From the NCBI RefSeq assembly GCF_001719125.1, contig NZ_CP017006.1, positions 744,001 to 808,000 of the forward strand: a DNA stretch of 64,000 bases. The letters run 5' to 3'. Below are positions 1-64,000 of this stretch, one piece after another. Both the position numbers and the translations under genes were made by a program. The notes beneath the pieces are model-generated. The model was not told the DNA's origin. It saw nothing but the letters and a program-made list of their open reading frames with translations, and did no database searches. The number at the start of each line of letters is the position of its first letter. The first letter of the stretch is position 1. The stretch comes from Sulfolobus sp. A20. Lineage in GTDB: Archaea; Thermoproteota; Thermoprotei_A; Sulfolobales; Sulfolobaceae.

Positions 1-91
1 ACTTGAAACATAAAATCCCATACGTGGCTCATATGTAATTAAAAAGAATAAATTTTAAACCTTATATTCTCAAACTTTTCTGAGTCTTAGA

Positions 92-556
92 ATGATAACA
101 GCAGAAATGGTACCATATGATATTTTGATAAAAAGGCTTGCATCATATATCAAGGAAAACGTAAAGACTGTATCTCCTCCAGAATGGGCTATTTTCGCCA
201 AAACTGCAAGTTTTAAGGAGAGAGTACCCGATAATCCAGAAGAATGGTGGTATGTTAGGGCTGCATCACTACTCAGAAAAGTATATGTTAATGGTAGTGT
301 TGGAATTGAAAAGTCTAAAATAATCTATGGGGGGAGTAAGAGAAGAGGAACTAAACCAGAAAGATCTGTAAGAGCTCCTGGACACGCTAATAGGTTAATA
401 TTACAACAATTAGAAAAAGCAGGATTAGTGCAGAAAGTTAAGAATAAAGGAAGAGTATTAACTCCGAGAGGAAGAGCACTACTAGATAAAATAGCATACG
501 AAATATTTAAAGAGTTGGCAGACAATAATCCTTCTTTGAAAGTATATCTAGAATAG
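92..556 (+). CDS. rps19e: Small-subunit ribosomal protein S19e
   Basis: Structural protein of the archaeal/eukaryotic 30S/40S subunit with no bacterial counterpart. The 154-residue product has the S19e winged-helix signature: the segment [10 protein letters not shown] near residue 30, [14 protein letters not shown] near 50-64, and the basic [14 protein letters not shown] loop near 80-93, ending in a helix with [11 protein letters not shown]. Full length for the family. ATG 92 is preceded by a TATA-like ATTTTAAAC near 52-60. An in-frame ATG at 107 is an alternative start. It is the first gene of a long translation/secretion operon; the next gene follows after 13 nt with an AGGTGAG ribosome binding site. 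Confidence 0.95.
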
Positions 557-569
557 AAGGTGAGATAAA

Positions 570-926
570 ATGTCTTCTCCAGATAATTATGACGATGAGG
601 AACTCCAAGAGATATTGAGAAGAAGAGCAATGCAAGAGCAGAGAAGAATGGAGGAAGAGAGAAAAAGGAAAGCTGAGGTGGAAGCTCAGAAAGAGGCTTT
701 ACTTAGAGCTATTTTAACATCTGAAGCCAGATTAAGACTTAATAACGTAAAGCTGGTAAAGCCAGAATTAGCTGAATCATTAGAGAATCAACTAATAGCT
801 TTAGCACAGTCTGGGAGAATAAAAGTTCCAATAACGGATGAGGAGCTAAAACAAATATTAGCACAAATTTCTGAGCAGAATAAACGTGACTTCAAGATAC
901 AGATAAAGGAGAGGGGATGGAAATGA
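570..926 (+). CDS. PDCD5-family DNA-binding protein
   Basis: Archaeal homologue of human PDCD5/TFAR19, a small helical protein reported to bind DNA; its cellular role in archaea is unclear. The 118-residue sequence has the family layout: an acidic N terminus, a long charged helix with [18 protein letters not shown] (about residues 15-33), then a three-helix core containing [19 protein letters not shown] and the C-terminal [13 protein letters not shown] segment. Its place between rps19e and rpl39e is conserved in archaea. The start has a GGTGAG ribosome binding site, and the stop overlaps the rpl39e start as ATGA at 923-926. Confidence 0.92.
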
Positions 927-1078
927 GTAGAAACAAACCATTAGGCAAAAAGATAAGACTAGGTAAGGCAATGAAATCAAACGTACCCATTCCAATATGG
1001 GTAGTTTTAAAAACGGGAGGAAAAGTTAGATTTAACCCACTGAGAAGAAATTGGAGAAGAAATAAGTTAAAGGTGTAA
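923..1078 (+). CDS. rpl39e: Large-subunit ribosomal protein L39e
   Basis: Tiny basic protein (51 residues) that lies in the peptide exit tunnel of archaeal and eukaryotic large subunits. It begins [18 protein letters not shown] and ends with the diagnostic [17 protein letters not shown] segment; length is exactly that expected. The start ATG at 923 overlaps the stop of the PDCD5 gene (ATGA), and the upstream GGAGAGGGGATGG is a strong ribosome binding site. The stop at 1076-1078 lies 4 nt before rpl31e. Confidence 0.95.
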
Positions 1079-1082
1079 ATAA

Positions 1083-1349
1083 ATGAAGGAGAAGGATAAT
1101 TTTGAAATGGTAGTAAATCTAAGAAGAGTAAAGATGGGAAGAAGAAACATTAGAAGTAGGAGAGCTGTTAACACGATAAGAGAAATAGTCAGAAGACACT
1201 TTAATGCTGAAAGAGTTGTAGTAGACCCATTATTACCTAGGATTGTAACAAGGAATGGAAGTGATAAGGTTCAAGGCAAAGTTAGAATTGTTGTAACCAA
1301 GATAGGAGAAAAAATATATCTTGTTAGACCCGCTATTAAGAGTAAATGA
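1083..1349 (+). CDS. rpl31e: Large-subunit ribosomal protein L31e
   Basis: Archaeal/eukaryotic-type L31e, located near the exit tunnel rim. The 88-residue protein has the family pattern: an N-terminal strand with MVVNLRRV, a basic stretch [22 protein letters not shown], and the C-terminal [18 protein letters not shown] strand pair. The stop codon overlaps the start of aIF6 by four bases (ATGA at 1346-1349), indicating translational coupling in the operon. Confidence 0.94.
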
Positions 1350-2017
1350 ATATAAAAAGAGTGTCAATTTTTGGGACAGACAATATAGGCGTTTATATTT
1401 TTACTAATAATAAATATACAATAGTTCCTAAAGGTGTTGAAAAAGAGGTAAAGGATGCCATATCTGAGATTTTAAATACTGAGATAATTGAGGCAGAAAT
1501 TTCACGAAGCTTTATCATAGGTATCTATATTACAGGCAATGATAATGGAATACTTTTACCTAAAACTACTACATCTGACGAATTAAAAATTCTTAAAGAA
1601 AATTTAAAGGATTGTAGAGTAGAGGTCCTAAATTCTAGAGTCACAGCGCTAGGAAATACAATACTAACTAATAATAATGGAGCAGTTATTTATCCAGAAT
1701 TTACAAATGCGGAAGAAAAAGTAATAAAGGAGACTTTAGGAGTAGATGAGATAAAGAAGACGAGAATTGCTCAAATGATTACCGTAGGATCAGTCGGTGT
1801 GGTAACTAACAAGGGGGGACTAGTTCATATTAACGCGAGCGAAGAAGAATTAAAGGAATTAGAAAAATTATTTAAAGTAAAAATAGATATTGGTACCGTG
1901 AACTTTGGTAGCGTTTTTATAAGGAGCGGATTAATAGCAAATGATAAAGGGGCCTTGGTAGGATCTTCTACTACGGGTCCAGAGATTTTAAGAATCCAAA
2001 AAGCATTAGGTGAATGA
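1346..2017 (+). CDS. eif6: Translation initiation factor aIF6
   Basis: Ribosome anti-association factor that binds the large subunit and prevents premature joining with the small subunit. The 223-residue protein shows the five-fold pseudo-repeat of eIF6; each repeat carries a GxxxxxNNxGxxxxP-like strand, for example [17 protein letters not shown] and [17 protein letters not shown]. Full length. ATG 1346 overlaps the rpl31e stop. Its stop at 2015-2017 lies just before the rplX start, continuing the tightly coupled operon. Confidence 0.95.
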
Positions 2018-2018
2018 G

Positions 2019-2279
2019 ATGAGTGAAATAAAATATTACCTAATTAAGGGAACCGCGCTATTTGGAGAATCACACTACCCAGAAAGGAGAAAATTTGTTA
2101 AAGTAATTAGAGCTTTAAATGAAAAACAAGCTACTGAATATATTTATTCCTATTTTGGTAGTAAGAACAAAATTAAAAGATATAACATAAAAATAGAGGA
2201 AATAAGAGAGCTAAAGGAAGAAGAAGTTATAGATAAAAGAGTAAAAGAGATTGGAAAATTGGAAAAGATTATAGTGTGA
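2019..2279 (+). CDS. rplX: Large-subunit ribosomal protein LX (L18Ae family)
   Basis: Archaeal LX, the homologue of eukaryotic L18a/eL20. Starting at ATG 2019 gives 86 residues, the normal LX size, beginning [18 protein letters not shown]; the family pattern includes [25 protein letters not shown] in pieces at residues 25-50 and ends in a charged helix. I prefer ATG 2019 over the in-frame GTG 2010 because GGTGA at 2009-2013 is then correctly placed as a ribosome binding site. It is followed by pfdA with almost no spacer. Confidence 0.9.
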
Positions 2280-2284
2280 GAAAT

Positions 2285-2728
2285 ATGAGTCAAAATCAAG
2301 GAGCTATTTCGTTAGAGGACTTAATAGCGCAGGCGGATTATTTAAGAAAATATATAGACTCTCTTCAGAAGACTCAATTGGAGATATTAGATTCATTAAG
2401 TTCCGTAGATTCAGCTAAGCAGGCTATTGAAGAGATGAAAAAGGGAGGAAACCCTCAAATGATGATGTTTCTCGATAAAAAGGGATATGCCTTAGTTAAA
2501 GTCAATGGAGCAACTGTTGATAAAATAATAATCCACTTAGGTTTAAGTTATTATGCGGAAGTGAGCCCAGATGACGCAGTAAAGATTTTAGATAAAAAGA
2601 AGGATGAATTAGAAAAAGCAGCACAGAGTCTAAATAATGAACTTCAGAAGGCAGCAGATACTTATAATCAGATAGTAGATATTTTAAATCAGATTCAGCA
2701 AGCTGCCGCCAAACAACAAGGTGAATAA
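2285..2728 (+). CDS. pfdA: Prefoldin subunit alpha
   Basis: Alpha subunit of the hexameric archaeal prefoldin, a chaperone that delivers unfolded proteins to the thermosome. From ATG 2285 the product is 147 residues: an N-terminal coiled-coil helix ([18 protein letters not shown]), a central beta hairpin pair ([14 protein letters not shown] and [19 protein letters not shown]) and a long C-terminal coiled-coil helix. An in-frame GTG at 2276 would overlap the rplX stop and add three residues; ATG is preferred. The 3' end supplies the GGTGA ribosome binding site for ftsY (2720-2724). Confidence 0.93.
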
Positions 2729-2729
2729 A

Positions 2730-3807
2730 TTGTTTTGACAAATTAAAAAAAGCTTTTTCCAGTTTTGCTGACAAAATTAAGGGGGAAAATAAAGAAAGAG
2801 CTACTAGTGAGGAAAAGCCAGAAAAGGCTGAATTACAACAGATAGTTCCGCAAATCGAGGAAAAGAAAGAGGAGCAAGCAGAGGGTTCGAAAAGAAATGA
2901 TGAAGTAAATGTTAGTCAACCAGAAGAAAAAAGAGGATTAGGTATTTTCGATTTTTTAAGATATAGGGAGATCAAAGAAAGTGACATAGAGGAGCTCATA
3001 GAAGAACTCAGATATCAGCTATTAGAGAGTGATGTTTCATTTGAGGTTACAGAAAAAATTTTAAATGATTTAAAAAATAACTTAGTAGGAAAAAAGATAA
3101 GAAGGAGTGATGATATAGAGAAAATTACAAAAGAGTCGCTAAAAAAATCTATAGAAGAAATCCTAACAAAAAATAAACCAATAGACATAGTTAGTGAAAT
3201 AAAAAAGTCACAAAAACCTTACGTCATAGTGTTCTTTGGAATAAATGGAGTAGGTAAAACTACGACTATTGCAAAATTTGCATACTTATTAAAGAAAAGC
3301 GGAATTAATACCATAATAGCAGCATCAGATACCTTTAGAGCGGCTGCACAAGAGCAACTAACTATTCATGCTAATAATTTGGGAATACCAATTATTAAGG
3401 GAAAATATGGGGCTGATCCCGCGTCAGTAGCCTTTGATGCAATTCAAGCAGCTAAAAGTAGAGGTATTGATGTAGTCTTAATAGATACTGCCGGGAGAAT
3501 GCATACGGATTCAGATCTAGTTAATGAACTAAAAAGGATTCTAAGGATAACTAAGCCAAATTTAAGAATCTTAATTTTAGACTCATTAAGCGGAAATGAT
3601 GCTCTAGAGCAAGCAAAATATTTTGAAAATAATGTGGGATTTGACCTGGTTATCTTAACTAAAGTGGATGCTGATGTTAAAGGCGGTATAGCTTTATCAT
3701 TGGCATATGAGTTAAGTAAGCCAGTAGGATATCTTGGAATTGGACAAACTTATGATGATTTAATACCTTTTGATGCTAACTGGTTCATTAATAAGATATT
3801 TGAGTAA
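2730..3807 (+). CDS. ftsY: Signal recognition particle receptor FtsY (apparent +1 shift at codon 2-3)
   Basis: SRP receptor GTPase that docks the SRP-ribosome complex at the membrane. The readable frame contains a charged Lys/Glu-rich A region (about residues 15-70), an N domain (IKESDIEELIEELRYQLLES), and a G domain with P-loop GINGVGKTTT, DTFRAAAQEQ, DTAGRMH and TKVDAD motifs, ending at 3807. The problem is the start: this frame is open from 2725 but has no ATG, GTG or TTG until 3229, far inside the N domain. A TTG at 2730, five bases after GGTGA, is the natural start, but it reads TTG TTT TGA. Skipping one T (TTG TTT GAC) restores a 358-residue protein. This is either a one-base sequence error or mutation in the T run 2733-2736, or a real +1 frameshift. 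Downstream is secE. Confidence 0.85.
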
Positions 3808-3837
3808 TTTTAATACCCATTGCTCAAATAGGTTAAT

Positions 3838-4029
3838 GTGAGCTCAAATAATAAAATAATAAATTGGTTTAGAAGGCTTAGAGAGGATTGGAATAGAATA
3901 ATTACTGTCTCTAGAAAGCCTGATAGAAATTATTTCTCGTTAAACCTTAAAGTAACTTTGTTAGTATTAGCTGTTATAGGAGTCTTAGCTTATATCATAC
4001 AATTAGTTTTAACGCTAATTGGGGTGTAA
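3838..4029 (+). CDS. secE: Preprotein translocase subunit SecE/Sec61-gamma
   Basis: Small subunit that clamps the SecY channel in the cytoplasmic membrane. The 63-residue protein has an amphipathic basic N-terminal helix (IINWFRRLREDWNRIITVSRK) and one C-terminal membrane segment (about residues 38-60, VTLLVLAVIGVLAYIIQLV), the usual single-span archaeal form. The start is GTG 3838. Its stop lies within the ribosome binding region of the next gene, spt5, an adjacency (secE-nusG) conserved in archaea and bacteria. Confidence 0.92.
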   Translation: MSSNNKIINWFRRLREDWNRIITVSRKPDRNYFSLNLKVTLLVLAVIGVLAYIIQLVLTLIGV

Positions 4030-4033
4030 ATTA

Positions 4034-4495
4034 TTGGAAGAAAAACCATCGACAAGAAACTATTACGCAGTAAAGGTTACAGGGGGTCATGAAATAACGG
4101 TCGCATTAATGTTAGAGGAAAGAATAAAATCGAATAATATTAGAGGAGTTTACTCTATAATTGTTCCACCAAATTTAAAAGGATATGTCATAATTGAGGC
4201 TGAAGGGTTACACATAGTAAGATTATTAATATCGGGAATAAGAAATGCTAAAGGACTAGCTCAAGGATTATTACCTAGAGAGGAAATTCTGAAATTAGTA
4301 TCGAAGAGGCAGATAGTGCTTACATTAAAGCCTGGAGACGTAGTAGAAGTAATCTCTGGGCCATTTAGGGGTACTCAGGCCCAGGTCGTAAGAGTCGAGG
4401 AATCTAAAGGAGAGGTAGTGTTAAATATCTTAGAATCTACATTTCCATTACAGGTAACAGTTCCATTAGACCAAGTTAGATTAACCAAAAGGTGA
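4034..4495 (+). CDS. spt5: Transcription elongation factor Spt5 (NusG)
   Basis: Archaeal Spt5, which with Spt4 binds the RNA polymerase clamp and promotes processive elongation. Residues about 10-90 form the NGN domain (NYYAVKVTGGHEITVALMLEER), and residues about 95-150 form the KOW domain (LKPGDVVEVISGPFRGTQAQV). I chose TTG 4034 because GGGGTG at 4021-4026 is spaced seven bases before it; TTG 4019, overlapping secE, would add five residues. It sits directly before the L11-L1-L10-L12 genes, as in many archaea. Confidence 0.92.
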   Translation: MEEKPSTRNYYAVKVTGGHEITVALMLEERIKSNNIRGVYSIIVPPNLKGYVIIEAEGLHIVRLLISGIRNAKGLAQGLLPREEILKLVSKRQIVLTLKPGDVVEVISGPFRGTQAQVVRVEESKGEVVLNILESTFPLQVTVPLDQVRLTKR

Positions 4496-4503
4496 AGTAA
4501 GTT

Positions 4504-5016
4504 ATGCCTACAAAATCCATTAAAATAGTCGTTGAAGGTGGAAATGTAAAACCAGGTCCGCCATTGGCACCTACATTATCTCAGCTAGGACTAAACGTTG
4601 GAGAAGTGGTGAAAAAGTTAAATGAGGCCACAAGCAGCTTCAAAGGCATGACAGTCCCAGTAACCCTTGAAGTTGATACTTCTACGAAAAAATATGACAT
4701 AAAAGTTGGAATCCCTACTACGACTGCACTTTTATTGAAAGAAGTTGGAGCCAGTGAGCCCTCTGGTGATCCTAAAAATAAGAAAATTGGTAACCTATCA
4801 CTGGAACAAATAGTTAAAGTGGCAATAATGAAAAAACCATCGCTTACTGCTAAATCTCTTAAGGCAGCTGTTAAATCGATAGTAGGTAGTGCTAGATCAA
4901 TAGGTATAACTGTTGAAAACAAGGATCCCAAGGAAGTTATAAAGGAAATAGAAGAAGGCAAGTATAATGATTTATTATCCAAATATGAAAATCAATGGAA
5001 TGAGGTGAAGGAATAA
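4504..5016 (+). CDS. rpl11: Large-subunit ribosomal protein L11
   Basis: L11 binds the GTPase-associated region of 23S rRNA and forms the base of the L10-L12 stalk. The 170-residue protein has the N-terminal domain with [19 protein letters not shown] (about residues 13-31) and the rRNA-binding C-terminal domain with [14 protein letters not shown] and [12 protein letters not shown] (about residues 95-145). A Sulfolobales-type extension follows the C-terminal domain. ATG 4504 is preceded by AGGTGAAG. The stop abuts the rpl1 ATG without any spacer. Confidence 0.95.
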
Positions 5017-5673
5017 ATGCCGATAGTCGGCAAGGATATAATCGAGAGTTCACTGAAAAATTCTTTGTCTCCAGAGAATAATCCTAAAAGGAATTTCGTG
5101 CAGAGTGTAGAGCTAATAGTAACTTTTAAAGATGTCGATATGAAGAAGGGAGATCTGAAGTTAAGGGAGATAATCGTATTGCCTAAGCCACCCGAGAAAC
5201 CAAAAAAGGTTTTAGTAGTTCCCACTTTCCAGCAAATAGAATACGCCAAAAAAGCTGAACCTAACGTCATACTTACCAGAGAAGAGTTACAAAAGCTACA
5301 AGGCAACAAGAGGGCTGTTAAAAAACTAGCTAGACAAAACGATTGGTTCCTAATCTCAGCTGAGTCCATGTCTTTAGTTGGAAGAATACTCGGACCAGCA
5401 TTAGGACCCAGAGGAAAATTCCCAACACCTCTGCCAAACACTGCAGATATTACCGAATATATCTTAAGATTTAAGAGATCTACTATTGTTAAGACTAAAG
5501 ATCAACCTCAAACACAAACTTTCATAGGATTAGAAAATCAACAACCTTCGGATTTGGCTGAAAATGCTATAGCTGTGCTTAATGCAATAGAGAGCAAGGT
5601 TTCTCCTTCTAAAATCAGAAGCATCTATGTAAAAACGACAATGGGAAAAATAATTAAAGTCCCCATAAGGTGA
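5017..5673 (+). CDS. rpl1: Large-subunit ribosomal protein L1
   Basis: L1 forms the mobile E-site stalk and in archaea can repress its own mRNA. The 218-residue protein has the two-domain L1 layout: domain I strands ([19 protein letters not shown]), domain II with [22 protein letters not shown], and the diagnostic [21 protein letters not shown] in part at about residues 119-139. It starts at the base after the rpl11 stop, with GAGGTGAAGG upstream as ribosome binding site. rpl10 follows after 6 nt. Confidence 0.95.
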
Positions 5674-5679
5674 AGGTTC

Positions 5680-6687
5680 ATGGCTCTAGCATTAAAACAG
5701 AAAAAAATTCCCTCATGGAAGATCGAAGAAGTAAAGGAGCTCGAAGAGCTAATTAAAAATAGTAAGACAGTTTTAATAGCTAATCTTGAGGGTTTTCCCG
5801 CAGATAAATTACATGAAATTAGAAAGAAATTAAGAGGAAAGGCGGTCATAAAGGTTACTAAAAACAGTTTATTTGAAATCGCTGCTAAGAATGCGGGCAT
5901 CGACATAGAAAAAATAAAAGGATATCTTACTGGTCCAAATGCGTTCATTTTCACTAATGATAATCCGTTTGCTATGAACATGTTCTTTGAGAACTATAAG
6001 TTAAGAAGATATGCGATGCCAGGAGACAAGGCTGAGGAAGATGTTATAATACCAGCTGGAGATACTGGAATGACCGCAGGACCAATATTAAGTGTATTTG
6101 GTAAATTAAAGGTACAAACTAGAGTTCAAGATGGAAAAGTTCATGTAGTTAAGGATACTTTAGTAGCTAAAAAAGGAGATCCTATACCAGTTGAAGCGTT
6201 ACCTATATTACAGAAACTTGGAATAATGCCAACATTTGTAAAATTAAAGATTAAAATAGCTTATCATGAAGGTTTAGTAATTCCAGAAGAAAATTTAAAA
6301 CTAGATTTAGACGCTTATAGAAGAAATATCGAAGAGGCTTATAGAAACGCATTTACGTTAGCTGTGGAAATTGCATATCCGGAAGCAGAAATATTAAGAT
6401 TTACCATAACTAATGCTGTAAGAAAAGCCATAATGCTTGCGTCAGAATTAGGATACATAACACCAGAAACGGCTCAAGTAGTATTTGCTAGGGCAGTATC
6501 GAAAGCATATGCCTTAGCCTCGGCTATTAGTGGAAAGGTTGATTTAGGAATTCAGATACCCAAAGCAGAAACCAAACCACAAAGTCAAGAAAAGATAGAG
6601 GAGAAGAAAGAAGAGAAGAAAGAGGAAGAAAAGAAAGGACCAAGCGAAGAAGAAATTGGAGGCGGACTAGCATCACTTTTTGGGTGA
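5680..6687 (+). CDS. rpl10: Large-subunit stalk protein L10 (P0)
   Basis: P0 is the stalk base that binds rRNA and carries several L12/P1 dimers, which recruit translation factors. The 335-residue protein has the archaeal N-terminal rRNA-binding domain (about residues 1-110, with [16 protein letters not shown]), an inserted domain (about 110-185), helices that bind P1 dimers (about 200-290), and a charged hinge ending in the [16 protein letters not shown] tip that contacts elongation factors. The tail is nearly identical to that of L12, even at DNA level (62-bp repeat 6597-6658). It is followed by a separate promoter for rpl12. Confidence 0.95.
6597..6658 (+). repeat. 62-bp direct repeat, copy 1 (rpl10 tail)
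   Basis: This stretch encodes the charged hinge and start of the acidic tip of L10 and is identical, base for base, to 6966-7027 in rpl12. The two proteins are known to share this tail in archaea. The perfect identity at synonymous positions points to recent gene conversion or strong constraint. Confidence 0.9.
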
Positions 6688-6694
6688 TAAAAAA

Positions 6695-6703
6695 TTTATA
6701 TAT
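6695..6703 (+). promoter_or_regulatory. TATA box for rpl12
   Basis: The 48-nt gap between rpl10 and rpl12 holds TTTATATAT, a very good Sulfolobus TATA box, about 35-40 nt before the rpl12 ATG. This puts the transcript start near 6725, leaving a short leader with GTGTGAGAT before ATG 6736. It would let the multi-copy stalk protein L12 be made in excess over the single-copy L10 from the upstream operon. Inferred from position and sequence only. Confidence 0.65.
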
Positions 6704-6735
6704 CTTAACCCAAAAAGAGTGAGTGTGAGATAAAA

Positions 6736-7056
6736 ATGGAGTATGTCTATGCAAGTCTACTATTACATTCAGCTAAAAAAGAAATAAGTGAAGATAGTTT
6801 AAAGAATGTCCTTACAGCAGCTGGTATAAGTGTAGATGAGGTCAGATTAAAGGCTGTTGTAGCTGCATTAAAAGAAGTTAACATTGATGAAGTGTTGAAG
6901 AACGCTTCAGCAATGCCAGTAGCTGTAGCTGCAGCTCCGCAACAAGCTACGCAACAAGCACCTGCAGAGGAGAAGAAAGAAGAGAAGAAAGAGGAAGAAA
7001 AGAAAGGACCAAGCGAAGAAGAAATTGCAAGTGGGCTAGCATCCTTATTCGGATGA
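6736..7056 (+). CDS. rpl12: Large-subunit stalk protein L12 (P1)
   Basis: Archaeal P1/L12, present in several dimers on P0 and recruiting translation GTPases. The 106-residue protein has the N-terminal dimerisation domain ([20 protein letters not shown] and helices to about residue 60), an Ala-rich hinge ([17 protein letters not shown]), a Lys/Glu-rich linker and the factor-binding tip GLASLFG. Normal family length. It has its own promoter, and a T-rich terminator follows, closing the operon. Confidence 0.95.
6966..7027 (+). repeat. 62-bp direct repeat, copy 2 (rpl12 tail)
   Basis: Second copy of the 62-bp sequence at 6597-6658, encoding the same hinge and acidic tip in rpl12. The reading frame is the same in both. 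See copy 1. Confidence 0.9.
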
Positions 7057-7094
7057 GCGTTTCTGATCTAGTATCACTAATAATTACTTCTAAA

Positions 7095-7107
7095 CTTTTT
7101 TAATTTT
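7095..7107 (+). terminator. T-rich transcription terminator after rpl12
   Basis: CTTTTTTAATTTT lies about 40 nt past the rpl12 stop, the form of intrinsic termination site common in Sulfolobales. It would end the long operon that starts with rps19e. No hairpin is needed or seen directly before it. Confidence 0.55.
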
Positions 7108-7478
7108 CAATTAATTGAGGCTACAAAAAGTTATCTTTGACTAGGAAAATATCATAGATAACGCTATTTTATTTGAACAAATTCTTTATTGGCTAACTAC
7201 CATCACATGCCGGAAAATATTCAGCACAGTTTATCTAGGGCAAGAATTGATAACAGACATCATAAATCAAACTAAGCTAATGACTTTTCATCATCGAAGC
7301 TATTATCTAAATTCGAATATTAATAAAAAATAAGTAAAATAGGCATATTCAATTACAACTTACATCTTAACTTGTAAAAAGTTACAAATTTGCTGGATGA
7401 GTAGTTAGTTAGATAGGAAAATCACAATATAATTAGGAAAAATAACAAGAACTTTGTGAAACTTGAAAACTGGCTTTA
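7108..7478. other. Gene-free AT-rich spacer before alaS
   Basis: Between the terminator of the ribosomal operon and the alaS promoter I see no coding region of useful length. The stretch contains a possible hairpin, GTTATCT pairing with AGATAAC across a loop of about 20 nt (near 7128-7160), and a perfect TTGTAA/TTACAA palindrome at 7372-7387. Neither has a recognisable role. Confidence 0.5.
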
Positions 7479-7479
7479 C

Positions 7480-7487
7480 TTTTTAAG
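7480..7487 (+). promoter_or_regulatory. TATA box of alaS
   Basis: TTTTTAAG is centred about 27 nt before ATG 7511. With the usual Sulfolobus spacing, transcription would begin at or next to the start codon, so the alaS message is probably leaderless. No ribosome binding site precedes the ATG, which fits. Confidence 0.55.
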
Positions 7488-7510
7488 CTTTAATTACTTT
7501 CTTTTAGTAT

Positions 7511-10213
7511 ATGAAAGCAAGTGCTGATGAATATAGATTAAGTTTCTTTTTAAATAATGGATATCAAAGAAAAATTTGTAAAAATTGTCAGACTCCTTTT
7601 TGGACTAAAGATGAGAAGAGAGAAGTCTGTGCAGATATACCTTGTACTGACTATTACTTCTTCGATATACAAATCAAAAGTAATCCGTTAACCGTAAGAG
7701 AAGCAAGAGAGAAATTCTTATCTTTCTTTGAAAAGAGAGGGCACACTAGAATTCCTCCTAAGCCAGTCTTAGCTAGATGGAGAGAAGATTTGTACTTAAC
7801 TATAGCCAGTATAGTCGATTTCCAGCCACATGTAACTAGCGGATTAGTTCCACCACCAGCTAATCCTCTAGTGATATCTCAACCAGCCATAAGGCTTGAA
7901 GATATTGACAACGTAGGAGTAACTTTTGGAAGACATTTAACAACATTTGAAATGGCAGCTCATCATGCATTTAATTACCCAGATAAATACATTTATTGGA
8001 AAGACGAAACTACTGAGTATGCTAAGGAGTTTTTCACTGAGGAAATAGGAATCCCAGAGAGCCAGCTTAATTTTAAGGAATCTTGGTGGGAGGGAGGAGG
8101 AAACGCAGGACCGTGTTTAGAAGTAACAGTTGGAGGGTTAGAACTAGCAACCTTAGTGTTTATGCAATACAAGATTGAAGAAAATGGAAACTATACACCT
8201 CTGAAATTAAAGATTGTTGATACCGGTTATGGAGTGGAAAGGATAGCTTGGATAACACAAAAGACTCCTACGGCATTCCACGCAATCTATGGTGACCTAG
8301 TTTATAAGTTTTTTAACAAAATTGGAGTCCCTTACGTAGATGATCAATTGCTTACTATATCCTCAAGGTTCGCTGGGCGTATAGATCCTGACAATCCAGA
8401 TACTATAAAGACTCACAGAGAACTTGTAAGTAAAGAATTAAATGTAGATATTAAAAGAATTGACGAGGAGCTAACAAGGGCAGCAAGGGTTTTCCAGGTG
8501 CTCGATCACACTAAAACCATAATGATGATGCTAGCTGATGGTCTAGTTCCCTCTAATTCCGGTGAAGGTTATCTGGGAAGGCTGGTGATACGGAGGGCTC
8601 TAAGAGTATTAAAATTACTTGGATCTGATGTTAGACTTTATGAACTAGTAAAGGAGCAATTAGATTTCTGGAAAGAGGACTTTCCGCAAGTGTGGAAAAA
8701 TAAAGATTATATTTTAGACGTCATTGAATTAGAGCAACAAAAGTTTGAGAACGTAGTAAGTAAAATACCTTCAATAGTTTCGAGTATATCTAAAAAGAAG
8801 GAAGTAAACACTGAAGATCTGATAGAAATATACGACTCCAATGGAATTCCTCCTGATTTAGTAAGTGAAGAGTTGAAAAAAAGAGGAATTAAAGTAGATA
8901 TACCTCATAACTTTTATGGGTTAGTAGCAAAAAGACACCAGACCTCATCCATTAAAGAAAAAGAAAGGCAAAAATTGCCTAAGGAAGTGATGGAAATATT
9001 CTCCAAGGTTCCATCAACTGAAAAGTTGTATTACAAGGATCAATATATGAGGTCTTTTGAGGCTAAAGTAATACAGGTGTTTAAAAATTATATTGTCTTG
9101 GACAGAACAGCGTTCTACCCAGAAGGTGGTGGACAATTAGGAGATACTGGAGTAATATATGATATAAACAATAACGAAAATTACAAGGTTATTGACACGC
9201 AAAAAGTTGGTGAAGTGGTAGTTCACGTATTAGATAAAGAACCTAAAATTAAGGCTGGTGATATTGTAAAAGGTGAAATTGATTGGGAGAGGAGATACAG
9301 ATTAATGAGACATCACACAGCTACTCACATAATTCTAGCTTCTGCCAAAAGAGTTCTAGGGGATCATGTTTGGCAAGCTGGTGCTGAGAAAACACCAGAA
9401 AAAGGAAGACTTGACATAACTCACCATAAGCCATTAACAGAAGAGGAAATCAAGCTCATAGAAGATTATGCAAATAAAGTTATTGCTGATAGGAGACCAG
9501 TAAGACCAATAGAGATAAATAGAATAGAAGCTGAAATGAAGTATGGCGTTTCGATTTATGAAGGAGGGGTTCCAAATTCGGCGATAATAAGATTATTAGA
9601 GATAAAGGATTGGGACATTGAAAGTTGCGGAGGTACACATGTTAGTAATACCAGCGAAATAGGTTCTGTGAAAATAATTAACGTTGAAAAAATTCAAGAT
9701 GGTGTCATAAGATTGGAATATGTGGCGGGAAGTGCATTAGTAGATTATACTAGAGAGTTAGAGAAAAAGATTGACGAAATCTCGAAAATAATTAACGTTG
9801 ACTCTTCGCAAGTAGCCTCTAGATTAAAAAGAATATTAGACGAAAAGAACAACGTTGAGGAATTATTATCTCATTATAGAAAAATATACGAAAATCTTAT
9901 AATAAGTACAATAAAGCCGTACGAGATTAACGGAATAAAAATATACGTTTTAGAAGGGCTAGAAGATGAGGAGGAGATAAAGGAGATAACGCGAAAGATA
10001 ACATATTCTCAAAATAATATTGTTGTAAGCATTACTGATAATAAATTACAAATAGGTACTTCGAAAAATATTGACGTGAGTAAAATAGTAGAAGAATTTA
10101 GAAAAATTGGCGGAAGAGGTGGGGGTAAAGGTACTTTTGCCAACATATTATTGGATCAGCGTAGAAGTAAGGAACAAATAATTGAAATTATTAAAAGAGG
10201 GATATTAGTGTAA
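7511..10213 (+). CDS. alaS: Alanyl-tRNA synthetase
   Basis: Charges tRNA-Ala and hydrolyses mischarged Ser/Gly-tRNA-Ala. The 900-residue archaeal form starts with a small Cys-containing domain ([19 protein letters not shown], about residues 23-41), followed by the class II catalytic core ([18 protein letters not shown] at about 65 onward; [13 protein letters not shown] motif 2 region; [15 protein letters not shown]). The editing domain has HHTATH near residue 600 and SCGGTH near 707 as zinc ligands. The C terminus is a short C-Ala domain ending after [13 protein letters not shown]. Full length. The next gene starts 4 nt downstream. Confidence 0.96.
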
Positions 10214-10217
10214 ATTA

Positions 10218-10829
10218 ATGAATATTACCAGAAATATAAAGGATGCTTACATCGATTATAAATATTTTTTAAATAGGGGCTATTCTAGAAAGATAGCACT
10301 AGATGCCATCAGTGCCAGATATAATTTAAGTAGATTAGAAAGACTTTTGCTTTATAGATGTGTACATTCTGATTCAGAGATAACTAATGTTAAGTCTAAG
10401 ATAATTGAAACTAATAAGGAACTAGTAATAGATGGTTATAACGTAGCATTAACGTTAATAGCTGGAATGAAAGGAGAGGAAATTTATGAGTGTGACGATG
10501 GTTTCTTTAGAGACTTAGGACTTGGTAAACATAAAAATAGTGAAATGTTATCTGATGTTCTGGTATTGGTGGTTGAATATTGTGAGAAATTAAAAATCAG
10601 ATGTGAAGTTATTTTGGATAAACAAATAAGTAAAAGTGGAGAGATATCTTCAGAGTTGAGGAAAAGGGGGATAATCGCTAAAACTGTAGATAAAGCTGAT
10701 AAAGAAGTAATTATATCAAAGAAACCAGTATATAGCAATGACTTCGTAATCCTTTACAATTCTCATATGATATCTACAGTTTTAAATGATCTTTTTCAAG
10801 ATTACAAAATCGTAAAGTTAAATTGGTGA
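10218..10829 (+). CDS. DUF434/DUF5616-like protein, possible nuclease fold
   Basis: A 203-residue protein of a family widespread in archaea with no established function. The first 60 residues form a helical DUF434-like part (DAYIDYKYFLNRGYSRKIALDAISARY in pieces). The rest has a strand ELVIDGYNVALTLIAGM at about residues 75-91, reminiscent of the NYN/PIN-type nuclease motif DGYN, then LLSDVLVLVVEYCEKL and CEVILDKQISKSGE. That resemblance is my inference. It follows alaS after 4 nt, so the two are co-transcribed, suggesting a link to tRNA or translation. Start ATG 10218. Confidence 0.7.
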   Translation: MNITRNIKDAYIDYKYFLNRGYSRKIALDAISARYNLSRLERLLLYRCVHSDSEITNVKSKIIETNKELVIDGYNVALTLIAGMKGEEIYECDDGFFRDLGLGKHKNSEMLSDVLVLVVEYCEKLKIRCEVILDKQISKSGEISSELRKRGIIAKTVDKADKEVIISKKPVYSNDFVILYNSHMISTVLNDLFQDYKIVKLNW

Positions 10830-10890
10830 AGAGCAGTTATCTACTAAAAAATAATTAGATGTCTCTAAGAGCTAGTATTATTATCAGTAC

Positions 10891-10928
10891 CTGACTTCCT
10901 CCCTGCTATAAATGGCGAGGCTTTCCTT
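10891..10928 (-). mobile_element. Decayed IS200/IS605 right-end hairpin (omega-RNA-like 3' end)
   Basis: Read on the minus strand, this stretch ends AGCCTCGCCATTTATAGCAG and then GGAGGAAGTCAG. Over 30 nt it matches the 3' end of the element at 12549-12707 with two G-to-A differences, and both break pairs in the terminal stem CCTCGCC/GGCGGGG. Ends of this type close TnpB-family transposons and their guide RNAs. No tnpB or left end is seen nearby, so it is best read as a decayed relic. Confidence 0.6.
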
Positions 10929-10989
10929 AACCTTATAAGACATAAATTATTAGCTAGTATCTTACTTCACTTGAGGAGGATGAAAGAAA

Positions 10990-10998
10990 AATTTTAAT
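10990..10998 (+). promoter_or_regulatory. TATA box of tRNA-Arg(CCT)
   Basis: ATTTTTAAT-like sequence (AAATTTTAA) about 28 nt before the first tRNA base at 11022, the normal spacing for a Sulfolobus tRNA promoter. Confidence 0.55.
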
Positions 10999-11020
10999 GG
11001 AGTTTTCCATATAGTTATAT

Positions 11021-11111
<91 letters not shown>

Positions 11112-11399
11112 CGCATAAATTGTTATGTATCAATCTAATTTTTATCAAAAGTTTACTATTTATTGAACTACGATCTTTTCTGTTAATTACACGCATTTTG
11201 ATATTACGCTGTAACTAAGATTTTCCTTATTTCTGAAAATTTATTTGTAACATATTCAATAAGATCCACATATAGCAATCGTTAATTACTATCTTATCGA
11301 AAAGTTCTTTGAATTATAGATTAGGTAATTTTTAAGCAGTATAAGTAGGCATTGAGCTTAAGTTTAAATCCTAATAGAAAAGAATAAACTTGATTAGAA

Positions 11400-12443
11400 A
11401 TGTTAGGTACAAAAATATCGTTGAAGTACAGCGTGCTAATACCTATTCTAGGGTTTACTCTATCCTCTTACTCTATGGTTAATTTTGTATTTTATTCACA
11501 GTACATCGACTATAGTAAAGTAGTAGACTTCATCCTAATAGGGGCACCTTTTATAGGAAGAGCTCTAACACCAATTACGTATGGAATACTTGTATCGAGA
11601 GTAGGAATAAGCAGAATCCTTTATAGCTCATTGGGCAGTATGGGACTGATTGACTTATTCGAATATTATACTTATGACTTTGATACACTTTTAGTTCTTA
11701 GAATAATAATCGGTATATTATTTGGATTATCAACTTCAGCATCAGTTGAGTTAGCTACAGAGAGTAAGAGCAATATCATAGTAGGAATGACAATGGGAGG
11801 ATGGGCATTGGGCTGGGTTCTGGCAGCTACAACAGCGTTCATATTGGAACAGAGAATGTTGTTAGCAAGTGTAGTATTGATAGTAATAGCATTACCATTA
11901 TTACTAAAATCCAGCAATCTTCAAACATTTATAGGAGGCAACAAAATGAATTTGGCATTCTCGGCTGAGGCTTTGTTAATATTTTTACTAGGTTTCGAAC
12001 CAGCATATATATTACAAGTAGTTCCTTCATTACTAGGTGATGGGCTATCAATACAAATATCACTAATCGCTTATCTAATCTCATTTGCATTTTATATCTT
12101 ATTTTCTATCTTAAAAGATAAAATAAAGACTCTAATAATATCGTCATTGATCGTGGGAATATTGGGATTTCTATCATTCTTCCTCTTAATACCATGGATT
12201 TTTATACCTTTTACAGCCTTAGGTCTAGGAACTAATGCGATATTACCTATAATAGCTAAAATGACGGGTATAGAACCTAGGAGAATAGGGCCTAGTATGA
12301 ACTTAGCTTCGCTTAGTGGATTTATAATACCAGTAGGAGTAGAATTGGGTAATGTTCTTTATAACTCAGCTGTATTAACTCTGATTACCAGCATAATGCT
12401 TGTTACTTTTGTATATCTTAGAACTAGAGCCTCCCGTTACTAG
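11400..12443 (+). CDS. Major facilitator superfamily-like membrane transporter
   Basis: A 347-residue integral membrane protein with about ten to eleven predicted helices. The layout suggests an MFS permease: the loop between helices 2 and 3 carries GILVSRVGISR, a degenerate form of the MFS GxxxDRxGRR motif, and a Gly-rich helix (GMTMGGWALGWVLAATTAFIL) follows as in helix 5. It is shorter than typical MFS proteins (about 400). The substrate cannot be read. ATG 11400 is preceded by a TATA-like GTTTAAAT at about 11363-11370. It stands alone between a tRNA gene and a transposon relic, an accessory-like position. Confidence 0.7.
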   Translation: MLGTKISLKYSVLIPILGFTLSSYSMVNFVFYSQYIDYSKVVDFILIGAPFIGRALTPITYGILVSRVGISRILYSSLGSMGLIDLFEYYTYDFDTLLVLRIIIGILFGLSTSASVELATESKSNIIVGMTMGGWALGWVLAATTAFILEQRMLLASVVLIVIALPLLLKSSNLQTFIGGNKMNLAFSAEALLIFLLGFEPAYILQVVPSLLGDGLSIQISLIAYLISFAFYILFSILKDKIKTLIISSLIVGILGFLSFFLLIPWIFIPFTALGLGTNAILPIIAKMTGIEPRRIGPSMNLASLSGFIIPVGVELGNVLYNSAVLTLITSIMLVTFVYLRTRASRY

Positions 12444-12548
12444 TTTTTGCTATTAATAAACTTGAATATTTTAGGCTAAACTTCCTATTGATTATAGTTT
12501 TTAATTATTTGCAATAGGAATATAATTTTATAATTACTATTACAAAAT

Positions 12549-12707
12549 GACGAAAGCCCCACCATTCATGGCGGGATGGAAAAAGTTTCTTAAAAGTCAA
12601 TATTGTTGGGAGGGGTTCTCTAAGCCTCTCGACTGCCCCTCAAGTGAGAGATGTAAACACAAATCGATGAGGGGAACCCTCGCCATTTATGGCGGGGAGG
12701 AAGTCAG
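12549..12707 (+). mobile_element. Solitary IS200/IS605-type element remnant with omega-RNA-like structure
   Basis: A GC-rich island in AT-rich sequence. It starts with a hairpin-forming left part (CCCCACCATTCATGGCGGG, 12557-12575) and ends in a strongly structured right part. I can fold GGGTTC (12613-12618) with GAACCC (12674-12679), CTCTC (12626-12630) with GAGAG (12646-12650), the loop CCCCTCA (12636-12642) with TGAGGGG (12668-12674) as a pseudoknot, and a terminal hairpin CCTCGCC/GGCGGGG, followed by AGGAAGTCAG at 12698-12707. This is the architecture of the TnpB guide RNA encoded at the right end of IS605-group elements, with the guide beginning at 12708. No tnpA or tnpB is present, so it is a non-autonomous or deleted copy. 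Confidence 0.65.
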
Positions 12708-12794
12708 ATGTTGAAAACTATATTTGCTCAAAACGCATGATTTAGCACTTCTTTTTGCTCCATAAAAGGTTATAACCTAAATTTGGGTAAAAGC

Positions 12795-12802
12795 TTTTTA
12801 TA
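12795..12802 (+). promoter_or_regulatory. TATA box of the 12831 surface-protein gene
   Basis: TTTTTATA lies about 32 nt before ATG 12831, within AAAAGCTTTTTATAGC. Transcription would begin some 5 nt before the ATG; there is no ribosome binding site, so this is a near-leaderless strong promoter as expected for an abundant cell-envelope protein. Inferred from sequence. Confidence 0.55.
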
Positions 12803-12830
12803 GCTGTTACTTGGTATGTCTTGATCTAAA

Positions 12831-15191
12831 ATGGCTGATATTAAAACTATAGGTTTTGCCATAGTAGCTATAATATTAGTCGTAATAGCCGCTGTAGGTT
12901 TTTATGAATATTCAGTAGCTAACTCGAAGTATTTAAGCCTTGAAAGTAATTATCAGTCTGTACAAAGCCAATACATGACATTACAAGGCAATTACACTAA
13001 GCTAAATCAGACTTATGGACAATTAGCCTCTAAATACAGTGAACTTGAAGGATTGTATCAAACTATGTTAATGTATGCTAAGAATAATTATACCTTATAC
13101 AAGCAAGCGGAGTCAAACTATACTTATTATAAAATGTTATATCAACAAATGTTACAAGAAGTTAGTAAGTTAAACGTCACTGGCTATAGACCTGGGGCTG
13201 CCCTAGCTACAGTACTACAGTTTTACGATGGAATAGCAATAGAATCACCTTCCGATGTTTTGCCATATTTGGCTCCAAACTTCACAGCAATGATAATAGG
13301 GCAACCTTTTGCGGGAACGTATAATCTAAATACGTTTAACAGTACTTGGCTCTCTGATTTCTTTGGAACTTACGAAACAGTGTACTTCTACACTACAGCA
13401 TTACCTACAGTGACTCCAATTAATGGAAATGTCTACAATATAACTGACGTAGTACAGTACTTTGTAGCTCCCACCAGTGATCCAGTATATCTACAAGTTT
13501 TTAACGCAAGTAATACTATAATTGTTCAATTCATAAATGGAATGCCAGAAATAACAGAGTTGATGTGGAAAGGAAATGAGGTTTCTCCTTCAGCTGTGAT
13601 AGCAGGTTATCCTTCTCAACATTCACTACAAGCTAATCAAGTTTTAGAAGAGTTCTTATCACAAATTAACGCATTAGGTGCTGAGTTCCCAGCTAACACT
13701 ATAAGCCAGAGTTTTGCTCCTAATGCACAGTTAATATTAACTGGACAATTGCCACCAGTCTTTAAAGTAGGAACATATAATGGTACTTCAAACATACAAA
13801 AGGTATTTAGAACATGGGATAACTACTTCATATTTGCCCTAACTTACGTTCAAAATCTATTACCGAATGGCACAGCAGTACCTCCTACCGTTGAGGTCAT
13901 GCTAACGCCTTCAGGTGCTAATGCTGAAGTTATAGCAAATGATACTGTATTCTTCGGATTTGTCAATCAAGGTGAACCAAACTTCCCAATGATATATGAT
14001 TTGCACGTTGACATTAATGCATATTTTAGTTACAATACTACCACCGCGTCTTGGCAGATAACTAAGGAAGTATGGAATGTAACTCAAGTAAATGCATTGT
14101 CTGATACTATTTACTATAACCTAAACCAACCCATAATGAAAGTAAGTGGAGAGCAGACAGTAATGGTAAACGCTACTAGTGGCCAAGGATATGCATTACA
14201 AGTAGGTAATATGATGGTAATTGTTAAACCTCACACATATGCTGAACTAGCTAACGGAACATTATTACCAGTATATAACTTCTCTTTAGTTACATTTAGT
14301 CTCGAAGCGATATATCCGCCAGCAGCTCAATACAACTTAACTCCTCTGTTTGCATTTGCCTTCGCAGTTAATGGACAAATAACACCGGCTATATCGTTAG
14401 TAACTAACGTTAATGGAAAAATAGTAGCACAAGCCCCAATAACTATGGTATGGGCGCCTGATACATGGACTTCTTGGACATGGTTTGGTGGGACTTTTAA
14501 TGGTACTGCTTATATTGGAGGGAGTTATAAGTTTGCTGATCACTGGCTATACGGAAATGGAGTAATGATTAATGTTCAATTCTTTAAGCCAGTTATATGG
14601 ATTTTCGAATCTTCAGAGACTCCAGTCGCTACGCCACCTAAACCAGTACAAGTTAGTGTCAGTCCAGCATATGGGTTAACCCCAGTAAATGTTTACAGCT
14701 ACGAAATCAATGGTACACAAGGTGGTGTAGCCTTTGCTGGAAACATGATAGTTGTAGTACAACCAAATACAAAGATAGTAACTCCGTCTGGTAACTTAAC
14801 TGTATTCAACTTCTCCGTAGTCTTCTATAATCCTGCTAATGCTGGAAATGCACCAAACGGACAAGCACCCATATTAGCATTTGCCTATGCAATTAATGGA
14901 AATGTGACATTTAGTTATTCATCAGTTAATTCTGTAACCGGACAAGCTAATCCATTTATAACGATAATACTTACTCCAAGCCAAGATGTGACTATGTGGA
15001 CATGGGGACCTAAGGGGTACTTATTTGAAGATCCTATAATAGTAGGTAATGGAGTAGTAATTAACCTAACATTCTTCAAGCCAGTACCATGGATACTGAC
15101 TGCACCAGTAACATCTTCGACCAGTACCTCAACAAGTATGAGTTCATCTTCGACTACATCAACTACATCTACGTACACATGGGGAGGATAA
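12831..15191 (+). CDS. Membrane-anchored, glycosylatable surface protein with duplicated domains
   Basis: I do not recognise a named family. The 786-residue protein has an N-terminal membrane helix (about residues 7-25), a coiled coil rich in Tyr, Asn and Gln (about 27-110), two regions of similar pattern (about 120-250 and 263-420) that resemble NTF2/SnoaL-like folds by strand order, then two clearly homologous domains of about 165 residues (about 433-600 and 604-756). Both of the latter contain FAFAVNG or FAYAING, an MVWAPD/TMWTWG Trp segment, GNGVMINVQFFKPV or GNGVVINLTFFKPV, and end in P-W-I. A Ser/Thr-rich tail (about 757-786) closes it. There are many N-x-S/T sequons and no Cys, as expected for an acid-exposed envelope protein. 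A T-rich terminator follows. Confidence 0.75.
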   Translation: MADIKTIGFAIVAIILVVIAAVGFYEYSVANSKYLSLESNYQSVQSQYMTLQGNYTKLNQTYGQLASKYSELEGLYQTMLMYAKNNYTLYKQAESNYTYYKMLYQQMLQEVSKLNVTGYRPGAALATVLQFYDGIAIESPSDVLPYLAPNFTAMIIGQPFAGTYNLNTFNSTWLSDFFGTYETVYFYTTALPTVTPINGNVYNITDVVQYFVAPTSDPVYLQVFNASNTIIVQFINGMPEITELMWKGNEVSPSAVIAGYPSQHSLQANQVLEEFLSQINALGAEFPANTISQSFAPNAQLILTGQLPPVFKVGTYNGTSNIQKVFRTWDNYFIFALTYVQNLLPNGTAVPPTVEVMLTPSGANAEVIANDTVFFGFVNQGEPNFPMIYDLHVDINAYFSYNTTTASWQITKEVWNVTQVNALSDTIYYNLNQPIMKVSGEQTVMVNATSGQGYALQVGNMMVIVKPHTYAELANGTLLPVYNFSLVTFSLEAIYPPAAQYNLTPLFAFAFAVNGQITPAISLVTNVNGKIVAQAPITMVWAPDTWTSWTWFGGTFNGTAYIGGSYKFADHWLYGNGVMINVQFFKPVIWIFESSETPVATPPKPVQVSVSPAYGLTPVNVYSYEINGTQGGVAFAGNMIVVVQPNTKIVTPSGNLTVFNFSVVFYNPANAGNAPNGQAPILAFAYAINGNVTFSYSSVNSVTGQANPFITIILTPSQDVTMWTWGPKGYLFEDPIIVGNGVVINLTFFKPVPWILTAPVTSSTSTSTSMSSSSTTSTTSTYTWGG

Positions 15192-15212
15192 ATTATAGTT
15201 TAAGGAGTTAAT

Positions 15213-15224
15213 CTTTTTTTCTTT
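15213..15224 (+). terminator. T-rich terminator after the surface-protein gene
   Basis: CTTTTTTTCTTT lies about 20 nt after the stop at 15191, a typical Sulfolobales poly-T termination site. The next genes (SWIM protein and thiI) start shortly after it. Confidence 0.55.
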
Positions 15225-15247
15225 CTATTGTATGCTATAGTTATTGT

Positions 15248-15439
15248 ATGATTAAGATTACCTCTGTTAATGGGAATATTATAGAGGGATTAGTACCAGC
15301 AAGATGCGCATTAGGATACTATCACGTAAAAGTTAGGATAAGTGGTTATAAGATAGAGAGTTCAGAATGTGAATGCGGAGAAAAAATATGTAAACATGCA
15401 ATTCAACTCTTTTTACATTATCAGAGGACGAGAAAATGA
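15248..15439 (+). CDS. Small SWIM-type zinc finger protein
   Basis: A 63-residue protein consisting almost only of a SWIM zinc-binding motif: C41-x-C43-x4-C48-x-H50 in the segment CECGEKICKH, preceded by three short strands and followed by a helix (AIQLFLHYQRTRK). SWIM domains bind nucleic acids or proteins in larger enzymes; free-standing ones are little studied. The stop overlaps the thiI start (ATGA, 15436-15439), so translation of the two is coupled, suggesting a role with tRNA thiolation. Function unproven. Confidence 0.75.
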   Translation: MIKITSVNGNIIEGLVPARCALGYYHVKVRISGYKIESSECECGEKICKHAIQLFLHYQRTRK

Positions 15440-16551
15440 CAATAATAATGATCAGACCTTCCGGTGAAATAGCTTTAAAGTCTCCAAGAACTAGAAAAAA
15501 CTTTGAATATACTTTAGTTAATAACATAAAAAATAGTTTAAAAGTAGAGAAGATTTGGATAAGCCAAGGCCTAATATATTTAGAGACTAACTCTGATTAT
15601 ATAGATACTCTTAGTAAAATGTTCGGTGTAGCATATTTCTCGCCAATTATAATTTATGACTTTAGTGATTTGCATGATATAGTTAATAAAGCTGAAGAAG
15701 TTTTCTCTGAGGTAGTAAAAGATAAGACTTTTGCAGTACGCGTTAAAAGAATAGGTAAACATAATTTTTCAAGCTTAGATGCTCAAAGAGAGATTGGATC
15801 AAGATTATACAGATACAGTAGGGGCGTGAATTTAGAAAATCCAGAGGTAGAAGTGTTTTTAGACATAAGGAATAACAAGGCTTACCTCTATTATAAAAAA
15901 TATAAGGGTCCTAGAGGTCTCCCTGTAGGAATAGCAGGTAAGACTATAGTATTGTTTTCTGGTGGAATAGATTCACCAGTAGCGACATGGATGATAATGA
16001 AGAGGGGAGCATTACCAGTTATCCTTAACTTTAATTTAGGTGGAGAGATTCACAAAAGAGTAGTGAATGAAGAACTAAGTGTATTAAAGAGTTGGAGTGG
16101 TGGGCACAAATTAAAAGTATATATGGTTAAAGGTATGGAAGTCATGATTAAAATAGCTAAATTAGAGAATAGAAAATACAACGTAGTATTACTTAAGAGA
16201 ATCATGTATAGGACTGCAGAAAGGCTAGCTGAGAAATTTAATGCACATTCCATCACGACTGGAGAATCACTATCTCAAGTTTCATCACAAACAATGAAAA
16301 ATCTATACGTTACAGAATACGGAATTAACATGCCAATATTTAGACCATTAATTGGTTTTGATAAGGAGGATATAATAGATCTAGCCAGAAAGATAGGAAC
16401 TTATGAGTTCTCGATTAAACTTCCAGAATATTGTGCAATATCTAGTAAGTCATCTACATCAGTTGATTTGAAAAATATTCTTGAGCTGGAGGAAAAAATT
16501 AATATAGATTATGACATTCTAATAGATAGTGCAGAAGTAATTGAAATATAG
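15436..16551 (+). CDS. thiI: ThiI-type tRNA 4-thiouridine synthetase
   Basis: Adenylates U8 of tRNA and inserts sulfur; in bacteria it also serves thiazole synthesis. The 371-residue protein has an N-terminal ferredoxin-like/THUMP region (about residues 1-165, with FAVRVKRIGKHNFSSLD and LDIRNNKAYLYYKKYKGPRG), then the PP-loop ATPase with VLFSGGIDSPVATWMIMKRG at about residues 172-191 and ITTGESLSQVSSQT. There is no C-terminal rhodanese domain, as in other archaeal ThiI, so the sulfur must come from another carrier. Cys at YCAI near residue 334 is a candidate catalytic Cys. The gene is coupled to the SWIM protein upstream. Confidence 0.92.
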   Translation: MTIIMIRPSGEIALKSPRTRKNFEYTLVNNIKNSLKVEKIWISQGLIYLETNSDYIDTLSKMFGVAYFSPIIIYDFSDLHDIVNKAEEVFSEVVKDKTFAVRVKRIGKHNFSSLDAQREIGSRLYRYSRGVNLENPEVEVFLDIRNNKAYLYYKKYKGPRGLPVGIAGKTIVLFSGGIDSPVATWMIMKRGALPVILNFNLGGEIHKRVVNEELSVLKSWSGGHKLKVYMVKGMEVMIKIAKLENRKYNVVLLKRIMYRTAERLAEKFNAHSITTGESLSQVSSQTMKNLYVTEYGINMPIFRPLIGFDKEDIIDLARKIGTYEFSIKLPEYCAISSKSSTSVDLKNILELEEKINIDYDILIDSAEVIEI

Positions 16552-16606
16552 ATCAGTACTCACACGCGCACATCACTGCTCAGTCCGGGGTTCACACATC
16601 ATTACT

Positions 16607-17644
16607 CTAGTTTTTTAATAACTCTCTTAAAAATTTTTCTAGTTCACTCTTTGTTTCAACTAAACTATTATAGTGTCGTGGAGGACTTTTGAAATAGTAA
16701 CCACAAACCTCTTTGACAGCACCACCTATTCCCTTACTTAAGAGGATCTTGGCTATTCGAATTAAATCAATCAATGGACTTACAGCATTAATTGAGTCAT
16801 AAGTCTTTAGCGAAATGTCTATCCTTACTGGAATTCCTATGCCATAAATTCCCTCAATTACCATATAACTAACTCGTCTGTCTTTGAGGAATTCCACGTA
16901 ATCTGATGTACCAGCGACTACTTCTGCCCCATTTGAATATTGAGAAATATATGAAGACTTAATGCCTTTTTTAACATCTTTTCTCCATTCCTCTAATGTT
17001 ACTAATGCCTCAGTAGATCCAGCAATGTCTACTTGATATGATCTTAAAATCTTTACACCTCTACTTTTCAAAAACTCAATAATTCCAGTATGCGTTATCG
17101 TACCGCCTATTTGGCTTAATAAATCATCTCCTAGTACTGGAATTCTCTTTTCAGCGAACTTATACCCCATTTCTTTAGCTATAGGAGTTGGAGTAGCATT
17201 TACGAAAGATGTACCAACATTAAGAGAAGCTAGAGCATAAAAATTGCTCGCATTAATGGCACCTGTAGGTAATAAGTTTACCATAACTTCAACCTTTTCT
17301 TCTTTTAAAACATCTTCAATATCAACAGGTTTGTCCTCTGACTCCTCTATAATATTTGAGAGTATTCCGGAGTTGCCGTCAAATGTGGGTCCTCTTAAGA
17401 CCATTATATCATTTTTAACGTCTACGTATTTATCAACAACATTTGGTTTAGAAAATATTGCTTCCCTTAGCTTTTTATTAACCTTTCTTTTATCAATATC
17501 AAAAGCCACTACGATATCTAGCTCTGAAGGTTTTATTGGCAAATCTAGTATTCCATAAATCTCTCTCCCATTTTTGGCTAACTCAATAGCTTGTACTAGC
17601 GCTGACGCGACATTTCCTACTCCTATTAATCCTACTCTAACCAA
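16607..17644 (-). CDS. ino1: Inositol-3-phosphate synthase family protein
   Basis: Converts glucose 6-phosphate to inositol phosphate in an NAD-dependent reaction; archaeal lipids use inositol phosphate head groups. The 345-residue protein begins with a Rossmann motif ([18 protein letters not shown]), has the family segments [26 protein letters not shown] and [17 protein letters not shown], and the C-terminal [10 protein letters not shown] stretch. Length fits the short archaeal/actinobacterial type. Its start overlaps the end of nuoN by 8 bp, so it is the last gene of the nuo operon as read on the minus strand. Confidence 0.9.
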
Positions 17645-19034
17645 TTTGCGCCACCAAGATTTGAAAGATTAACGGAATTACTATTCCTAATATAATACTT
17701 AAAATTGCCGAAATAATAGCTGAATCTCTTTCTGAACTTTTAATCATCTTAAATTCACCATCTCTAAACATCTCTCTTATTATCGGAATGTAGTATCCAG
17801 CTGAAATAGCACTATTAAGTACAGCTATTATTGTAAGCCATGGGTATATAAATGAGCTCTCAAATAAGAATAGTTTTCCCCAGAACCCAAAGATAGGAGG
17901 TATTCCGAGAAGACTTAAAATCAATATAGTAATTGCAAAAGTTAATGGTCTATCTTGTGAGGATAATCCCCTTAATCCTGAAATATCTGACGTACCAGAC
18001 ACCTTCTCTACATGACTTACCGTTCCAAATAGACCCACTTGGGCTATGCCATAAGCTAAAGATTGAACTAGTATACCAATAATCGCTATTGTAGGTGATA
18101 ATGGAAACATAGCAAACCCTATGAGAATATAACCGACTTGAGTTATTGAGCTGAACGATAATATTGATGCTATATCTTTTCTGGAAAATGCTGTTATATT
18201 ACCCACTATCATACTACCAATTGATATAACAATGAATATTACAATTTCTAAGAAGTTTGGATCTGATAGATAAATTACTCTAAATAAGGGAATTATGCCT
18301 ACTAATTTACCTACACTTGAGATGAAGGCTACTGAAATTCTATCAGAGTTAGTATAAACATCAGGTAGCCAAGCTTGAAAGGGAAAAGCACCCATCTTAA
18401 ATAAGAAAGCAATTGATATGAAAGTAATTGCAAGATAAAAGACGTCAGGATAAACAATTGAAGTAGTGAAGAAAAGAGAATTTGTAGACACTAAATATGA
18501 GGCGAACCCTATAATCATCAAAGAGCTAGAAACTAGTCCCATGATTAAGTATTTTATACCAGCGTCAACTGACAAGTAATCCTTATGTAACATAGTAATT
18601 GCGTAACTTGCAGCTGATGAAATAGCCCATGATACTAGGATAACCACTATGTTATTAGCAAATGACATATATAATAATCCTAAAACTGATAACATCATTA
18701 AAGAGATCATTGATGACCTAGTGCTCCAACTAATTAAATGGTCTTTCGAGTTAAGAATACTCAGAAGTCCAATTGATATTGCAGTAATAGCAAAGAAATA
18801 GCCAGGCACATCAACTATCAAATTTCCTGAGAAAAGCTTGTAATTTACTAACCCACTACTCCAAGAATATATGAAAGTAGCTATACTAATTAACATAAAG
18901 ACAATCGATAGCCATATACCTAGTTTGAATCTTCTATCGTCCCTGCCATTATCAATATATAATATTAATATGGAAATTAATAAAAAGAGAAACGATGGAA
19001 TTAAAATTGGTAGATAGAGTAGGAAGTTAGTCAT
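17637..19034 (-). CDS. nuoN: Complex I-like subunit N (antiporter-like)
   Basis: Membrane proton-pumping subunit of the NADH dehydrogenase-like complex. The 465-residue protein has about 13-14 helices of the Mrp-antiporter fold, with [19 protein letters not shown] (the proton-channel signature of helices 7-8) and [20 protein letters not shown] (helix 9-10 region) as in NuoL/M/N proteins. It begins one base after the fused NuoM/L gene ends and overlaps ino1 downstream, so it is in the same operon. Confidence 0.93.
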
Positions 19035-22000
19035 TTATCCAATCACCCCAAATAATATTAGAACTATAATTAATAATACGACTACACCCCATGCATAAAG
19101 TAAAATGTAGTCACCGAGCACATGATCTTCTATTACGTTATATATCCTAGATCCAAAATTAGTTATGGACCTTGGTAGTTTCTCATTAAGACCTATATCA
19201 ACAGCACCTCTCTCAAATGATCTGAATAAAGTGTTAGAAAATCCTTGGAAAGCATATCCAAACTTATCGAAAGCTGGATTAACATACCAGCCATAATATC
19301 CAAAATCCAATAGACTTTTGATTGAATTAAGATTTAGCGTCCTGGTATACACTAAAAATGCAATAATCCAGCCTATCGCGGACAAGACTAGACTTATGTA
19401 GTCAATCTGCGTGTAAGTTATTATTCCAAAGAATGAAGCTATATAGAAGTAAACTCCTCCCAATATTATGGAAGCTAAGATTAAGAACGCTGGACTAATT
19501 ACCATTATCATACTCAAATGTCCATGAGATTTCTCCTCTGAATTACCTCTCCATAAGAAGGTTCTGGATATGTACCTTAGAATATATAGAGAGCCTAAGA
19601 ATTCCAAAATTACATAAACGTAGAATATAGCAGGTATAGAAGACGTTAAATTTCCTATGAAGTCGTGGGCCCAGAAACCAATTAGTGGAGGCAAATTAGC
19701 AAGATTTAAAGCGGCTATAAGCTGTAGTATGAAAACTGATGGTAATTCTCTATATAATAAAGGTCTTGAGCCTACATACCTACTTTCAGTGAAGTGTATT
19801 ACTGATCCTGCGTTCATGAATAACGATGCCTTATATATTCCGTGTGCTATCATTTGTATAAGTCCTATTATTATTCCTAGTTGAATGTCGCTTAATAGTG
19901 CTCCTAAAGAGGAAGAGAAGATCATTAAGGAAATTTGATCTGCTGTGGAAAATGCTAAAATTACTTTTTGTTCATTAGTAGCCAAGGCATTTACGCTAGT
20001 ATAAATTGCAGTAAATAGTGTTATTCCCACCATTATCTCGAAAAATAATAAAGTATTTCCATTTACTTGAATGAAAGGATAGGCTAGAAACGTTAATATT
20101 GCCCCTAGATTGACCATAGTTGCCGCATGTATTAGAGCACTAACCGGCGTAGGTCCTGTCATAGCTGTTAACAACCACTGTGTGAACGGAAATTGAGCAC
20201 TCTTTGAGAGGCCTCCTAAGAATAATATTAACAATAATATCCAAGCTAGTGAATGTGAAGACAAAGTCGTCAGACTGGAGAAAACTGTGATCGTAATATT
20301 TGATATAGGATAAATAATGAAATTATATCCCGATAATGCAATAAGGTAGCCTAATACTGCCAAGAAACCCACATCTCCCACCCTAGTGAATATTAATGCT
20401 CTAATACCACTGGTTGTTGGTTTAGAGACGTACTCATATCCGAATATCTTCCTTCCGAAATCACCTACAACATTCATGGGATTATCATCTAGCCAATAGC
20501 TAATTAAACCGTAAGATGCTAAACTTGTTCCTTCCCATCCTGCAATGAAGAATAGTATATTGTTAGCCAACACCACAGATAACATGGAGCTTACAAATAG
20601 ACCAAAGAATCCCCAATATCTCCTTAATACACTATCCTCCTTCATATACCCAATACTATATAAGGCTATAAAGAAAGATAAGGAAGAAACAAATAAAGCT
20701 AGAATTGATTGAAGCAAATTGGAACTCAATTGTATGTATCCATAAGAGAATGAATAAATTGGATGCCCAAATAAAGGTTCGCCTATATTGTTAACTAGCA
20801 ATATTATGGATAATAACGTTGATACACCTATAGTAAATACAACTACTGCACCTCTAATATCTTGATTTAGAGATTTAGGAGTTATTAGTGCTATTAGCGA
20901 ACCTAAGAGTGGTAAAAACACTATTAACGGTAGAATTATCGAATTTGTGAATAATGACAGAAAAGTTAGTGAAGGCGCTGCTAATTGAGGTAAGAAGAAT
21001 AATACTATACTGGATATCGCTACAAGAATCATAGAAATTGAGTATTCTTTTACATTATCTACACTTAATACTTCTTTCTTCCCTGCGTAAACTTTCTTAA
21101 ATAAGTAACCTGCGTAAGCTGAGGATGTCCCGATTGCTATCATAGTAAACGCTACTAGTAGGACAAATGGAGCTAAACCTATTTTCCCTAAAATAGTACC
21201 TTCAGAAAATATTAGCAAAGCTTCACTAACTAAACCAATAGTAGGTGGTAAACCTAGAAGGTTCATAACTCCGATAAAGGACAGTGTGGAATGGAGAGGA
21301 GAGGATAAGTATAAGCCCCCTAGATTATCTATATTTCTCTCGTTTAACTCAGTTATTGACGCACCAGCACTCATGAATAGTAAAGCCTTTCCGAATCCAT
21401 GAGAAACGTAAATTAGAATGCTTGCCAGTATTCCTAATGGTAAGGAGGCAATAGAAGACTGTAATCCAGATATAAAAGCAATAGACGCCCCCAATAACAT
21501 GTATCCCATCTGCGACACACTAGAATAAGCGAGGAACCTCTTGAAATCTTTCTGAGCTAAAGCATTTACCCCGCCGTATATCATTGTAATTAGCGCCCAT
21601 GCTATGAATATTGGAGCTACGAAGCTCATTAAATGGAATAAATAGTAATAAATTATTACTACAAATATCCCTAACCCTACCATGTTGGGACTCAAAAGAA
21701 TCGAAATGGGAGTTGGTGCTTCACCGTGAGCATATGGTAACCAAATATTAAAACCAGCTTGTGCACCTTTAATGAACATCCCTATTACGGCAATAATAAA
21801 CACTAACAAACTATAAGGTATTACAGAATAATCCATGAAATGATATGCAGAAACATAAATATCCATAGTGCCGGTTGTTAGTCCTATTATTATTATTGAT
21901 GCTAAGAGTAAAATAGTCCCAATGTGAGTCCAAATGAAGTACATTAGACTAATTCTACGCCTATCCCCATAACCATATAACGCTATCAATAAGAAAGAGG

Positions 22001-22415
22001 ATATTAAGGAAATTTCTAGAAATATATATAACTCTAAAAGATTAATTGATGAAACTACGTAGAGCATTGAAAGAGCAAACAATGAGTATAAAGCATAGTA
22101 TAAACCCCAATTATACTTCTTCTCCTCACTGAACTTATGCTCCATATACCTCAATGAATAGAGCGTAGTCACTGAAGTTACTACCAAGATTGTAATAATA
22201 AACGGGAAATTCAAATTATTTACCGTAACTCCAAAATAACCAACATACTTAGAGATGAATATCTTCTCGAAGTCTCCTAACATAAATAGATATGGTACAT
22301 TTAATAAAATTGAGACTAAACTTAGACCAAAAGCCAAATATTTTGATCTAACAAAAAATATAATTATAGATATTATAAATGAAATAATCAATAGTGTAAA
22401 CAATATGGGAATCAT
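19035..22415 (-). CDS. nuoL: Fused complex I-like subunits NuoM and NuoL
   Basis: A 1126-residue membrane protein made of two complete antiporter-like halves. The first (about residues 1-485) is NuoM-like, with [20 protein letters not shown] and [20 protein letters not shown]. The second (about 486-1126) is NuoL-like, with [57 protein letters not shown] and the long C-terminal lateral-helix region. Usually these are two genes of about 500 and 620 residues; here one frame runs through with no stop or internal start cluster. Each half keeps its own key Lys/Glu and His positions, so both should pump protons. The start at 22415 is 3 nt from nuoK. Confidence 0.92.
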
Positions 22416-22418
22416 CTC

Positions 22419-22706
22419 TCATTCTACCTCCAACTTACCCTTTTGCCTATAATAGAGAATTATAGCCGCAATTGCAACTATTACTTCTGTTAGAGCCATA
22501 CCTATTGCAAATAAAGAAAATATAATTGAATTATAAATAATTCCAGAAATACTTGAAAATGAAAAAATAAATAAAATAGCAGAATTTAAGATTATTTCCG
22601 ATGAAAGTAAAACTCTGATAATGTTTGTAGTAGATGACAGTCCATAAAATCCTATGCCAATTAATATACCAGATAGCACTAATCCAAGTAAGCCTAAGAC
22701 TATCAT
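22419..22706 (-). CDS. nuoK: Complex I-like subunit K
   Basis: Small antiporter-like membrane subunit (95 residues, three helices) of the NADH dehydrogenase-like complex. It has the NuoK pattern of acidic residues in helices 2 and 3: [17 protein letters not shown] and [19 protein letters not shown], with Glu in each at the positions needed for proton transfer. It lies between nuoJ and the nuoM/L fusion with 2-3 nt spacers. Confidence 0.93.
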
Positions 22707-22708
22707 CT

Positions 22709-23212
22709 TTAATCCCTCCTAGCTAAAGCTATGGCTTCGATTAATGTAGTAAGCAATGCAATTATAAGAATGACTATAGGGAACCAATATGTCGCCAAGA
22801 GATCGTCTGCTAAAGTAGTAAAATTAACTGGCTTAAGTGATACTATTGAAATTTGAGGTAAAGATAAATAAATTGTAATCAGAAACAATAGAGCTATTGC
22901 TACCCCAGCAAGCACACCTATACCTCTACCTACAATTTTTATCTCCAAATCTTTGAACATTACCAGCGAAATCGCTAGAAAAGTTACAGTAGCACCTACA
23001 TAGAGCAAAATATGGAAAACTGAATAAATTCCATACGTAGTAGGAGCTTCAAGAGCTATTAGCGCAGCTACGCTAACTCCTAAGAACGCTAAACTTACTG
23101 CACCATAAAACACATTTTTTGCTCTAACAATGTATATCGCAAACGCTATAGACATCACTCCAAAAAAGGCAAAAAGTATTATTTGTACTATTTCACTCGT
23201 CTGTAGGAACAT
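22709..23212 (-). CDS. nuoJ: Complex I-like subunit J
   Basis: Membrane subunit J (about 167 residues, five helices). It has the NuoJ signature [28 protein letters not shown]-type helices, with [23 protein letters not shown] following. I place the start at ATG 23212 ([10 protein letters not shown]), with GGGGA upstream; a longer reading from 23233 is possible and would overlap nuoI further. The reading frame overlaps the 3' end of nuoI by 20 bp. Confidence 0.9.
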
Positions 23213-23696
23213 ACTTAATTCCCCTTTCCTCATCTATCACAGCCTTAACTTTCCTTACTGGTTTATTTTCTAGTGGAACTTGATCAACATCTTCATTGAA
23301 TTTTGTTGGGTCAAATATTAGGTCTTTTCTCGATGTAAATACTAAGTCATGAACACCAGTTTCCTTTAAAGCATCGACTGGACAAACATCAACACAGAAT
23401 CCACAGAACACACACCTACCATAGTTAATTTGCGGAAACTTCTTTCCTCCTTCAGTAACCATCTTCATTGCATCAGCAGGACAAATTAAAGCACATAAGG
23501 TACAGCCTATACATACATCCTTATATAGTCGTATCATTCCTCTATAACCTGTAGGTAAAGTCAAACTAGTTTCAGGGTATTGCAAAGTGATTCTTTTAGG
23601 TTTAACGAAATATTTTACACCAGTAGCTATAGATTGCAAATGTTCTGAAAATAAACTAAATATATTCTCCTTTTTATATTCTTTTACCTTATCCAT
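23193..23696 (-). CDS. nuoI: Complex I-like ferredoxin subunit I
   Basis: Peripheral-arm subunit carrying two [4Fe-4S] clusters that pass electrons toward NuoB and quinone. The two motifs are [12 protein letters not shown] and [12 protein letters not shown]. From ATG 23696 ([13 protein letters not shown]) the protein is 167 residues; an in-frame ATG at 23759 would add 21 residues lying inside nuoH and looks unlikely. The start overlaps the nuoH end by 13 bp. Confidence 0.92.
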
Positions 23697-24742
23697 ATGA
23701 AACCCACCACCACACCAAGTAATAAGGAGACCAAAGCCAAGGGGAACAAGTATTTCCAACTACCCCTTAGAGCTTGATCTATCCTGTATCTGCCATAAAC
23801 AGATCTCAAAAATACTCCAAAAAATACGACTATTGCAGCCTTAAAAACTGTATACACAGCTCCGGGAAGACCCGTAAATGGAAGCCAGCCTCCAATGAAT
23901 AGATCAACAAATAAAAGAGCATAAACTAGATTGACTACATAAGATCCTGCCATTGTTAAAACGAATAAGAAGCCGCTGTATTCAGTGTAGGGACCTATAA
24001 CTAACTCGGTTTCAGCTTCAACAATCTCAAATGGAAATCTTGAGGATCCGATAAGCATTGCTATTAGAAATACTAAAGCTGCTATTGGATTTGCAATAAA
24101 TCCTGGAATATTGGATTCGACAATTTTAGCAATATCTAACGTATGATACTCAATAGCTAACGATAAAGTTGAAATAATTATTAGGACATCATACGAGACT
24201 GATAGATATGCCTCCCTTATTGATCCCACTACGGCGAATCTATTATTTGTATTCCAAGCTAGGAATATCACAAATATCGGGTATAAGGATTCTAAAGCTA
24301 TTACTGTAATTAAATTATATTGGGTAAAGAATGGAACTAATACGCCCTTGCCTACTAACGGATCGTAAAACAACTTATAATATATCGAAAATATTGAACC
24401 ATGATAGGGTATCACTGATACTGGTATAACCATCATAGGCAAAAATGCAAAAATTACCACGAGTATAGGTGATAATGCATAAAGCACTGGATTAACTCCA
24501 TTAGGTATTATTATTTCGGAGAATACAAATTTTATTGCATCTGCGAATAATTGGAGTAATCCTCCTATCCTCTTCGAAGCATAATAAGGACCATATCTAA
24601 GTTGAACAAATGCTGCCGCTTTCCTCTCAAACCATATAGTAATTAGGAGGAATATTAAAGTAAATATTAAGCCTGGAAATATTACTGTTAGGAAAAATGA
24701 TGGATAGAAGAAATAATATCTTAATGCGAACAGAATACTCAT
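23684..24742 (-). CDS. nuoH: Complex I-like subunit H
   Basis: Membrane subunit H forms the quinone chamber between the peripheral arm and the membrane arm. The 352-residue protein has about eight helices with the family motifs [20 protein letters not shown] (start of the quinone cavity loop), [20 protein letters not shown] and [20 protein letters not shown]. Its start overlaps the nuoD stop by a single base at 24742. Confidence 0.94.
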
Positions 24743-25974
24743 TATCTATCAGCCTCCGGAGGAAAATAATCTAAACTACCATAAATTGAAACTAAATCAG
24801 CATATCTTGCACCTTTACACAGTTCCTTAAAAACATAAATCAATCTATAGGAAGGAGTTATCATCCTTAGCCTATAAGGTTTAGAGGAACCGTCACTTAT
24901 GACATAATAAACTAACTCTCCTCTACCAGCTTCCACTCTAGATATTGCCTCACCTTTAGGGGGTCTAAAAGAAGCATAATATCCAGGCATGACTACCCTT
25001 CTATATGTTTCCCAATATTTCTTAAGCCTAGTTGGAGGTATTTGCTTAAAGAATCTGTCACTCAAAATATTACCTTCTGGTATATTTTTAATAATCTGTT
25101 CTAATATTCTCATGCTTTGTTCAATCTCTTCTAACCTAACTAAACCTCTGGCAAGTCCATCTCCCTCCTTATAAACTGGTATCTCAAAGTCCAATTTGTC
25201 ATATGCCGCATAAGGCTCTATTTTCCTAACATCATAATATACTCCCGAAGCTCTTAGATTAGGACCTACAGCACCCCATTTTATAGCATTTTCTTTGCTC
25301 ATAACGCCTACATTTTCTAGCCTAGCCCTAACTGACGGATTGTAGAAAAAGATCTTCTTCCAGTCTTCAAGTCTCTTGCGCTGATACGATATAGCTTTTA
25401 AAGTCATTTCCTTAATCTCTTGTGTAATATCCCTTCTTACTCCGCCTGGAATAACATATGAATTAGTTACTCTAGCTCCCGTTAATGCCTCTAAGATAGT
25501 AACCCATACTTCTCTGTCTCCAAATCCCCACATAAATCCAGTAGAATGCCCTAAGAATATTGCGAGAATACCCAAACCATATAAGTGGCTTGCAATTCGA
25601 TTTACTTCAGCTGCAAAACTTCTCAAGTATTGAGCCCTTTCTGGTACGTCGACTCCTAAAATTTTTTCTACAGCCATTATGTATCCTAAATTCATGTGAA
25701 TAGAATCCAGTATTGCAGGCCTTTCTACTAATGGTATTAGATGAATGTAATTTCTATTTTCTGAGAGCTTCTCAACGGCTCTGTGGACATAACCTACATC
25801 TAAGTCTACATCCTCGATGATATCTCCGTTTAATTTCACAAATATTCTCATATGTCCGGATCCAGGATGTTGAGGACCTACATTTAATTCTCCTTGGATC
25901 GGAACTATTTCCACTGACATGCCGGTTGATGCTAAAAGTTTTTGTTGCAATTCATTTTCAGGCTGGCTTGTCAA
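24742..25974 (-). CDS. nuoD: Complex I-like subunit D (49-kDa)
   Basis: Peripheral-arm subunit that forms the quinone-binding site with NuoB; related to [NiFe]-hydrogenase large subunits but lacking the nickel-binding Cys. The 410-residue protein contains [20 protein letters not shown] near residue 30 (quinone-site loop), [35 protein letters not shown] and the C-terminal [19 protein letters not shown], normal for NuoD. The start overlaps nuoC by 17 bp. Confidence 0.94.
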
Positions 25975-26446
25975 CGAAGACCCCCTCCGTTTTAATCTTA
26001 AATGACTTTCTCAGAGGATAAACTCCTTCAAAATCCTCATCTAGGAATAGCCTCCTTAAATCTGGATGACCTTCAAACCTTATCCCTAGCATCTCATATG
26101 TCTCTCTCTCCCCAGTCCAAACACTCTCAAATATATTATATAAAGAGGGAATAGAGGGATCTTTATAACTAGTCGAAACTCTCACAGCCACTATTATTTT
26201 AGCTAAGTTAAGATCAGAATAAGATGAAATGTGGTAAACTACCTCGAATTTTTCTTGTTCTGGATAATCGATACCAGTAACTGACTTAACGTGATCAAAA
26301 CCTATAGACTTAAGATACTCCGCTACTTTCGTTAGGATAAGTTTATCAGGGATGGTAATCGTTATTCTTCTATCACTCTCAGTTTTCACTTGACACTTTA
26401 ACTCGGTCTGAATCTTATTTAAAGTATCCTTAAGTGTCTCACTCAT
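25958..26446 (-). CDS. nuoC: Complex I-like subunit C (30-kDa)
   Basis: Peripheral-arm subunit that packs on NuoD. The protein (162 residues from ATG 26446) carries the 30-kDa subunit signature [20 protein letters not shown] followed by [23 protein letters not shown] 26446 overlaps the nuoA stop as TAATG, so translation is coupled; an upstream in-frame start at 26464 would overlap nuoA more. Note that nuoB, usually between nuoA and nuoC, is absent. Confidence 0.92.
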
Positions 26447-26835
26447 TATCTCCTCAACTCCCAATAACTTAATATATTAATTTGTCTTATTGAATAATAT
26501 AGAACAGGATATAATAAAATTATAAACACAGCAATTATTATAATTAAATCCCTAAAGTATATCAAAGAGGTATAGTAATCAGAGAAGGTAATTGGTAATA
26601 GCATTACTATAATCGGCTCTAGTGTTGTATAAACTATTAGGTAGCCATAGTATTGTAACGGGAACCACAATCTACCTAGCCCAAATGGTATATTTCCAGC
26701 CTCAAATCTACTAACCTTTAAGGGATTAGGTTTTGACGGGAGTACTAGAGTCAGAAACTTATATCCACCATATCCGGCAGCTAAGAACACGACAATAGGT
26801 ATACCAAACGCTAAAAGACCTTGAGTAAGTGACAT
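26446..26835 (-). CDS. nuoA: Complex I-like subunit A
   Basis: Small membrane subunit (129 residues, three helices) at the junction of the two arms. The family loop KVSRFEAGNIPFGLGRLWFP corresponds to the conserved ExG-P-x-G-x-(R)-F region, and the second helix contains FRDLIIIIAVFIILLYP. First gene of the operon, with a TATA-like TTTAAA/AAAAGGTTTAAATAACC region on the minus strand just upstream (about 26855-26870). Confidence 0.9.
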   Translation of the reverse strand: MSLTQGLLAFGIPIVVFLAAGYGGYKFLTLVLPSKPNPLKVSRFEAGNIPFGLGRLWFPLQYYGYLIVYTTLEPIIVMLLPITFSDYYTSLIYFRDLIIIIAVFIILLYPVLYYSIRQINILSYWELRR

Positions 26836-26915
26836 TGCGTGATAAAATATAAAGTAAAAGGTTTAAATAACCTTTGTTAAAAGGTTAGATAAAAAAATAT
26901 ATACAACAATTGCAT

Positions 26916-27692
26916 TTATTTAATACTTTCCAAGATTGTACGCGAATTGATTACGCATTTTTTTATGCCCTCTCTCGGCACTCCCTCAATACATCTTTGG
27001 GATATAAACTCTACATTGTAATTTTTAAATATCTCTTCTAATGTTATATATTCATCCCTTATGAAATTCTCGTGTATAATACAATTAGGTCCAGCATATC
27101 TAAATAGTCTAGGATGGACTTTTTTGACCTCCTCTAACATCTTCCATGCAACGGCACGTATTTCCCATTGTGCTCTGCTACACAGTCTCAACGCGAAGAA
27201 GTTGTACAGTTCCCTAGCATTCATGGTAACGACAATGTTCGTGTTAACACCATTAGGCAAAACATATCTGGCGTCTTCCTCTGGCACTCCGGAAGAAAGT
27301 AATTGAAAATATAGATCGTAAGCCTCTTTATATGCTTTTTCAACTATTTCTTTTGCTCTGTTTGCTGCACTCTGTGGAATTATGGGCTTGTAGAACTCAT
27401 CTATAGGTTTGGCAAAACGGTGTGACATCTGCGTGTAAGATGCTATCCTATGCCTAACAAGCTGATGAGAAGCAACTCTTGATAACCCCTCAACGGAAAA
27501 AGTATAGACGGAATGCTCGAGTACAGACCAGTAACCATGAATAATTGCATCCCTAATCCATGTTTCTATTTCCTCATCTGACATGTCTTTCTCATGGTGC
27601 TCCCATCCTTTACGAGATCTGCTCATCTTAGCTGCTATTGCAATTACTTTCTCGCCATCTTTAGTATAGGAAACAAGCTTAACGTTCATCAT
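26916..27692 (-). CDS. thyX: Flavin-dependent thymidylate synthase
   Basis: Makes dTMP from dUMP using FAD, NADPH and methylene-tetrahydrofolate. The 258-residue protein has the ThyX signature RHR-x7-S at residues 80-90 ([11 protein letters not shown]), the active-site region [21 protein letters not shown] in part near 145-165, and [17 protein letters not shown]. Start ATG 27692 with a second ATG directly after. It stands alone with about 200 nt before the next gene; minus-strand TATA-like sequence is near 27719-27728. Confidence 0.95.
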
Positions 27693-27896
27693 AATACACT
27701 TACCTTATATAAGTAACTCTATTTATACTGAAAATAAAAGGGATTGTGCTTATCAGAATTGAAGGCTTTACCTTAGGTATTGCGATTATAGATTAGCTGG
27801 CATCGAAGATATTATAATTAATAAAAGTAGGATTAAGTATCATATAACTTATAAATATAAAAAACGAGATACAATAATCTTACCATAATCTAAAAC

Positions 27897-28232
27897 CTAA
27901 GAGCTTTCTAGCATGCTAAACTTTTCTACCAACCTAGTTAAAATACCAGCGTTTTTCTCAGCATCTTTCTCTATTTGGTCAAAAGTTTTCTTTATTTCCT
28001 CGTTTTGTAATGACGAGATCTTTTGCTTATAATAAACTATTAGTTTTAATTCCTCCTCTAATGCGTCAAGAATGTTTTGGAGTTCTTTATTATCTATTTT
28101 ACTATTCTTTAAAGCTAAATCCCTTAAACATGTATAATGAACTACTCCTTTTTTCATATATGTGAACAATTCGTCCCAATATATAGTATTATTACACAAG
28201 GCGCATTTCCACTTAGTAGCTGGACGACTCAT
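27897..28232 (-). CDS. Small Cys-containing archaeal protein (DUF2175-like)
   Basis: A 111-residue protein with an N-terminal zinc-ribbon-like part: [20 protein letters not shown] with C-x-x-C at residues 10-13, then [10 protein letters not shown] with His and Cys as possible further ligands. The second half is a long charged coiled coil (about residues 45-108). The pattern matches what I recall of DUF2175, an archaeal family of unknown function. It is divergent from the thioredoxin-like gene at 28273, with a 40-nt shared promoter gap. Confidence 0.7.
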
Positions 28233-28272
28233 AAGTAGTAGAAGATTTATATCTAAAAAAGCCTTACGGTTT
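28233..28272. promoter_or_regulatory. Divergent promoter gap
   Basis: Only 40 nt separate two divergent starts. TTTATATC at about 28247-28254 is placed 20-26 nt before ATG 28273 and would drive a leaderless plus-strand transcript; read on the other strand, the same AT-rich block may serve the minus-strand gene. Overlapping promoters of this kind imply linked regulation, but this is inference. Confidence 0.45.
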
Positions 28273-29454
28273 ATGATGATAATAACAGCCCAACTTTTAA
28301 ACGATTCAAAGTTCTATGAAAAGCCGATACTATTATACTTTACTACTGATCAGTGTAAAAAATGTGAAGAATTGTATGAACAAATGAAGAATCTATATAT
28401 ATTATCTAAATATTACGCTATTCAAGTAAATGCAATTGAAAATGTAGAGTATACTGTAAGGCTAACTAGAGGTGTGATTCCCACTATCACAATACTTACT
28501 CCAGATTTAAAGATCTTAGGCATAATTGAGTCGGTTGATGTTAAGTTTATAGAATCTAGACTAAGGGACATTTTAGACGATTATAAAAATAAAAAAATCA
28601 TAGGTCTCACAATAAATGGTTTCATTCCAGAGCCATTAGAGTTATCACCATTTGTAATCTACGATACTGTTAACAAAGTAATAGAGGGAGAACCTGCTGA
28701 CAGTAGAATGATTGAGGTTTATCTTACCTACACTAATATATATAAGGATTATTTAAAGGCTAAAGACAAAATAAAATTTCAAGACAGTTTAGCTGAGTTT
28801 CTTCTGAATAAACAAGCCAAGATTAACGTAGATAAAAAATATTTAGCTAATATAGCAATGTTAGTGAATTACGGAATAGCTGACATAAAGGAAGTATTAG
28901 AGTTATTAAATAAGGACACTGGAGAGGTTTATAGAAGTTCGTTAAGAGAGAATAAGGGTATATTACTAGATGAAGCATTAGCTGGAAACGCGCTATTAAC
29001 AGCTTATGAGTCAAGTTTTGATGAAAACTATCTAACTTTAGCTATTAGGATTGCTAATTATATTAAGGAAAATTTGCAACATGAAAAAGGGTTTAAAGAT
29101 ATCAAAGGTAATGACGATATAACAAATATTCCCTATTTAGAGCCAATATCTAATGCTGAGACAGCAATATTTTTCTCTAGATTATGGAATATAACTAATG
29201 ATGAAAGCTATAAATCACTATCGCTTAAAGGTGCTATGAGTGCGCTAGGAGCTAGTACCTCAAATCCTAAAGTCTTGGCTAGAATTTCTATTGCGTATAT
29301 GAAATTGTATGAAAGTATAAAGGCAAATCAAGTCTTAAATATTATAGATTCTAGGGTAGAAATAGTAAAAGATAATAATTGCGAAAAAGGAAAACTATAT
29401 TACGATGGGAAATGCTATACAAGCATACATGAAATTGTACCTAAATCTTTCTAA
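28273..29454 (+). CDS. Thioredoxin-fold protein with alpha-helical C-terminal domain (YyaL-related)
   Basis: A 393-residue protein. The first 110 residues are a thioredoxin-like domain with C28-x-x-C31 ([15 protein letters not shown]) and the cis-Pro segment GVIPTITIL. The remainder is helical and resembles half of the alpha-toroid of DUF255/YyaL (SSP411) proteins, with [14 protein letters not shown] and [15 protein letters not shown]. YyaL proteins are normally about 650-700 residues, so this is a reduced version. ATG 28273 is chosen because it follows the TATA box; longer readings run into the divergent gene. It converges on and overlaps the next gene by 14 bp. Confidence 0.7.
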
Positions 29455-30145
29455 AATACCTTATCATATATTTACCTAAAGCTCTATTATTTCCACCCTC
29501 ACATACTATCCTAAAGACTCTGTACTTATCACTGGAAAATAATTTAGATATAACTTCAAAACCATAGTTTTTCAGTGTTATTGGTGCATCCACGGAAGAT
29601 ATCCCAGTTAAAATTAGGTGATCAGCTGAAACTTGACTAATTATCTTATCTATAGTATTGTTAACTAACGTAGAACCGAAAATCACTGCAGTAGAACAAT
29701 ACTCCTTGGTTAAAGTAGAAAATGGTCTTATTTCAGTATTACCTATCTTCCTCGTTTCGTTAGAAGCGAAATCATAAGTTATTATAGTATCAAAGTTTGA
29801 TGCAGATACTTGTGGTGTATATCCGAATACGCACAGTTTTACCCCAGAGTAAAGGCTAAGCGGATCTCCTTGAGTATATGAACTTTGCTCACCTAAAGAA
29901 TTCAAAATAGCTAATGAGACGGATCTCTGCAGATTACTATCAAGGTTTTCGATTACAATATCGTATGCATTAGCACCTACTATTTCACCTGCATGAGAAA
30001 TTTCCCCATCAACTATAGTATGTGAAATTCCTATTGATTGATTATCTAACATAACTGCAGTATAGATAGGGCTTACACAGACATTTACTATCTTTCTTTG
30101 CTTCAAGGGATAAGCTAATTCCTCAATTATTTCCCGTAATATCAC
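29441..30145 (-). CDS. DUF364/DUF4213-like protein (putative metal-chelation Rossmann fold)
   Basis: The 234-residue protein looks like the DUF4213-DUF364 pair found in archaea and some bacteria, annotated in databases as putative heavy-metal chelation proteins. Visible features are the early strand NVCVSPIYTAVML, then GANAYDIVIENLDSNLQRSVSLAILNSL, a Rossmann-like VKLCVFGYTPQV near residue 105, a middle motif STAVIFGSTLVNNTID, and DHLILTGISSVDAP. Function is unknown to me. It lies 15 nt downstream of the nucleotidyltransferase gene on the same strand and may be co-transcribed. Confidence 0.65.
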   Translation of the reverse strand: MILREIIEELAYPLKQRKIVNVCVSPIYTAVMLDNQSIGISHTIVDGEISHAGEIVGANAYDIVIENLDSNLQRSVSLAILNSLGEQSSYTQGDPLSLYSGVKLCVFGYTPQVSASNFDTIITYDFASNETRKIGNTEIRPFSTLTKEYCSTAVIFGSTLVNNTIDKIISQVSADHLILTGISSVDAPITLKNYGFEVISKLFSSDKYRVFRIVCEGGNNRALGKYMIRYFRKI

Positions 30146-30160
30146 CTTCCTCCACCTAAG

Positions 30161-31249
30161 CTATAATATTATTTTATCTCTGTCGTATATAGGCTCATTA
30201 ACTTCCTTATTAGGCAAAATAATAGTACCTTTGTTAATTAAGATCCCATCACCAGTAATAACTTCCTCTCCTAAAATAGAGCCCTCTAGTACGTGATTCC
30301 ATTTGCCTATTCTACTTTTATCCGCAATAATAGAGCCAGTTACAAAAGTATAATCTTTTACCTCAACATTATTCATTAATATACTTTCAGAAATATAGCA
30401 TCCTCTTCCAATTTTAACATTATCTCCTAAAATTGTATGAGACGATAAATACGCATCTTCTTTTATCACATTGTCTTGTCCAATATAATAGGGAGGAATT
30501 AAGGTTGAACTTTCACTTACCTTAGCCGAGGGACCTATATATCCCTTGGGATATTTCTCTATAAGTAACTTGAAATTAAGCTTAAGATAATCATCTGGAA
30601 CTCCTATATCTGCCCATATACCACTATATTTGTATACTGCTATACATTTATTCGATTTTAAAATATTTGGCAAGAAATTTCTGCTTATCGATGAAGGGAC
30701 TCTAATTGATTCAAATAATTCCTTTTTAAATATATATATACCACCATTTATTAAATTGGATATTGGTCTCCTGGGCTTCTCTATTAACTCAACTAGAATA
30801 TCATTTTCAGTGTATAATACTCCATATCTACGAGGGTCATCAACTTCAACTCCCACTATTACGGCATCACAACTCTTCTTATAGTAAAAATCTAAAAGAG
30901 ACTTAATATTCACCTCACTGAATACATCGCCATAAATCACAATAACGTCTTCATCTAAATTATATTTTTCGCTGAGTACTCTCAATGGACCAGCGTCGCC
31001 TAGAGGCTCATTCTCTACTTCAATCTTGACTTTATCTAAAAGATTAGAATTTTTTAGATAATTAATGATTTTGTCAGCCATCACTCTTAACGATAAATAG
31101 ATATCATTAACATCCGAATCTATTAGACTATCTAAAGTATATCTTATTATAGGTCTATTAAGTAAGGGAAAAAGAGCCTTAGGCTTAGTCAAGCTTAATG
31201 GCCTTAACCTCGTGGCATAGCCTCCAGCTAATATAATCGCAGATACCAT
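30161..31249 (-). CDS. Sugar-phosphate nucleotidyltransferase with left-handed beta-helix
   Basis: Transfers a nucleotide to a sugar 1-phosphate to make NDP-sugar, for glycans or sugar nucleotides. The 362-residue protein begins with the nucleotide-binding motif AIILAGGYATRLRPLSLTKP (residues 4-23), has YGDVFSEV and LINGGIYIFKKELFE in the catalytic domain, and a C-terminal domain of hexapeptide repeats (about 235-340, for example ILGDNVKIGRGCYISESILM). That combination matches archaeal glucose- or mannose-1-phosphate nucleotidyltransferases; the exact sugar and base cannot be decided. Confidence 0.88.
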   Translation of the reverse strand: MVSAIILAGGYATRLRPLSLTKPKALFPLLNRPIIRYTLDSLIDSDVNDIYLSLRVMADKIINYLKNSNLLDKVKIEVENEPLGDAGPLRVLSEKYNLDEDVIVIYGDVFSEVNIKSLLDFYYKKSCDAVIVGVEVDDPRRYGVLYTENDILVELIEKPRRPISNLINGGIYIFKKELFESIRVPSSISRNFLPNILKSNKCIAVYKYSGIWADIGVPDDYLKLNFKLLIEKYPKGYIGPSAKVSESSTLIPPYYIGQDNVIKEDAYLSSHTILGDNVKIGRGCYISESILMNNVEVKDYTFVTGSIIADKSRIGKWNHVLEGSILGEEVITGDGILINKGTIILPNKEVNEPIYDRDKIIL

Positions 31250-31284
31250 ATTAAAGGTATAAGTTAATTATTAAAAAACCTATT

Positions 31285-31917
31285 CTACTTCAAGTATTTT
31301 TGTAGTTTCTTTTCAGCATAGTCCCAATTTACCACGTTCCACCATGCATTTACATAATCGGCCCTCTTATTCTTGTATTGAAGATAATAAGCATGCTCAA
31401 ATTCATCAAGGATTAGTAATATTGGCAACTCAGCTATATGATTCTGGAAATGATTCTCGAAAGTCATGATCTGTAGATTTCCAGACTCCACATCATAATA
31501 TAATACTGTCCAACCAGTACCGGGTAAGGAATTTGCTGTCTCAGTAAATACTTGCTTAAACCTATCATAGCTACCAAATTGTTTAACTATTAAATCAGCA
31601 AGAGCTCCGCCAGGATTGCCTCCGCCTTTTCCAGAGGGAGCCATATTATCCCAATATAGTGCGTGTAACTTGTGCCCATTTATATTAAAAACTAAGCCAC
31701 GCATTAGACCTTGTACATCATAATGCCCAGATGGCAAATCACCTTTGATTACTTTTTCTAATCTCTCTAAAAATGAATTAGCCCCAGTTACATATCCCTT
31801 ATGATGACCATTATAATGTACGTCAATTATATCTTTGCTAATGTATGGTTCTAATGCATCTACCTTATAAGGTAAAGGAGGTAGCTCGTATCTTTTGAAT
31901 TGTATTTGGACTGCCAT
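31285..31917 (-). CDS. sod: Superoxide dismutase (Fe/Mn family)
   Basis: Removes superoxide; the Sulfolobus enzyme is a secreted or cytosolic iron SOD. The 210-residue protein has the family ligands: His in [11 protein letters not shown] near residue 34, His in LHALYWDNM, and the Asp-x-x-x-His pair in the C-terminal [15 protein letters not shown] and [12 protein letters not shown]. Full length. The minus-strand TATA AGATATAAATAG at about 31937-31948 lies about 25 nt before the ATG, suggesting a leaderless transcript. Confidence 0.95.
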
Positions 31918-32000
31918 GATGTTATGTTAGCTCTTACTATTTATATCTTTATCTTACTAAACCTAGTAAAAAATATATATCAGCCAAATAATATAATTAG

Positions 32001-33875
32001 ATGATGGTTTTTAAAAATCTAGAGTTGAATACTAGCACTATATATAATTATGCAAATAGAGTAGTAGTTTCTATAATCAATTCCATATTAGCTTTTAGGA
32101 TAGCATATATTTTCATAAACATTAACTATGCATATTTCATATCAGCGGTAATAGCGGCTATTTCTTTCTTTTTATACACCCCAATGTCAATAGTCTTATT
32201 ATTATCATATTTAATCGAAAATGCTGTAATTAATAAACAACTTTATAACATTTCGCTTACTCCATTAATTACTAGCTATTCCACGGAATATCTAATATTA
32301 CTGATTATATCGGTGATTCTTCTGATCATATTACCTCTTATTACATTTATAAAGTATGAATCTGTTAATAGTGTAATCACTTCAGATTCTATACTAATCT
32401 CCTTAATAAATCCCTTCTTTATATTGTTTTTACCTTTTGGTATTGCCGAGAAAAACCCTAGAAAGGTAGTTAATATATTATCAACATTTCCCATTTTAGC
32501 CTTAATTAATAAGTTAATTTTTGACATAAACAATTATTTTTTATGGATATTCGTTGCCCTTACAATAATCTCTGGGGTATTACTCGGAATAAATAAGATA
32601 TATAGCCTAGTTGGAAGTCTTACGTTATTTCTGGCACTTTATCTAATTAAATTAAACATTTTAGCATCGGTCATAGTATTTTTAGCAAGTACTGTTATAA
32701 ATCTTGTGCCAAGTATTGTGGAATTTGTTAATTCTAAGTATCATATTAGAAACGAAATAATTAATAAGAAGAGCTCCATATTAAACGAAATAAATGAAAT
32801 AGATAAGACACTAAATATGATCAAGACAATATTTAATGATAATACTGAATTTATAGCAATCATTCAGAAATATTCAAAAATGTTAGATAATATAAAAAGT
32901 TCTATAAATAGTTCAAATAGTATTAATGAATTAAGTAATTTCGAAAAAGAGTTCAATGCAAGAAAACTTGAGCTCGAAAGAAGAATTAATGATTATTTAT
33001 TTGAGTTAATATCTGAATATAATGATATTATAGAGAAAATTAAGAAATATGGAATTATATTGGAAAGAATTGAAACTCCAAATGAATTAATAAGACTAAA
33101 TGAGAGTGATATTCAAAAAATTCAACTAATTTCAAGCAAAATTTCCGCTACAATAAATCACATATATAGAACTCTAAATAACATAAGTAATTCCCTAAAA
33201 TCAATGCTTGGTATAGATTTAAGTAAGGAAATCAAACTTATAGATATTCATATAGCTCTGGACTATTTAAATATTGCCTTATCGGAAGATAACATCAAAA
33301 GTTGCAAGAATTGTATAGATATGTTATTAAAATCTCTGCAATATATGAATTCTATAGAGTATCAATCTCCATCAAGCCAAGAAATATTAAAGGTTATTAT
33401 TAAGATAAGCGACGAAAAACCCGCCACATTTATATTGAAAGCTAAGGATGTGTTAGAGCAAGGGCTAGAAATTAACATAGATAGACTAAATAAAATAATT
33501 GAAGAATATAATAAAATTGTTAATGAAGTTCCCTTACTTTCCAAATATAAGAGCACTGAATTATTAAATCAGATCCAAAACGAATTGAGAGATAATTCAA
33601 AACCCATATGTAAGAGGCTTGAGATCATAGCGTCATCAGTGGAAATTTTAGCAGATGTAATGAACATAATTAAGGATAAAAGTAAAATAATAGATGTGAT
33701 AAATTTGGTTAATGAGAACTATGATATTATATTCCAGAAAGTATTAGAAGAAGGTTGTATAAAAATTATGGATTTAGGGATATCAATAAATTATGCAAAA
33801 TATATAGAGTTAGCACTAGAGGAGAAGGATTCAAAGCTGAGAATAATTAATGACTCTATATGCTATATGAAATAA
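32001..33875 (+). CDS. Membrane protein with long coiled-coil cytoplasmic part, unknown function
   Basis: Not a family I recognise. The 624-residue protein has about eight hydrophobic segments in residues 20-245 (for example ILFLPFG and ALYLIKLNILASVIVFLAST), then about 380 residues of charged, mostly helical coiled coil (from KKSSILNEINEIDKTLNMI onward), rich in Ile, Asn, Lys and Glu. No catalytic motif is evident. Two adjacent Cys (SCKNC near residue 436) may be redox-active or metal-binding. ATG 32001 follows an AAATATATATC TATA box at about 31969-31979, again near-leaderless. Monocistronic and divergent from sod. Confidence 0.75.
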   Translation: MMVFKNLELNTSTIYNYANRVVVSIINSILAFRIAYIFININYAYFISAVIAAISFFLYTPMSIVLLLSYLIENAVINKQLYNISLTPLITSYSTEYLILLIISVILLIILPLITFIKYESVNSVITSDSILISLINPFFILFLPFGIAEKNPRKVVNILSTFPILALINKLIFDINNYFLWIFVALTIISGVLLGINKIYSLVGSLTLFLALYLIKLNILASVIVFLASTVINLVPSIVEFVNSKYHIRNEIINKKSSILNEINEIDKTLNMIKTIFNDNTEFIAIIQKYSKMLDNIKSSINSSNSINELSNFEKEFNARKLELERRINDYLFELISEYNDIIEKIKKYGIILERIETPNELIRLNESDIQKIQLISSKISATINHIYRTLNNISNSLKSMLGIDLSKEIKLIDIHIALDYLNIALSEDNIKSCKNCIDMLLKSLQYMNSIEYQSPSSQEILKVIIKISDEKPATFILKAKDVLEQGLEINIDRLNKIIEEYNKIVNEVPLLSKYKSTELLNQIQNELRDNSKPICKRLEIIASSVEILADVMNIIKDKSKIIDVINLVNENYDIIFQKVLEEGCIKIMDLGISINYAKYIELALEEKDSKLRIINDSICYMK

Positions 33876-34056
33876 AGCCTTTTTCCCAATCTTATAGATA
33901 CAAATAGGCATTATATTAAAAAGTTTTATAATAATTCTACCTCAGTTATCATTAATTAGCTTGAACCTATATATTTGATTTTGTATTTGATTTTTAATAA
34001 AGTAGCAAGCCAATTAATCCTTAAACGTGCTTAGAGATTAAATAACTTCTGAACCT

Positions 34057-34275
34057 TTACCTTAATCTCCTTATAATTACTTCAGCGTGATCGTCAACTA
34101 GATTAGCTTTATACAGATATCTTGGTGCATTTCTAAGAAGTTGATGAGTGCATAATACTCTATCCTTATCTATTATTACTTGAACGCTATCACCTATCTT
34201 CATGCCAACTAGATATTTCGAAAGCTCTAACATGAATTCCTCGCAACTTTTCCCGCGAAGATCAAGGATAGTCAT
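34057..34275 (-). CDS. TusA/SirA-like small protein, degenerate
   Basis: A 72-residue protein with the layout of TusA sulfur carriers: an early [19 protein letters not shown] with the key Cys at residue 11, then [12 protein letters not shown] and a C-terminal strand AEVIIRRLR. The usual CPxP motif is replaced by CEEF, so the Pro that caps the helix is lost, although the sulfur-carrying Cys is kept. Sulfolobales use TusA in sulfur metabolism and tRNA thiolation. It stands alone with a 62-nt gap from the next minus-strand gene. Confidence 0.65.
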
Positions 34276-34337
34276 AAATGATACTACTTCTCTCAGATTA
34301 AAAAAGTTACAAACACTGTTTTTTTAAAAATGCAAAA

Positions 34338-35132
34338 TTAAAGTACATTATATCTGATCTGCTCCCTATTTCTAGCCTTTATTTCTTTTTGTTCCCTTTC
34401 AACCTTTTCCCATAATTCGTCATAGTTTTCTAACATGAATTTATATACTTCTAATACCCTGCTCATTGTTTGATTATCTGAAAGAGGATGAATTCTGAGT
34501 CCAACCCTACCTACTGATCCTCCTCTTATCATTAACCAGTGAGCAAAAACTTCAATAGGATATCTCTGCGAGACTATGTCTTTGCTAATTTTTTTCTCGT
34601 ATAGCCAGTACAGCTCTCTTATAAAATTAGACGAAATATTCTTGAGAAACTTTGGCTTCCACTCTTCCATATACTTATCTCCTTCCTTCAGCATTACGTT
34701 CCTTAGATAATTATAATACTCCTCAGCAGTATCCTTTTCTAAAAATACTAAACCAGTAACGGCGTATATAAAATCCTTTTGAGCTAAAAAGGAATCGAAA
34801 TCCCTATTGACATAAAGCCACGCAGTGGCTGCAAAGGAGTCTACAATTCCTAGCATTAGCTTCTCAACTAATGTATTTTTATCAATTTGTCTAACTACGC
34901 TATCTCCCTTCAATATCCTCTCAAATTCCTCTAAATCTACGTTTCCTGCATAAATTAATTTTCCGTCAACGAAAATAGATGGAGTAGAAATAACTCCCCT
35001 CTCAAAGGCTATAAAAGGGTAAAGTTCAGTGTCTATTATTTGAACCTTCCCTAATAAACCCTTATTTTCCAGATATTCTAGCAATATATTACATTCTATA
35101 CAATTCTTGTGTGTGAAAACCTCGACTTTCAT
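34338..35132 (-). CDS. Thioredoxin/glutaredoxin-fold protein with C-terminal extension
   Basis: The 264-residue protein begins with a glutaredoxin-like domain (residues 1-75) with C11-x-x-C14 (FTHKNCIECNILLEYL), the cis-Pro segment GVISTPSIFVDGKLI, and a Gly-Asn turn typical of redoxins. The rest (about 80-264) is a helical domain of unknown function with KEGDKYMEEWKPKFLK and an LRIHPLSDN segment. It lies 7 nt downstream of xpd on the same strand and is likely in the same transcript. Possible thiol redox partner for an Fe-S enzyme, by inference only. Confidence 0.75.
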   Translation of the reverse strand: MKVEVFTHKNCIECNILLEYLENKGLLGKVQIIDTELYPFIAFERGVISTPSIFVDGKLIYAGNVDLEEFERILKGDSVVRQIDKNTLVEKLMLGIVDSFAATAWLYVNRDFDSFLAQKDFIYAVTGLVFLEKDTAEEYYNYLRNVMLKEGDKYMEEWKPKFLKNISSNFIRELYWLYEKKISKDIVSQRYPIEVFAHWLMIRGGSVGRVGLRIHPLSDNQTMSRVLEVYKFMLENYDELWEKVEREQKEIKARNREQIRYNVL

Positions 35133-35139
35133 TCCTTTT

Positions 35140-36798
35140 TCACAGTTTTATTTTTCTAGCATTCAAACAATTAAGTTCTCTCTTCCACCATAAGCTATTA
35201 AATCTCTTATCAAGTAGCCACACCGTAGCCTTATCGTTAGGACTTCTTATAGCCCTGCCAATTGACTGTTTAACTGATATTAATGCTTGTATTCTAATTA
35301 ATTCGTCACTAATATCTTTTTTCAGCATCTTCGATATGGCATCTGCTCTTATTTTCAAGTAATCGTCCACTGGTGGAAAAGGAATACCAGCAACTATCAC
35401 ATCAGAAATTAAGCTTCTACCATTGCTAACTAACTCTACGCCCTCTGATAATTTTCCCCTCGCTATTCCCATTATTAAACTTTTGGTATCTTTTATCGAA
35501 ATCATTACTTCTTCTATGGAGGTGTCTGGCGTTTCCTTTATGTAATTTATATTACTTAAATGCCTAGAGACTTTATTCATGAACTCGTAACTAGGAAATA
35601 CTGCCATTACATGTAATGAAGAGTTATAGAATATCTTTAATAAATATGATGCATACTTTTTAGCCATTTCCTCTGATCTTAACGCATAAGCGGATGTAAC
35701 ATCTAATGAGATAAAGCACTCATATGACCCAGAGACCTTACTTTTAACTGCTTTCTCGACGTCAATATATATAATCTCTCTTCTATTAATTCCGATGATA
35801 TTTTTTAAATAATCTAGTGGTGGCATCGTACCAGACATTAGCATGAAAGTTAAATTTTCATCATTTAATATATTTATAAAATCCGATGAAATTATATACT
35901 TAGCAACCAGTGAGTCAGAATAGGAGAATACCTTAATTCTTTCATCTTGTATGCTGTATAGAAAGCGTAGTATATTGCCTATATAATTTTTACTGATTTT
36001 GCCGCTTTTTATCATCTCTTGTCTAATATCACTATACTCATCTTCTAGAATTCTTATCTCATCATCACTTAATCTCAATTCACTTATGTCACTAACTAAT
36101 ATGTTCTTCTCATCAGGATGTATAAGCTTGCTAGTCGTATTCTTTAATTTTTCTAAAATTCGTCTCGCTTCATTAGACCTAGCTTGACTTATAGCCTGGT
36201 CTAGGCTTCTTTTACTAAGTCTTTTCTCGTCTATGCTAGAAATGTTATCAATATTATGAGCTTCGTCGATTACTATTATGTACTTGCTGAAATCTATATT
36301 AAGTAGATCTCTAAGCCAAGGAAAGAACAAGTAAGGGTACGTCATAATAATGACATGAGCATAATTAACGCTGTCTAACAATGAGTAATAAGGACAAAAA
36401 TTAGCACTTTTTCCCTCTTCTTTCAACTTATTTAAAAAGATGCTAGGCGGATCTTTGATAGTTAACTTATAAGTTAAGCCTTTATATGCTGAGCATATAT
36501 TGCAATAAATATCTTGAGGGTCAACGTCTTCTGAAGTATACAAACAAGCTGATGATTTACCAATGATAAAAGCTAGGTCCTTATCACTATAATATGTTTT
36601 TAATTCTCTATACACTGGGAAAAACTGATTATGAGTTCTAACTACAAATATTAATCTCTCTTTAACTTTAAAACCTACATGTAGTGCAAAAATGGTCTTA
36701 CCACTACCTGTAGGAGCTTGTAATGCTACTAAAAAATTCTGTCTTAACGCTTGAATTACTTTTTCTGAAAGTTTTTCTTGCCACTCTCTAAGCTTCAC
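35140..36798 (-). CDS. xpd: XPD/Rad3 family DNA helicase
   Basis: 5'-3' SF2 helicase with a [4Fe-4S] cluster, involved in DNA repair; in eukaryotes part of TFIIH. The 552-residue protein has Walker A APTGSGKT (residues 28-35), four cluster cysteines C85, C99, C102 and C135 in the FeS domain, DEAH box at 178-181, then SGTMPPLDYL and the C-terminal helicase motifs ARGKLSEGVEL and QSIGRAIRSPNDK. Normal length for Sulfolobales XPD. Start ATG 36798 lies one base after the stop of the 97-residue gene, indicating coupled translation. Confidence 0.96.
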   Translation of the reverse strand: MKLREWQEKLSEKVIQALRQNFLVALQAPTGSGKTIFALHVGFKVKERLIFVVRTHNQFFPVYRELKTYYSDKDLAFIIGKSSACLYTSEDVDPQDIYCNICSAYKGLTYKLTIKDPPSIFLNKLKEEGKSANFCPYYSLLDSVNYAHVIIMTYPYLFFPWLRDLLNIDFSKYIIVIDEAHNIDNISSIDEKRLSKRSLDQAISQARSNEARRILEKLKNTTSKLIHPDEKNILVSDISELRLSDDEIRILEDEYSDIRQEMIKSGKISKNYIGNILRFLYSIQDERIKVFSYSDSLVAKYIISSDFINILNDENLTFMLMSGTMPPLDYLKNIIGINRREIIYIDVEKAVKSKVSGSYECFISLDVTSAYALRSEEMAKKYASYLLKIFYNSSLHVMAVFPSYEFMNKVSRHLSNINYIKETPDTSIEEVMISIKDTKSLIMGIARGKLSEGVELVSNGRSLISDVIVAGIPFPPVDDYLKIRADAISKMLKKDISDELIRIQALISVKQSIGRAIRSPNDKATVWLLDKRFNSLWWKRELNCLNARKIKL

Positions 36799-36799
36799 A

Positions 36800-37093
36800 T
36801 TATAATAATTCTGGAGTGCTTACTATAACTTCTTCTAACATTATGTATTTAACAAATGGTTTTTCGACTATAGGCAAAATTGTCTTAACTTTGCCTCTAA
36901 CCTTAACGACGTTCATTATATTAAACACTCTCTCTATCTTTAATGAACTCTGCTGAATGTTACTAACTATTTCACTCGATGGTGGAACCGAAGTAACTAT
37001 TATCGCTTTTATTTCTGTATTAGGAGAGCTCTGAGCTATCTCAATAATTCTATAGTCCAGCTTACTTCTAAGATCTTCCTTAATTTCTAACAT
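36800..37093 (-). CDS. Small conserved protein upstream of xpd, unknown function
   Basis: A 97-residue protein I cannot place. Visible features: alternating strands and helices (DYRIIEIAQSSPNTEIKAIIVTSV, IQQSSLKIERVFNIMNVVKVRG, FVKYIMLEEVIVSTPELL), giving a beta-alpha-beta pattern similar to peptidase-inhibitor I9 or ferredoxin-like folds. There are no Cys residues. It is directly before xpd with one base between them, so it may be an XPD partner. Promoter-like TATA sequence lies upstream near 37120-37135. Confidence 0.65.
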   Translation of the reverse strand: MLEIKEDLRSKLDYRIIEIAQSSPNTEIKAIIVTSVPPSSEIVSNIQQSSLKIERVFNIMNVVKVRGKVKTILPIVEKPFVKYIMLEEVIVSTPELL

Positions 37094-37636
37094 CTTTATA
37101 CTCCTCTATCTATTAAATGATAAGACTAATCTTATAAAGTAATTGTTAAATGATTTTTATATAACCTTTAATACAGTATATTATTTGCTTAAACTTTCCT
37201 TTTTTTATAATTTAAATAAATATAATGAATAAAAAATATTGATACTAACTTGTTTATGACAAAGAGAGTACTATATGATGAACATAAAAAAAAGTAATTG
37301 TTGAATCTCTCGATAGCGAGATTCTCCTTTTTATAAATGTTTATCCCTAAATAGAAATTCTTAAACAATTTATGTAGTATTTTTTAAGCCAAAAATTAAG
37401 TTAGACTTATCTAAGACGTGAAGAAACCGAGATAACAGTAATAAATAATTTTCTTAGGTAAATGACTGCCCTGTAATCGATCTACATGAAATGCAAAAAC
37501 TCTTTTAATGAAAAGTTGTGATATAGTCTTTATACAAATTTTTGGTTAAGTAGCACATCTAATTTACAAAAGTCTATAAGATTACGTTCAAGAAAAGGCA
37601 GTTTATTTATACTTCCTAACATATGTTTTTGCTAGA
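37094..37636. other. Gene-free spacer between xpd group and Rieske gene
   Basis: This 543-nt AT-rich gap contains no ORF I would defend. It holds the minus-strand promoter of the 97-residue gene, a perfect 7-bp hairpin GAATCTC/GAGATTC at 37303-37324 followed by TCCTTTTT, and a TATA box TTTATTTATA at about 37602-37611 in front of the Rieske gene. The hairpin plus T-run looks like a terminator but no plus-strand gene precedes it. No other structure stands out. Confidence 0.5.
37602..37611 (+). promoter_or_regulatory. TATA box of the Rieske gene
   Basis: GTTTATTTATAC is centred about 29 nt before ATG 37637. Spacing fits a leaderless or near-leaderless transcript. Confidence 0.5.
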
Positions 37637-37942
37637 ATGGAAATAAGGCTTAAGAGAAGTGATTTTAAGACAGGTGAAAGGAAAAGAATTGATGCCAATG
37701 GAAGAGGGATAATTATATTTTGTTTAGGTCCTAATAAGTTCTTCGCATTTGACGATAAGTGTCCTCATTTGGGATGTGATATTTTTAAATACGGAGTAAT
37801 CATAAAAGAAGAGCTAATCTGTCAGTGTCATTTTTCTCATTTCTCTATATACGATGGAAGTCCTAGGAAAGGAGCCTCCAAAAAGCCAATAAAGACTTAT
37901 AAGGTAAAAATTGAAGATGATAATATAGTAATATATGACTAG
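37637..37942 (+). CDS. Soluble Rieske-type [2Fe-2S] ferredoxin
   Basis: A 101-residue electron-transfer protein. The cluster ligands are clear: C42-P-H44 and C62-Q-C64-H65. In addition, C47 (CPHLGC) and C64 are at the positions that form the disulfide in respiratory Rieske proteins, which is usually missing in Rieske ferredoxins. There is no N-terminal membrane helix or signal sequence, so it is cytosolic. It faces, tail to tail, the aromatic amino-acid cluster (6 nt to aroA) and is otherwise alone, so its redox partner is unknown. Confidence 0.85.
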   Translation: MEIRLKRSDFKTGERKRIDANGRGIIIFCLGPNKFFAFDDKCPHLGCDIFKYGVIIKEELICQCHFSHFSIYDGSPRKGASKKPIKTYKVKIEDDNIVIYD

Positions 37943-37948
37943 CATATC

Positions 37949-39196
37949 TTAACTTATAGAGATTTTTGCGCCTAATGAAATTAGATCCTTCCAATAATTA
38001 GGATTGCTCTTATTTACGCACTCAGCCTCTTCTACTGTCCCACCACTAATTAATCCTAGCACAGAAGAAAGCATCGCAACTCTGTGATCATTATAACATT
38101 TAGTTATGTTAATACTTCTCACGGCATCTATGCCTTTACCAACTATAGAGAGTGTATTATCCTCAACATTAACCTCTATGCTATAAGAATTAAGGATGTC
38201 TTTTATACTATTAACACGATCGCTTTCCTTAATTCTTAACCTCTTTATATTGTACAGCTCACTAATACCGTAGGCAATCCCAGCTAATCCAGAGATGGGC
38301 ATTGCTAGATCAGGGATATCATCAATATCTAACCTTATAGGCGAGTATTTATGTTCAGCCCTCAAGTACCATTTTCCTTCGTCATATATACTATAAGCTC
38401 CCATCTTACTAAATATTTGAACTATATTATGATCGCCAAAGTAATTCCCAGGCTTCCATAAATTGTAAATAGTTAATTCTCCTCCCGTCACTAAAGAGGC
38501 TAATGCATAAAATGCGGATAATCCATAATCTCCTCCTACTTCTCCATCATACTCCTCTAACCTCAAGGTTTCTATAGTTATTATATTATCTTTAATATTT
38601 ACTCTAGAACCTTGTTTATTGAATATATCAGCAGTAAGATAGACGTAACTTCTTGATGAAAATGGGGGAATTACCTCTATTTTCCCGCCATTCAAAATAT
38701 GTAGAGCATAAATTAGTCCCGATATATATTGGCTACTCTCGTCTCCATGTATTTTAATGTAATCTGAGTTTAACTTTCCACTCATCTTAACGGGCAAAGA
38801 CTCAGAAGAGAATTTTACACCATAATTGCCTAATGTCTCGACCACTCTTTTTATGGGTCTTCTTCTTAGAGGCTCGTCGGCATCTATTATTACCTCCCCT
38901 CCTACAGCAGATATTATCGGAATTAACATTCTGAGAGTAGTAGCAGAACCTTTCAGCTTAATATATTTCTCCTTTATCTCAAGACTCTTAGGTGGAATGA
39001 ACTCAAAATCGTTGTTTACATTAACACCTAGTGCCTTTACAGCATTTATCGCATCACTTACATCCTCAGACAATACGAGATCTTTTAATTTAACTTTGGT
39101 AAAGAGAGAGAGAAAAATTAATCTAATAGCTATACTTTTAGACTGTGGAGCTTTTATCGTACCAGTAATTTTAGATGGATAAATCTTTGCAATCAA
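37949..39196 (-). CDS. aroA: 3-phosphoshikimate 1-carboxyvinyltransferase (EPSP synthase)
   Basis: Joins shikimate 3-phosphate and PEP to make EPSP, step six of the shikimate pathway. The 415-residue protein has the signature [19 protein letters not shown] near residue 12, [21 protein letters not shown] (PEP/S3P site; family LGNAGTAxR) and [11 protein letters not shown] plus NDHRVAM (residues about 320-375). Last gene of the aro cluster as transcribed; its start overlaps the shikimate kinase stop by 26 bp. Confidence 0.95.
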
Positions 39197-39974
39197 GATT
39201 CATTGGCCTAGTTATAATAACGTTTCCATATCTCTTAAGAATTTCGTATACTGGACCTTCATCGCCTTCCTTTACTATGGCGAAATATGAAGGACCGTTA
39301 CCGCTTATCCCACTAGCAACAGCACCTTTCTTTAATGCGTCTCTTACGGGATCAAGGGAATATCCCAGTAAATTGGCTATCAAAATACCATTAAGTTTCA
39401 TAGCCTCCAGAGGATCTCTCAACCCAATTTGAAAGATTTCTTCAAATATCATTTGAAAGTCTCTTAGCTTCTTTATATCTATATTAATTTGTCTTCCTCC
39501 TCTTAATAATACAAGTACTGATATATCTTCGATGGGTTTTTGAACTTTTATTATTTTAAAATATTTATTGTAAGTATAAGATATACCGCCACAAAAGGCA
39601 GCTGTAGCGTCGTCAAGTGCACCAGTGTAAGATACGCCTGCCTTAATAGAGAGAATAGCTGATAAAATGGGAGGGAAAATGGGATCCTTTATATCAAATT
39701 TCCTATATATCTCGCTAATTAATGCTACTGAAACTGCACTACTACTTTTTAGGCCTCCTTGTTGAGGTAATTCCGAATTAACTTCCACTAAAATATCCGG
39801 TATTGAATATTTTTCCTTAAAATAATCTATAATTATTTTTATTAAATCTGTCTCTTTTGATCTATCTCTTATTCCTTCCTTAACATTAACGCTGACCTTC
39901 ATATTTAAAGCCATTGTAGAACCATACCATGAAGGTAAAGCGTTTACTATTGAGACTCCACCGTAGGCTTGCAT
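39171..39974 (-). CDS. aroK: Shikimate kinase, archaeal GHMP type
   Basis: Phosphorylates shikimate at position 3. The 267-residue protein belongs to the GHMP kinase superfamily, not the P-loop type of bacteria: [20 protein letters not shown] (residues about 67-86) is the ATP-binding PxxxGLGSSAA-type motif, and [14 protein letters not shown] is the C-terminal Gly-rich motif. It begins [20 protein letters not shown], typical of archaeal shikimate kinase. It overlaps aroC by 28 bp and aroA by 26 bp. Confidence 0.93.
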
Positions 39975-41119
39975 AAATTAACATACCTCCTCCAACGTTC
40001 TTCCACAGTCTTAGCTTGCTCTTCAGATAACCTAACTGTAGGAATTACACCAGCACGTAAAGCATGATCAACTAATACGATTGCTACCATTGCCTCAACT
40101 ACAGTAACTCCTCTGATTGCTACAGCTGGATCATGTCTGCCTATAACTGATATCGTAGCCTCTTCTAAGCTTCTCAAATCTACCGTTTTTTGTGGCTTCC
40201 TGATCGAACTTGTAGGCTTAAACGCACATCTAAGAACTATGTCTTCACCATTAGTTAATCCGCCTAATATTCCTCCAGCATTATTATATCTCCAACCTAA
40301 TCTGTTATCTTTTCTAATAATTTCATCATTAGCCTCACTACCTTTCATTTTAGCCATTTTAAAGCCTAAGCCATATTCGAATCCAACTACAGCAGGAATG
40401 GACATTATAGCCTTAGCTAAATCAGCTTTCAATTTATCGAAAACTGGTTCGCCTAAACCTATCGGCGGATTTCTAACAATTATCTCAGCAATCCCACCGT
40501 AACTATCACCGTCTTGCGTAGCTTTCCTTATCAGATCCTCGTATTTAGCCTCAAGGTCTTTTTTACTAGCTCTTACCGGACTGTATTTAGAACATAATAC
40601 CTCATCGAATGATACTTCATTATTTAACTCTTCTGGTCCCAAACTTTTTAAATGACCTGCTACCCATGTGTCGGTTAACATTAACAGTTTCTTAGCTATA
40701 GCCCCTGCAATCACTCTACTTACAGTTTCTCTAGCACTTGCTCTCCCACCCCCTCTATAATCCCAGTTTTCGTATCCATATTTCATAATGTAAGGCAAAT
40801 CAGCATGTCCAGGTCTTGGTTTATATCTTATTTCTTCATATAATGACGAAATTACGTCAGAATTCTTAACTATTACAGCTATTGGCGCACCAGTAGTCCT
40901 TCCGTTAAATATACCACTTAATATTTCAGGCTCGTCCTTCTCTCTTCTCCCAGAGACATATAATCTTCCAGGTCTTCTAAACTCTAATTCAAACCTTATA
41001 TCATCGACAGATAATGGTAGACCAGCTGGTAGCCCGTCTATTACTACTCCTACTGATGGACCATGACTCTCTCCGAAAGTAGTTATTCTATATCTCTCGC
41101 CTAATGAGTTTCCTGGCAT
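39947..41119 (-). CDS. aroC: Chorismate synthase
   Basis: Converts EPSP to chorismate using reduced FMN. The 390-residue protein has all three family signatures: [18 protein letters not shown] near residue 16, [19 protein letters not shown] with [19 protein letters not shown], and [19 protein letters not shown]. The 5' end overlaps aroE by 32 bp and the 3' end overlaps the shikimate kinase, so expression of the cluster is coupled. Confidence 0.96.
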
Positions 41120-41900
41120 AAAGATACTCTATAATCTTTTCATAAGGAACACTCTTATTAAACCATATCTTCTCAGATTCCATTGCTTGTCTTACTAAAA
41201 TTTCAATACCATCTATATATTTAAGACCATATTTTTTAGCTTTTTTAACTAATTCAGTCTCTACCGGATCGTAAACAAGTTCTATCACAAATTTAGCGTT
41301 TTTTACACACTCGTCAGTTACTATAGAAGGATTAGGTGTAGCATTAACTATTAGATCGTTATTGTTATCGCAGTTCTTTGTAACAACTGCATTTATTCCA
41401 TTTTTGTTCAAAGAATTAACTAATTCTATGGCTTTCTCAGTGGTTCTGTTAAGTATTTTCAAGAAACATCCCAACTCTCCTAAGGCGAAAGCAACAGCCT
41501 TTGAAGCCCCACCTGCCCCAAAAATTTGACATGTTAATCCACTAATACTATTAAACTTCTCCGAAACTAAGACCTTTATTGCCATGTAATCTGTATTAAA
41601 GCCCTCACCTCTAAATATCGTATTGATAGCTCCGATTCTCTCATAAGCATTGTTTATTCTCTTCAAGTACGAAATAACCTTCTCTTTATAAGGTATCGTA
41701 ACATTGAGCCCCTCCGCCACTTCTAATAGACCTATAACTGCATTATTAAACTTCGTCTCATCTAAGTCAAATACCAAATAGACAGCATTTACTCCAAGAA
41801 GTTTAAACGAATAATTATGTATATAAGGTGATAAAGTGTACTTGATATTTTTTCCGATTAGACCATATAGTTTGGTGTTGTAATTTATTTCCTCAAACAT
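41088..41900 (-). CDS. aroE: Shikimate 5-dehydrogenase
   Basis: Reduces 3-dehydroshikimate to shikimate with NADPH. The 270-residue protein has [20 protein letters not shown] (shikimate site), the catalytic Lys in [16 protein letters not shown], the catalytic Asp in [12 protein letters not shown], and the Rossmann motif [19 protein letters not shown] near residue 125. Full length, no dehydroquinase domain fused. It overlaps aroB by 16 bp and aroC by 32 bp. Confidence 0.95.
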
Positions 41901-42946
41901 TGAAACGCAAACCCCTTAATAATCTCTAAAGGTACATCAACCCCTTTCCAGCTTCCTATCCTTGTAGGAAATGGCATCTTTATAACATTACCTCTATGTT
42001 TTTTATCCCTTTCAATAGCAGATATTGCCTTATCCAAATTTATGTCATATTTAAGTTGTGAAACATCGTAAGGTAACCCATATAATTGAATTAGCCATAA
42101 AACGTCTTCTACCACTCCCTCCTCAGCATATCCTAGTTCCTCTGCTATCTTAGCTTCACATAGCATTCCAACAGAAACAGCGTAACCATGAGCAATCATG
42201 AACTCTGAACCCGCTTCGATTGCATGTCCAATCGTATGACCAAAATTTAATACTATTCTTATACCTTTATTCTCCCTTTCGTCTTCTTTTACCACATTTA
42301 TTTTATCAAGAGATGATCTATAGATAATTTCTTCTAATGCCTCTTCATCCTTAGCTAATATTTTATCCTTATTAAGGGACAAGAAGTCATATAACTCTTT
42401 ATCTAGAGTAAGTCCATACTTTATAACTTCTGCTAATCCCTTTAATAACTCATCAGCTGGTAAAGTTTCCAAAAATTTTAGATCAGAAATTATTAACGAA
42501 GGTTGATAAAAGGTGCCAAGGACGTTCTTTATATCCCCAAAATTTACTCCATTTTTCCCTCCTATCGAAGCATCAACCATACCTAAAAGCGTCGTAGGTA
42601 TATTAATTAAGTTAATACCACGCAGATAAATTGAAGCTACGAAACCTGCCACATCTGTTACTGTTCCTCCTCCTAAGGCAACAAGATAATCTCCCCTATC
42701 AAACCCTCTATTAAATAACTCCTTAATGATTAACATAACATTAGATAAATCCTTTGAATCTTCTCCATCATTAATCGGAATATCATAAAATCTTTCCAAA
42801 TATGTTTTAATTCCATCAACATTAATCTTCTTAGAATGAATCAGAGCTACGTTCTTATCCTTAATTTCACTTAATTTGCTTAAAGCCCCTTTTCCTATAA
42901 CAATATTTACCTTGGAACAACATATGTCTTCAGAAATCTCTATCAT
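41885..42946 (-). CDS. aroB: 3-dehydroquinate synthase
   Basis: Cyclises DAHP to 3-dehydroquinate, needing NAD and a divalent metal. The 353-residue protein has [22 protein letters not shown] (NAD site, residues about 90-111), [19 protein letters not shown] (substrate site), [23 protein letters not shown] and HGYAVSVGM with the metal ligands. This shows that the organism uses the classical DAHP route and not the ADTH route of some archaea. It overlaps the DAHP synthase stop by 4 bp (ATGA type). Confidence 0.96.
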
Positions 42947-43938
42947 AATCCTCTACCTAAGGCTTGGGCTAAGCTCCTTATCCTATTCATTAAGACCTCG
43001 AATGACTCTATTGTTAATTGTTGTTCAGAATCACTTAATGCTTTTTCAGGCTCCGGATGGACCTCAATCAGCAGCATATCAGCTCCAGCTGCTACTGATG
43101 CTAATGCTAATGAGTGAACTAATTCTCTTCTACCAGCAGGATGACTAGGGTCAGCACAAATAGGTAAGTGAGTCATCATTTTTGCTGCTATCATTCCACC
43201 TATATCGATAGTAAATCTAGTAGACTTTTCGAAAGTCCTTATTCCTCTCTCACATAATACAACGTTTCCATTACCTTCGAGTAGAATATACTCAGAGGCT
43301 TGTAGCCATTCTTCAACAGTATTTCCCATTCCTCTCTTTAACAGCACTGGTTTCCCTATTTTACCCACTTCCTTTAACAAGGAAAAATTCTGAGCGTTTC
43401 TAGCTCCTATTTGAACCATATCTACATATTTCTTAAATATTTCTGTATCTCTAGTATCCATGATCTCAGTGACTATTGGCAATCCAACCTCATCTCCAAC
43501 TTTTCTCAATAACTTTACTCCTTCCTCGCCTAAACCTTGGAAAGAATATGGACTAGTTCTAGGCTTATAAGCTCCTCCTCTAAGCAAAGAGGCTCCTGCT
43601 CTTTTAATTCCTTTAGCCGCAGTACTAAGTTGCTCCTCGCTTTCCACAGCACATGGCCCGGCAGCAACGACTATCTTATTTCCACCAATTTCAGTATCTT
43701 TAACCCTTACTATTGTAGGTTCCTTTTTCCAATCATTACTTGAAAGAACATAAGATTTCCTCACGTTTACAGCTATTTCTATACTATCATCTACAATATC
43801 TTTAGCGTACTGATCTGGCCAAACTAATAATAAGTTCTTGCCATATAAATTGAGAAACTTATACGATGCAGAGGATCTGTTAAGCTTTTCTTTAAGTAAT
43901 GAAGTATCTACGTTGGCTTTTAAAATATAGAGCATCAT
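42943..43938 (-). CDS. aroF: DAHP synthase (type I beta)
   Basis: Condenses PEP and erythrose 4-phosphate, the first step of aromatic biosynthesis. The 331-residue protein has a short N-terminal ferredoxin-like regulatory region (about residues 1-70) and the catalytic barrel with [55 protein letters not shown] and [14 protein letters not shown]. This is the AroG/AroF type I-beta form. It overlaps the next upstream gene by 4 bp; two ATGs in a row (43938, 43935) could start it. Confidence 0.95.
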
Positions 43939-44975
43939 TTCGTTTCCCCATCTAAATTTTGTTTAAGCTTTTTAAGTACTTCTAAACCTATACTTCTAAC
44001 CTTATATGCATATGGGTTTTGGCGTTGAATTTCAAGAATGATATCTTTTATTTCATTGACTCTAGACAAAACCTTAAATATCTCCCTAAAATTAGTAGTG
44101 TGAAAATTCGAGATATCTACATTTAACTCTTTAGTTACTAAACTAATAGAATCAGAAAGACCTAAAAGATAATAATGCGAAAGTACCTGTACTATAGCCA
44201 TAGCCTTCTCATGAGTTTCTACGTCAGTTATAACTGGAACTAAACCGGCATCTCTCCATAGTTTCTCTACTCTTACAATATCATCCTTAGTACTATTTTC
44301 TGAAGGAATTATTACTATTCTCTCTCCCACAGGGTAATCTATCGGACCAAATAGGGGATGTGTCGAAACAAATTTAAATTTAGCCTTTTTAGAAAATTCC
44401 TCTAAATATTTAAAAATTATTGATTTAGATGATGATATATCCATTAGGATCTTATTACTAAGTTTTCCTATAAAATCAGATAAATTTGCAACTATAACAT
44501 CTGGCGGAATAGCTAAAATAAAGATTTCTCCCCATCCCGTTGCCTCGAGTGGATTCATGCTTACGCAGTTAAATTGCTTTGCTAGCATTTCAGCCTTATT
44601 AATATCTCTCCCAGTTATTGCTATTTCATGTCCAGCTAAGGAAAGTATTGAAACTAATGATCTAGCCATACCCCCGTAACCATAAACGACTATTTTTTCT
44701 TTTTCATTTACATTAATTTGCATTAACTTAGAATACGAAAAAATAACGGGTAGAACAGATTCCACAAAAGACTGAGGTATACCATACTTTCTTGAATTAA
44801 CTAACCAATTCTCCCTAACCTTATTTTCCCTACTCTCATCAGTAATAGAATTATTTCTCTCAGCTTTTATCTTACCTATCTTTCTAGATAATTCTAGACG
44901 GAGAGCAAAAAGTTTTATTATTTGCTCATCAATTTTATCTATTTCCTGCCTCAGCTTGGCTAATTCTCCACTCAT
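43935..44975 (-). CDS. tyrA: Bifunctional chorismate mutase / prephenate dehydrogenase
   Basis: Makes prephenate from chorismate and oxidises it on the way to tyrosine. The 346-residue protein is a fusion: residues about 1-85 are an AroQ chorismate mutase (LRQEIDKIDEQIIKLFALRL, with Arg and Lys active-site residues in RKIGKIKAERN), and about 95-340 are a TyrA dehydrogenase with Rossmann motif VVYGYGGMARSLVSILSLAG and the HPLFGP segment that contains the catalytic His region. It lies between the transketolase pair and DAHP synthase, overlapping the latter. Confidence 0.92.
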   Translation of the reverse strand: MSGELAKLRQEIDKIDEQIIKLFALRLELSRKIGKIKAERNNSITDESRENKVRENWLVNSRKYGIPQSFVESVLPVIFSYSKLMQINVNEKEKIVVYGYGGMARSLVSILSLAGHEIAITGRDINKAEMLAKQFNCVSMNPLEATGWGEIFILAIPPDVIVANLSDFIGKLSNKILMDISSSKSIIFKYLEEFSKKAKFKFVSTHPLFGPIDYPVGERIVIIPSENSTKDDIVRVEKLWRDAGLVPVITDVETHEKAMAIVQVLSHYYLLGLSDSISLVTKELNVDISNFHTTNFREIFKVLSRVNEIKDIILEIQRQNPYAYKVRSIGLEVLKKLKQNLDGETK

Positions 44976-45890
44976 TTATTTCAATAAATCAATTGCCTCC
45001 CTTATAATACTTTTATAGTTTATATTGTAATAGTCTAAAAGATCCCTCTGACTTCTAGCTGATCTGCCAAATGTAGTTGCACCTATAAATCTCATTGGAA
45101 CTGGATATCTCCTAACTAATACCTCGGCAACAGCTGAACCCACACCGCCATATATACTATGTTCCTCTATAGTGATCACTCTACCAGTCTTTCTGGCATA
45201 GTATTCTATTGTATTCTCATCTATTGGTTTAATTGAAAATAAGTTAATAACTGCAGTACTTATACCCAATTTTTCTAATTCTTCAGCAGCCTTTAAAGCG
45301 TCCCATAAAACAACTCCTGCCCCCACTATTGTCAAATCAGTACCGTCTCTTAACACATAAGCCTTTCCTATTTTGAACTCATATTCATTATTTACAGTAA
45401 CCGGTGGTGAATAGTCCCTTCCTAATCTGTAATATATAGGACCTTTTTCCTTTATTATTACTGGCAAACTTCTCTCCACATCCTTTGGATCAGCAGGCAC
45501 GATAACTCTCATGTTAGGTATTACCCTCATTAAGGCTATGTCTTCTAAGGCTTGATGGCTAGAACCATCACCATGATCACTATATCCAGAATGTGTAACT
45601 ACAATTTTTACATTTAAATTCATTCTACCAATAGTATTTCTTATCTGCTCCCATGCTCTCAATAAGAACATTGCAAATTCTACTACCATAGGTTTTTTTC
45701 CTACTGCAGACAGGCCTGCAGCGAAATTTACCATATCTTGCTCGGAGATACCTACATTAAAGTACCTGTCAACAAATTTTTCTTTAAAGTAAGCTGCCCT
45801 AGTAGAGTCTCCAACATCAGCAGTAATAACTATTAAGTCCTTATCTTCCTCTCCCAGTTTCAGTAATAATCTTCCGAAAGTCTCACGCAT
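44976..45890 (-). CDS. Transketolase C-terminal subunit
   Basis: Second half of a split transketolase; the pair supplies erythrose 4-phosphate for DAHP synthesis. From ATG 45890 ([16 protein letters not shown]) it is 304 residues, with the pyrimidine-binding domain ([20 protein letters not shown], containing the catalytic Glu) and C-terminal domain ([19 protein letters not shown]). A longer start at 45914 is possible. The start overlaps the N-terminal subunit stop by 8 bp. One base separates it from tyrA downstream. Confidence 0.93.
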
Positions 45891-46728
45891 CGAGTAAATA
45901 TTTCCTTGCATCATCTGGACTCGACCTCTGTTTCTTAGTGTTTTCTATTTGGGCAAAACCCTTACCCCTAAGGGTGTTTGCAAATATTACAACTGGCTTA
46001 TTAGCTTTGAATGCCTCTTCAAGAGCGTTGGATATACTAATGAAATCATGACCATCACAGTTTAATACTTTCCATCCTACTTCTTCCCATACTTTAGGTA
46101 GGTAGTTCTTAGGCTTTATTTCATCCGTACTACCGTCTAACTGAAATTTGTTCATTTCTACAAAGGCTATCAAGTTATCTAAATTCCTTACTACAGCATG
46201 TGTCATAGCTTCCCAAACTTCTCCTTCATCTTGTTCACCATCGCCCATTATCACATAAACTCTACCGTTACCTCCAGACATTTTAATCCCAGTAGCAACC
46301 CCTATACCAAAACTTAACCCTTGTCCTAAACTTCCCGTGGACATGTCAACGCCAGGAATAAACACTTCTGGATGACCTTGAAGTAAACCAGCCACATCTT
46401 GTATTCTCCACAACTCTTCTTCCTTAATATAGCCCTTTTCTGCCAATAAGGCATAAAGTGCAGGCGCAGCATGTCCTTTACTTAGGATTAACCAATCCTT
46501 ATTTACTATAGTTGAATCATTCCTTATATATTTAAATATTAGCGTTGTTAGAATTTCTATACTGCTTAATGATGAACCTACATGTATTGTCTGATCATAG
46601 AACAACATTTTGATTACATTCTTTCTGGCTTTTTCCGCTATTTGCCTTAATCTATCTAATTCCTCTACTGATATTGGAGTTCCATCACGCCCTCCACCTT
46701 TTTCCATTGGAACAACATCAGACCCCAA
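45883..46728 (-). CDS. Transketolase N-terminal subunit
   Basis: Thiamine-diphosphate-binding half of the split transketolase. The 281-residue protein has [38 protein letters not shown] and the ThDP/metal motif [20 protein letters not shown]. The start is uncertain: TTG 46728 fits a leaderless transcript from the minus-strand TTTAAAAATA box near 46748-46757, while ATG 46707 gives a better N terminus ([12 protein letters not shown]). It is the first gene of the aro cluster and divergent from the E1-like gene. Confidence 0.93.
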
Positions 46729-46777
46729 TTGTAGTAAGAAAAACTTATTTTTAAAGATTATTCTACATTATAATTTT
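46729..46777. promoter_or_regulatory. Divergent promoter between transketolase and E1-like genes
   Basis: A 49-nt gap shared by two divergent start codons. TTATTTTTAAAG at 46745-46756 can be read on both strands as a TATA-like box: about 26 nt before GTG 46778 on the plus strand and about 25 nt before TTG 46728 on the minus strand. Both genes would then be leaderless. Confidence 0.5.
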
Positions 46778-47650
46778 GTGGAAAGATATTCAAGGCAACT
46801 GCTAGTATTAGGGCTTGGTTTGCAACAAAAGCTAAGTGAACTTAAGGTGCTCATAGCTGGATGCGGTGCATTAGGTAGTACGATAGCAGAGTTGTTAGCT
46901 AGGCTAGGTGTAGGAGAGATAACAGTTGTTGATGCTGATATAGTCGAAGTATCTAATTTGCATCGGACACACTTATTTGATGAAAGAGATATTGGAAGGC
47001 CTAAGGCTGAAGTTTGTGGAGAAAAATTAAAGCTGATAAATCCATCAATTAAGGCTAATTATATTATTGATATAATAGATGAAAAAAATATTGAAGAACT
47101 AATAAAAGATAAAAACTATATTTTTGATGGATTAGATAGTTTATATTACAAATTACTGCTTAATGACGCAGCAGTAAAGGCCGGAATACCGCTAATATAC
47201 GGAGGAATCAATGGTGAATATGGCTCAGCTAAATTAATATTACCAAATAAGACTTCATGTCTTTCTTGTTATATAGATTATGATAGTAATGAAGAACAAA
47301 ATGCATGTGAAGTTATAGGAACTACTCCCCTGATAGTAGAATTAACTGCGACTGTTCAAGTTAATTTGATGCTAAACCATTTAAGAGGAGCTGAAGATAG
47401 TAGACTATATTACATAGACTCCAAAGAAATATCAATAGATAAAATATATATAGAAAAGAATCAGAAGTGTAGAACTTGCTCTTTAAAAGAGTTTCCATTT
47501 TTGAACTCTAAAAAAGAAAAACCGAGCTGTGGAATATTTAGAAGCTATATAAATGTTGAAGGTCTCGAAAAACCCAAAATTTCAAAAATAAATGAGTCTA
47601 TATTATTATGTTACCCAAAGATTGGTTGTTTTGAGAAAAGGGGAAGATAA
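46778..47650 (+). CDS. E1-like activating enzyme (MoeB/ThiF/UBA family)
   Basis: Adenylates the C terminus of a ubiquitin-like or sulfur-carrier protein, for molybdopterin, thiamine, tRNA thiolation or protein tagging. From GTG 46778 it is 290 residues, starting MERYSRQLLVLGLG, with ATP-binding VLIAGCGALGSTIAELLARLG, VVDADIVEVSNLHRTHLFDE, and a zinc site made of CLSCYIDY and CRTCSLKE. The Cys in QNACEVIG near residue 175 is the candidate thioester Cys. Longer readings run into the divergent gene and are unlikely. It overlaps the next gene by one base. Confidence 0.88.
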   Translation: MERYSRQLLVLGLGLQQKLSELKVLIAGCGALGSTIAELLARLGVGEITVVDADIVEVSNLHRTHLFDERDIGRPKAEVCGEKLKLINPSIKANYIIDIIDEKNIEELIKDKNYIFDGLDSLYYKLLLNDAAVKAGIPLIYGGINGEYGSAKLILPNKTSCLSCYIDYDSNEEQNACEVIGTTPLIVELTATVQVNLMLNHLRGAEDSRLYYIDSKEISIDKIYIEKNQKCRTCSLKEFPFLNSKKEKPSCGIFRSYINVEGLEKPKISKINESILLCYPKIGCFEKRGR

Positions 47651-48546
47651 TGGATAAAAAATACGTTGTTTCAGCTTTTTTGCCATTCGTAGTAATTATA
47701 GTTTATGCAATTATCTTTAAAATTAATGTATTACATGTAATATCAGAAGATCCTAAATTCTTTCTACTTTTTCTAGCTTCCTACTTAGGTCAAAACATAG
47801 TAACTTCATTTAAGGATTCAATGATAACTCGATTAAAGATTGGTACAACTACAAAAGGTAGACTAGTAGGAAACTCTACTGGTTTACTTATTCCAGGCTG
47901 GGCTGGGCAAGAGCTAGCTAGAAGTTTAGTGTATAATAAGTATGGACTAAACCTAAGGCAAGCCTTTAGTTATTCCATTTTAGTAGGTTCCATTGACGTA
48001 TTAGGAATTTGTGTAGGTTATCTTTTATTTCTCCCAATATATTTCAATCCTTTAGAAATAATATTTATAATAGTTACTGTTTCAAATATTGTGGGATGGG
48101 GATTGGCTTTATCCTATTTTTATTTTCAATCATCCAAGTTAAATAGAGTTGAATCTTACTTATTCAGAGTAATTAAAATGGAGCATATTGCTACTAGTTA
48201 TCTCGAGTTTAAATCATACCTTAGAGAAGGAACTAACAAGGAACTCATAATCTATACAATAATTTCAATACTTAGTTTCACAATTTATGGGATATATTTT
48301 TATTACATAACTCATAACATTATATTATCAATCTTTATATCATTCTTATATCAAGCATCAACGCTAATACCTATCCCATCTGCTGCGATAGTAGGAGAAT
48401 TAGCGCTTTCGATATTCTTAAATCCTTCTTATGTTTTCATCACAAGATTAAATTATATCGTGTGCAACATGATAGGCTTTGCGTTCTTCAAAGATATGCA
48501 TTTTGAAGAACTTAAAAAATGGTCTAAAGAAGTTTTAAAGAGATAG
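47650..48546 (+). CDS. UPF0104/LPG-synthase-like integral membrane protein
   Basis: A 298-residue protein with about seven to eight membrane helices. The pattern (paired basic loops, TTTKGRLVGNSTGLLIPGWAG after helix 2, and the PIPSAAIVGELALSIF segment near residue 240) resembles the YbhN/UPF0104 family of flippase-like proteins related to the membrane part of lysylphosphatidylglycerol synthase. Function is not known; a role in lipid or polyprenol handling is the usual guess. It is in the same transcript as the E1-like gene (one-base overlap) and the RecJ-like gene (2 nt). Confidence 0.68.
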   Translation: MDKKYVVSAFLPFVVIIVYAIIFKINVLHVISEDPKFFLLFLASYLGQNIVTSFKDSMITRLKIGTTTKGRLVGNSTGLLIPGWAGQELARSLVYNKYGLNLRQAFSYSILVGSIDVLGICVGYLLFLPIYFNPLEIIFIIVTVSNIVGWGLALSYFYFQSSKLNRVESYLFRVIKMEHIATSYLEFKSYLREGTNKELIIYTIISILSFTIYGIYFYYITHNIILSIFISFLYQASTLIPIPSAAIVGELALSIFLNPSYVFITRLNYIVCNMIGFAFFKDMHFEELKKWSKEVLKR

Positions 48547-48547
48547 T

Positions 48548-49600
48548 ATGGAAATATTTTTAGGAGAACCTAATAATGAAGAGATTAAGGAATACGTTAG
48601 AACATTACAAACCCGAGATAACCTCTGCATACGTACTTATTATTCCCCAGATCCGTTAATATTTTCCTACATTATTTCAAAATATATAAAAAACAAAACT
48701 TTCATTACTTTTAAATCCTCTTGCGATCTAGAACTTAAGCAAGATAGTAACGGAAAGTGGATAATTGACAATACTATAAAAAAACATTACTATTTAGGCA
48801 ATAACGCCTTTTCTTCCTATCTAGTAATTAATAATGATGATATCTTGGCTATATTAACCGGAGTTATTTCCTCCACAATTATAGAAAGAAGAAGATTATC
48901 TGAGTGGGAGTTAAGTGTGATAAAGAGTTTAGAGCAATTCGGAGTGATTATAGAGAAGAACTTAAGAGTACCTAATTTTAAAGCATTGCCGTTATTTCTC
49001 TCCCTAATGCTTTCTCTAGATCCGTTTATTCCTACGATAAGCGGGAATAGAGAAAATAGTATAAATTTAATGAAAGAGATTAATGCAAATGAAACTACTA
49101 AACTAGAAGATCTAGATGAGAATCAGCTAAATACATTACTGTACAGAGTAATTTCTCTAATAATTAAGGAGAATCCAAAATTCAATAGAGATGATATAAT
49201 CACGGACAGAATATTTTATCTGGATTATGACACATTGGAACTTTCTTTCTCCTTAATTTACTCCTTTGATACATTTGGCAGTGGGGAGATAGCTCAATTT
49301 GTTACTACTCCTTCTTATGCTGAAGTATTATTGGACAAGTTTAGAAGCACTCTCGGAAAAGGGTTTAGTTTACAATTACAAAACGCTACTAAATCCTATT
49401 ATATAGTAAACACGAACAATTTTAATTCACCACTTCTAACTCAGTTAATACTATTACAACTACAAAAAATAAAAAGAGACAAAACTGTAGTATTAAAAAT
49501 AGGTAACAACTATTATACAAGTAGTTATTTTGAACAAAGTAGAAGATCCGAGGGGTTGATAAAAATTGATGATAGAGTTAAAAATGAAAATACGGTATAA
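48548..49600 (+). CDS. RecJ-like GINS-associated protein (RecJdbh, Cdc45-like)
   Basis: The 350-residue protein matches what I recall of Sulfolobus RecJdbh, a protein that co-purifies with GINS and resembles the DNA-binding part of RecJ and Cdc45; it stimulates the MCM helicase complex. Supporting features are the DHHA1-like C-terminal region with FDTFGSGEIAQFVTTPSYAE and LGKGFSLQLQNATKSYYIV, and the complete lack of DHH/DHxH catalytic motifs, so it is not a nuclease. It is in an operon with Pcc1, whose start lies inside its 3' end (32-bp overlap). Identification rests on recalled similarity. Confidence 0.7.
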   Translation: MEIFLGEPNNEEIKEYVRTLQTRDNLCIRTYYSPDPLIFSYIISKYIKNKTFITFKSSCDLELKQDSNGKWIIDNTIKKHYYLGNNAFSSYLVINNDDILAILTGVISSTIIERRRLSEWELSVIKSLEQFGVIIEKNLRVPNFKALPLFLSLMLSLDPFIPTISGNRENSINLMKEINANETTKLEDLDENQLNTLLYRVISLIIKENPKFNRDDIITDRIFYLDYDTLELSFSLIYSFDTFGSGEIAQFVTTPSYAEVLLDKFRSTLGKGFSLQLQNATKSYYIVNTNNFNSPLLTQLILLQLQKIKRDKTVVLKIGNNYYTSSYFEQSRRSEGLIKIDDRVKNENTV

Positions 49601-49817
49601 AAAGCCGGAAGTTATTGTTAATAGCCTTAATGTAGACAATATTGATTTACCTAAAGGCATGGAAATAGAGAGTAGAGTCATCGGAAATGACGAAATTGAA
49701 ATTATAATAAAAATGAAAATAGTAAACGCAAATGATATTTTAACACTTAGAAATACTGTCGATGAAATATTATTACACGTAAAGGCGATTCAAGCTTCGC
49801 TTAACGCAGTAAGTTAA
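49569..49817 (+). CDS. pcc1: KEOPS complex subunit Pcc1
   Basis: Small subunit (83 residues) of KEOPS, which with Kae1 and Bud32 makes t6A37 in tRNAs. The sequence has the Pcc1 beta-alpha-beta-beta-alpha layout: strand MKIRYKKPEVIVNSLNVD, strands ESRVIGNDEIEIIIKMKIV, and the C-terminal helix LRNTVDEILLHVKAIQASL that binds Kae1. The start at ATG 49569, preceded by GAGGGGTTGA, is inside the RecJ-like gene; ATG 49584 is an alternative. Confidence 0.82.
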   Translation: MIELKMKIRYKKPEVIVNSLNVDNIDLPKGMEIESRVIGNDEIEIIIKMKIVNANDILTLRNTVDEILLHVKAIQASLNAVS

Positions 49818-49857
49818 ATATATAGTCTTCTTTCTATGAATGAATAAGTGTGATAAT

Positions 49858-50385
49858 ATGCCTCTAAGACCTGGTAGATGTTACAGGCACTTTTCTGGAC
49901 CAGCTTACACAAGAAAGGAGTATATACCGGGAATACCACAACCAAAGATAAGTAAATTCACCTCTGGTAACCCTAATGGAGATTATGACTATGAACTGAG
50001 ATTAATCAATACGGAAATAGGGCAAATAAGGCATAATGCGTTAGAAGCTGCTAGAGTTATAACTCTAAAGACATTATCAAAGAAAACTGGTAGCGAAACA
50101 TCATTTTTCATGTGGGTTTTAAAGTATCCTCATCACGTATTGAGAGAGAATAAGATGATGGCCTTTGCCGGAGCTGATAGATTGCAAGACGGTATGAGGT
50201 TATCATTTGGAACACCAATAGGAACTGCAGCAAGAGTACAAAAATTAGGAGAAACTATAATACTAGTGAGGGTAAAGAAAGAGCACTTACAATTTGCAAA
50301 AGAAGCCTTAGAAGTGGCATCCAAGAAACTGCCTTTAGACACTAGGATAGAAGTTATACCCTTAAAACAGGCGTCTGTAAGTTGA
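49858..50385 (+). CDS. rpl10e: Large-subunit ribosomal protein L10e
   Basis: Homologue of eukaryotic L10/uL16, which reaches toward the peptidyl-transferase centre. From ATG 49858 it is 175 residues starting [20 protein letters not shown], with [20 protein letters not shown] and [20 protein letters not shown]. An in-frame ATG at 49840 would add six residues not found in the family. Its stop overlaps the dph2 start TTG (50382). Confidence 0.95.
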
Positions 50386-51383
50386 GTTACAATTTTGAGG
50401 AAGAAAAAGTAATAAATGAAATAGTTAAAAGAGATGCAAAAAAAGTTCTATTACAATTTCCTGAAGGCTTAAAATATTTTTCTATTGAGATAGTTAATAA
50501 ATTGAGGCAAAAGCTACCCAATGTGGAGTTTATAATATCTGGGGAGCCTAGTTGGGGAGCTTGCGATATAGCGGAGGATGAGGCTAAAGAGATAGGAGCT
50601 GATCTAATAATACATTTTGGTCATACACCATATACATGGTATTATCCTAAGTTCCCTACTGTATTCATAAACGTTGAGAGTAAAATAAATTTGAACCCTA
50701 AAATATTGGATGACCTAATACAAATATTGAAAAATAAATACGATGCTAAGAAAGTATCTCTTACATCGACCCTCCAACACGTTAAACTATTACCCGAAAT
50801 TAAGAAGGGACTTGAAGATCACTTTGAGGTAATAATAGGCAAGCCATCGAGCAAATTTATGTTTGATGGACAAGTACTCGGTTGTGACTATAAGCCAGCT
50901 GAAGTTCCAGCGGATGTTTATATAATAGTATCTGGTGGACTATTCCATGCAATAGGTTTAGGGTTAACTACTAACAAGCCTACCATAAAAGTTGATCCAT
51001 ACACTCAAAAAGTTGAAGATCTCACCAATGAAATACAAAAAATATTAAAGATTAGATATGCGAAAATAATGGAAGCGTTTGATAAAAGAAATTGGGTAAT
51101 AATACAAGGCATTAAAGTCGGGCAAAACAGACCTTTGATGGTAAAATACTTTTACGATGAATTAAACAAGAGAGGATATAACGTGTACATAGTAACAAAT
51201 AAGGTACTAACTATAGATGTGTTGAGAAACATAGATAGGAGTTTCGTTGATGTATTCTTAGTTACCTCATGCCCAAGATTACCTATTGACGATTTGTTTA
51301 ATTACGAAAAACCTGTCCTCACTCCAGGTGAGGCTAAAATGGTTATAAATAATAGTTTAGAACCATATATTTTTCCGTGGTGA
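50382..51383 (+). CDS. dph2: Diphthamide synthase Dph2
   Basis: Radical enzyme that transfers a 3-amino-3-carboxypropyl group from AdoMet to a His of elongation factor 2, the first step of diphthamide. The three cluster-binding cysteines are visible: C61 ([12 protein letters not shown]), C168 (VLGCDYKP) and C297 ([11 protein letters not shown]). The 333-residue length is normal for the archaeal homodimeric form. The start is TTG 50382, overlapping rpl10e by 4 bp (TTGA). csl4 starts at the next base after the stop. Confidence 0.93.
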
Positions 51384-51959
51384 TTGAAAGTGAGAACTCA
51401 AGGGGATATAAGCTTACCTGGAGAGGAATTAGCTGTAATTGAAGAATTCATGAGTGGTGATGGTACATACGAGATTAATGGAGTTGTGAGATCAGCAGTT
51501 ATAGGTAAGATATTCTATGATATGCTAAATAGAAAGAGCAATGTATTACCAATTAAAAAGGTACTAATAAATAATTTGAAAAAAGCTAAATACGTTATAG
51601 GTATAGTTAATTCTACTAGAGAGGACTTAGCGTCGGTCTCGATAATCGGAATAGAAGAAAGGAAATTACAGTCACCTTTATCAGCGTATTTGCATATTTC
51701 TCAGATATCAAATAAAAGATTAAATACTATAAATGAAGCTGTGAAGGTAGGGGATGTTATTAAAGCAAAATTGATATCCTTTTCTATACCTTTATCGCTA
51801 ACAATTAAAGCCAAAGATCTTGGAGTAATATACGCTAAGTGTTCACGATGTGGAGCAGTATTAGTTAAGCAAGATGAGAATAATTTAAAATGTAATATGT
51901 GTGGTAATATAGAACAGAGAAAAATTGGCAGCTATGTGGTGAAAAAAGGTGGAAATTAA
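51384..51959 (+). CDS. csl4: Exosome RNA-binding subunit Csl4
   Basis: Cap subunit of the archaeal exosome that presents RNA to the Rrp41-Rrp42 ring. The 191-residue protein has an N-terminal domain ([19 protein letters not shown]), an S1 RNA-binding domain (about residues 60-145) and a C-terminal zinc ribbon with [11 protein letters not shown] and CNMCGN (about 154-176). Start TTG 51384 immediately follows dph2; the 3' end overlaps rpoL by 11 bp. Confidence 0.93.
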
Positions 51960-52224
51960 AATTCTTAAGAGCGATAATAATTATTTGGAACTTGAAATAG
52001 AAGGTGAGGATCATACGCTTGGTAATCTATTAGCAGGTACGTTAAGAAAAATTAGAGGAGTTACTTTTTCCTCATATTATCAGCCTCACCCATTATTGGA
52101 TAAAATAGTAGTTAAAGTATTAACTGATGGATCTATTACTCCAAAAGATGCAATTTTAGAAGGTATTCAAATGATAAAGAATATTTCCTCTCAATATTTA
52201 AATGAAATCAAAGGAGTATTATAA
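51949..52224 (+). CDS. rpoL: RNA polymerase subunit L (Rpb11 homologue)
   Basis: Small core subunit that pairs with subunit D to nucleate polymerase assembly. The 91-residue protein begins [20 protein letters not shown], with the family core [34 protein letters not shown] and [10 protein letters not shown]. Start GTG 51949 overlaps csl4. The downstream hypothetical gene starts at the base after the stop. Confidence 0.95.
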
Positions 52225-52491
52225 TTGAAATCAGAAGCTAGAGTTGCAATTTTAGTATCAAATGATGATACCTTTTACGTGCTATGCGTATTTAGAGGAT
52301 TTTTCATAGAGAAGCTATTCTTAAGTCTGAACAAAGAAGAACTGATCAGTGAAATTACTTCATCCCCAATCTCCGAGGAAATAAGATACTCGAATCTAGG
52401 AATAGGTGAAAAGTATACTGAAAATCAGTTGGAGAATTTATGTAGAACAGTTGCTCTTAAGTTATCAGAAAAGTTAAATATCAATAAATAA
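52225..52491 (+). CDS. Conserved small protein after rpoL, unknown function
   Basis: An 88-residue protein I do not recognise, with a strand-rich start (RVAILVSNDDTFYVLCVFRGFF), an acidic middle and a C-terminal helix (QLENLCRTVALKLSEKLN). Two Cys are present without a metal-site pattern. Start TTG 52225 at the first base after rpoL and before tfs, so it belongs to a transcription gene cluster; a role in transcription is only guilt by association. Confidence 0.65.
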   Translation: MKSEARVAILVSNDDTFYVLCVFRGFFIEKLFLSLNKEELISEITSSPISEEIRYSNLGIGEKYTENQLENLCRTVALKLSEKLNINK

Positions 52492-52520
52492 TAATTCTTA
52501 ATTCTGTAACTGGTGATCTT

Positions 52521-52853
52521 ATGAAGTTCTGTCCGAAGTGTAACTCCTTAATGTTACCAAAAAAAGTAAATGGTAAAAACGTTTATAAATGTAATAAGTG
52601 CGGATATGAGGAAGAAGATCACCAAACTATAACTGTAACAACTAAGGTTAAACATTCCATCAAAGATAAGACTTTAGTTCTGGAAGAACAGCCAATGCCA
52701 GCTGGAGCGCAAAAAATAAAGGGAATACTCTGCCCTTCATGTGGCAATGATGAAGCTTTCTTTTGGATATTGCAGACGAGAAGAGCTGACGAGCCACCTA
52801 CTAGATTCTATAAATGCACAAAGTGTGGAAAAGTGTGGAGAGAATATGAGTAG
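52521..52853 (+). CDS. tfs: Transcript cleavage factor TFS
   Basis: Rescues backtracked RNA polymerase by stimulating RNA cleavage; homologous to TFIIS and RPB9. The 110-residue protein has an N-terminal zinc ribbon (CPKC at residues 4-7 and CNKCG near 25) and a C-terminal ribbon (CPSCGNDEAFFWILQTRRAD and CTKCGKVW). The catalytic acidic pair D-E in RADEPPT is intact, so it is an active factor and not one of the altered TFS paralogues. ATG 52521 with GGTGAT upstream. Confidence 0.94.
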   Translation: MKFCPKCNSLMLPKKVNGKNVYKCNKCGYEEEDHQTITVTTKVKHSIKDKTLVLEEQPMPAGAQKIKGILCPSCGNDEAFFWILQTRRADEPPTRFYKCTKCGKVWREYE

Positions 52854-52867
52854 AAAATGAGAAAATC

Positions 52868-52880
52868 TTATTTATTTAAA
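52868..52880 (+). promoter_or_regulatory. TATA box of tRNA-Arg(TCT)
   Basis: CTTATTTATTTAAAT-like AT block with TTTATTTAA ending about 18-25 nt before the tRNA start at 52896. It lies right after the tfs stop. Confidence 0.5.
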
Positions 52881-52895
52881 TTCTCATTTTAAGAT

Positions 52896-52984
52896 GGACC
52901 CGTAGCTCAGCCAGGACGGAGCGCCGGCCTTCTAGCGTCCAGGAGGTAAGCCGGCGGTCCCGGGTTCAAATCCCGGCGGGTCCG
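52896..52984 (+). tRNA. tRNA-Arg (anticodon TCT) with 14-nt intron
   Basis: Acceptor GGACCCG/CGGGTCC, D arm GCTC/GAGC, anticodon stem CCGGC/GCCGG, T arm CCGGG-like around TTCAAAT, discriminator G 52984. The loop reads C-T-TCT-A and is interrupted after position 37 by a 14-nt intron at 52935-52948. Without it the tRNA is 75 nt and reads AGA codons. The exons are nearly identical to tRNA-Arg(CCT) at 11022, differing at the anticodon and a few stem positions. CCA is not encoded. Confidence 0.93.
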
Positions 52985-53029
52985 CACATATTATTTTTGA
53001 GTATATACTTATACTAGATACTTTTATTA

Positions 53030-54409
53030 GTGAGCAAAATAAAGAAAGGTTCGATGGACGAAGATAGTCTACCCTTTGACGATCTAGAGATTAAAAGCAC
53101 ATTAACTGCAGGAATGGGAGTATTCACAGATGGATACGAACTTTATTCAATCTCTCTAGTATTTTACTACATACAAGATGCACTACATTTACAAATAGTA
53201 CAAGAAGGATTTTTGATTGCTAGTTCATATTACGGAGCAGCAATCTCAGCTATACTATTAGGATTTTTATCCGATAAAATGGGTAGGAAAATAATTTACG
53301 GATTAGACGTAGGCCTAATGAGTATAGGAATCCTATCTCAGTCAATATCTTTTAATTTCTTCCAATTACTAATCTCGCGAGTGATTTTAGGATTAGGGAT
53401 TGGAGCAGATTACGTTCTTTCTCCATTAATAATTGCTGAGAACTCAAATCCAAAGAGTAGAGGTAAAAGAATGATTATAACTTTTGCAGTATTGTGGGGG
53501 CTAGGAGCAGTAGCCGCAGCTTTCGTCGATCAAATCTTGATAATGTTAGGAGAACCAGCAAATATTGTTTGGAGAATAGTACTTCTAGCAGGAATTATTC
53601 CTGCCATTTCAGTATTTTACTTGAGAAGAAAAATTCCCGAAACGTATAAATATTTAACTAGAATTAAGCCAATAAAAAGAGAATTGGAAAAGCTTCAGAA
53701 AGAACTAGGTGGAAACGTAGTAATCAAACTTGATAATGTTCCTTTCATTAAAAGATTAAAGACATCAATAGTACTAATACTTCTTTCAACCATAATCTGG
53801 GTGCTTTATGATATGTACTCGTCCACATTTGCTATTTATGGACCAATAACGATAGCCGCAAACTTAGGATTAAGTCCAATAGACTTTACTTATGCGGCAC
53901 AATTCTTAGCAGGACTCCCTGGTCAAATAATTAGTATCTACTTGGTCGATAAGATAGGAAGAAAGCCCCTTATTATATTGGGATACGCAGGAGTTGCTTT
54001 TTGGCTATTTATGTATTCATCTCTCTTAATATTCCCTGGATTTTTTGGTTTTAATATAAAAATATCTAACCCTCTACAAGCCGCTGAGCAGTTAACAGGA
54101 GAAGCTGCAGTATTGGGTTTCACATTTTACTTATTGAACTACTTATTCTCAGCAATTGGTCCCGCATCCATAATAGGATCAGCAATGCTAACACCAGAAT
54201 TAACACCAACAAAGATTAGGGGTACTAGTCAAGCAATAAGTGTAGCAACAGATAGACTAATGGCTGCGCTTAGCATAACCGCTTTTCCACTTTTACTTTC
54301 TAAATATGGATTAGGAGCATTATTAGGGGTGTACTCAATCATTGCATTATTATCATGCATCATAACGTGGTTTTTAATACCAGAAACAAAAGGTGTTAAG
54401 TTAGAGTAG
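53030..54409 (+). CDS. MFS transporter, sugar/phosphate porter type
   Basis: A 459-residue, twelve-helix major facilitator. Motifs include [17 protein letters not shown] in helix 1, [16 protein letters not shown] (the GxxxDxxGRR loop 2-3), [16 protein letters not shown] in helix 4, PETYKYL after helix 6 (the PETxG-like motif of the sugar porter family), and [13 protein letters not shown] in the second half. Closest to SP/phosphate:H+ symporter-like members; the substrate is unknown. Start GTG 53030 after a TATATACTTATAC region. It lies between two tRNA genes. Confidence 0.85.
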
Positions 54410-54443
54410 TTTTTATTTTGTTAGCCACTAAAAAACTGTGGAA

Positions 54444-54544
<101 letters not shown>

Positions 54545-54594
54545 CGAATATAAATTTAGCATGAGACCTAAAAAATTTTTCCGACTTTTTAGTA

Positions 54595-55401
54595 TCATGT
54601 TACTGTTACAGTGAAAAATCCATCATACGTAACATTCTTATTGCTAATAATTATCGTAATATTGTAATTTCCTATTGGTGATATTAGGTAAAATGAGACA
54701 GGATTCTTATCAATTATCTTAAATGGAAAAGTTCCACTATAATTCAAGAATCTGAAAGTTATATTATAATTTCCTGTTTGAAGATAATTTGAACTATCAT
54801 ATGGGGAAATCCTAAATAGTGAGTAAAGATAAGATGTATCAGTAGAGTAATTATACTGAAGATATGTCGAAGTTAATGAATAGTTAAAGGGAGCTGAAGG
54901 AGTAAAACTACCAACCATATCGAGAACTGGAAACTGATTGTTATTGATTGCAAAAAACTGAACCAATTTAGAGTTTCCGTTTATTAAATCGCTTAAGATA
55001 TTTAATTGCTTACTATATCCATATAAGCCCTTAACGATTAGATAAGCTTGTCCAATTTCGATTTCTGACGGGCTACCATTCAAAGTGATATAAATTACTG
55101 TTTTTTGCAATTTATGCGGCTCTATATTCATTATAGTACTATTATACAAGTATCTAGTAATGTAAACTGTTCCAGGTGGAACATACCTCAAAACAATTGT
55201 AACGTTAAGGTCTTGTGTAAAGACGCCATTATTTTGACCCACTATCTCAAATGCAATTATGTTTTTATAATTAGGTAATACTCTCCAGAATATTGGCATA
55301 ATTTTAATATTAACGTCGTTTTGTAGATAAAATATTACTCCGATCGACGCTATTATAATAAGGACGATGATTAGTAAAACGCTTCCTAATCCTAACTTCA
55401 T
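54595..55401 (-). CDS. Membrane-anchored extracellular protein, unknown function
   Basis: A 268-residue protein with an N-terminal membrane anchor (residues about 5-26, [20 protein letters not shown]) and a strand-rich outer part with many Tyr, Asn, Ser and Thr. At least eight N-x-S/T sequons (NVTI, NSTI, NYSL, NYST, NYNIT, NYSG, NVTY) suggest heavy glycosylation, as for Sulfolobus envelope proteins. No Cys and no enzyme motif. Divergent from the decarboxylase gene at 55514; TATA-like AACGTTATATTTG lies upstream on the minus strand. Confidence 0.7.
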   Translation of the reverse strand: MKLGLGSVLLIIVLIIIASIGVIFYLQNDVNIKIMPIFWRVLPNYKNIIAFEIVGQNNGVFTQDLNVTIVLRYVPPGTVYITRYLYNSTIMNIEPHKLQKTVIYITLNGSPSEIEIGQAYLIVKGLYGYSKQLNILSDLINGNSKLVQFFAINNNQFPVLDMVGSFTPSAPFNYSLTSTYLQYNYSTDTSYLYSLFRISPYDSSNYLQTGNYNITFRFLNYSGTFPFKIIDKNPVSFYLISPIGNYNITIIISNKNVTYDGFFTVTVT

Positions 55402-55513
55402 ACGGTAGAGTAGTACATACTAAACAAATATAACGTTTATCCAAAGGCAATCACTAACAGTTACACTTATTATTCACGAGTTATCATTAAGGCATGGGGC
55501 TAAAGAAAGAGAG

Positions 55514-55915
55514 ATGTCAGAACAAAAGTTCCTCATAAAAAATATCTCCTCCCCCTCAGCTGAAGATAGAATAGTAGGCAAACACGTATTTGGAAACTTG
55601 TACGATATAGATGCAAGCAAACTAACTGATAAAGAGTTCCTAGAGAAATTAGTACTTGAAGCCGTGAAAATAGCTAATATGAAGCTAGTAGAGATTAAAA
55701 GTTGGTCATTCGGTGGGAAAAAGGGTGGAGTATCAGTTATAGCCCTAGTTGAAGAAAGCCACATAGCACTTCATACCTGGAACGAATACAATTATGCAAC
55801 ACTTGACGTCTATACTTGTGGTGAAGACAGTAATCCTCATTCGGCCTTCATGTACATAGTAAATGCCCTAAACCCAAAACGCTATCAAATGTTTTATGCT
55901 GATAGAAGTTCATAG
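55514..55915 (+). CDS. Pyruvoyl arginine decarboxylase (AdoMet decarboxylase-like proenzyme)
   Basis: Crenarchaeal polyamine-pathway enzyme that makes agmatine. The 133-residue proenzyme has the AdoMet decarboxylase pattern: self-cleavage between E81 and S82 ([16 protein letters not shown]) would create the pyruvoyl group on S82; H87 and C102 (DVYTCGED) sit at +5 and +20, exactly as the processing His and catalytic Cys of the family. AdoMetDC and ArgDC paralogues cannot be separated by motif alone; I favour ArgDC because the S. solfataricus ArgDC gene, as I recall it, also lies beside HMG-CoA synthase. Full length. Confidence 0.82.
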
Positions 55916-55986
55916 GTTTTTTATTCTAGCCTTTTTTTATTTCATTCGACAACTGTCTAATGGGGTAGTAGACAATAATCGAAAAC

Positions 55987-55996
55987 CTTATATTTA
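55987..55996 (+). promoter_or_regulatory. TATA box of the mevalonate operon
   Basis: CTTATATTTA is centred about 27 nt before ATG 56018, the distance expected for a leaderless message starting at the HMG-CoA synthase ATG. The four following genes overlap and share this promoter. Confidence 0.6.
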
Positions 55997-56017
55997 TTCG
56001 ATAATTCTATATGTACA

Positions 56018-57067
56018 ATGTATTCTAGCATCATAGGTTGGGGTGCGTATATACCTAGATATAGAATAAAGGTATTAGAAATAGCTAAAATGTGGGGATA
56101 CGATGAAACTGTTGTTAAATCCTTGGGATTATCAGAAAAATCAGTTCCTAACTTTGATGAGGATTCGACAACCATTGCGTGGGAAGCTTCAATTAACGCA
56201 ATTAGAAGGGCTCAAGTGGATCCGTCTAAAATAAAGCTGGTTCTTTTCGGATCTGAATCGAAAGTTTATGCTGTTAAACCTACGTCAACAATACTAATAG
56301 ACGCATTAGGAATTTCAAATTACACTGCCACTGCTGATATGGAATTCGCTTGTAGAGGTGCGTCAGTAGGCTTAAGATTAGCCTCAAGTTTTGTTTTGAA
56401 TAATGATTCTTATGCCTTAGTAATTGGAGCTGATACAGCTCAATCTAATCCAGGAGATGTTTTAGAATTGAGTTCAGCTGCTGCAGGTGTAGCATTCGTT
56501 GTAGGAAAAGCTAGCAAAGAGAACTCTGCGGGGATAATAGAATATTCCTCTTCTTATACTTCTGATACCCCGGACTTTTGGCGTAGAGATGGTACGCCTT
56601 ATCCAGTACATGGTGAAGGATTTACAGGAGAACCAGCATACTTCAATCATATAATAGCTGCAGTAAACGATCTTCTTCAAAACAGTGGTCTAAAGGTCTC
56701 TGACTTTGATTATTTTATATTCCATCAACCTAATGGCAAGTTTCCAATTCAAGTAGCAAAGAAATTAGGAGTTCCACTAGAAAAAGTTAAACAAGGGTTA
56801 GTCTCGCCGTATGTAGGGAACCCTTACAATGCATCAGCTTTATTAGGATTAGCTAAGGTTTTAGACGTTGCCAAACCAGGTGAGAGAATATTAGTTGCTC
56901 CATTCGGAAGTGGTGCTGGCAGTGACGCCTTCAGTATTTTAGTTACAGAGGGTATCCTAGAGAAACAGAAGTTAGCTAAGAGTGTAGAATATTACATAAA
57001 CAACAAGAAATATTTGTCTTATGCAGAATATTCTAAGTACACTAACAAGATTAAGGTGTATGAATGA
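56018..57067 (+). CDS. Hydroxymethylglutaryl-CoA synthase
   Basis: Condenses acetyl-CoA with acetoacetyl-CoA to HMG-CoA, for isoprenoid lipids. The 349-residue archaeal-type enzyme begins [14 protein letters not shown], has the nucleophile C112 in [31 protein letters not shown] with the acid residue, and [11 protein letters not shown] with the catalytic His region, then [16 protein letters not shown]. The stop overlaps the start of the thiolase-like gene (ATGA). Archaeal homologues form a complex with thiolase and a DUF35 protein, the same order as here. Confidence 0.94.
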
Positions 57068-58152
57068 TGGATGTATATGCTAACGCAGCTTCAATAATCC
57101 CAATAGATAGGTATTACGAATATGATCTATATGATCTTGTAATTGAGTCCTTTAAGAATTTAGAACAGCAATATGATACATCGTCAAGAGGCATAGATCT
57201 AATAATAGTAGCCAATGCGTATTCTCAAAAATTAAATAGCAACTCCCTAATAGGTCCTAAAATTGCTAAAAAACTAGGAAAAACAGATATACCTTCTTTT
57301 AGAGTTGAGAATGGTGATGCTAGTGGTGGGACAGCATTACTAATGGGGTATTCTGCTATAAAGAGCGGATTAGCTAAATCAGTAATGATAATAGGTGTTG
57401 AGAAACAAACAGATTATCCGTCCAAATACTTTAATGAGGTTCTATCTACGTGTCTTGATGAACAAATGTACTATAATGGTGTTACCCCACATTCCATTGC
57501 AGCAATTATGATGAAGAAGTATATGAGTAAATACAACGTACCTAGGGAATATTTCGCAAATTGGGCTATAAAAATGCACCAAAACGCAGTAGAAAATCCA
57601 TTCGCTTATCTGAGATTTACAGTTGACTTAAACACAATATTAAGCTCACAAATTGTATCAGATCCTATAAGGCTATTTGATATAGGAGCTAGAGCCGATG
57701 GCGCTTCAATAGTAATATTATCAAGTGAAAAGACATCCGAATCTATCAAAATTAACAAGATAGAATCAACTCAATCTAGGTTAGACTTTTCTCCTTCCTT
57801 ACCATCCATTAAGACACTAAGGAGCAAAATTGAGATAAAAGATGTTAATAGAACTTTATTTGAAATACATGATTCATACAGTGTTATCGCCGCTATTATG
57901 TTAGAAGAGTTAGGTATAACTGAACCTGGAAAGTCATTATATAACTTGGATAGTCTTAACGTTAATCTATCTGGTGGGCTTAAAGCTAGAGGGTATCCGG
58001 GAGGTGCTTCTGCCGTATATCAACTATCAGAAGTTTATATGCAATTACTTGGTACCTTTAAAGGTAAGAAGATAACTGATGCGGAAAGAAGCATTATAAT
58101 ATCATCAGATGATTTAGGATTAGTTAGTTATGGAATCGAATTAACGAGGTGA
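57064..58152 (+). CDS. Thiolase-like protein of the HMG-CoA complex, catalytic Cys missing
   Basis: The 362-residue protein aligns along its length with archaeal acetoacetyl-CoA thiolases ([60 protein letters not shown]). Key residues differ: the nucleophile Cys of VEAACASG is Asp85 (GDASGG), the His of the GH-x-x-GATG motif is Tyr311, and the C-terminal Cys-Gly-Gly motif is not seen. His269 is kept. It is therefore unlikely to be a normal thiolase; it may be a structural partner of HMG-CoA synthase and DUF35. Shorter than typical thiolases (about 390). Overlaps both neighbours. Confidence 0.88.
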
Positions 58153-58157
58153 GAATA

Positions 58158-58559
58158 ATGAAAATAGCACCACCACAAGTTTGGAGAAACAAAAAATTCA
58201 TGTATAAATTGATAGCTAGTAAGTGCAGAAAATGTGGAAATATAGATTTTCCATACTCACCTTATTGTACAAAATGTGGAAATTCAGATGTAGAAAAGAC
58301 TGAACTAAGTGGAAAAGGTAAACTAGTAACCTTTACCGTATCATACCAAAGTAGGGAAGGTTTTGAGAAATCTTTACCCAGTATTATAGGTCTAATTAGG
58401 CTGGATGAGGGGGCTGAAATTATTGCTCCCATAGTTGATACAGAAATCGATAAATTAAAGGAGAATGCTAGAGTAGAAGCCACGTTAAGAAGAGTCTATA
58501 CGGATTCCTATAATGGACTAATACAATATGGGATCAAGTTTAGGGTAGTTGAGGAATGA
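58158..58559 (+). CDS. DUF35 OB-fold zinc protein of the HMG-CoA complex
   Basis: A 133-residue protein with a rubredoxin-like zinc ribbon ([20 protein letters not shown] in pieces, about residues 23-43) and an OB-fold ([36 protein letters not shown]). In methanogens a homologous protein bridges thiolase and HMG-CoA synthase and shares the CoA site, letting the intermediate pass between them. ATG 58158 with GAGGTGAGA upstream is preferred over GTG 58149. The stop overlaps hmgA (ATGA). Confidence 0.9.
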
Positions 58560-59788
58560 ACATTGATGAGGTAGTAGATAAGATAGTAAAGGGCGAAATT
58601 TCTTTTCATGAAGCTGATAATTTTTTGGAAGCTAACGCATCAATGGTTGCTAGAAGAATGGCATTAGAAAAAATCTTAGGAGTTCAACTACCATCGATAG
58701 GTTCTACAATCATAGATTATACTGAAGTAAAGAATAGAAATGCAGAGAATGTTATCGGAGCAATACAAATACCCTTAGGAATTGCAGGTCCAATAAAGGT
58801 TAATGGGGATTACGCGAGGGGAGACTTTTACGTACCTTTAGCTACTACTGAAGGCGCACTAATAGCTAGCGTTAATAGAGGTGCTAAGGCAGTATCATTA
58901 AGTGGAGGCGTTAAAACTAAAATATTAAAAGATGAGATGACTAGAGCTCCCTTATTTAAATTTGATTCGATCGAAGATATTCCTGAATTTATTGAATTTG
59001 TAGAAAAAAACTTTGACAATATGAAGGAAATAACTAGCAAAGTAACTTCTCATGGAAAACTGAAATCAATAACACCATTTGTTTTAGGTAATAACGTTTG
59101 GCTTAGGTTTTCATTTGAGACTGGGGACGCCATGGGAATGAACATGGCAACTCTAGCCTCAGAGGAGATTTGTAGATATATAGAAGATAACTTCCCTAAA
59201 GCTAAATGTTTAGCGGTAAGCGGAAATATGTGTAGTGATAAGAAGCAAACTAACGTAAACAGCCTATTTGGTCGTGGGAAAACAGTAGTTGCTGAAGCTA
59301 TAGTGAAAAAAGATGTTATAAATAACATATTACGTTCTGATGTTAACTTAATAAACGAGATAAATCTGAGGAAGAATTGGTTGGGCACTGCGAGAGCTGG
59401 ATCGTTAGCACAATATAACGCGCATTTTGCCAACATAATTGCTGCAATGTTTATTGCAACTGGTCAAGACTTAGCTCAAATAGTTGAGAGTAGTTCTGGT
59501 TATACATGGACTGAAGTAAGAGGAGAAGATCTCTACATATCAATTACCTTACCGTCATTAGAAGTAGGAACAGTAGGTGGTGGAACTAGATTACCTACCC
59601 AAAGAGAGGCATTAAGTATTATGGGAGTCTATGGAAGCGGAAATCCACCTGGATATAATGCCAAGAAATTCGCCGAAATTATTGCTGCTACAGTTCTTGC
59701 TGGTGAACTAAACCTCTTAACCGCATTAGCAAATAAAGAGTTAGGAAAAGCCCATAAGAAATTGGGTAGAGGAATGGTCTTGAAATAA
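58556..59788 (+). CDS. hmgA: Hydroxymethylglutaryl-CoA reductase
   Basis: Reduces HMG-CoA to mevalonate with NADPH, the committed step for archaeal lipids. The 410-residue class I enzyme shows the catalytic Glu in [18 protein letters not shown] motif [11 protein letters not shown], the Lys in the [15 protein letters not shown] region, the Asp in [13 protein letters not shown] and the His in [11 protein letters not shown] near the C terminus. ATG 58556 overlaps the DUF35 stop; last gene of the operon. A long gene-free stretch follows. Confidence 0.96.
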
Positions 59789-59911
59789 CTACATTTTTAT
59801 CTGCTTCCTCTTTTTCCTTAAGAAACTACTATATGAAATAAATTATGATCTTAATTTATGATCTATATCCTTTTTCCATTACTACAACAACATTTTAACA
59901 CTCTTTTTACG

Positions 59912-59919
59912 TAAATAGT
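59912..59919 (+). repeat. Target-site duplication of MITE, left copy
   Basis: TAAATAGT directly before the left inverted repeat. It is repeated exactly at 60126-60133 on the far side of the element, the mark of transposition. Confidence 0.8.
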
Positions 59920-60125
59920 GTGTGTGGACAACAATTTCGTCCAACTGTAAAATTTTTTATGCAAGAGTCTATTGCGGAAGAATATTTTCAGCTATTTTGC
60001 TATTGTGTTTCTCGTTGAGTTAGGTGAGTGCTAGGAAATCAAACACATTCTCGCCCTCACCCTAAAAATACTTTTCCACAGTAAAGAAAATTCAATTCAT
60101 ATCAACCAAATTGTTGTCCACACAC
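59920..60125. mobile_element. 206-bp MITE with perfect 18-bp terminal inverted repeats
   Basis: The left end GTGTGTGGACAACAATTT (59920-59937) is the exact reverse complement of the right end (60108-60125), and an 8-bp duplication TAAATAGT flanks both ends. The interior has no gene; it holds a second inverted pair, GGTGAG (60023-60028) with CTCACC (60056-60061). Size and structure are those of a miniature inverted-repeat transposable element moved by a transposase elsewhere in the genome. The intact repeats and duplication suggest recent insertion. I cannot name the parent element; an 8-bp duplication fits families such as ISL3 or IS256 among others. Confidence 0.82.
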
Positions 60126-60133
60126 TAAATAGT
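60126..60133 (+). repeat. Target-site duplication of MITE, right copy
   Basis: TAAATAGT directly after the right inverted repeat; identical to 59912-59919. Confidence 0.8.
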
Positions 60134-60139
60134 TTTACA

Positions 60140-60300
60140 AATAATTACCTCCCGATAAGAGCTCAAGCCCCAAAGTTAGACCGCATATTTGCCGGTCATG
60201 CGAGCACACTTCAATTAGATTTGAATGAGTCCCATGACTCACTTACAATAAGGTGCTTATGGACTAACCTCCCACATATGACCTTGATTTGCAATCAAAT
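60140..60300 (+). other. Hairpin-rich region upstream of glyA, possible noncoding RNA
   Basis: Between the MITE and the glyA promoter lies a stretch richer in GC than its surroundings with three consecutive hairpins: GACCG/CGGTC (60179-60197), TGAGTC/GACTCA with a 4-nt loop (60226-60241), and TTGATT/AATCAA (60284-60298). There is no ORF. It could be a small RNA, an old transposon end, or a regulatory leader. The strand is not known; plus is given only for convenience. Confidence 0.35.
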
Positions 60301-60402
60301 GAGAGAAATTATCACGTAGTGACAAACGATTAGACTTAATTATCATTAATAATAGTTGAAACTATTTACGTGAATAGGACTTGCTTCCACTACTCATTAA
60401 AA

Positions 60403-60411
60403 GTTTATAAA
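60403..60411 (+). promoter_or_regulatory. TATA box of glyA
   Basis: GTTTATAAA is centred 27 nt before ATG 60434, a strong Sulfolobus TATA box with leaderless spacing. No ribosome binding site precedes the ATG. Confidence 0.65.
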
Positions 60412-60433
60412 CGTTATTAAGCATATAACTATT

Positions 60434-61735
60434 ATGCCATTCCCTAAAGAGGTAGAAAGAATCCTTGAACTTACAAAAGAACAAAACGTTTGGAGAAGAA
60501 CACAAGCACTAAACCTAATTGCATCAGAAAACGTGATGAGCCCATTAGCAGAAAGCGTATACATGAGCGATTTTATGTCTAGATATGCTGAAGGAAAACC
60601 ATATAAAAGGTACTATCAAGGAACTAAGTACATAGACGAGATAGAAACTCTTACTATGGAACTTATGAATGAAATAACTAAGTCAAAACATTGTGACTTA
60701 AGAGCAGTAAGTGGAACTATAGCAAATGCTGCAGTATTCAGAGTCTTAGCTGAGCCAGGGGAAAAAGCATTAATAGCCCCCGTACAAGCTGGTGCTCACG
60801 TTAGTCATACGAAATTTGGTACGCTAGGAGCTTTGGGAATTCAGCATATAGAGTTACCTTTCGATATGGAAAATATAAATGTAGATATAGATAAATCGAT
60901 AAAAATGATAGAGGAAATAAAACCAAAATTCGTCGTATTAGGAGGAAGCTTATATCTATTTCCTCATCCAGCTAAAGAGTTAGCTCCACATGTTCACGCT
61001 GTCAATGCAAAATTAGTTTATGATGCAGCCCACGTTTATGGCTTAATTGTAGGTGAAGTGTGGCATAATCCCTTACAAGAAGGAGCAGATATCATGACAG
61101 CTTCTACACATAAGACCTTTCCAGGTCCTCAAGGGGGAGCAATATTTGCAATTAATGACGAACCATTCAAACAAATTTCTAAAACAATATTTCCTTGGTT
61201 TGTCAGTAATCATCACTTACATCGTTTACCAGCAACTGGAGTTACTGCAGTTGAAATGAGAGAATATGGTAAGAATTATGCCAGTCAAATAGTTAAAAAT
61301 TCTAAAAAGTTGGCTGAAGCGTTAGCAGAAAGAGGCTTTAAGGTAATAGGTGAACATTTAGGATACACTAAAAGCCATCAAGTAGCAGTTGATGTTAGAC
61401 GATTTGGAGGGGGAGAGAAAATAGCCAAATTGTTAGAGGACGCTAATATAATAGTAAATAAGAATCTCCTACCTTACGATAAGCCAGAGGCTGTTTCAGA
61501 TCCGAGCGGACTCAGAATAGGCGTGCAAGAAATGACCAGATATGGAATGAAGGAAAATGAAATGGAAGAGATTGCGGACTTATTTAAGAGCTTGATAATT
61601 GATAGAAAAGATGTTAATGAAGTTAAAAGAAAAGTAATAGAGTTTAGGAAAAACTTCCTTGAGGTTAAGTATACATTTGATAACATAGAGGAACTATCAA
61701 AATATTCCTCCAAAGTGTTGAGATTAATCATCTAA
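60434..61735 (+). CDS. glyA: Serine hydroxymethyltransferase
   Basis: PLP enzyme interconverting serine and glycine with a pterin cofactor (tetrahydromethanopterin-like in Sulfolobales). The 433-residue protein has [11 protein letters not shown] near residue 28, [11 protein letters not shown] with the PLP-contacting Asp and His, and the Schiff-base lysine K227 in [14 protein letters not shown]. Normal length. It converges on the usp gene, overlapping by 8 bp. Confidence 0.95.
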
Positions 61736-62105
61736 CTAGAATTACAGTAACTGGAGCATTAATTGATAATGCTAACGCTGTAGATCCTATGTTTATTTCA
61801 CTGTTTACTGAAGTACCTCTAGCCCCCATTATTACTGCATCAAACGATTCCTCACCTATTATTTTTAATAATTCATTAGACACACTCGTCTCTTTTAAGT
61901 TAGTCTTTACAAATTTGAGCTCATAATCCACTCTATTATTAATCCTCCTTTGAATAACCGATTTCATTATCTCTAGATCGTTGCAGTCATGACATACGTG
62001 AACTACAGTTATTTTAGAGCCGTACCTCATCCCAAAATCTATAGCTAAATCCAATGCCCTTAAACTATTCTCTGAGCCATCAATAGGAACTAGAATCTTT
62101 CTCAT
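61728..62105 (-). CDS. Universal stress protein family protein
   Basis: UspA-type nucleotide-binding protein of about 125 residues from ATG 62105 ([19 protein letters not shown]). It keeps the ATP-binding pattern G-x2-G-x9-G-(S/T): [21 protein letters not shown]. The function of such proteins in Sulfolobales is not clear. An upstream in-frame start at 62138 would overlap gap and adds residues not typical of the family. It is downstream of gap and pgk on the same strand. Confidence 0.85.
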
Positions 62106-62134
62106 CCAGAAACTAACGAAGTATGAAGGCTCAC

Positions 62135-63160
62135 TCATAATATATACCCTCCTCTTATCCCTAACGTAGTATTTGTCATTTTGATTGATTCCTCTTTAGT
62201 TACTAAATTAAGAGATGCCCTAATAGCATCTATATTCTCGGGAACTACAATAGATTCTTGATGCACCGCATACATTAACATTACCTCATCATCCTTAGTG
62301 TAAACTGAATCCTCAAACACCATAACCTCTGGTATGTCATTCCTCTCAAGCCTCATATCTCTCGCTATTTCCACTATTTCAGCAGTAGAGCTAATCTCGT
62401 ATTTAGAGGGGATTAGAACTATCCTAGGTGTATTAGCAAAAGTTTCTAAAACATCTTCTCTTTTAACCTTATCCTTAACCTTTATATCCAGGAAGTGCAT
62501 ATGCATAAGCGTTGTAGGAGCAACAACGGCCATAGTTATAATATCCAAATTCTTAATTACAGTATTGACATCTTTCGCGTGATGACTTGGAATCTTTGCT
62601 GGATCAGGGGTTAAAGAGTTGATTGGACCTCTTTTAACTTCCTTAGGATCAGCAGCTCTCCTAACTATAGTAGCCCTTACCCTATCTACTTTAGATAATT
62701 TATTACTGATAGTACATATAACTCTAAGAAGAGCAGTAGTATTACATGAGACTACCCTAACATATTTCTTACTTACAGCCTCATCATAATTACATAAAGC
62801 AGAAAAGGAAATATCAGCTACATCAGCCTTCTCTCCGCCTTGAAATATTGCATTTCTCTCAAATTTCTGGTACTCTTGCTTATATTGAGCCCCAACACCA
62901 TTAGGAGTGGCATCAACGATAACGTCAGCCTCCTTAATTAGTTCAGATATAGTGCCAGCTGGAGTTATACCAACTTCTTTAAACTTACCTAAACTTTGCT
63001 CTGGCACATAAATCTGTATACCTCTACGGTAAGCTATTAAGGCTTCATAATTTGGGTTAGTCTTTGCCACGCCTATTAGCTTCATATCTGGCTGTCTGAT
63101 TATAGCATCGGCTACCCTCTTACCAATAGTACCATAACCATTAACTCCCACTTTTATCAT
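62135..63160 (-). CDS. gap: Glyceraldehyde-3-phosphate dehydrogenase, archaeal type
   Basis: Phosphorylating GAPDH, used mostly in the gluconeogenic direction in Sulfolobus. The 341-residue protein has the Rossmann start [17 protein letters not shown], the nucleophile C139 in [10 protein letters not shown], and the archaeal family segments [17 protein letters not shown] and HHAKDV with the catalytic His. It overlaps pgk by 20 bp, so the two successive enzymes of the pathway are translated together. Confidence 0.95.
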
Positions 63161-64000
63161 GTCTCATCCCCACGGACATAGATAAAGCCTCTAATGCGGG
63201 TAACTTTTCTCCAGACAAGAATAAAAGTAAAGCTCCTCCTCCAGTGGAAATATGCACCTTGCCGGAATCAATATTAACGTCTTTATCTATAACGCTAATC
63301 ATATGTCCACCCCCTATAATAACGTATCCCTGCCCTTCCAAAGCTGATTTCAAAACAGATTTACTTCCTCCCTTAAATCTTTCATCTTCAATTACTCCCA
63401 TTGGACCTCTTAATACTACTACTTTAGCGTCTTTTATAAACGAGGAATATACTTCACTCGTGGTAGATCCTATATCCTTAATAACTCCAGTAACCTTATT
63501 CGCAGGTTCTTCCATCACGTTACCATTGTTTTCTACCTTATAATCAACCGGTATCTCTATCGGAGCTCCGCTTAGTAATATTTTCCTTGCTCTTGGAACT
63601 AAACTTAATATTCCTAATTTTTCTAAAACCTCAGCATTCTTTTGACCTATACTCATACCCTTGGCTATGGCGAAAAGTTCAGCAACTAATCCACCAGTCA
63701 ATATCCTATCAGCTATTCTCTTCTTAACCAAATTTTCAATTATCCTGATAGTATCATGAACCTTACCTCCACCTAATACAAAAACTTTTGGAGAATCCTC
63801 TGGATTAAAAATCTTAGCTAACGCAGATACTTCCTTCTCCATCACTCTTCCAGCTGCTGATGGTAAAGCTAAAGGAAAGCCTACGATACTAGGCTGACTT
63901 CTGTGAGCTGTAGCAAAAGCGTCATTAACATAAGCATCAAACAATGGAGCTAACCTTTTAACGATAAAACTTCTGATGTGCTGTTGCGGAGGGGCTTCAA
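63141..64000 (-). CDS. pgk: 3-phosphoglycerate kinase, truncated by window edge
   Basis: Transfers phosphate between 1,3-bisphosphoglycerate and ADP. The visible 285 residues, from an unseen N terminus on, contain [20 protein letters not shown] (the family signature), [28 protein letters not shown] and the C-terminal nucleotide-binding [20 protein letters not shown]. The frame stays open to base 64000, and the N-terminal roughly 120-130 residues lie beyond the window. Upstream of and overlapping gap. Confidence 0.94.

Follow-up and report, generated by a model that had tools for sequence, protein, structure and literature searches.

Evidence for a probable programmed +1 ribosomal frameshift at the second codon of ftsY, conserved in Sulfolobaceae

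In +1 frameshifting of the yeast Ty1/Ty3 type, the P-site tRNA slips by one base with a rare sense codon positioned in the A site, and in bacterial prfB, the gene of release factor 2, a Shine-Dalgarno (SD) stimulator lies about 3 nt before the slip codon and is distinct from initiation. The prfB motif has been described as YTT_TRA_C in a work whose frameshift finder misses shifts located less than 50 nt from a start (PMC3711429). In Archaea, where AUG, GUG and UUG are given as start codons (PMC7531240), the accessible part of one account lists for cellular genes a single -1 case, fucA1 of Saccharolobus solfataricus, with a shift at A-AAA-AAT in strains P2 and 98/2 only, and a presumed shift in magnesium chelatase (PMC8211752). 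An apparent +1 frameshift has been described in the haloarchaeal virus HSTV-2 (PMC8211752, PMC5009743), and the available portion of PMC5009743 draws much the same picture of archaeal frameshifting as PMC8211752. Archaeal FtsY has been reviewed in PMC2905702, the accessible sections of which do not mention the ftsY start site.

We analysed a stretch of 64,000 nucleotides from Sulfolobus sp. A20 (hereafter the window), in which the gene for FtsY, the SRP receptor, follows that of the prefoldin alpha subunit (2276..2728, + strand; an open reading frame matching TIGR00293, E 1.4e-30). Direct reading of positions 2720-2742 gives GGTGA ATAAA TTG TTT TGA CAAA. The SD sequence GGTGA (2720..2724, +) lies within the last codons of the prefoldin gene and is separated by a spacer of 5 nt from a TTG (2730..2732, +), the putative 0-frame start codon of ftsY. 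Since the prefoldin stop codon TAA (2726-2728) ends 1 nt before this TTG, translation of ftsY is probably coupled to the prefoldin cistron. The TTG is followed by TTT (2733..2735, +), the putative slippery Phe codon of the P site, and then, still in the 0 frame, by the stop codon TGA in the A site (2736..2738, +) and a C. A +1 shift would pass over the pyrimidine at 2736 (2736..2736, +), which is one base more than is found in outgroups with an in-frame start, and would lead into the FtsY coding frame, which continues with DKLKKAF and ends with the stop codon at 3805-3807 (2737..3807, +; TIGR00064 ftsY, E 4.7e-106). The top PDB sequence matches of this FtsY, the FtsY structures 5l3w and 5l3s, cover the NG domain alone and are uninformative on the N-terminus.

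Downstream of a TGA at 2722-2724, the FtsY frame stays open from 2725 to 3807 and begins ATA AAT TGT TTT GAC AAA. No ATG, GTG or TTG occurs in it for 168 codons, until the GTG at 3229, just before the P-loop. A previous sequence-only reading of the window had reported both this missing start and the arrangement of GGTGA five bases upstream of TTG TTT TGA C, and our direct reading confirms them. From 464 kb of the same genome (the window and 20 stretches of 20 kb each), we collected 334 stop-to-stop frames that do not overlap and span at least 150 codons, and counted the codons before the first start in each. The 168 codons of ftsY are the highest count, the second frame having 97 and the median being 4.

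A sequencing error or a private mutation that added a T had been proposed as the simpler explanation, and the T4 run present in the window speaks for an error or indel of this kind. However, the extra base is found in all 31 genomes of our family set, which covers 11 genera, contains FtsY in every genome and was oriented and aligned on the Phe codon. The other 30 genomes thus answer the question whether relatives carry TTT or TTTT, as all of them have the additional pyrimidine; over the whole set, it is T in 14 genomes and C in 17, the latter having no T4 run. The FtsY frame is long and without stops in 31/31, which argues against a pseudogene. The extra base is therefore a real, family-wide feature, and its presence throughout the family, together with the codon conservation and the tree described below, refutes the private origin; we regard an error, a private indel or a pseudogene in the window genome as extremely improbable.

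The sites read TTG TTT TGA in 13 genomes, CTG TTT CGA in nine, TTG TTT CGA in eight and ACG TTT TGA in one (L065, a genome that is 79% complete). The putative start codon is TTG in 21 genomes, CTG in nine and ACG in one. It is never ATG or GTG, and a weak ftsY start may itself be under selection. In 30 of the 31 genomes, a GGTGN SD sequence is separated from the start by 5-6 nt, in agreement with the initiation distance noted earlier for the window, while L024 has GAGGGCGAG instead. The FtsY frame reads NNY TGT TTY GAY/GAG in 30 genomes and TAA CGT TTT GAT in L065. In 27 of the 31 genomes, this frame contains no ATG, GTG or TTG from the preceding stop up to the conserved N-terminal helix; the remaining four (L016, L018, L019 and L020) have an in-frame GTG two codons before the TGT, abutting the SD sequence. 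From the putative start, the 0 frame encodes a peptide of 2-18 codons in all 31 genomes, and joining the two frames by +1 would be needed for the conserved FtsY in each of them. In the codon alignment of the 31 genes, the helix FDKLKKAF is conserved beginning with the Phe codon, and this region is therefore translated.

The prefoldin stop lies 4-8 nt (4, 5 or 8) before the start in 31/31 genomes, in two different frames relative to it. Since prefoldin ends in either of two frames, we rejected two further candidates, namely that the site is caused by overlap coding with prefoldin and that stop readthrough fuses prefoldin with FtsY; neither explains the site.

The family ftsY genes were then aligned by codon from the TGT codon on, and columns with a residue other than Met or Trp common to at least 29 of the 31 sequences were taken as conserved. 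Of these 127 columns, that of TGT is the only one whose third base never varies; both T and C occur in each of the other 26 two-fold T/C columns, the rarer of them at least eight times. Given the codon usage of each ftsY, the chance of T throughout at this position is 5.7e-9 with rows taken as independent and 3.2e-4 with the 11 genera as units. The invariant T opens the 0-frame UUU, and the FtsY Phe codon fixes the two U's that follow. The third base of this Phe codon varies freely, with T in 14 genomes and C in 17, and it decides whether UGA or CGA stands in the 0-frame A site; re-pairing of tRNA-Phe from UUU to UUY in the +1 frame is possible in 31/31 genomes. These patterns show that the putative slip codon is under selection, and the +1 slip of tRNA-Phe on TTTT, as suggested earlier for the window, is strongly supported by this conservation.

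The same product, M-F-D-K, would also arise from a choice of frame at the first elongation step, with the initiator on YUG, a U being skipped and the first Phe-tRNA then entering on UUY. The location of the site at codon 2, where the SD duplex may still hold the ribosome, would suit such an event. The skipped base could then be anything, yet it is T in 31/31 genomes, whereas other two-fold third positions vary, and we consider this frame choice improbable compared with a slip on UUU.

The main rival to a frameshift is in-frame non-AUG initiation, by which FtsY would start without any shift at the non-canonical UGU, where the outgroups start. In 30 of the 31 family genomes, TTY is immediately preceded by an in-frame TGT. 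The TGT lies 6-7 nt from the SD sequence, which is also a normal spacing, as the distance from GGTG[AG] to the start peaks at 6 and is mostly 5-8 in our own-genome control; SD spacing therefore cannot separate YTG from an in-frame UGU start. Moreover, canonical in-frame starts are also missing from 20 of the 29 family loci of a tRNA(C56) methyltransferase gene found in the same genome, so that start rules may be loose here. On the other hand, established pairing rules allow the CAU anticodon of the initiator two base pairs with UUG or CUG, but none with UGU. In L065, TGT is replaced by CGT, yet the T of UUU is kept and a near-cognate ACG is gained, a pattern expected of a slip codon but not of a UGU start. 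The other in-frame codons above the TGT (ATA, GTA, GTG and ATT) are not conserved, and 11 of the 31 genomes have none of them. In our judgement, initiation at UGU is unlikely.

To place the extra base in time, we compared 98 outgroup loci, taken from 88 of 116 non-family genomes plus 10 loci of a contig scan (L033-L042), with a few duplicates between the collections. The scan itself yielded FtsY from other lineages only and no additional one with the family site; 16 of its loci (L043-L058) were left out. An in-frame ATG, GTG or TTG is located directly or at most three codons before the helix in 93 of the 98 loci, which come from non-family members of the same order. This tally consists of 35 of 38 loci assigned by script, two of the three misses assigned by reading (L079 and L038), 42 of 60 further loci assigned by script and 14 of the 18 left over assigned by eye; four outgroup loci had no assigned start after a second look by eye. 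In one script, GGTG was found within 22 bases of 21 of 52 outgroup starts, and it ends 5-7 bases from the start in 12 of these 21. The correspondence is visible, for example, in the outgroup L028, which reads GGTGT AATATT TTG TTT GAA against GGTGG ATAATT TTG TTT C GAT in the family member L007. Because starts and spacings match in this way, the YTG, including the TTG at 2730..2732 of the window, appears to occupy the place of the ancestral in-frame start. The N-terminus of the outgroup L026, MFDKLKKAF, also matches the M-F-D-K predicted for the family product.

On a tree of 59 NG domains (rows), built with a quick method, the state of the extra base requires one change without L080 and two with it, and the family branch has a support of 99. 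Since the whole family has the base and 93 of 98 relatives start in frame, sequence comparison indicates that one base was gained once in the ancestor of the family and then kept, or that two changes occurred if L080 is counted. This locus comes from a metagenome bin of another family (G094, 76% complete); it reads TTG TTT CGGC AAG, has no in-frame start above and is the sole ftsY with a family-like arrangement among the outgroup loci read. Its arrangement may represent a second origin or an assembly indel.

Considering all the above results, we believe that FtsY of Sulfolobaceae is probably made through a conserved, programmed +1 ribosomal frameshift at the second codon. Ribosomes held by the GGTGA SD sequence, probably those finishing the prefoldin cistron, would initiate at YUG (UUG or CUG), and tRNA-Phe would then decode UUU. 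With UGA or the rare CGA as a slow codon in the A site, tRNA-Phe in the P site would move one base forward, from UUU onto UUY, a codon that it would read equally well or better. Translation would continue in GAY AAR to give Met-Phe-Asp-Lys, as in the canonical N-terminus of outgroups, and ribosomes that do not slip would end after 2-18 codons. The sequences show the layout of the site, the missing in-frame start, the gain of one base in the family ancestor and the constraint on the slip codon; the shift itself, its efficiency and any regulatory use are inferred. Several findings count against the frameshift model: a start that is never ATG or GTG is not predicted by it alone, an in-frame GTG is available in L016, L018, L019 and L020, the SD spacing suits UGU as well as YTG, and, as detailed below, the site has no conserved RNA structure and in-frame TTT CGA is not clearly avoided in the same genome.

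Removal of the extra base from the transcript, by polymerase slippage, editing or splicing, would equally restore the frame. However, TTTC in 17 of the 31 genomes offers no run for slippage, and the consensus is without RNA structure, which makes such a repair very unlikely compared with a shift on the ribosome. A search for conserved RNA structure round the site in 24 of the 31 family sequences gave none (z 0.36 for the window). In own-genome genes, avoidance of in-frame TTT CGA gave no clear signal (2 observed, 3.6 expected). A search for the same site in other genes returned extra pattern matches in some genomes, and none of the seven that we read has a long open +1 frame.

We conclude that the ftsY site most likely works like those of prfB and Ty1 without being a member of the prfB type. 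The likeness to prfB noted in the sequence-only reading stands in part. As in prfB, a P-site tRNA would slip by +1 on a pyrimidine-rich codon, which TGA C follows in the window and 13 other genomes; an SD sequence lies upstream, and the shift would be needed for the full protein. Unlike in prfB, UGA occupies the A site in 14 of the 31 genomes only, including that of the window, and CGA in the other 17; the TGA is thus no conserved element of the site, and a stop codon in the A site would not be required. The SD sequence lies 8-9 nt before the slip codon, at initiation distance and not at that of a prfB-type stimulator. The product belongs to TIGR00064 and is not a release factor, so that the autoregulatory feedback of a release factor does not apply, and the site is placed at codon 2 on an archaeal ribosome.

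With the Ty1/Ty3 type, the ftsY site may share a rare sense codon in the A site, namely CGA in 17 of the 31 genomes. CGA accounts for 14 of 285 Arg codons in the ftsY genes of these 17 genomes, and for 129 of 4940 in the own-genome sample. The site differs from that type in belonging to a cellular core gene of an archaeon and in its position directly after initiation, and the window itself has UGA. Like fucA1, ftsY would represent recoding of a cellular gene in the same archaeal group, but with a +1 shift in the whole family instead of a -1 shift in two strains. The apparent HSTV-2 shift is also +1 on an archaeal ribosome, though in a viral gene and a halophilic host, whereas ftsY is cellular.

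If confirmed, this would be, as far as we have searched, the first conserved cellular +1 case in Archaea, and would mean that archaeal ribosomes shift by +1 for a core gene, that of the SRP receptor, in a whole family. Our literature searches covered FtsY and Sulfolobus frameshifting, start codons, the Acidianus SRP receptor, N-terminal proteomics, ribosome profiling, AUU starts and essential genes; within this coverage, outside which most subscription papers fall, nothing on the site was found, and no peptide, ribosome-profiling or reporter evidence for an ftsY frameshift. The shift would also settle the FtsY N-terminus in the family and expose a blind spot of frameshift finders near the start. 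As Sulfolobaceae include genetically tractable Sulfolobus species, the site would offer a simple native setting to study how an initiating archaeal ribosome holds or loses its frame.

More tentatively, and with rather less confidence than in the frameshift itself, we propose that the shift could be obligatory, near-complete and coupled to initiation throughout the family, occurring on the SD-bound ribosome in the first or second elongation cycle and with UGA and CGA alike. Such a shift would define a new class of start-proximal frameshifting and may set the dose of FtsY via termination or the supply of tRNA-Arg.

Two additional loci of the Sulfolobus sp. A20 genome deserve mention. The methyltransferase gene referred to above is tRNA (cytidine-56)-2'-O-methyltransferase-like (L101:13634-14194, - strand; G000:C1:863634-864194 in the genome; relatives L115-L143) and matches NF003048 below the model cut-off. 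The 20 of its 29 family loci without a canonical start have no in-frame ATG, GTG or TTG before the conserved core, and ATT, ATA or ATC stands behind a purine-rich, SD-like stretch in 24 of the 29. As this stretch shares its sequence with the end of the preceding gene, its conservation may be explained by the coding of the latter. Finally, the window contains a tRNA gene at 52896-52985 (+) that ARAGORN labels tRNA-Pyl with anticodon CTA and that Rfam confirms as a tRNA (55 bits); it is possibly a misread intron-containing tRNA and not a pyrrolysine tRNA.

Follow-up and report, generated by a model that had tools for sequence, protein, structure and literature searches.

The thiolase/HMG-CoA synthase (HMGCS) complex is a textbook example of how an unfavourable reaction is pulled forward when its product passes straight to the enzyme that follows. 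In a methanogen, according to PMC6392133, thiolase, a DUF35 protein and HMGCS form a physical assembly with a shared CoA site (PDB 6ESQ, cited there); the active cysteine of the thiolase subunit is Cys85, and the active residues of HMGCS are Cys114 and Glu82. A three-part architecture with one catalytically emptied thiolase-superfamily subunit is also found in the Friedel-Crafts acylase PhlABC/CsATase (PDB 5M3K, 9SKH). Its HMGCS-like PhlA lacks the HMGCS Cys and Glu and is very likely required for assembly, whereas the thiolase-like PhlC keeps Cys88; the C88S variant is inactive, and exchange of the cysteine for Ser or Ala abolishes activity (PMC6392133). Thiolase folds that lack the nucleophilic cysteine can be active, since Sal and Ltp2 are described as aldolases and TbSLP as having weak malonyl-CoA decarboxylation activity (PMC12329534). 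These proteins use the Tyr of a YD[CH] motif as catalytic base; Sal has Gly at the nucleophile position, and both Sal and Ltp2 have a DUF35 partner. Another Cys-less protein, the ST0096 type (PDB 4YZO), comes from Sulfolobales.

We analysed a 64,000-nucleotide stretch of the Sulfolobus sp. A20 genome (NZ_CP017006.1, positions 744,001 to 808,000), hereafter the window; the genome is a single contig of 2,688,317 bp. The genes are ordered HMGCS, thiolase, DUF35 protein (the putative scaffold of the complex) and HMG-CoA reductase (Table 1). The HMGCS has its catalytic Glu80, Cys112 and His236, and the thiolase gene encodes 362 amino acids from an ATG start, with no internal stop. An overlap of the thiolase gene with both neighbours had been proposed from the sequence alone: that with HMGCS (4 nt) stands, but the 4 nt shared with the DUF35 gene depend on a GTG start, an alternative ATG lying 9 nt downstream. 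Upstream of the operon, a 133-aa ORF (window 55514-55915) presumably encodes a protein related to S-adenosylmethionine decarboxylase/arginine decarboxylase, which it resembles by eye.

Table 1. The HMGCS operon and the thiolase active-site positions (numbered from the first nucleotide of the window).
Feature	Position	Strand	Basis
HMG-CoA synthase (archaeal type; HMGCS)	56018..57067	+	NCBIfam PRK04262, 3.7e-160
Thiolase-fold subunit without nucleophilic cysteine	57064..58152	+	Pfam Thiolase_N + Thiolase_C_1
Codon 85, GAT = Asp, nucleophile position	57316..57318	+	phmmer alignment, orthologue columns
Residues 142 (Pro) and 146 (Ala); Phe and Asn in Cys-bearing relatives	57487..57501	+	column counts
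HDS motif, His269-Asp270-Ser271	57868..57876	+	alignment columns
Codon 311, TAT = Tyr, replaces GH-motif His	57994..57996	+	alignment columns
DUF35 protein (zinc ribbon + OB fold)	58149..58559	+	Pfam zf-ChsH2, OB_ChsH2_C
HMG-CoA reductase (next mevalonate pathway step)	58556..59788	+	Pfam HMG-CoA_red, 4.6e-134

The sequence-only reading had placed Asp85 in the nucleophile slot by eye. This was borne out by phmmer, whose alignment of GDASGG with ACASG in the Methanothermococcus (6ESQ) and Pyrococcus (7YVY) thiolases contained no gap, so that Asp85 sits on Cys85. Its Tyr311 in place of the GH-motif His was equally sound, as His is present in 30/30 Cys-bearing relatives. A further argument, the missing C-terminal Cys, is not diagnostic: Cys-bearing HMGCS-linked thiolases also lack it and end in N-x-GG-x-G, mostly with HDA rather than HDC, so its absence is no loss. 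At positions 269-271, where the window protein reads HDS, most Cys-bearing relatives carry HDA or HDT, and SCP2-type and methanogen thiolases carry HDC. The AF2 model of the protein (pLDDT 95) had 6et9_C, the thiolase subunit of the HMGCS complex 6ET9, as its top PDB match in Foldseek (TMq 0.92), followed by 4YZO as the second PDB entry, which agrees with the proposal that the rest of the fold is conserved. The protein thus lacks both the nucleophilic Cys (CxS/CxG motif) and the GH-motif His of an acetoacetyl-CoA thiolase (EC 2.3.1.9), and it has the 6ET9-like fold and the adjacent HMGCS and DUF35 genes of a thiolase subunit of the archaeal complex. A decaying pseudogene was ruled out, as had been thought, by frames open in all orthologues read, conserved linkage and the confident fold. 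Nor is the gene silent: SSO0534 of S. solfataricus, by synteny the probable orthologue, is expressed, 147 of its peptides having been recorded in an aIF5A pull-down and 63 in the control (PMC6105217).

Compared with the methanogen complex, the locus shares the gene trio, the fold, intact HMGCS catalytic residues and the DUF35 partner; we infer a complex here. The difference lies in Asp85 and Tyr311, where the methanogen protein has Cys85 and the GH-motif His, so that the hand-over from thiolase to HMGCS reported for the methanogen cannot start in the same way at this locus. Unlike TbSLP, Sal and Ltp2, the Sulfolobus protein combines HDS with Asp and has HMGCS in its operon. An aldolase of the Sal/Ltp2 type was rejected because the catalytic Tyr of YD[CH][FY] is missing: the window protein has HDS, and His269 is present in 69/88 Cys-less relatives. 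The ST0096-type protein differs in having Ser85, keeping His311 and being unlinked to HMGCS. The window protein does not belong to this type either, since the genome has its own ST0096-type paralogue (L005), which the tree places apart from the clade holding the window protein. L005 (genome 1682036-1685674) and L224 both carry Ser for the catalytic Cys and keep the GH His; in the coordinate listing, the Ser-type paralogues of Fervidicoccus and Sulfolobus had no informative neighbours. A further locus (L008, genome 1571453-1575109) holds two tandem Cys-less thiolase-like ORFs (GGATG, DSLQG) with DUF35-like ORFs nearby.

Among 147 genomes of the order surveyed, a linked orthologue was found in 22 Sulfolobaceae. 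In the alignment at residues 85, 269 and 311, no Sulfolobaceae orthologue had Cys85; all 22 carry Asp85 at only 43-67% identity to the window protein, which argues against chance. Residue 311 is Tyr in 19 and His in three, all three from congeners of the window strain, and His269 is kept in 20/22. In 8/22 the residue directly after Asp85 is deleted (GD-NGG), a change that would be hard to reconcile with a functional nucleophile elbow.

To follow the loss further, relatives were collected from the order, the phylum and named genomes, and flanking regions were read for HMGCS and DUF35 neighbours. Thinning at 80% identity left a non-redundant set of 118 HMGCS-linked thiolases. Position 85 is Cys in 30, Asp in 37, Glu in 32, Gly in 14, Gln in 2, and Leu, Thr or Ala in one each; an acid thus occupies it in 69/88 Cys-less sequences. 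The Cys-less state prevails in the HMGCS-linked thiolases of the Thermoproteota sampled, among genomes that we take to be of Ignicoccus, Pyrolobus, Aeropyrum, Acidilobus and Pyrobaculum type, and is found separately in some Chloroflexota; MAGs labelled Bathyarchaeota, Odinarchaeia and Thermococci also carry it. HMGCS adjoins nearly all Cys-less thiolases read, the genes often overlapping, and linkage to DUF35 is likewise kept; Vulcanisaeta-like genomes differ, with Cys-less thiolase and DUF35 both located away from HMGCS. In family f2, a Cys-less (Glu) HMGCS-linked thiolase (L031-L034, L046, L047, L050) coexists with a Cys-thiolase linked to its own DUF35 elsewhere (L039-L043, L045, L048, L049). 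In Desulfurococcaceae- and Ignisphaera-type genomes (f10: L203-L206; f3: L055 with L201), a Cys-bearing thiolase is encoded away from HMGCS, and in f10 a DUF35 gene adjoins HMGCS with no thiolase beside it.

Since the methanogen, Pyrococcus and SCP2-type outgroups carry Cys, we take Cys as the likely ancestral state. Parsimony required at least 6 changes among the HMGCS-linked rows and 8 on a thinner set, one of them inside Chloroflexota, where the nearest tree rows of the nine Cys-less sequences include Cys-bearing Chloroflexota; the trees were quick searches with long branches, so the exact numbers are uncertain. Forcing all Cys-less rows into one clade cost 335 log units (p-AU 2e-7), which, together with parsimony, rejects a single ancient loss.

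The HMGCS next to Cys-less thiolases stayed intact, the catalytic columns Glu80/Cys112/His236 being E/C/H in 74/74 Cys-less loci checked. The thiolases themselves evolved faster relative to HMGCS, at about twice the rate of Cys-bearing ones: the thiolase/HMGCS distance ratio had a median per family of 1.04-1.44 where Cys was kept and of 1.5-2.6 in 12/13 Cys-less families, the remaining two-genome family giving 0.99 (MWU p 0.004). Within family f8 the ratio was 1.18 with Cys and 2.29 without (a single pair). DUF35 was not accelerated alongside (p 0.38). Across all 88 Cys-less sequences, Gly111, Lys114, His172, Pro201, Asp212, Gly213, Gly304, Gly305, Lys307 and Gly310 never vary, and Asp270 is found in 87/88. 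The combination E/H/H at 85/269/311 occurs in 25/88, and His311 is replaced by Tyr or Asn in 36/88. The Asp/Glu state at position 85 underwent at least 8 supported changes, although its codons lie at least two base changes from those of Cys; the Gly of 14 sequences is a possible stepping stone. A84G, F142P, N146A, A271S and H311N or H311Y recur as companion changes. In Chloroflexota, the Cys-bearing rows (n=2) have F142, N146, A271 and H311, and the Cys-less rows (n=9) have A146 in 9/9, N311 in 8/9, P142 in 5/9 and S271 in 5/9. N146 changed together with Cys in about 5/5 independent pairs, for which p 0.06 is the limit attainable with that number. As the acid and its companion changes recur, we would not regard a neutral relic as settled.

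In 20 genomes whose HMGCS-linked form is Cys-less, we looked for further thiolases. A pattern search recovered a Cys motif in 16/20; the other four were L169 (f2), with no thiolase frame in the stretch read, and three Fervidicoccaceae-type genomes. Outside Fervidicoccaceae, another Cys-motif thiolase was present in 17/17 Cys-less genomes whose additional thiolase was read; G010 is the one beyond the 16 and has a second thiolase with Cys in the tree. The genome that holds the window has at least five others, which fits the earlier suggestion of a pseudoenzyme fed by another thiolase. What goes against that suggestion is the Fervidicoccaceae (loci read: L081, L159, L160, L161, L178), which appear to be without any. 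In G008 (closed, 1,319,206 bp), G019 and G029 (near-complete), the Thiolase_N/Thiolase_C profiles found no Cys-thiolase; their matches were limited to HMGCS, the protein of the operon (position 85 Gln or Gly where read) and a third thiolase-like protein of ST0096 type, with Ser85 where read (G008, G019; also G040). HMG-CoA reductase and HMGCS are present in all three. A canonical thiolase match does occur in G064 and G070, two less complete genomes that share this family code. The missing Cys-thiolase of Fervidicoccaceae is the strongest unexplained point.

Acetoacetyl-CoA is also among the intermediates of the 4-hydroxybutyrate cycle. A close match to 4-hydroxybutyryl-CoA dehydratase was found in 0/24 genomes of the Thermoproteota sample with a Cys-bearing HMGCS-linked thiolase and in about 31 Cys-less ones. 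As a simple cause of Cys loss the cycle is only half supported: it could promote the loss without being necessary for it, because many Cys-less heterotrophs, which we take to be of Aeropyrum, Acidilobus and Fervidicoccus type, have no close dehydratase match. Archaeal HMGCS was absent from the eight Nitrososphaeria searched that have close dehydratase matches.

We favour, with moderate confidence, the explanation that the Cys-less thiolase is a pseudo-subunit that stays on as a component of the HMGCS/DUF35 complex, where it would contribute to a shared CoA site, while acetoacetyl-CoA is supplied from outside. Judging from the alignments, the subunit annotated as making the first membrane-lipid intermediate probably no longer performs that reaction, because an acid replaces the essential Cys, the loss occurred at least six times and always alongside an intact HMGCS. 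An acyl-cysteine intermediate would no longer be formed, so that no acetoacetyl-CoA would arise by thiolase chemistry. The subunit would be retained because archaeal HMGCS would work as a thiolase-DUF35-HMGCS assembly, the CoA site being shared between subunits; even emptied, it would still give architecture and part of that site, the sole chemistry being done by HMGCS. Acetoacetyl-CoA could be provided by separate Cys-thiolases; in autotrophs it could instead be drawn from the 4-hydroxybutyrate cycle, of which it is an intermediate. With such external supply, a thiolase beside HMGCS would mainly split acetoacetyl-CoA back to acetyl-CoA, and loss of the nucleophile would therefore be tolerated or favoured, repeatedly. 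PhlABC offers, by analogy, a direct structural precedent for an emptied subunit, in mirror image: there the HMGCS-like partner is empty and the thiolase-like one keeps its Cys, the reverse of Sulfolobus.

Several observations count against a pseudo-subunit and are also where its main rival, a repurposed carboxylate active site, draws strength. A structural relic alone should not gain Asp/Glu repeatedly, nor should N146A, F142P, A271S and A84G recur, Chloroflexota included; His269 and His311 are both retained in many Cys-less proteins, and Fervidicoccaceae have HMGCS and HMG-CoA reductase and no detected Cys-thiolase. According to the rival, the carboxylate at 85, with Asp270, His269 and Ser271, would perform a Cys-independent acyl-CoA reaction (enolisation, decarboxylation or hydrolysis) or gate acetoacetyl-CoA into HMGCS, the subunit being an enzyme or a gate and no relic. 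The near-complete conservation of Gly304-Gly305, Lys307, Gly310, Asp212-Gly213, His172 and Asp270 is consistent with this, as are the active Cys-less folds of Sal, Ltp2 and TbSLP (PMC12329534). We nonetheless hold it to be possible but rather unlikely, given the doubled substitution rate, the indel next to the acid in eight Sulfolobaceae, and the variation at His311 (Tyr/Asn) and at position 85 (Gly in 14/88), owing to which no fixed catalytic set is visible. Slightly less probable is its widest form, in which HMGCS-operon thiolases of archaea and bacteria repeatedly became distinct carboxylate-site subunits of the mevalonate entry complex. With acetyl-, malonyl- or acetoacetyl-CoA as substrate, such a subunit would do or gate a step that needs no Cys, and in Fervidicoccaceae it could be the sole route to acetoacetyl-CoA.

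It is improbable that the protein is free-standing, with an unrelated job, and merely stays in the operon, there being no HMGCS complex in Thermoproteota. The Vulcanisaeta-like arrangement would agree with this, as would the recovery of SSO0534 with aIF5A, though it was in the control too (PMC6105217); against it are the HMGCS and DUF35 linkage in nearly all other Cys-less loci and the nearest fold, that of a complex subunit. That the protein is still an acetoacetyl-CoA thiolase, with Asp85 or another residue replacing Cys, is hardly credible despite its operon position, the invariant glycine and lysine motifs and the Fervidicoccaceae, since PhlC is dead after Cys-to-Ser or Cys-to-Ala exchange (PMC6392133), His311 is gone as well in most Sulfolobaceae, the nucleophile elbow carries an indel and the other genomes read have a Cys-motif thiolase elsewhere.

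The survey extends the sequence-only reading from one gene to most sampled Thermoproteota and, separately, Chloroflexota, with recurring Asp/Glu and companion changes and the Fervidicoccaceae as the exception. If most Thermoproteota do use an unreactive thiolase, thiolase-HMGCS coupling would fail for a major archaeal phylum, and the acetoacetyl-CoA thiolase annotations of their HMGCS-linked genes would be wrong. Msed_1647, probably an orthologue of the window thiolase, appears in PMC7078158 as one of the candidate beta-ketothiolases for the CO2-fixation cycle. The entry into archaeal lipid synthesis would then be tied to central carbon flux. With at least six parallel losses, in which archaea and bacteria alike show the same acid and companion changes, the family also offers a natural experiment on how an enzyme subunit turns into a pseudoenzyme.
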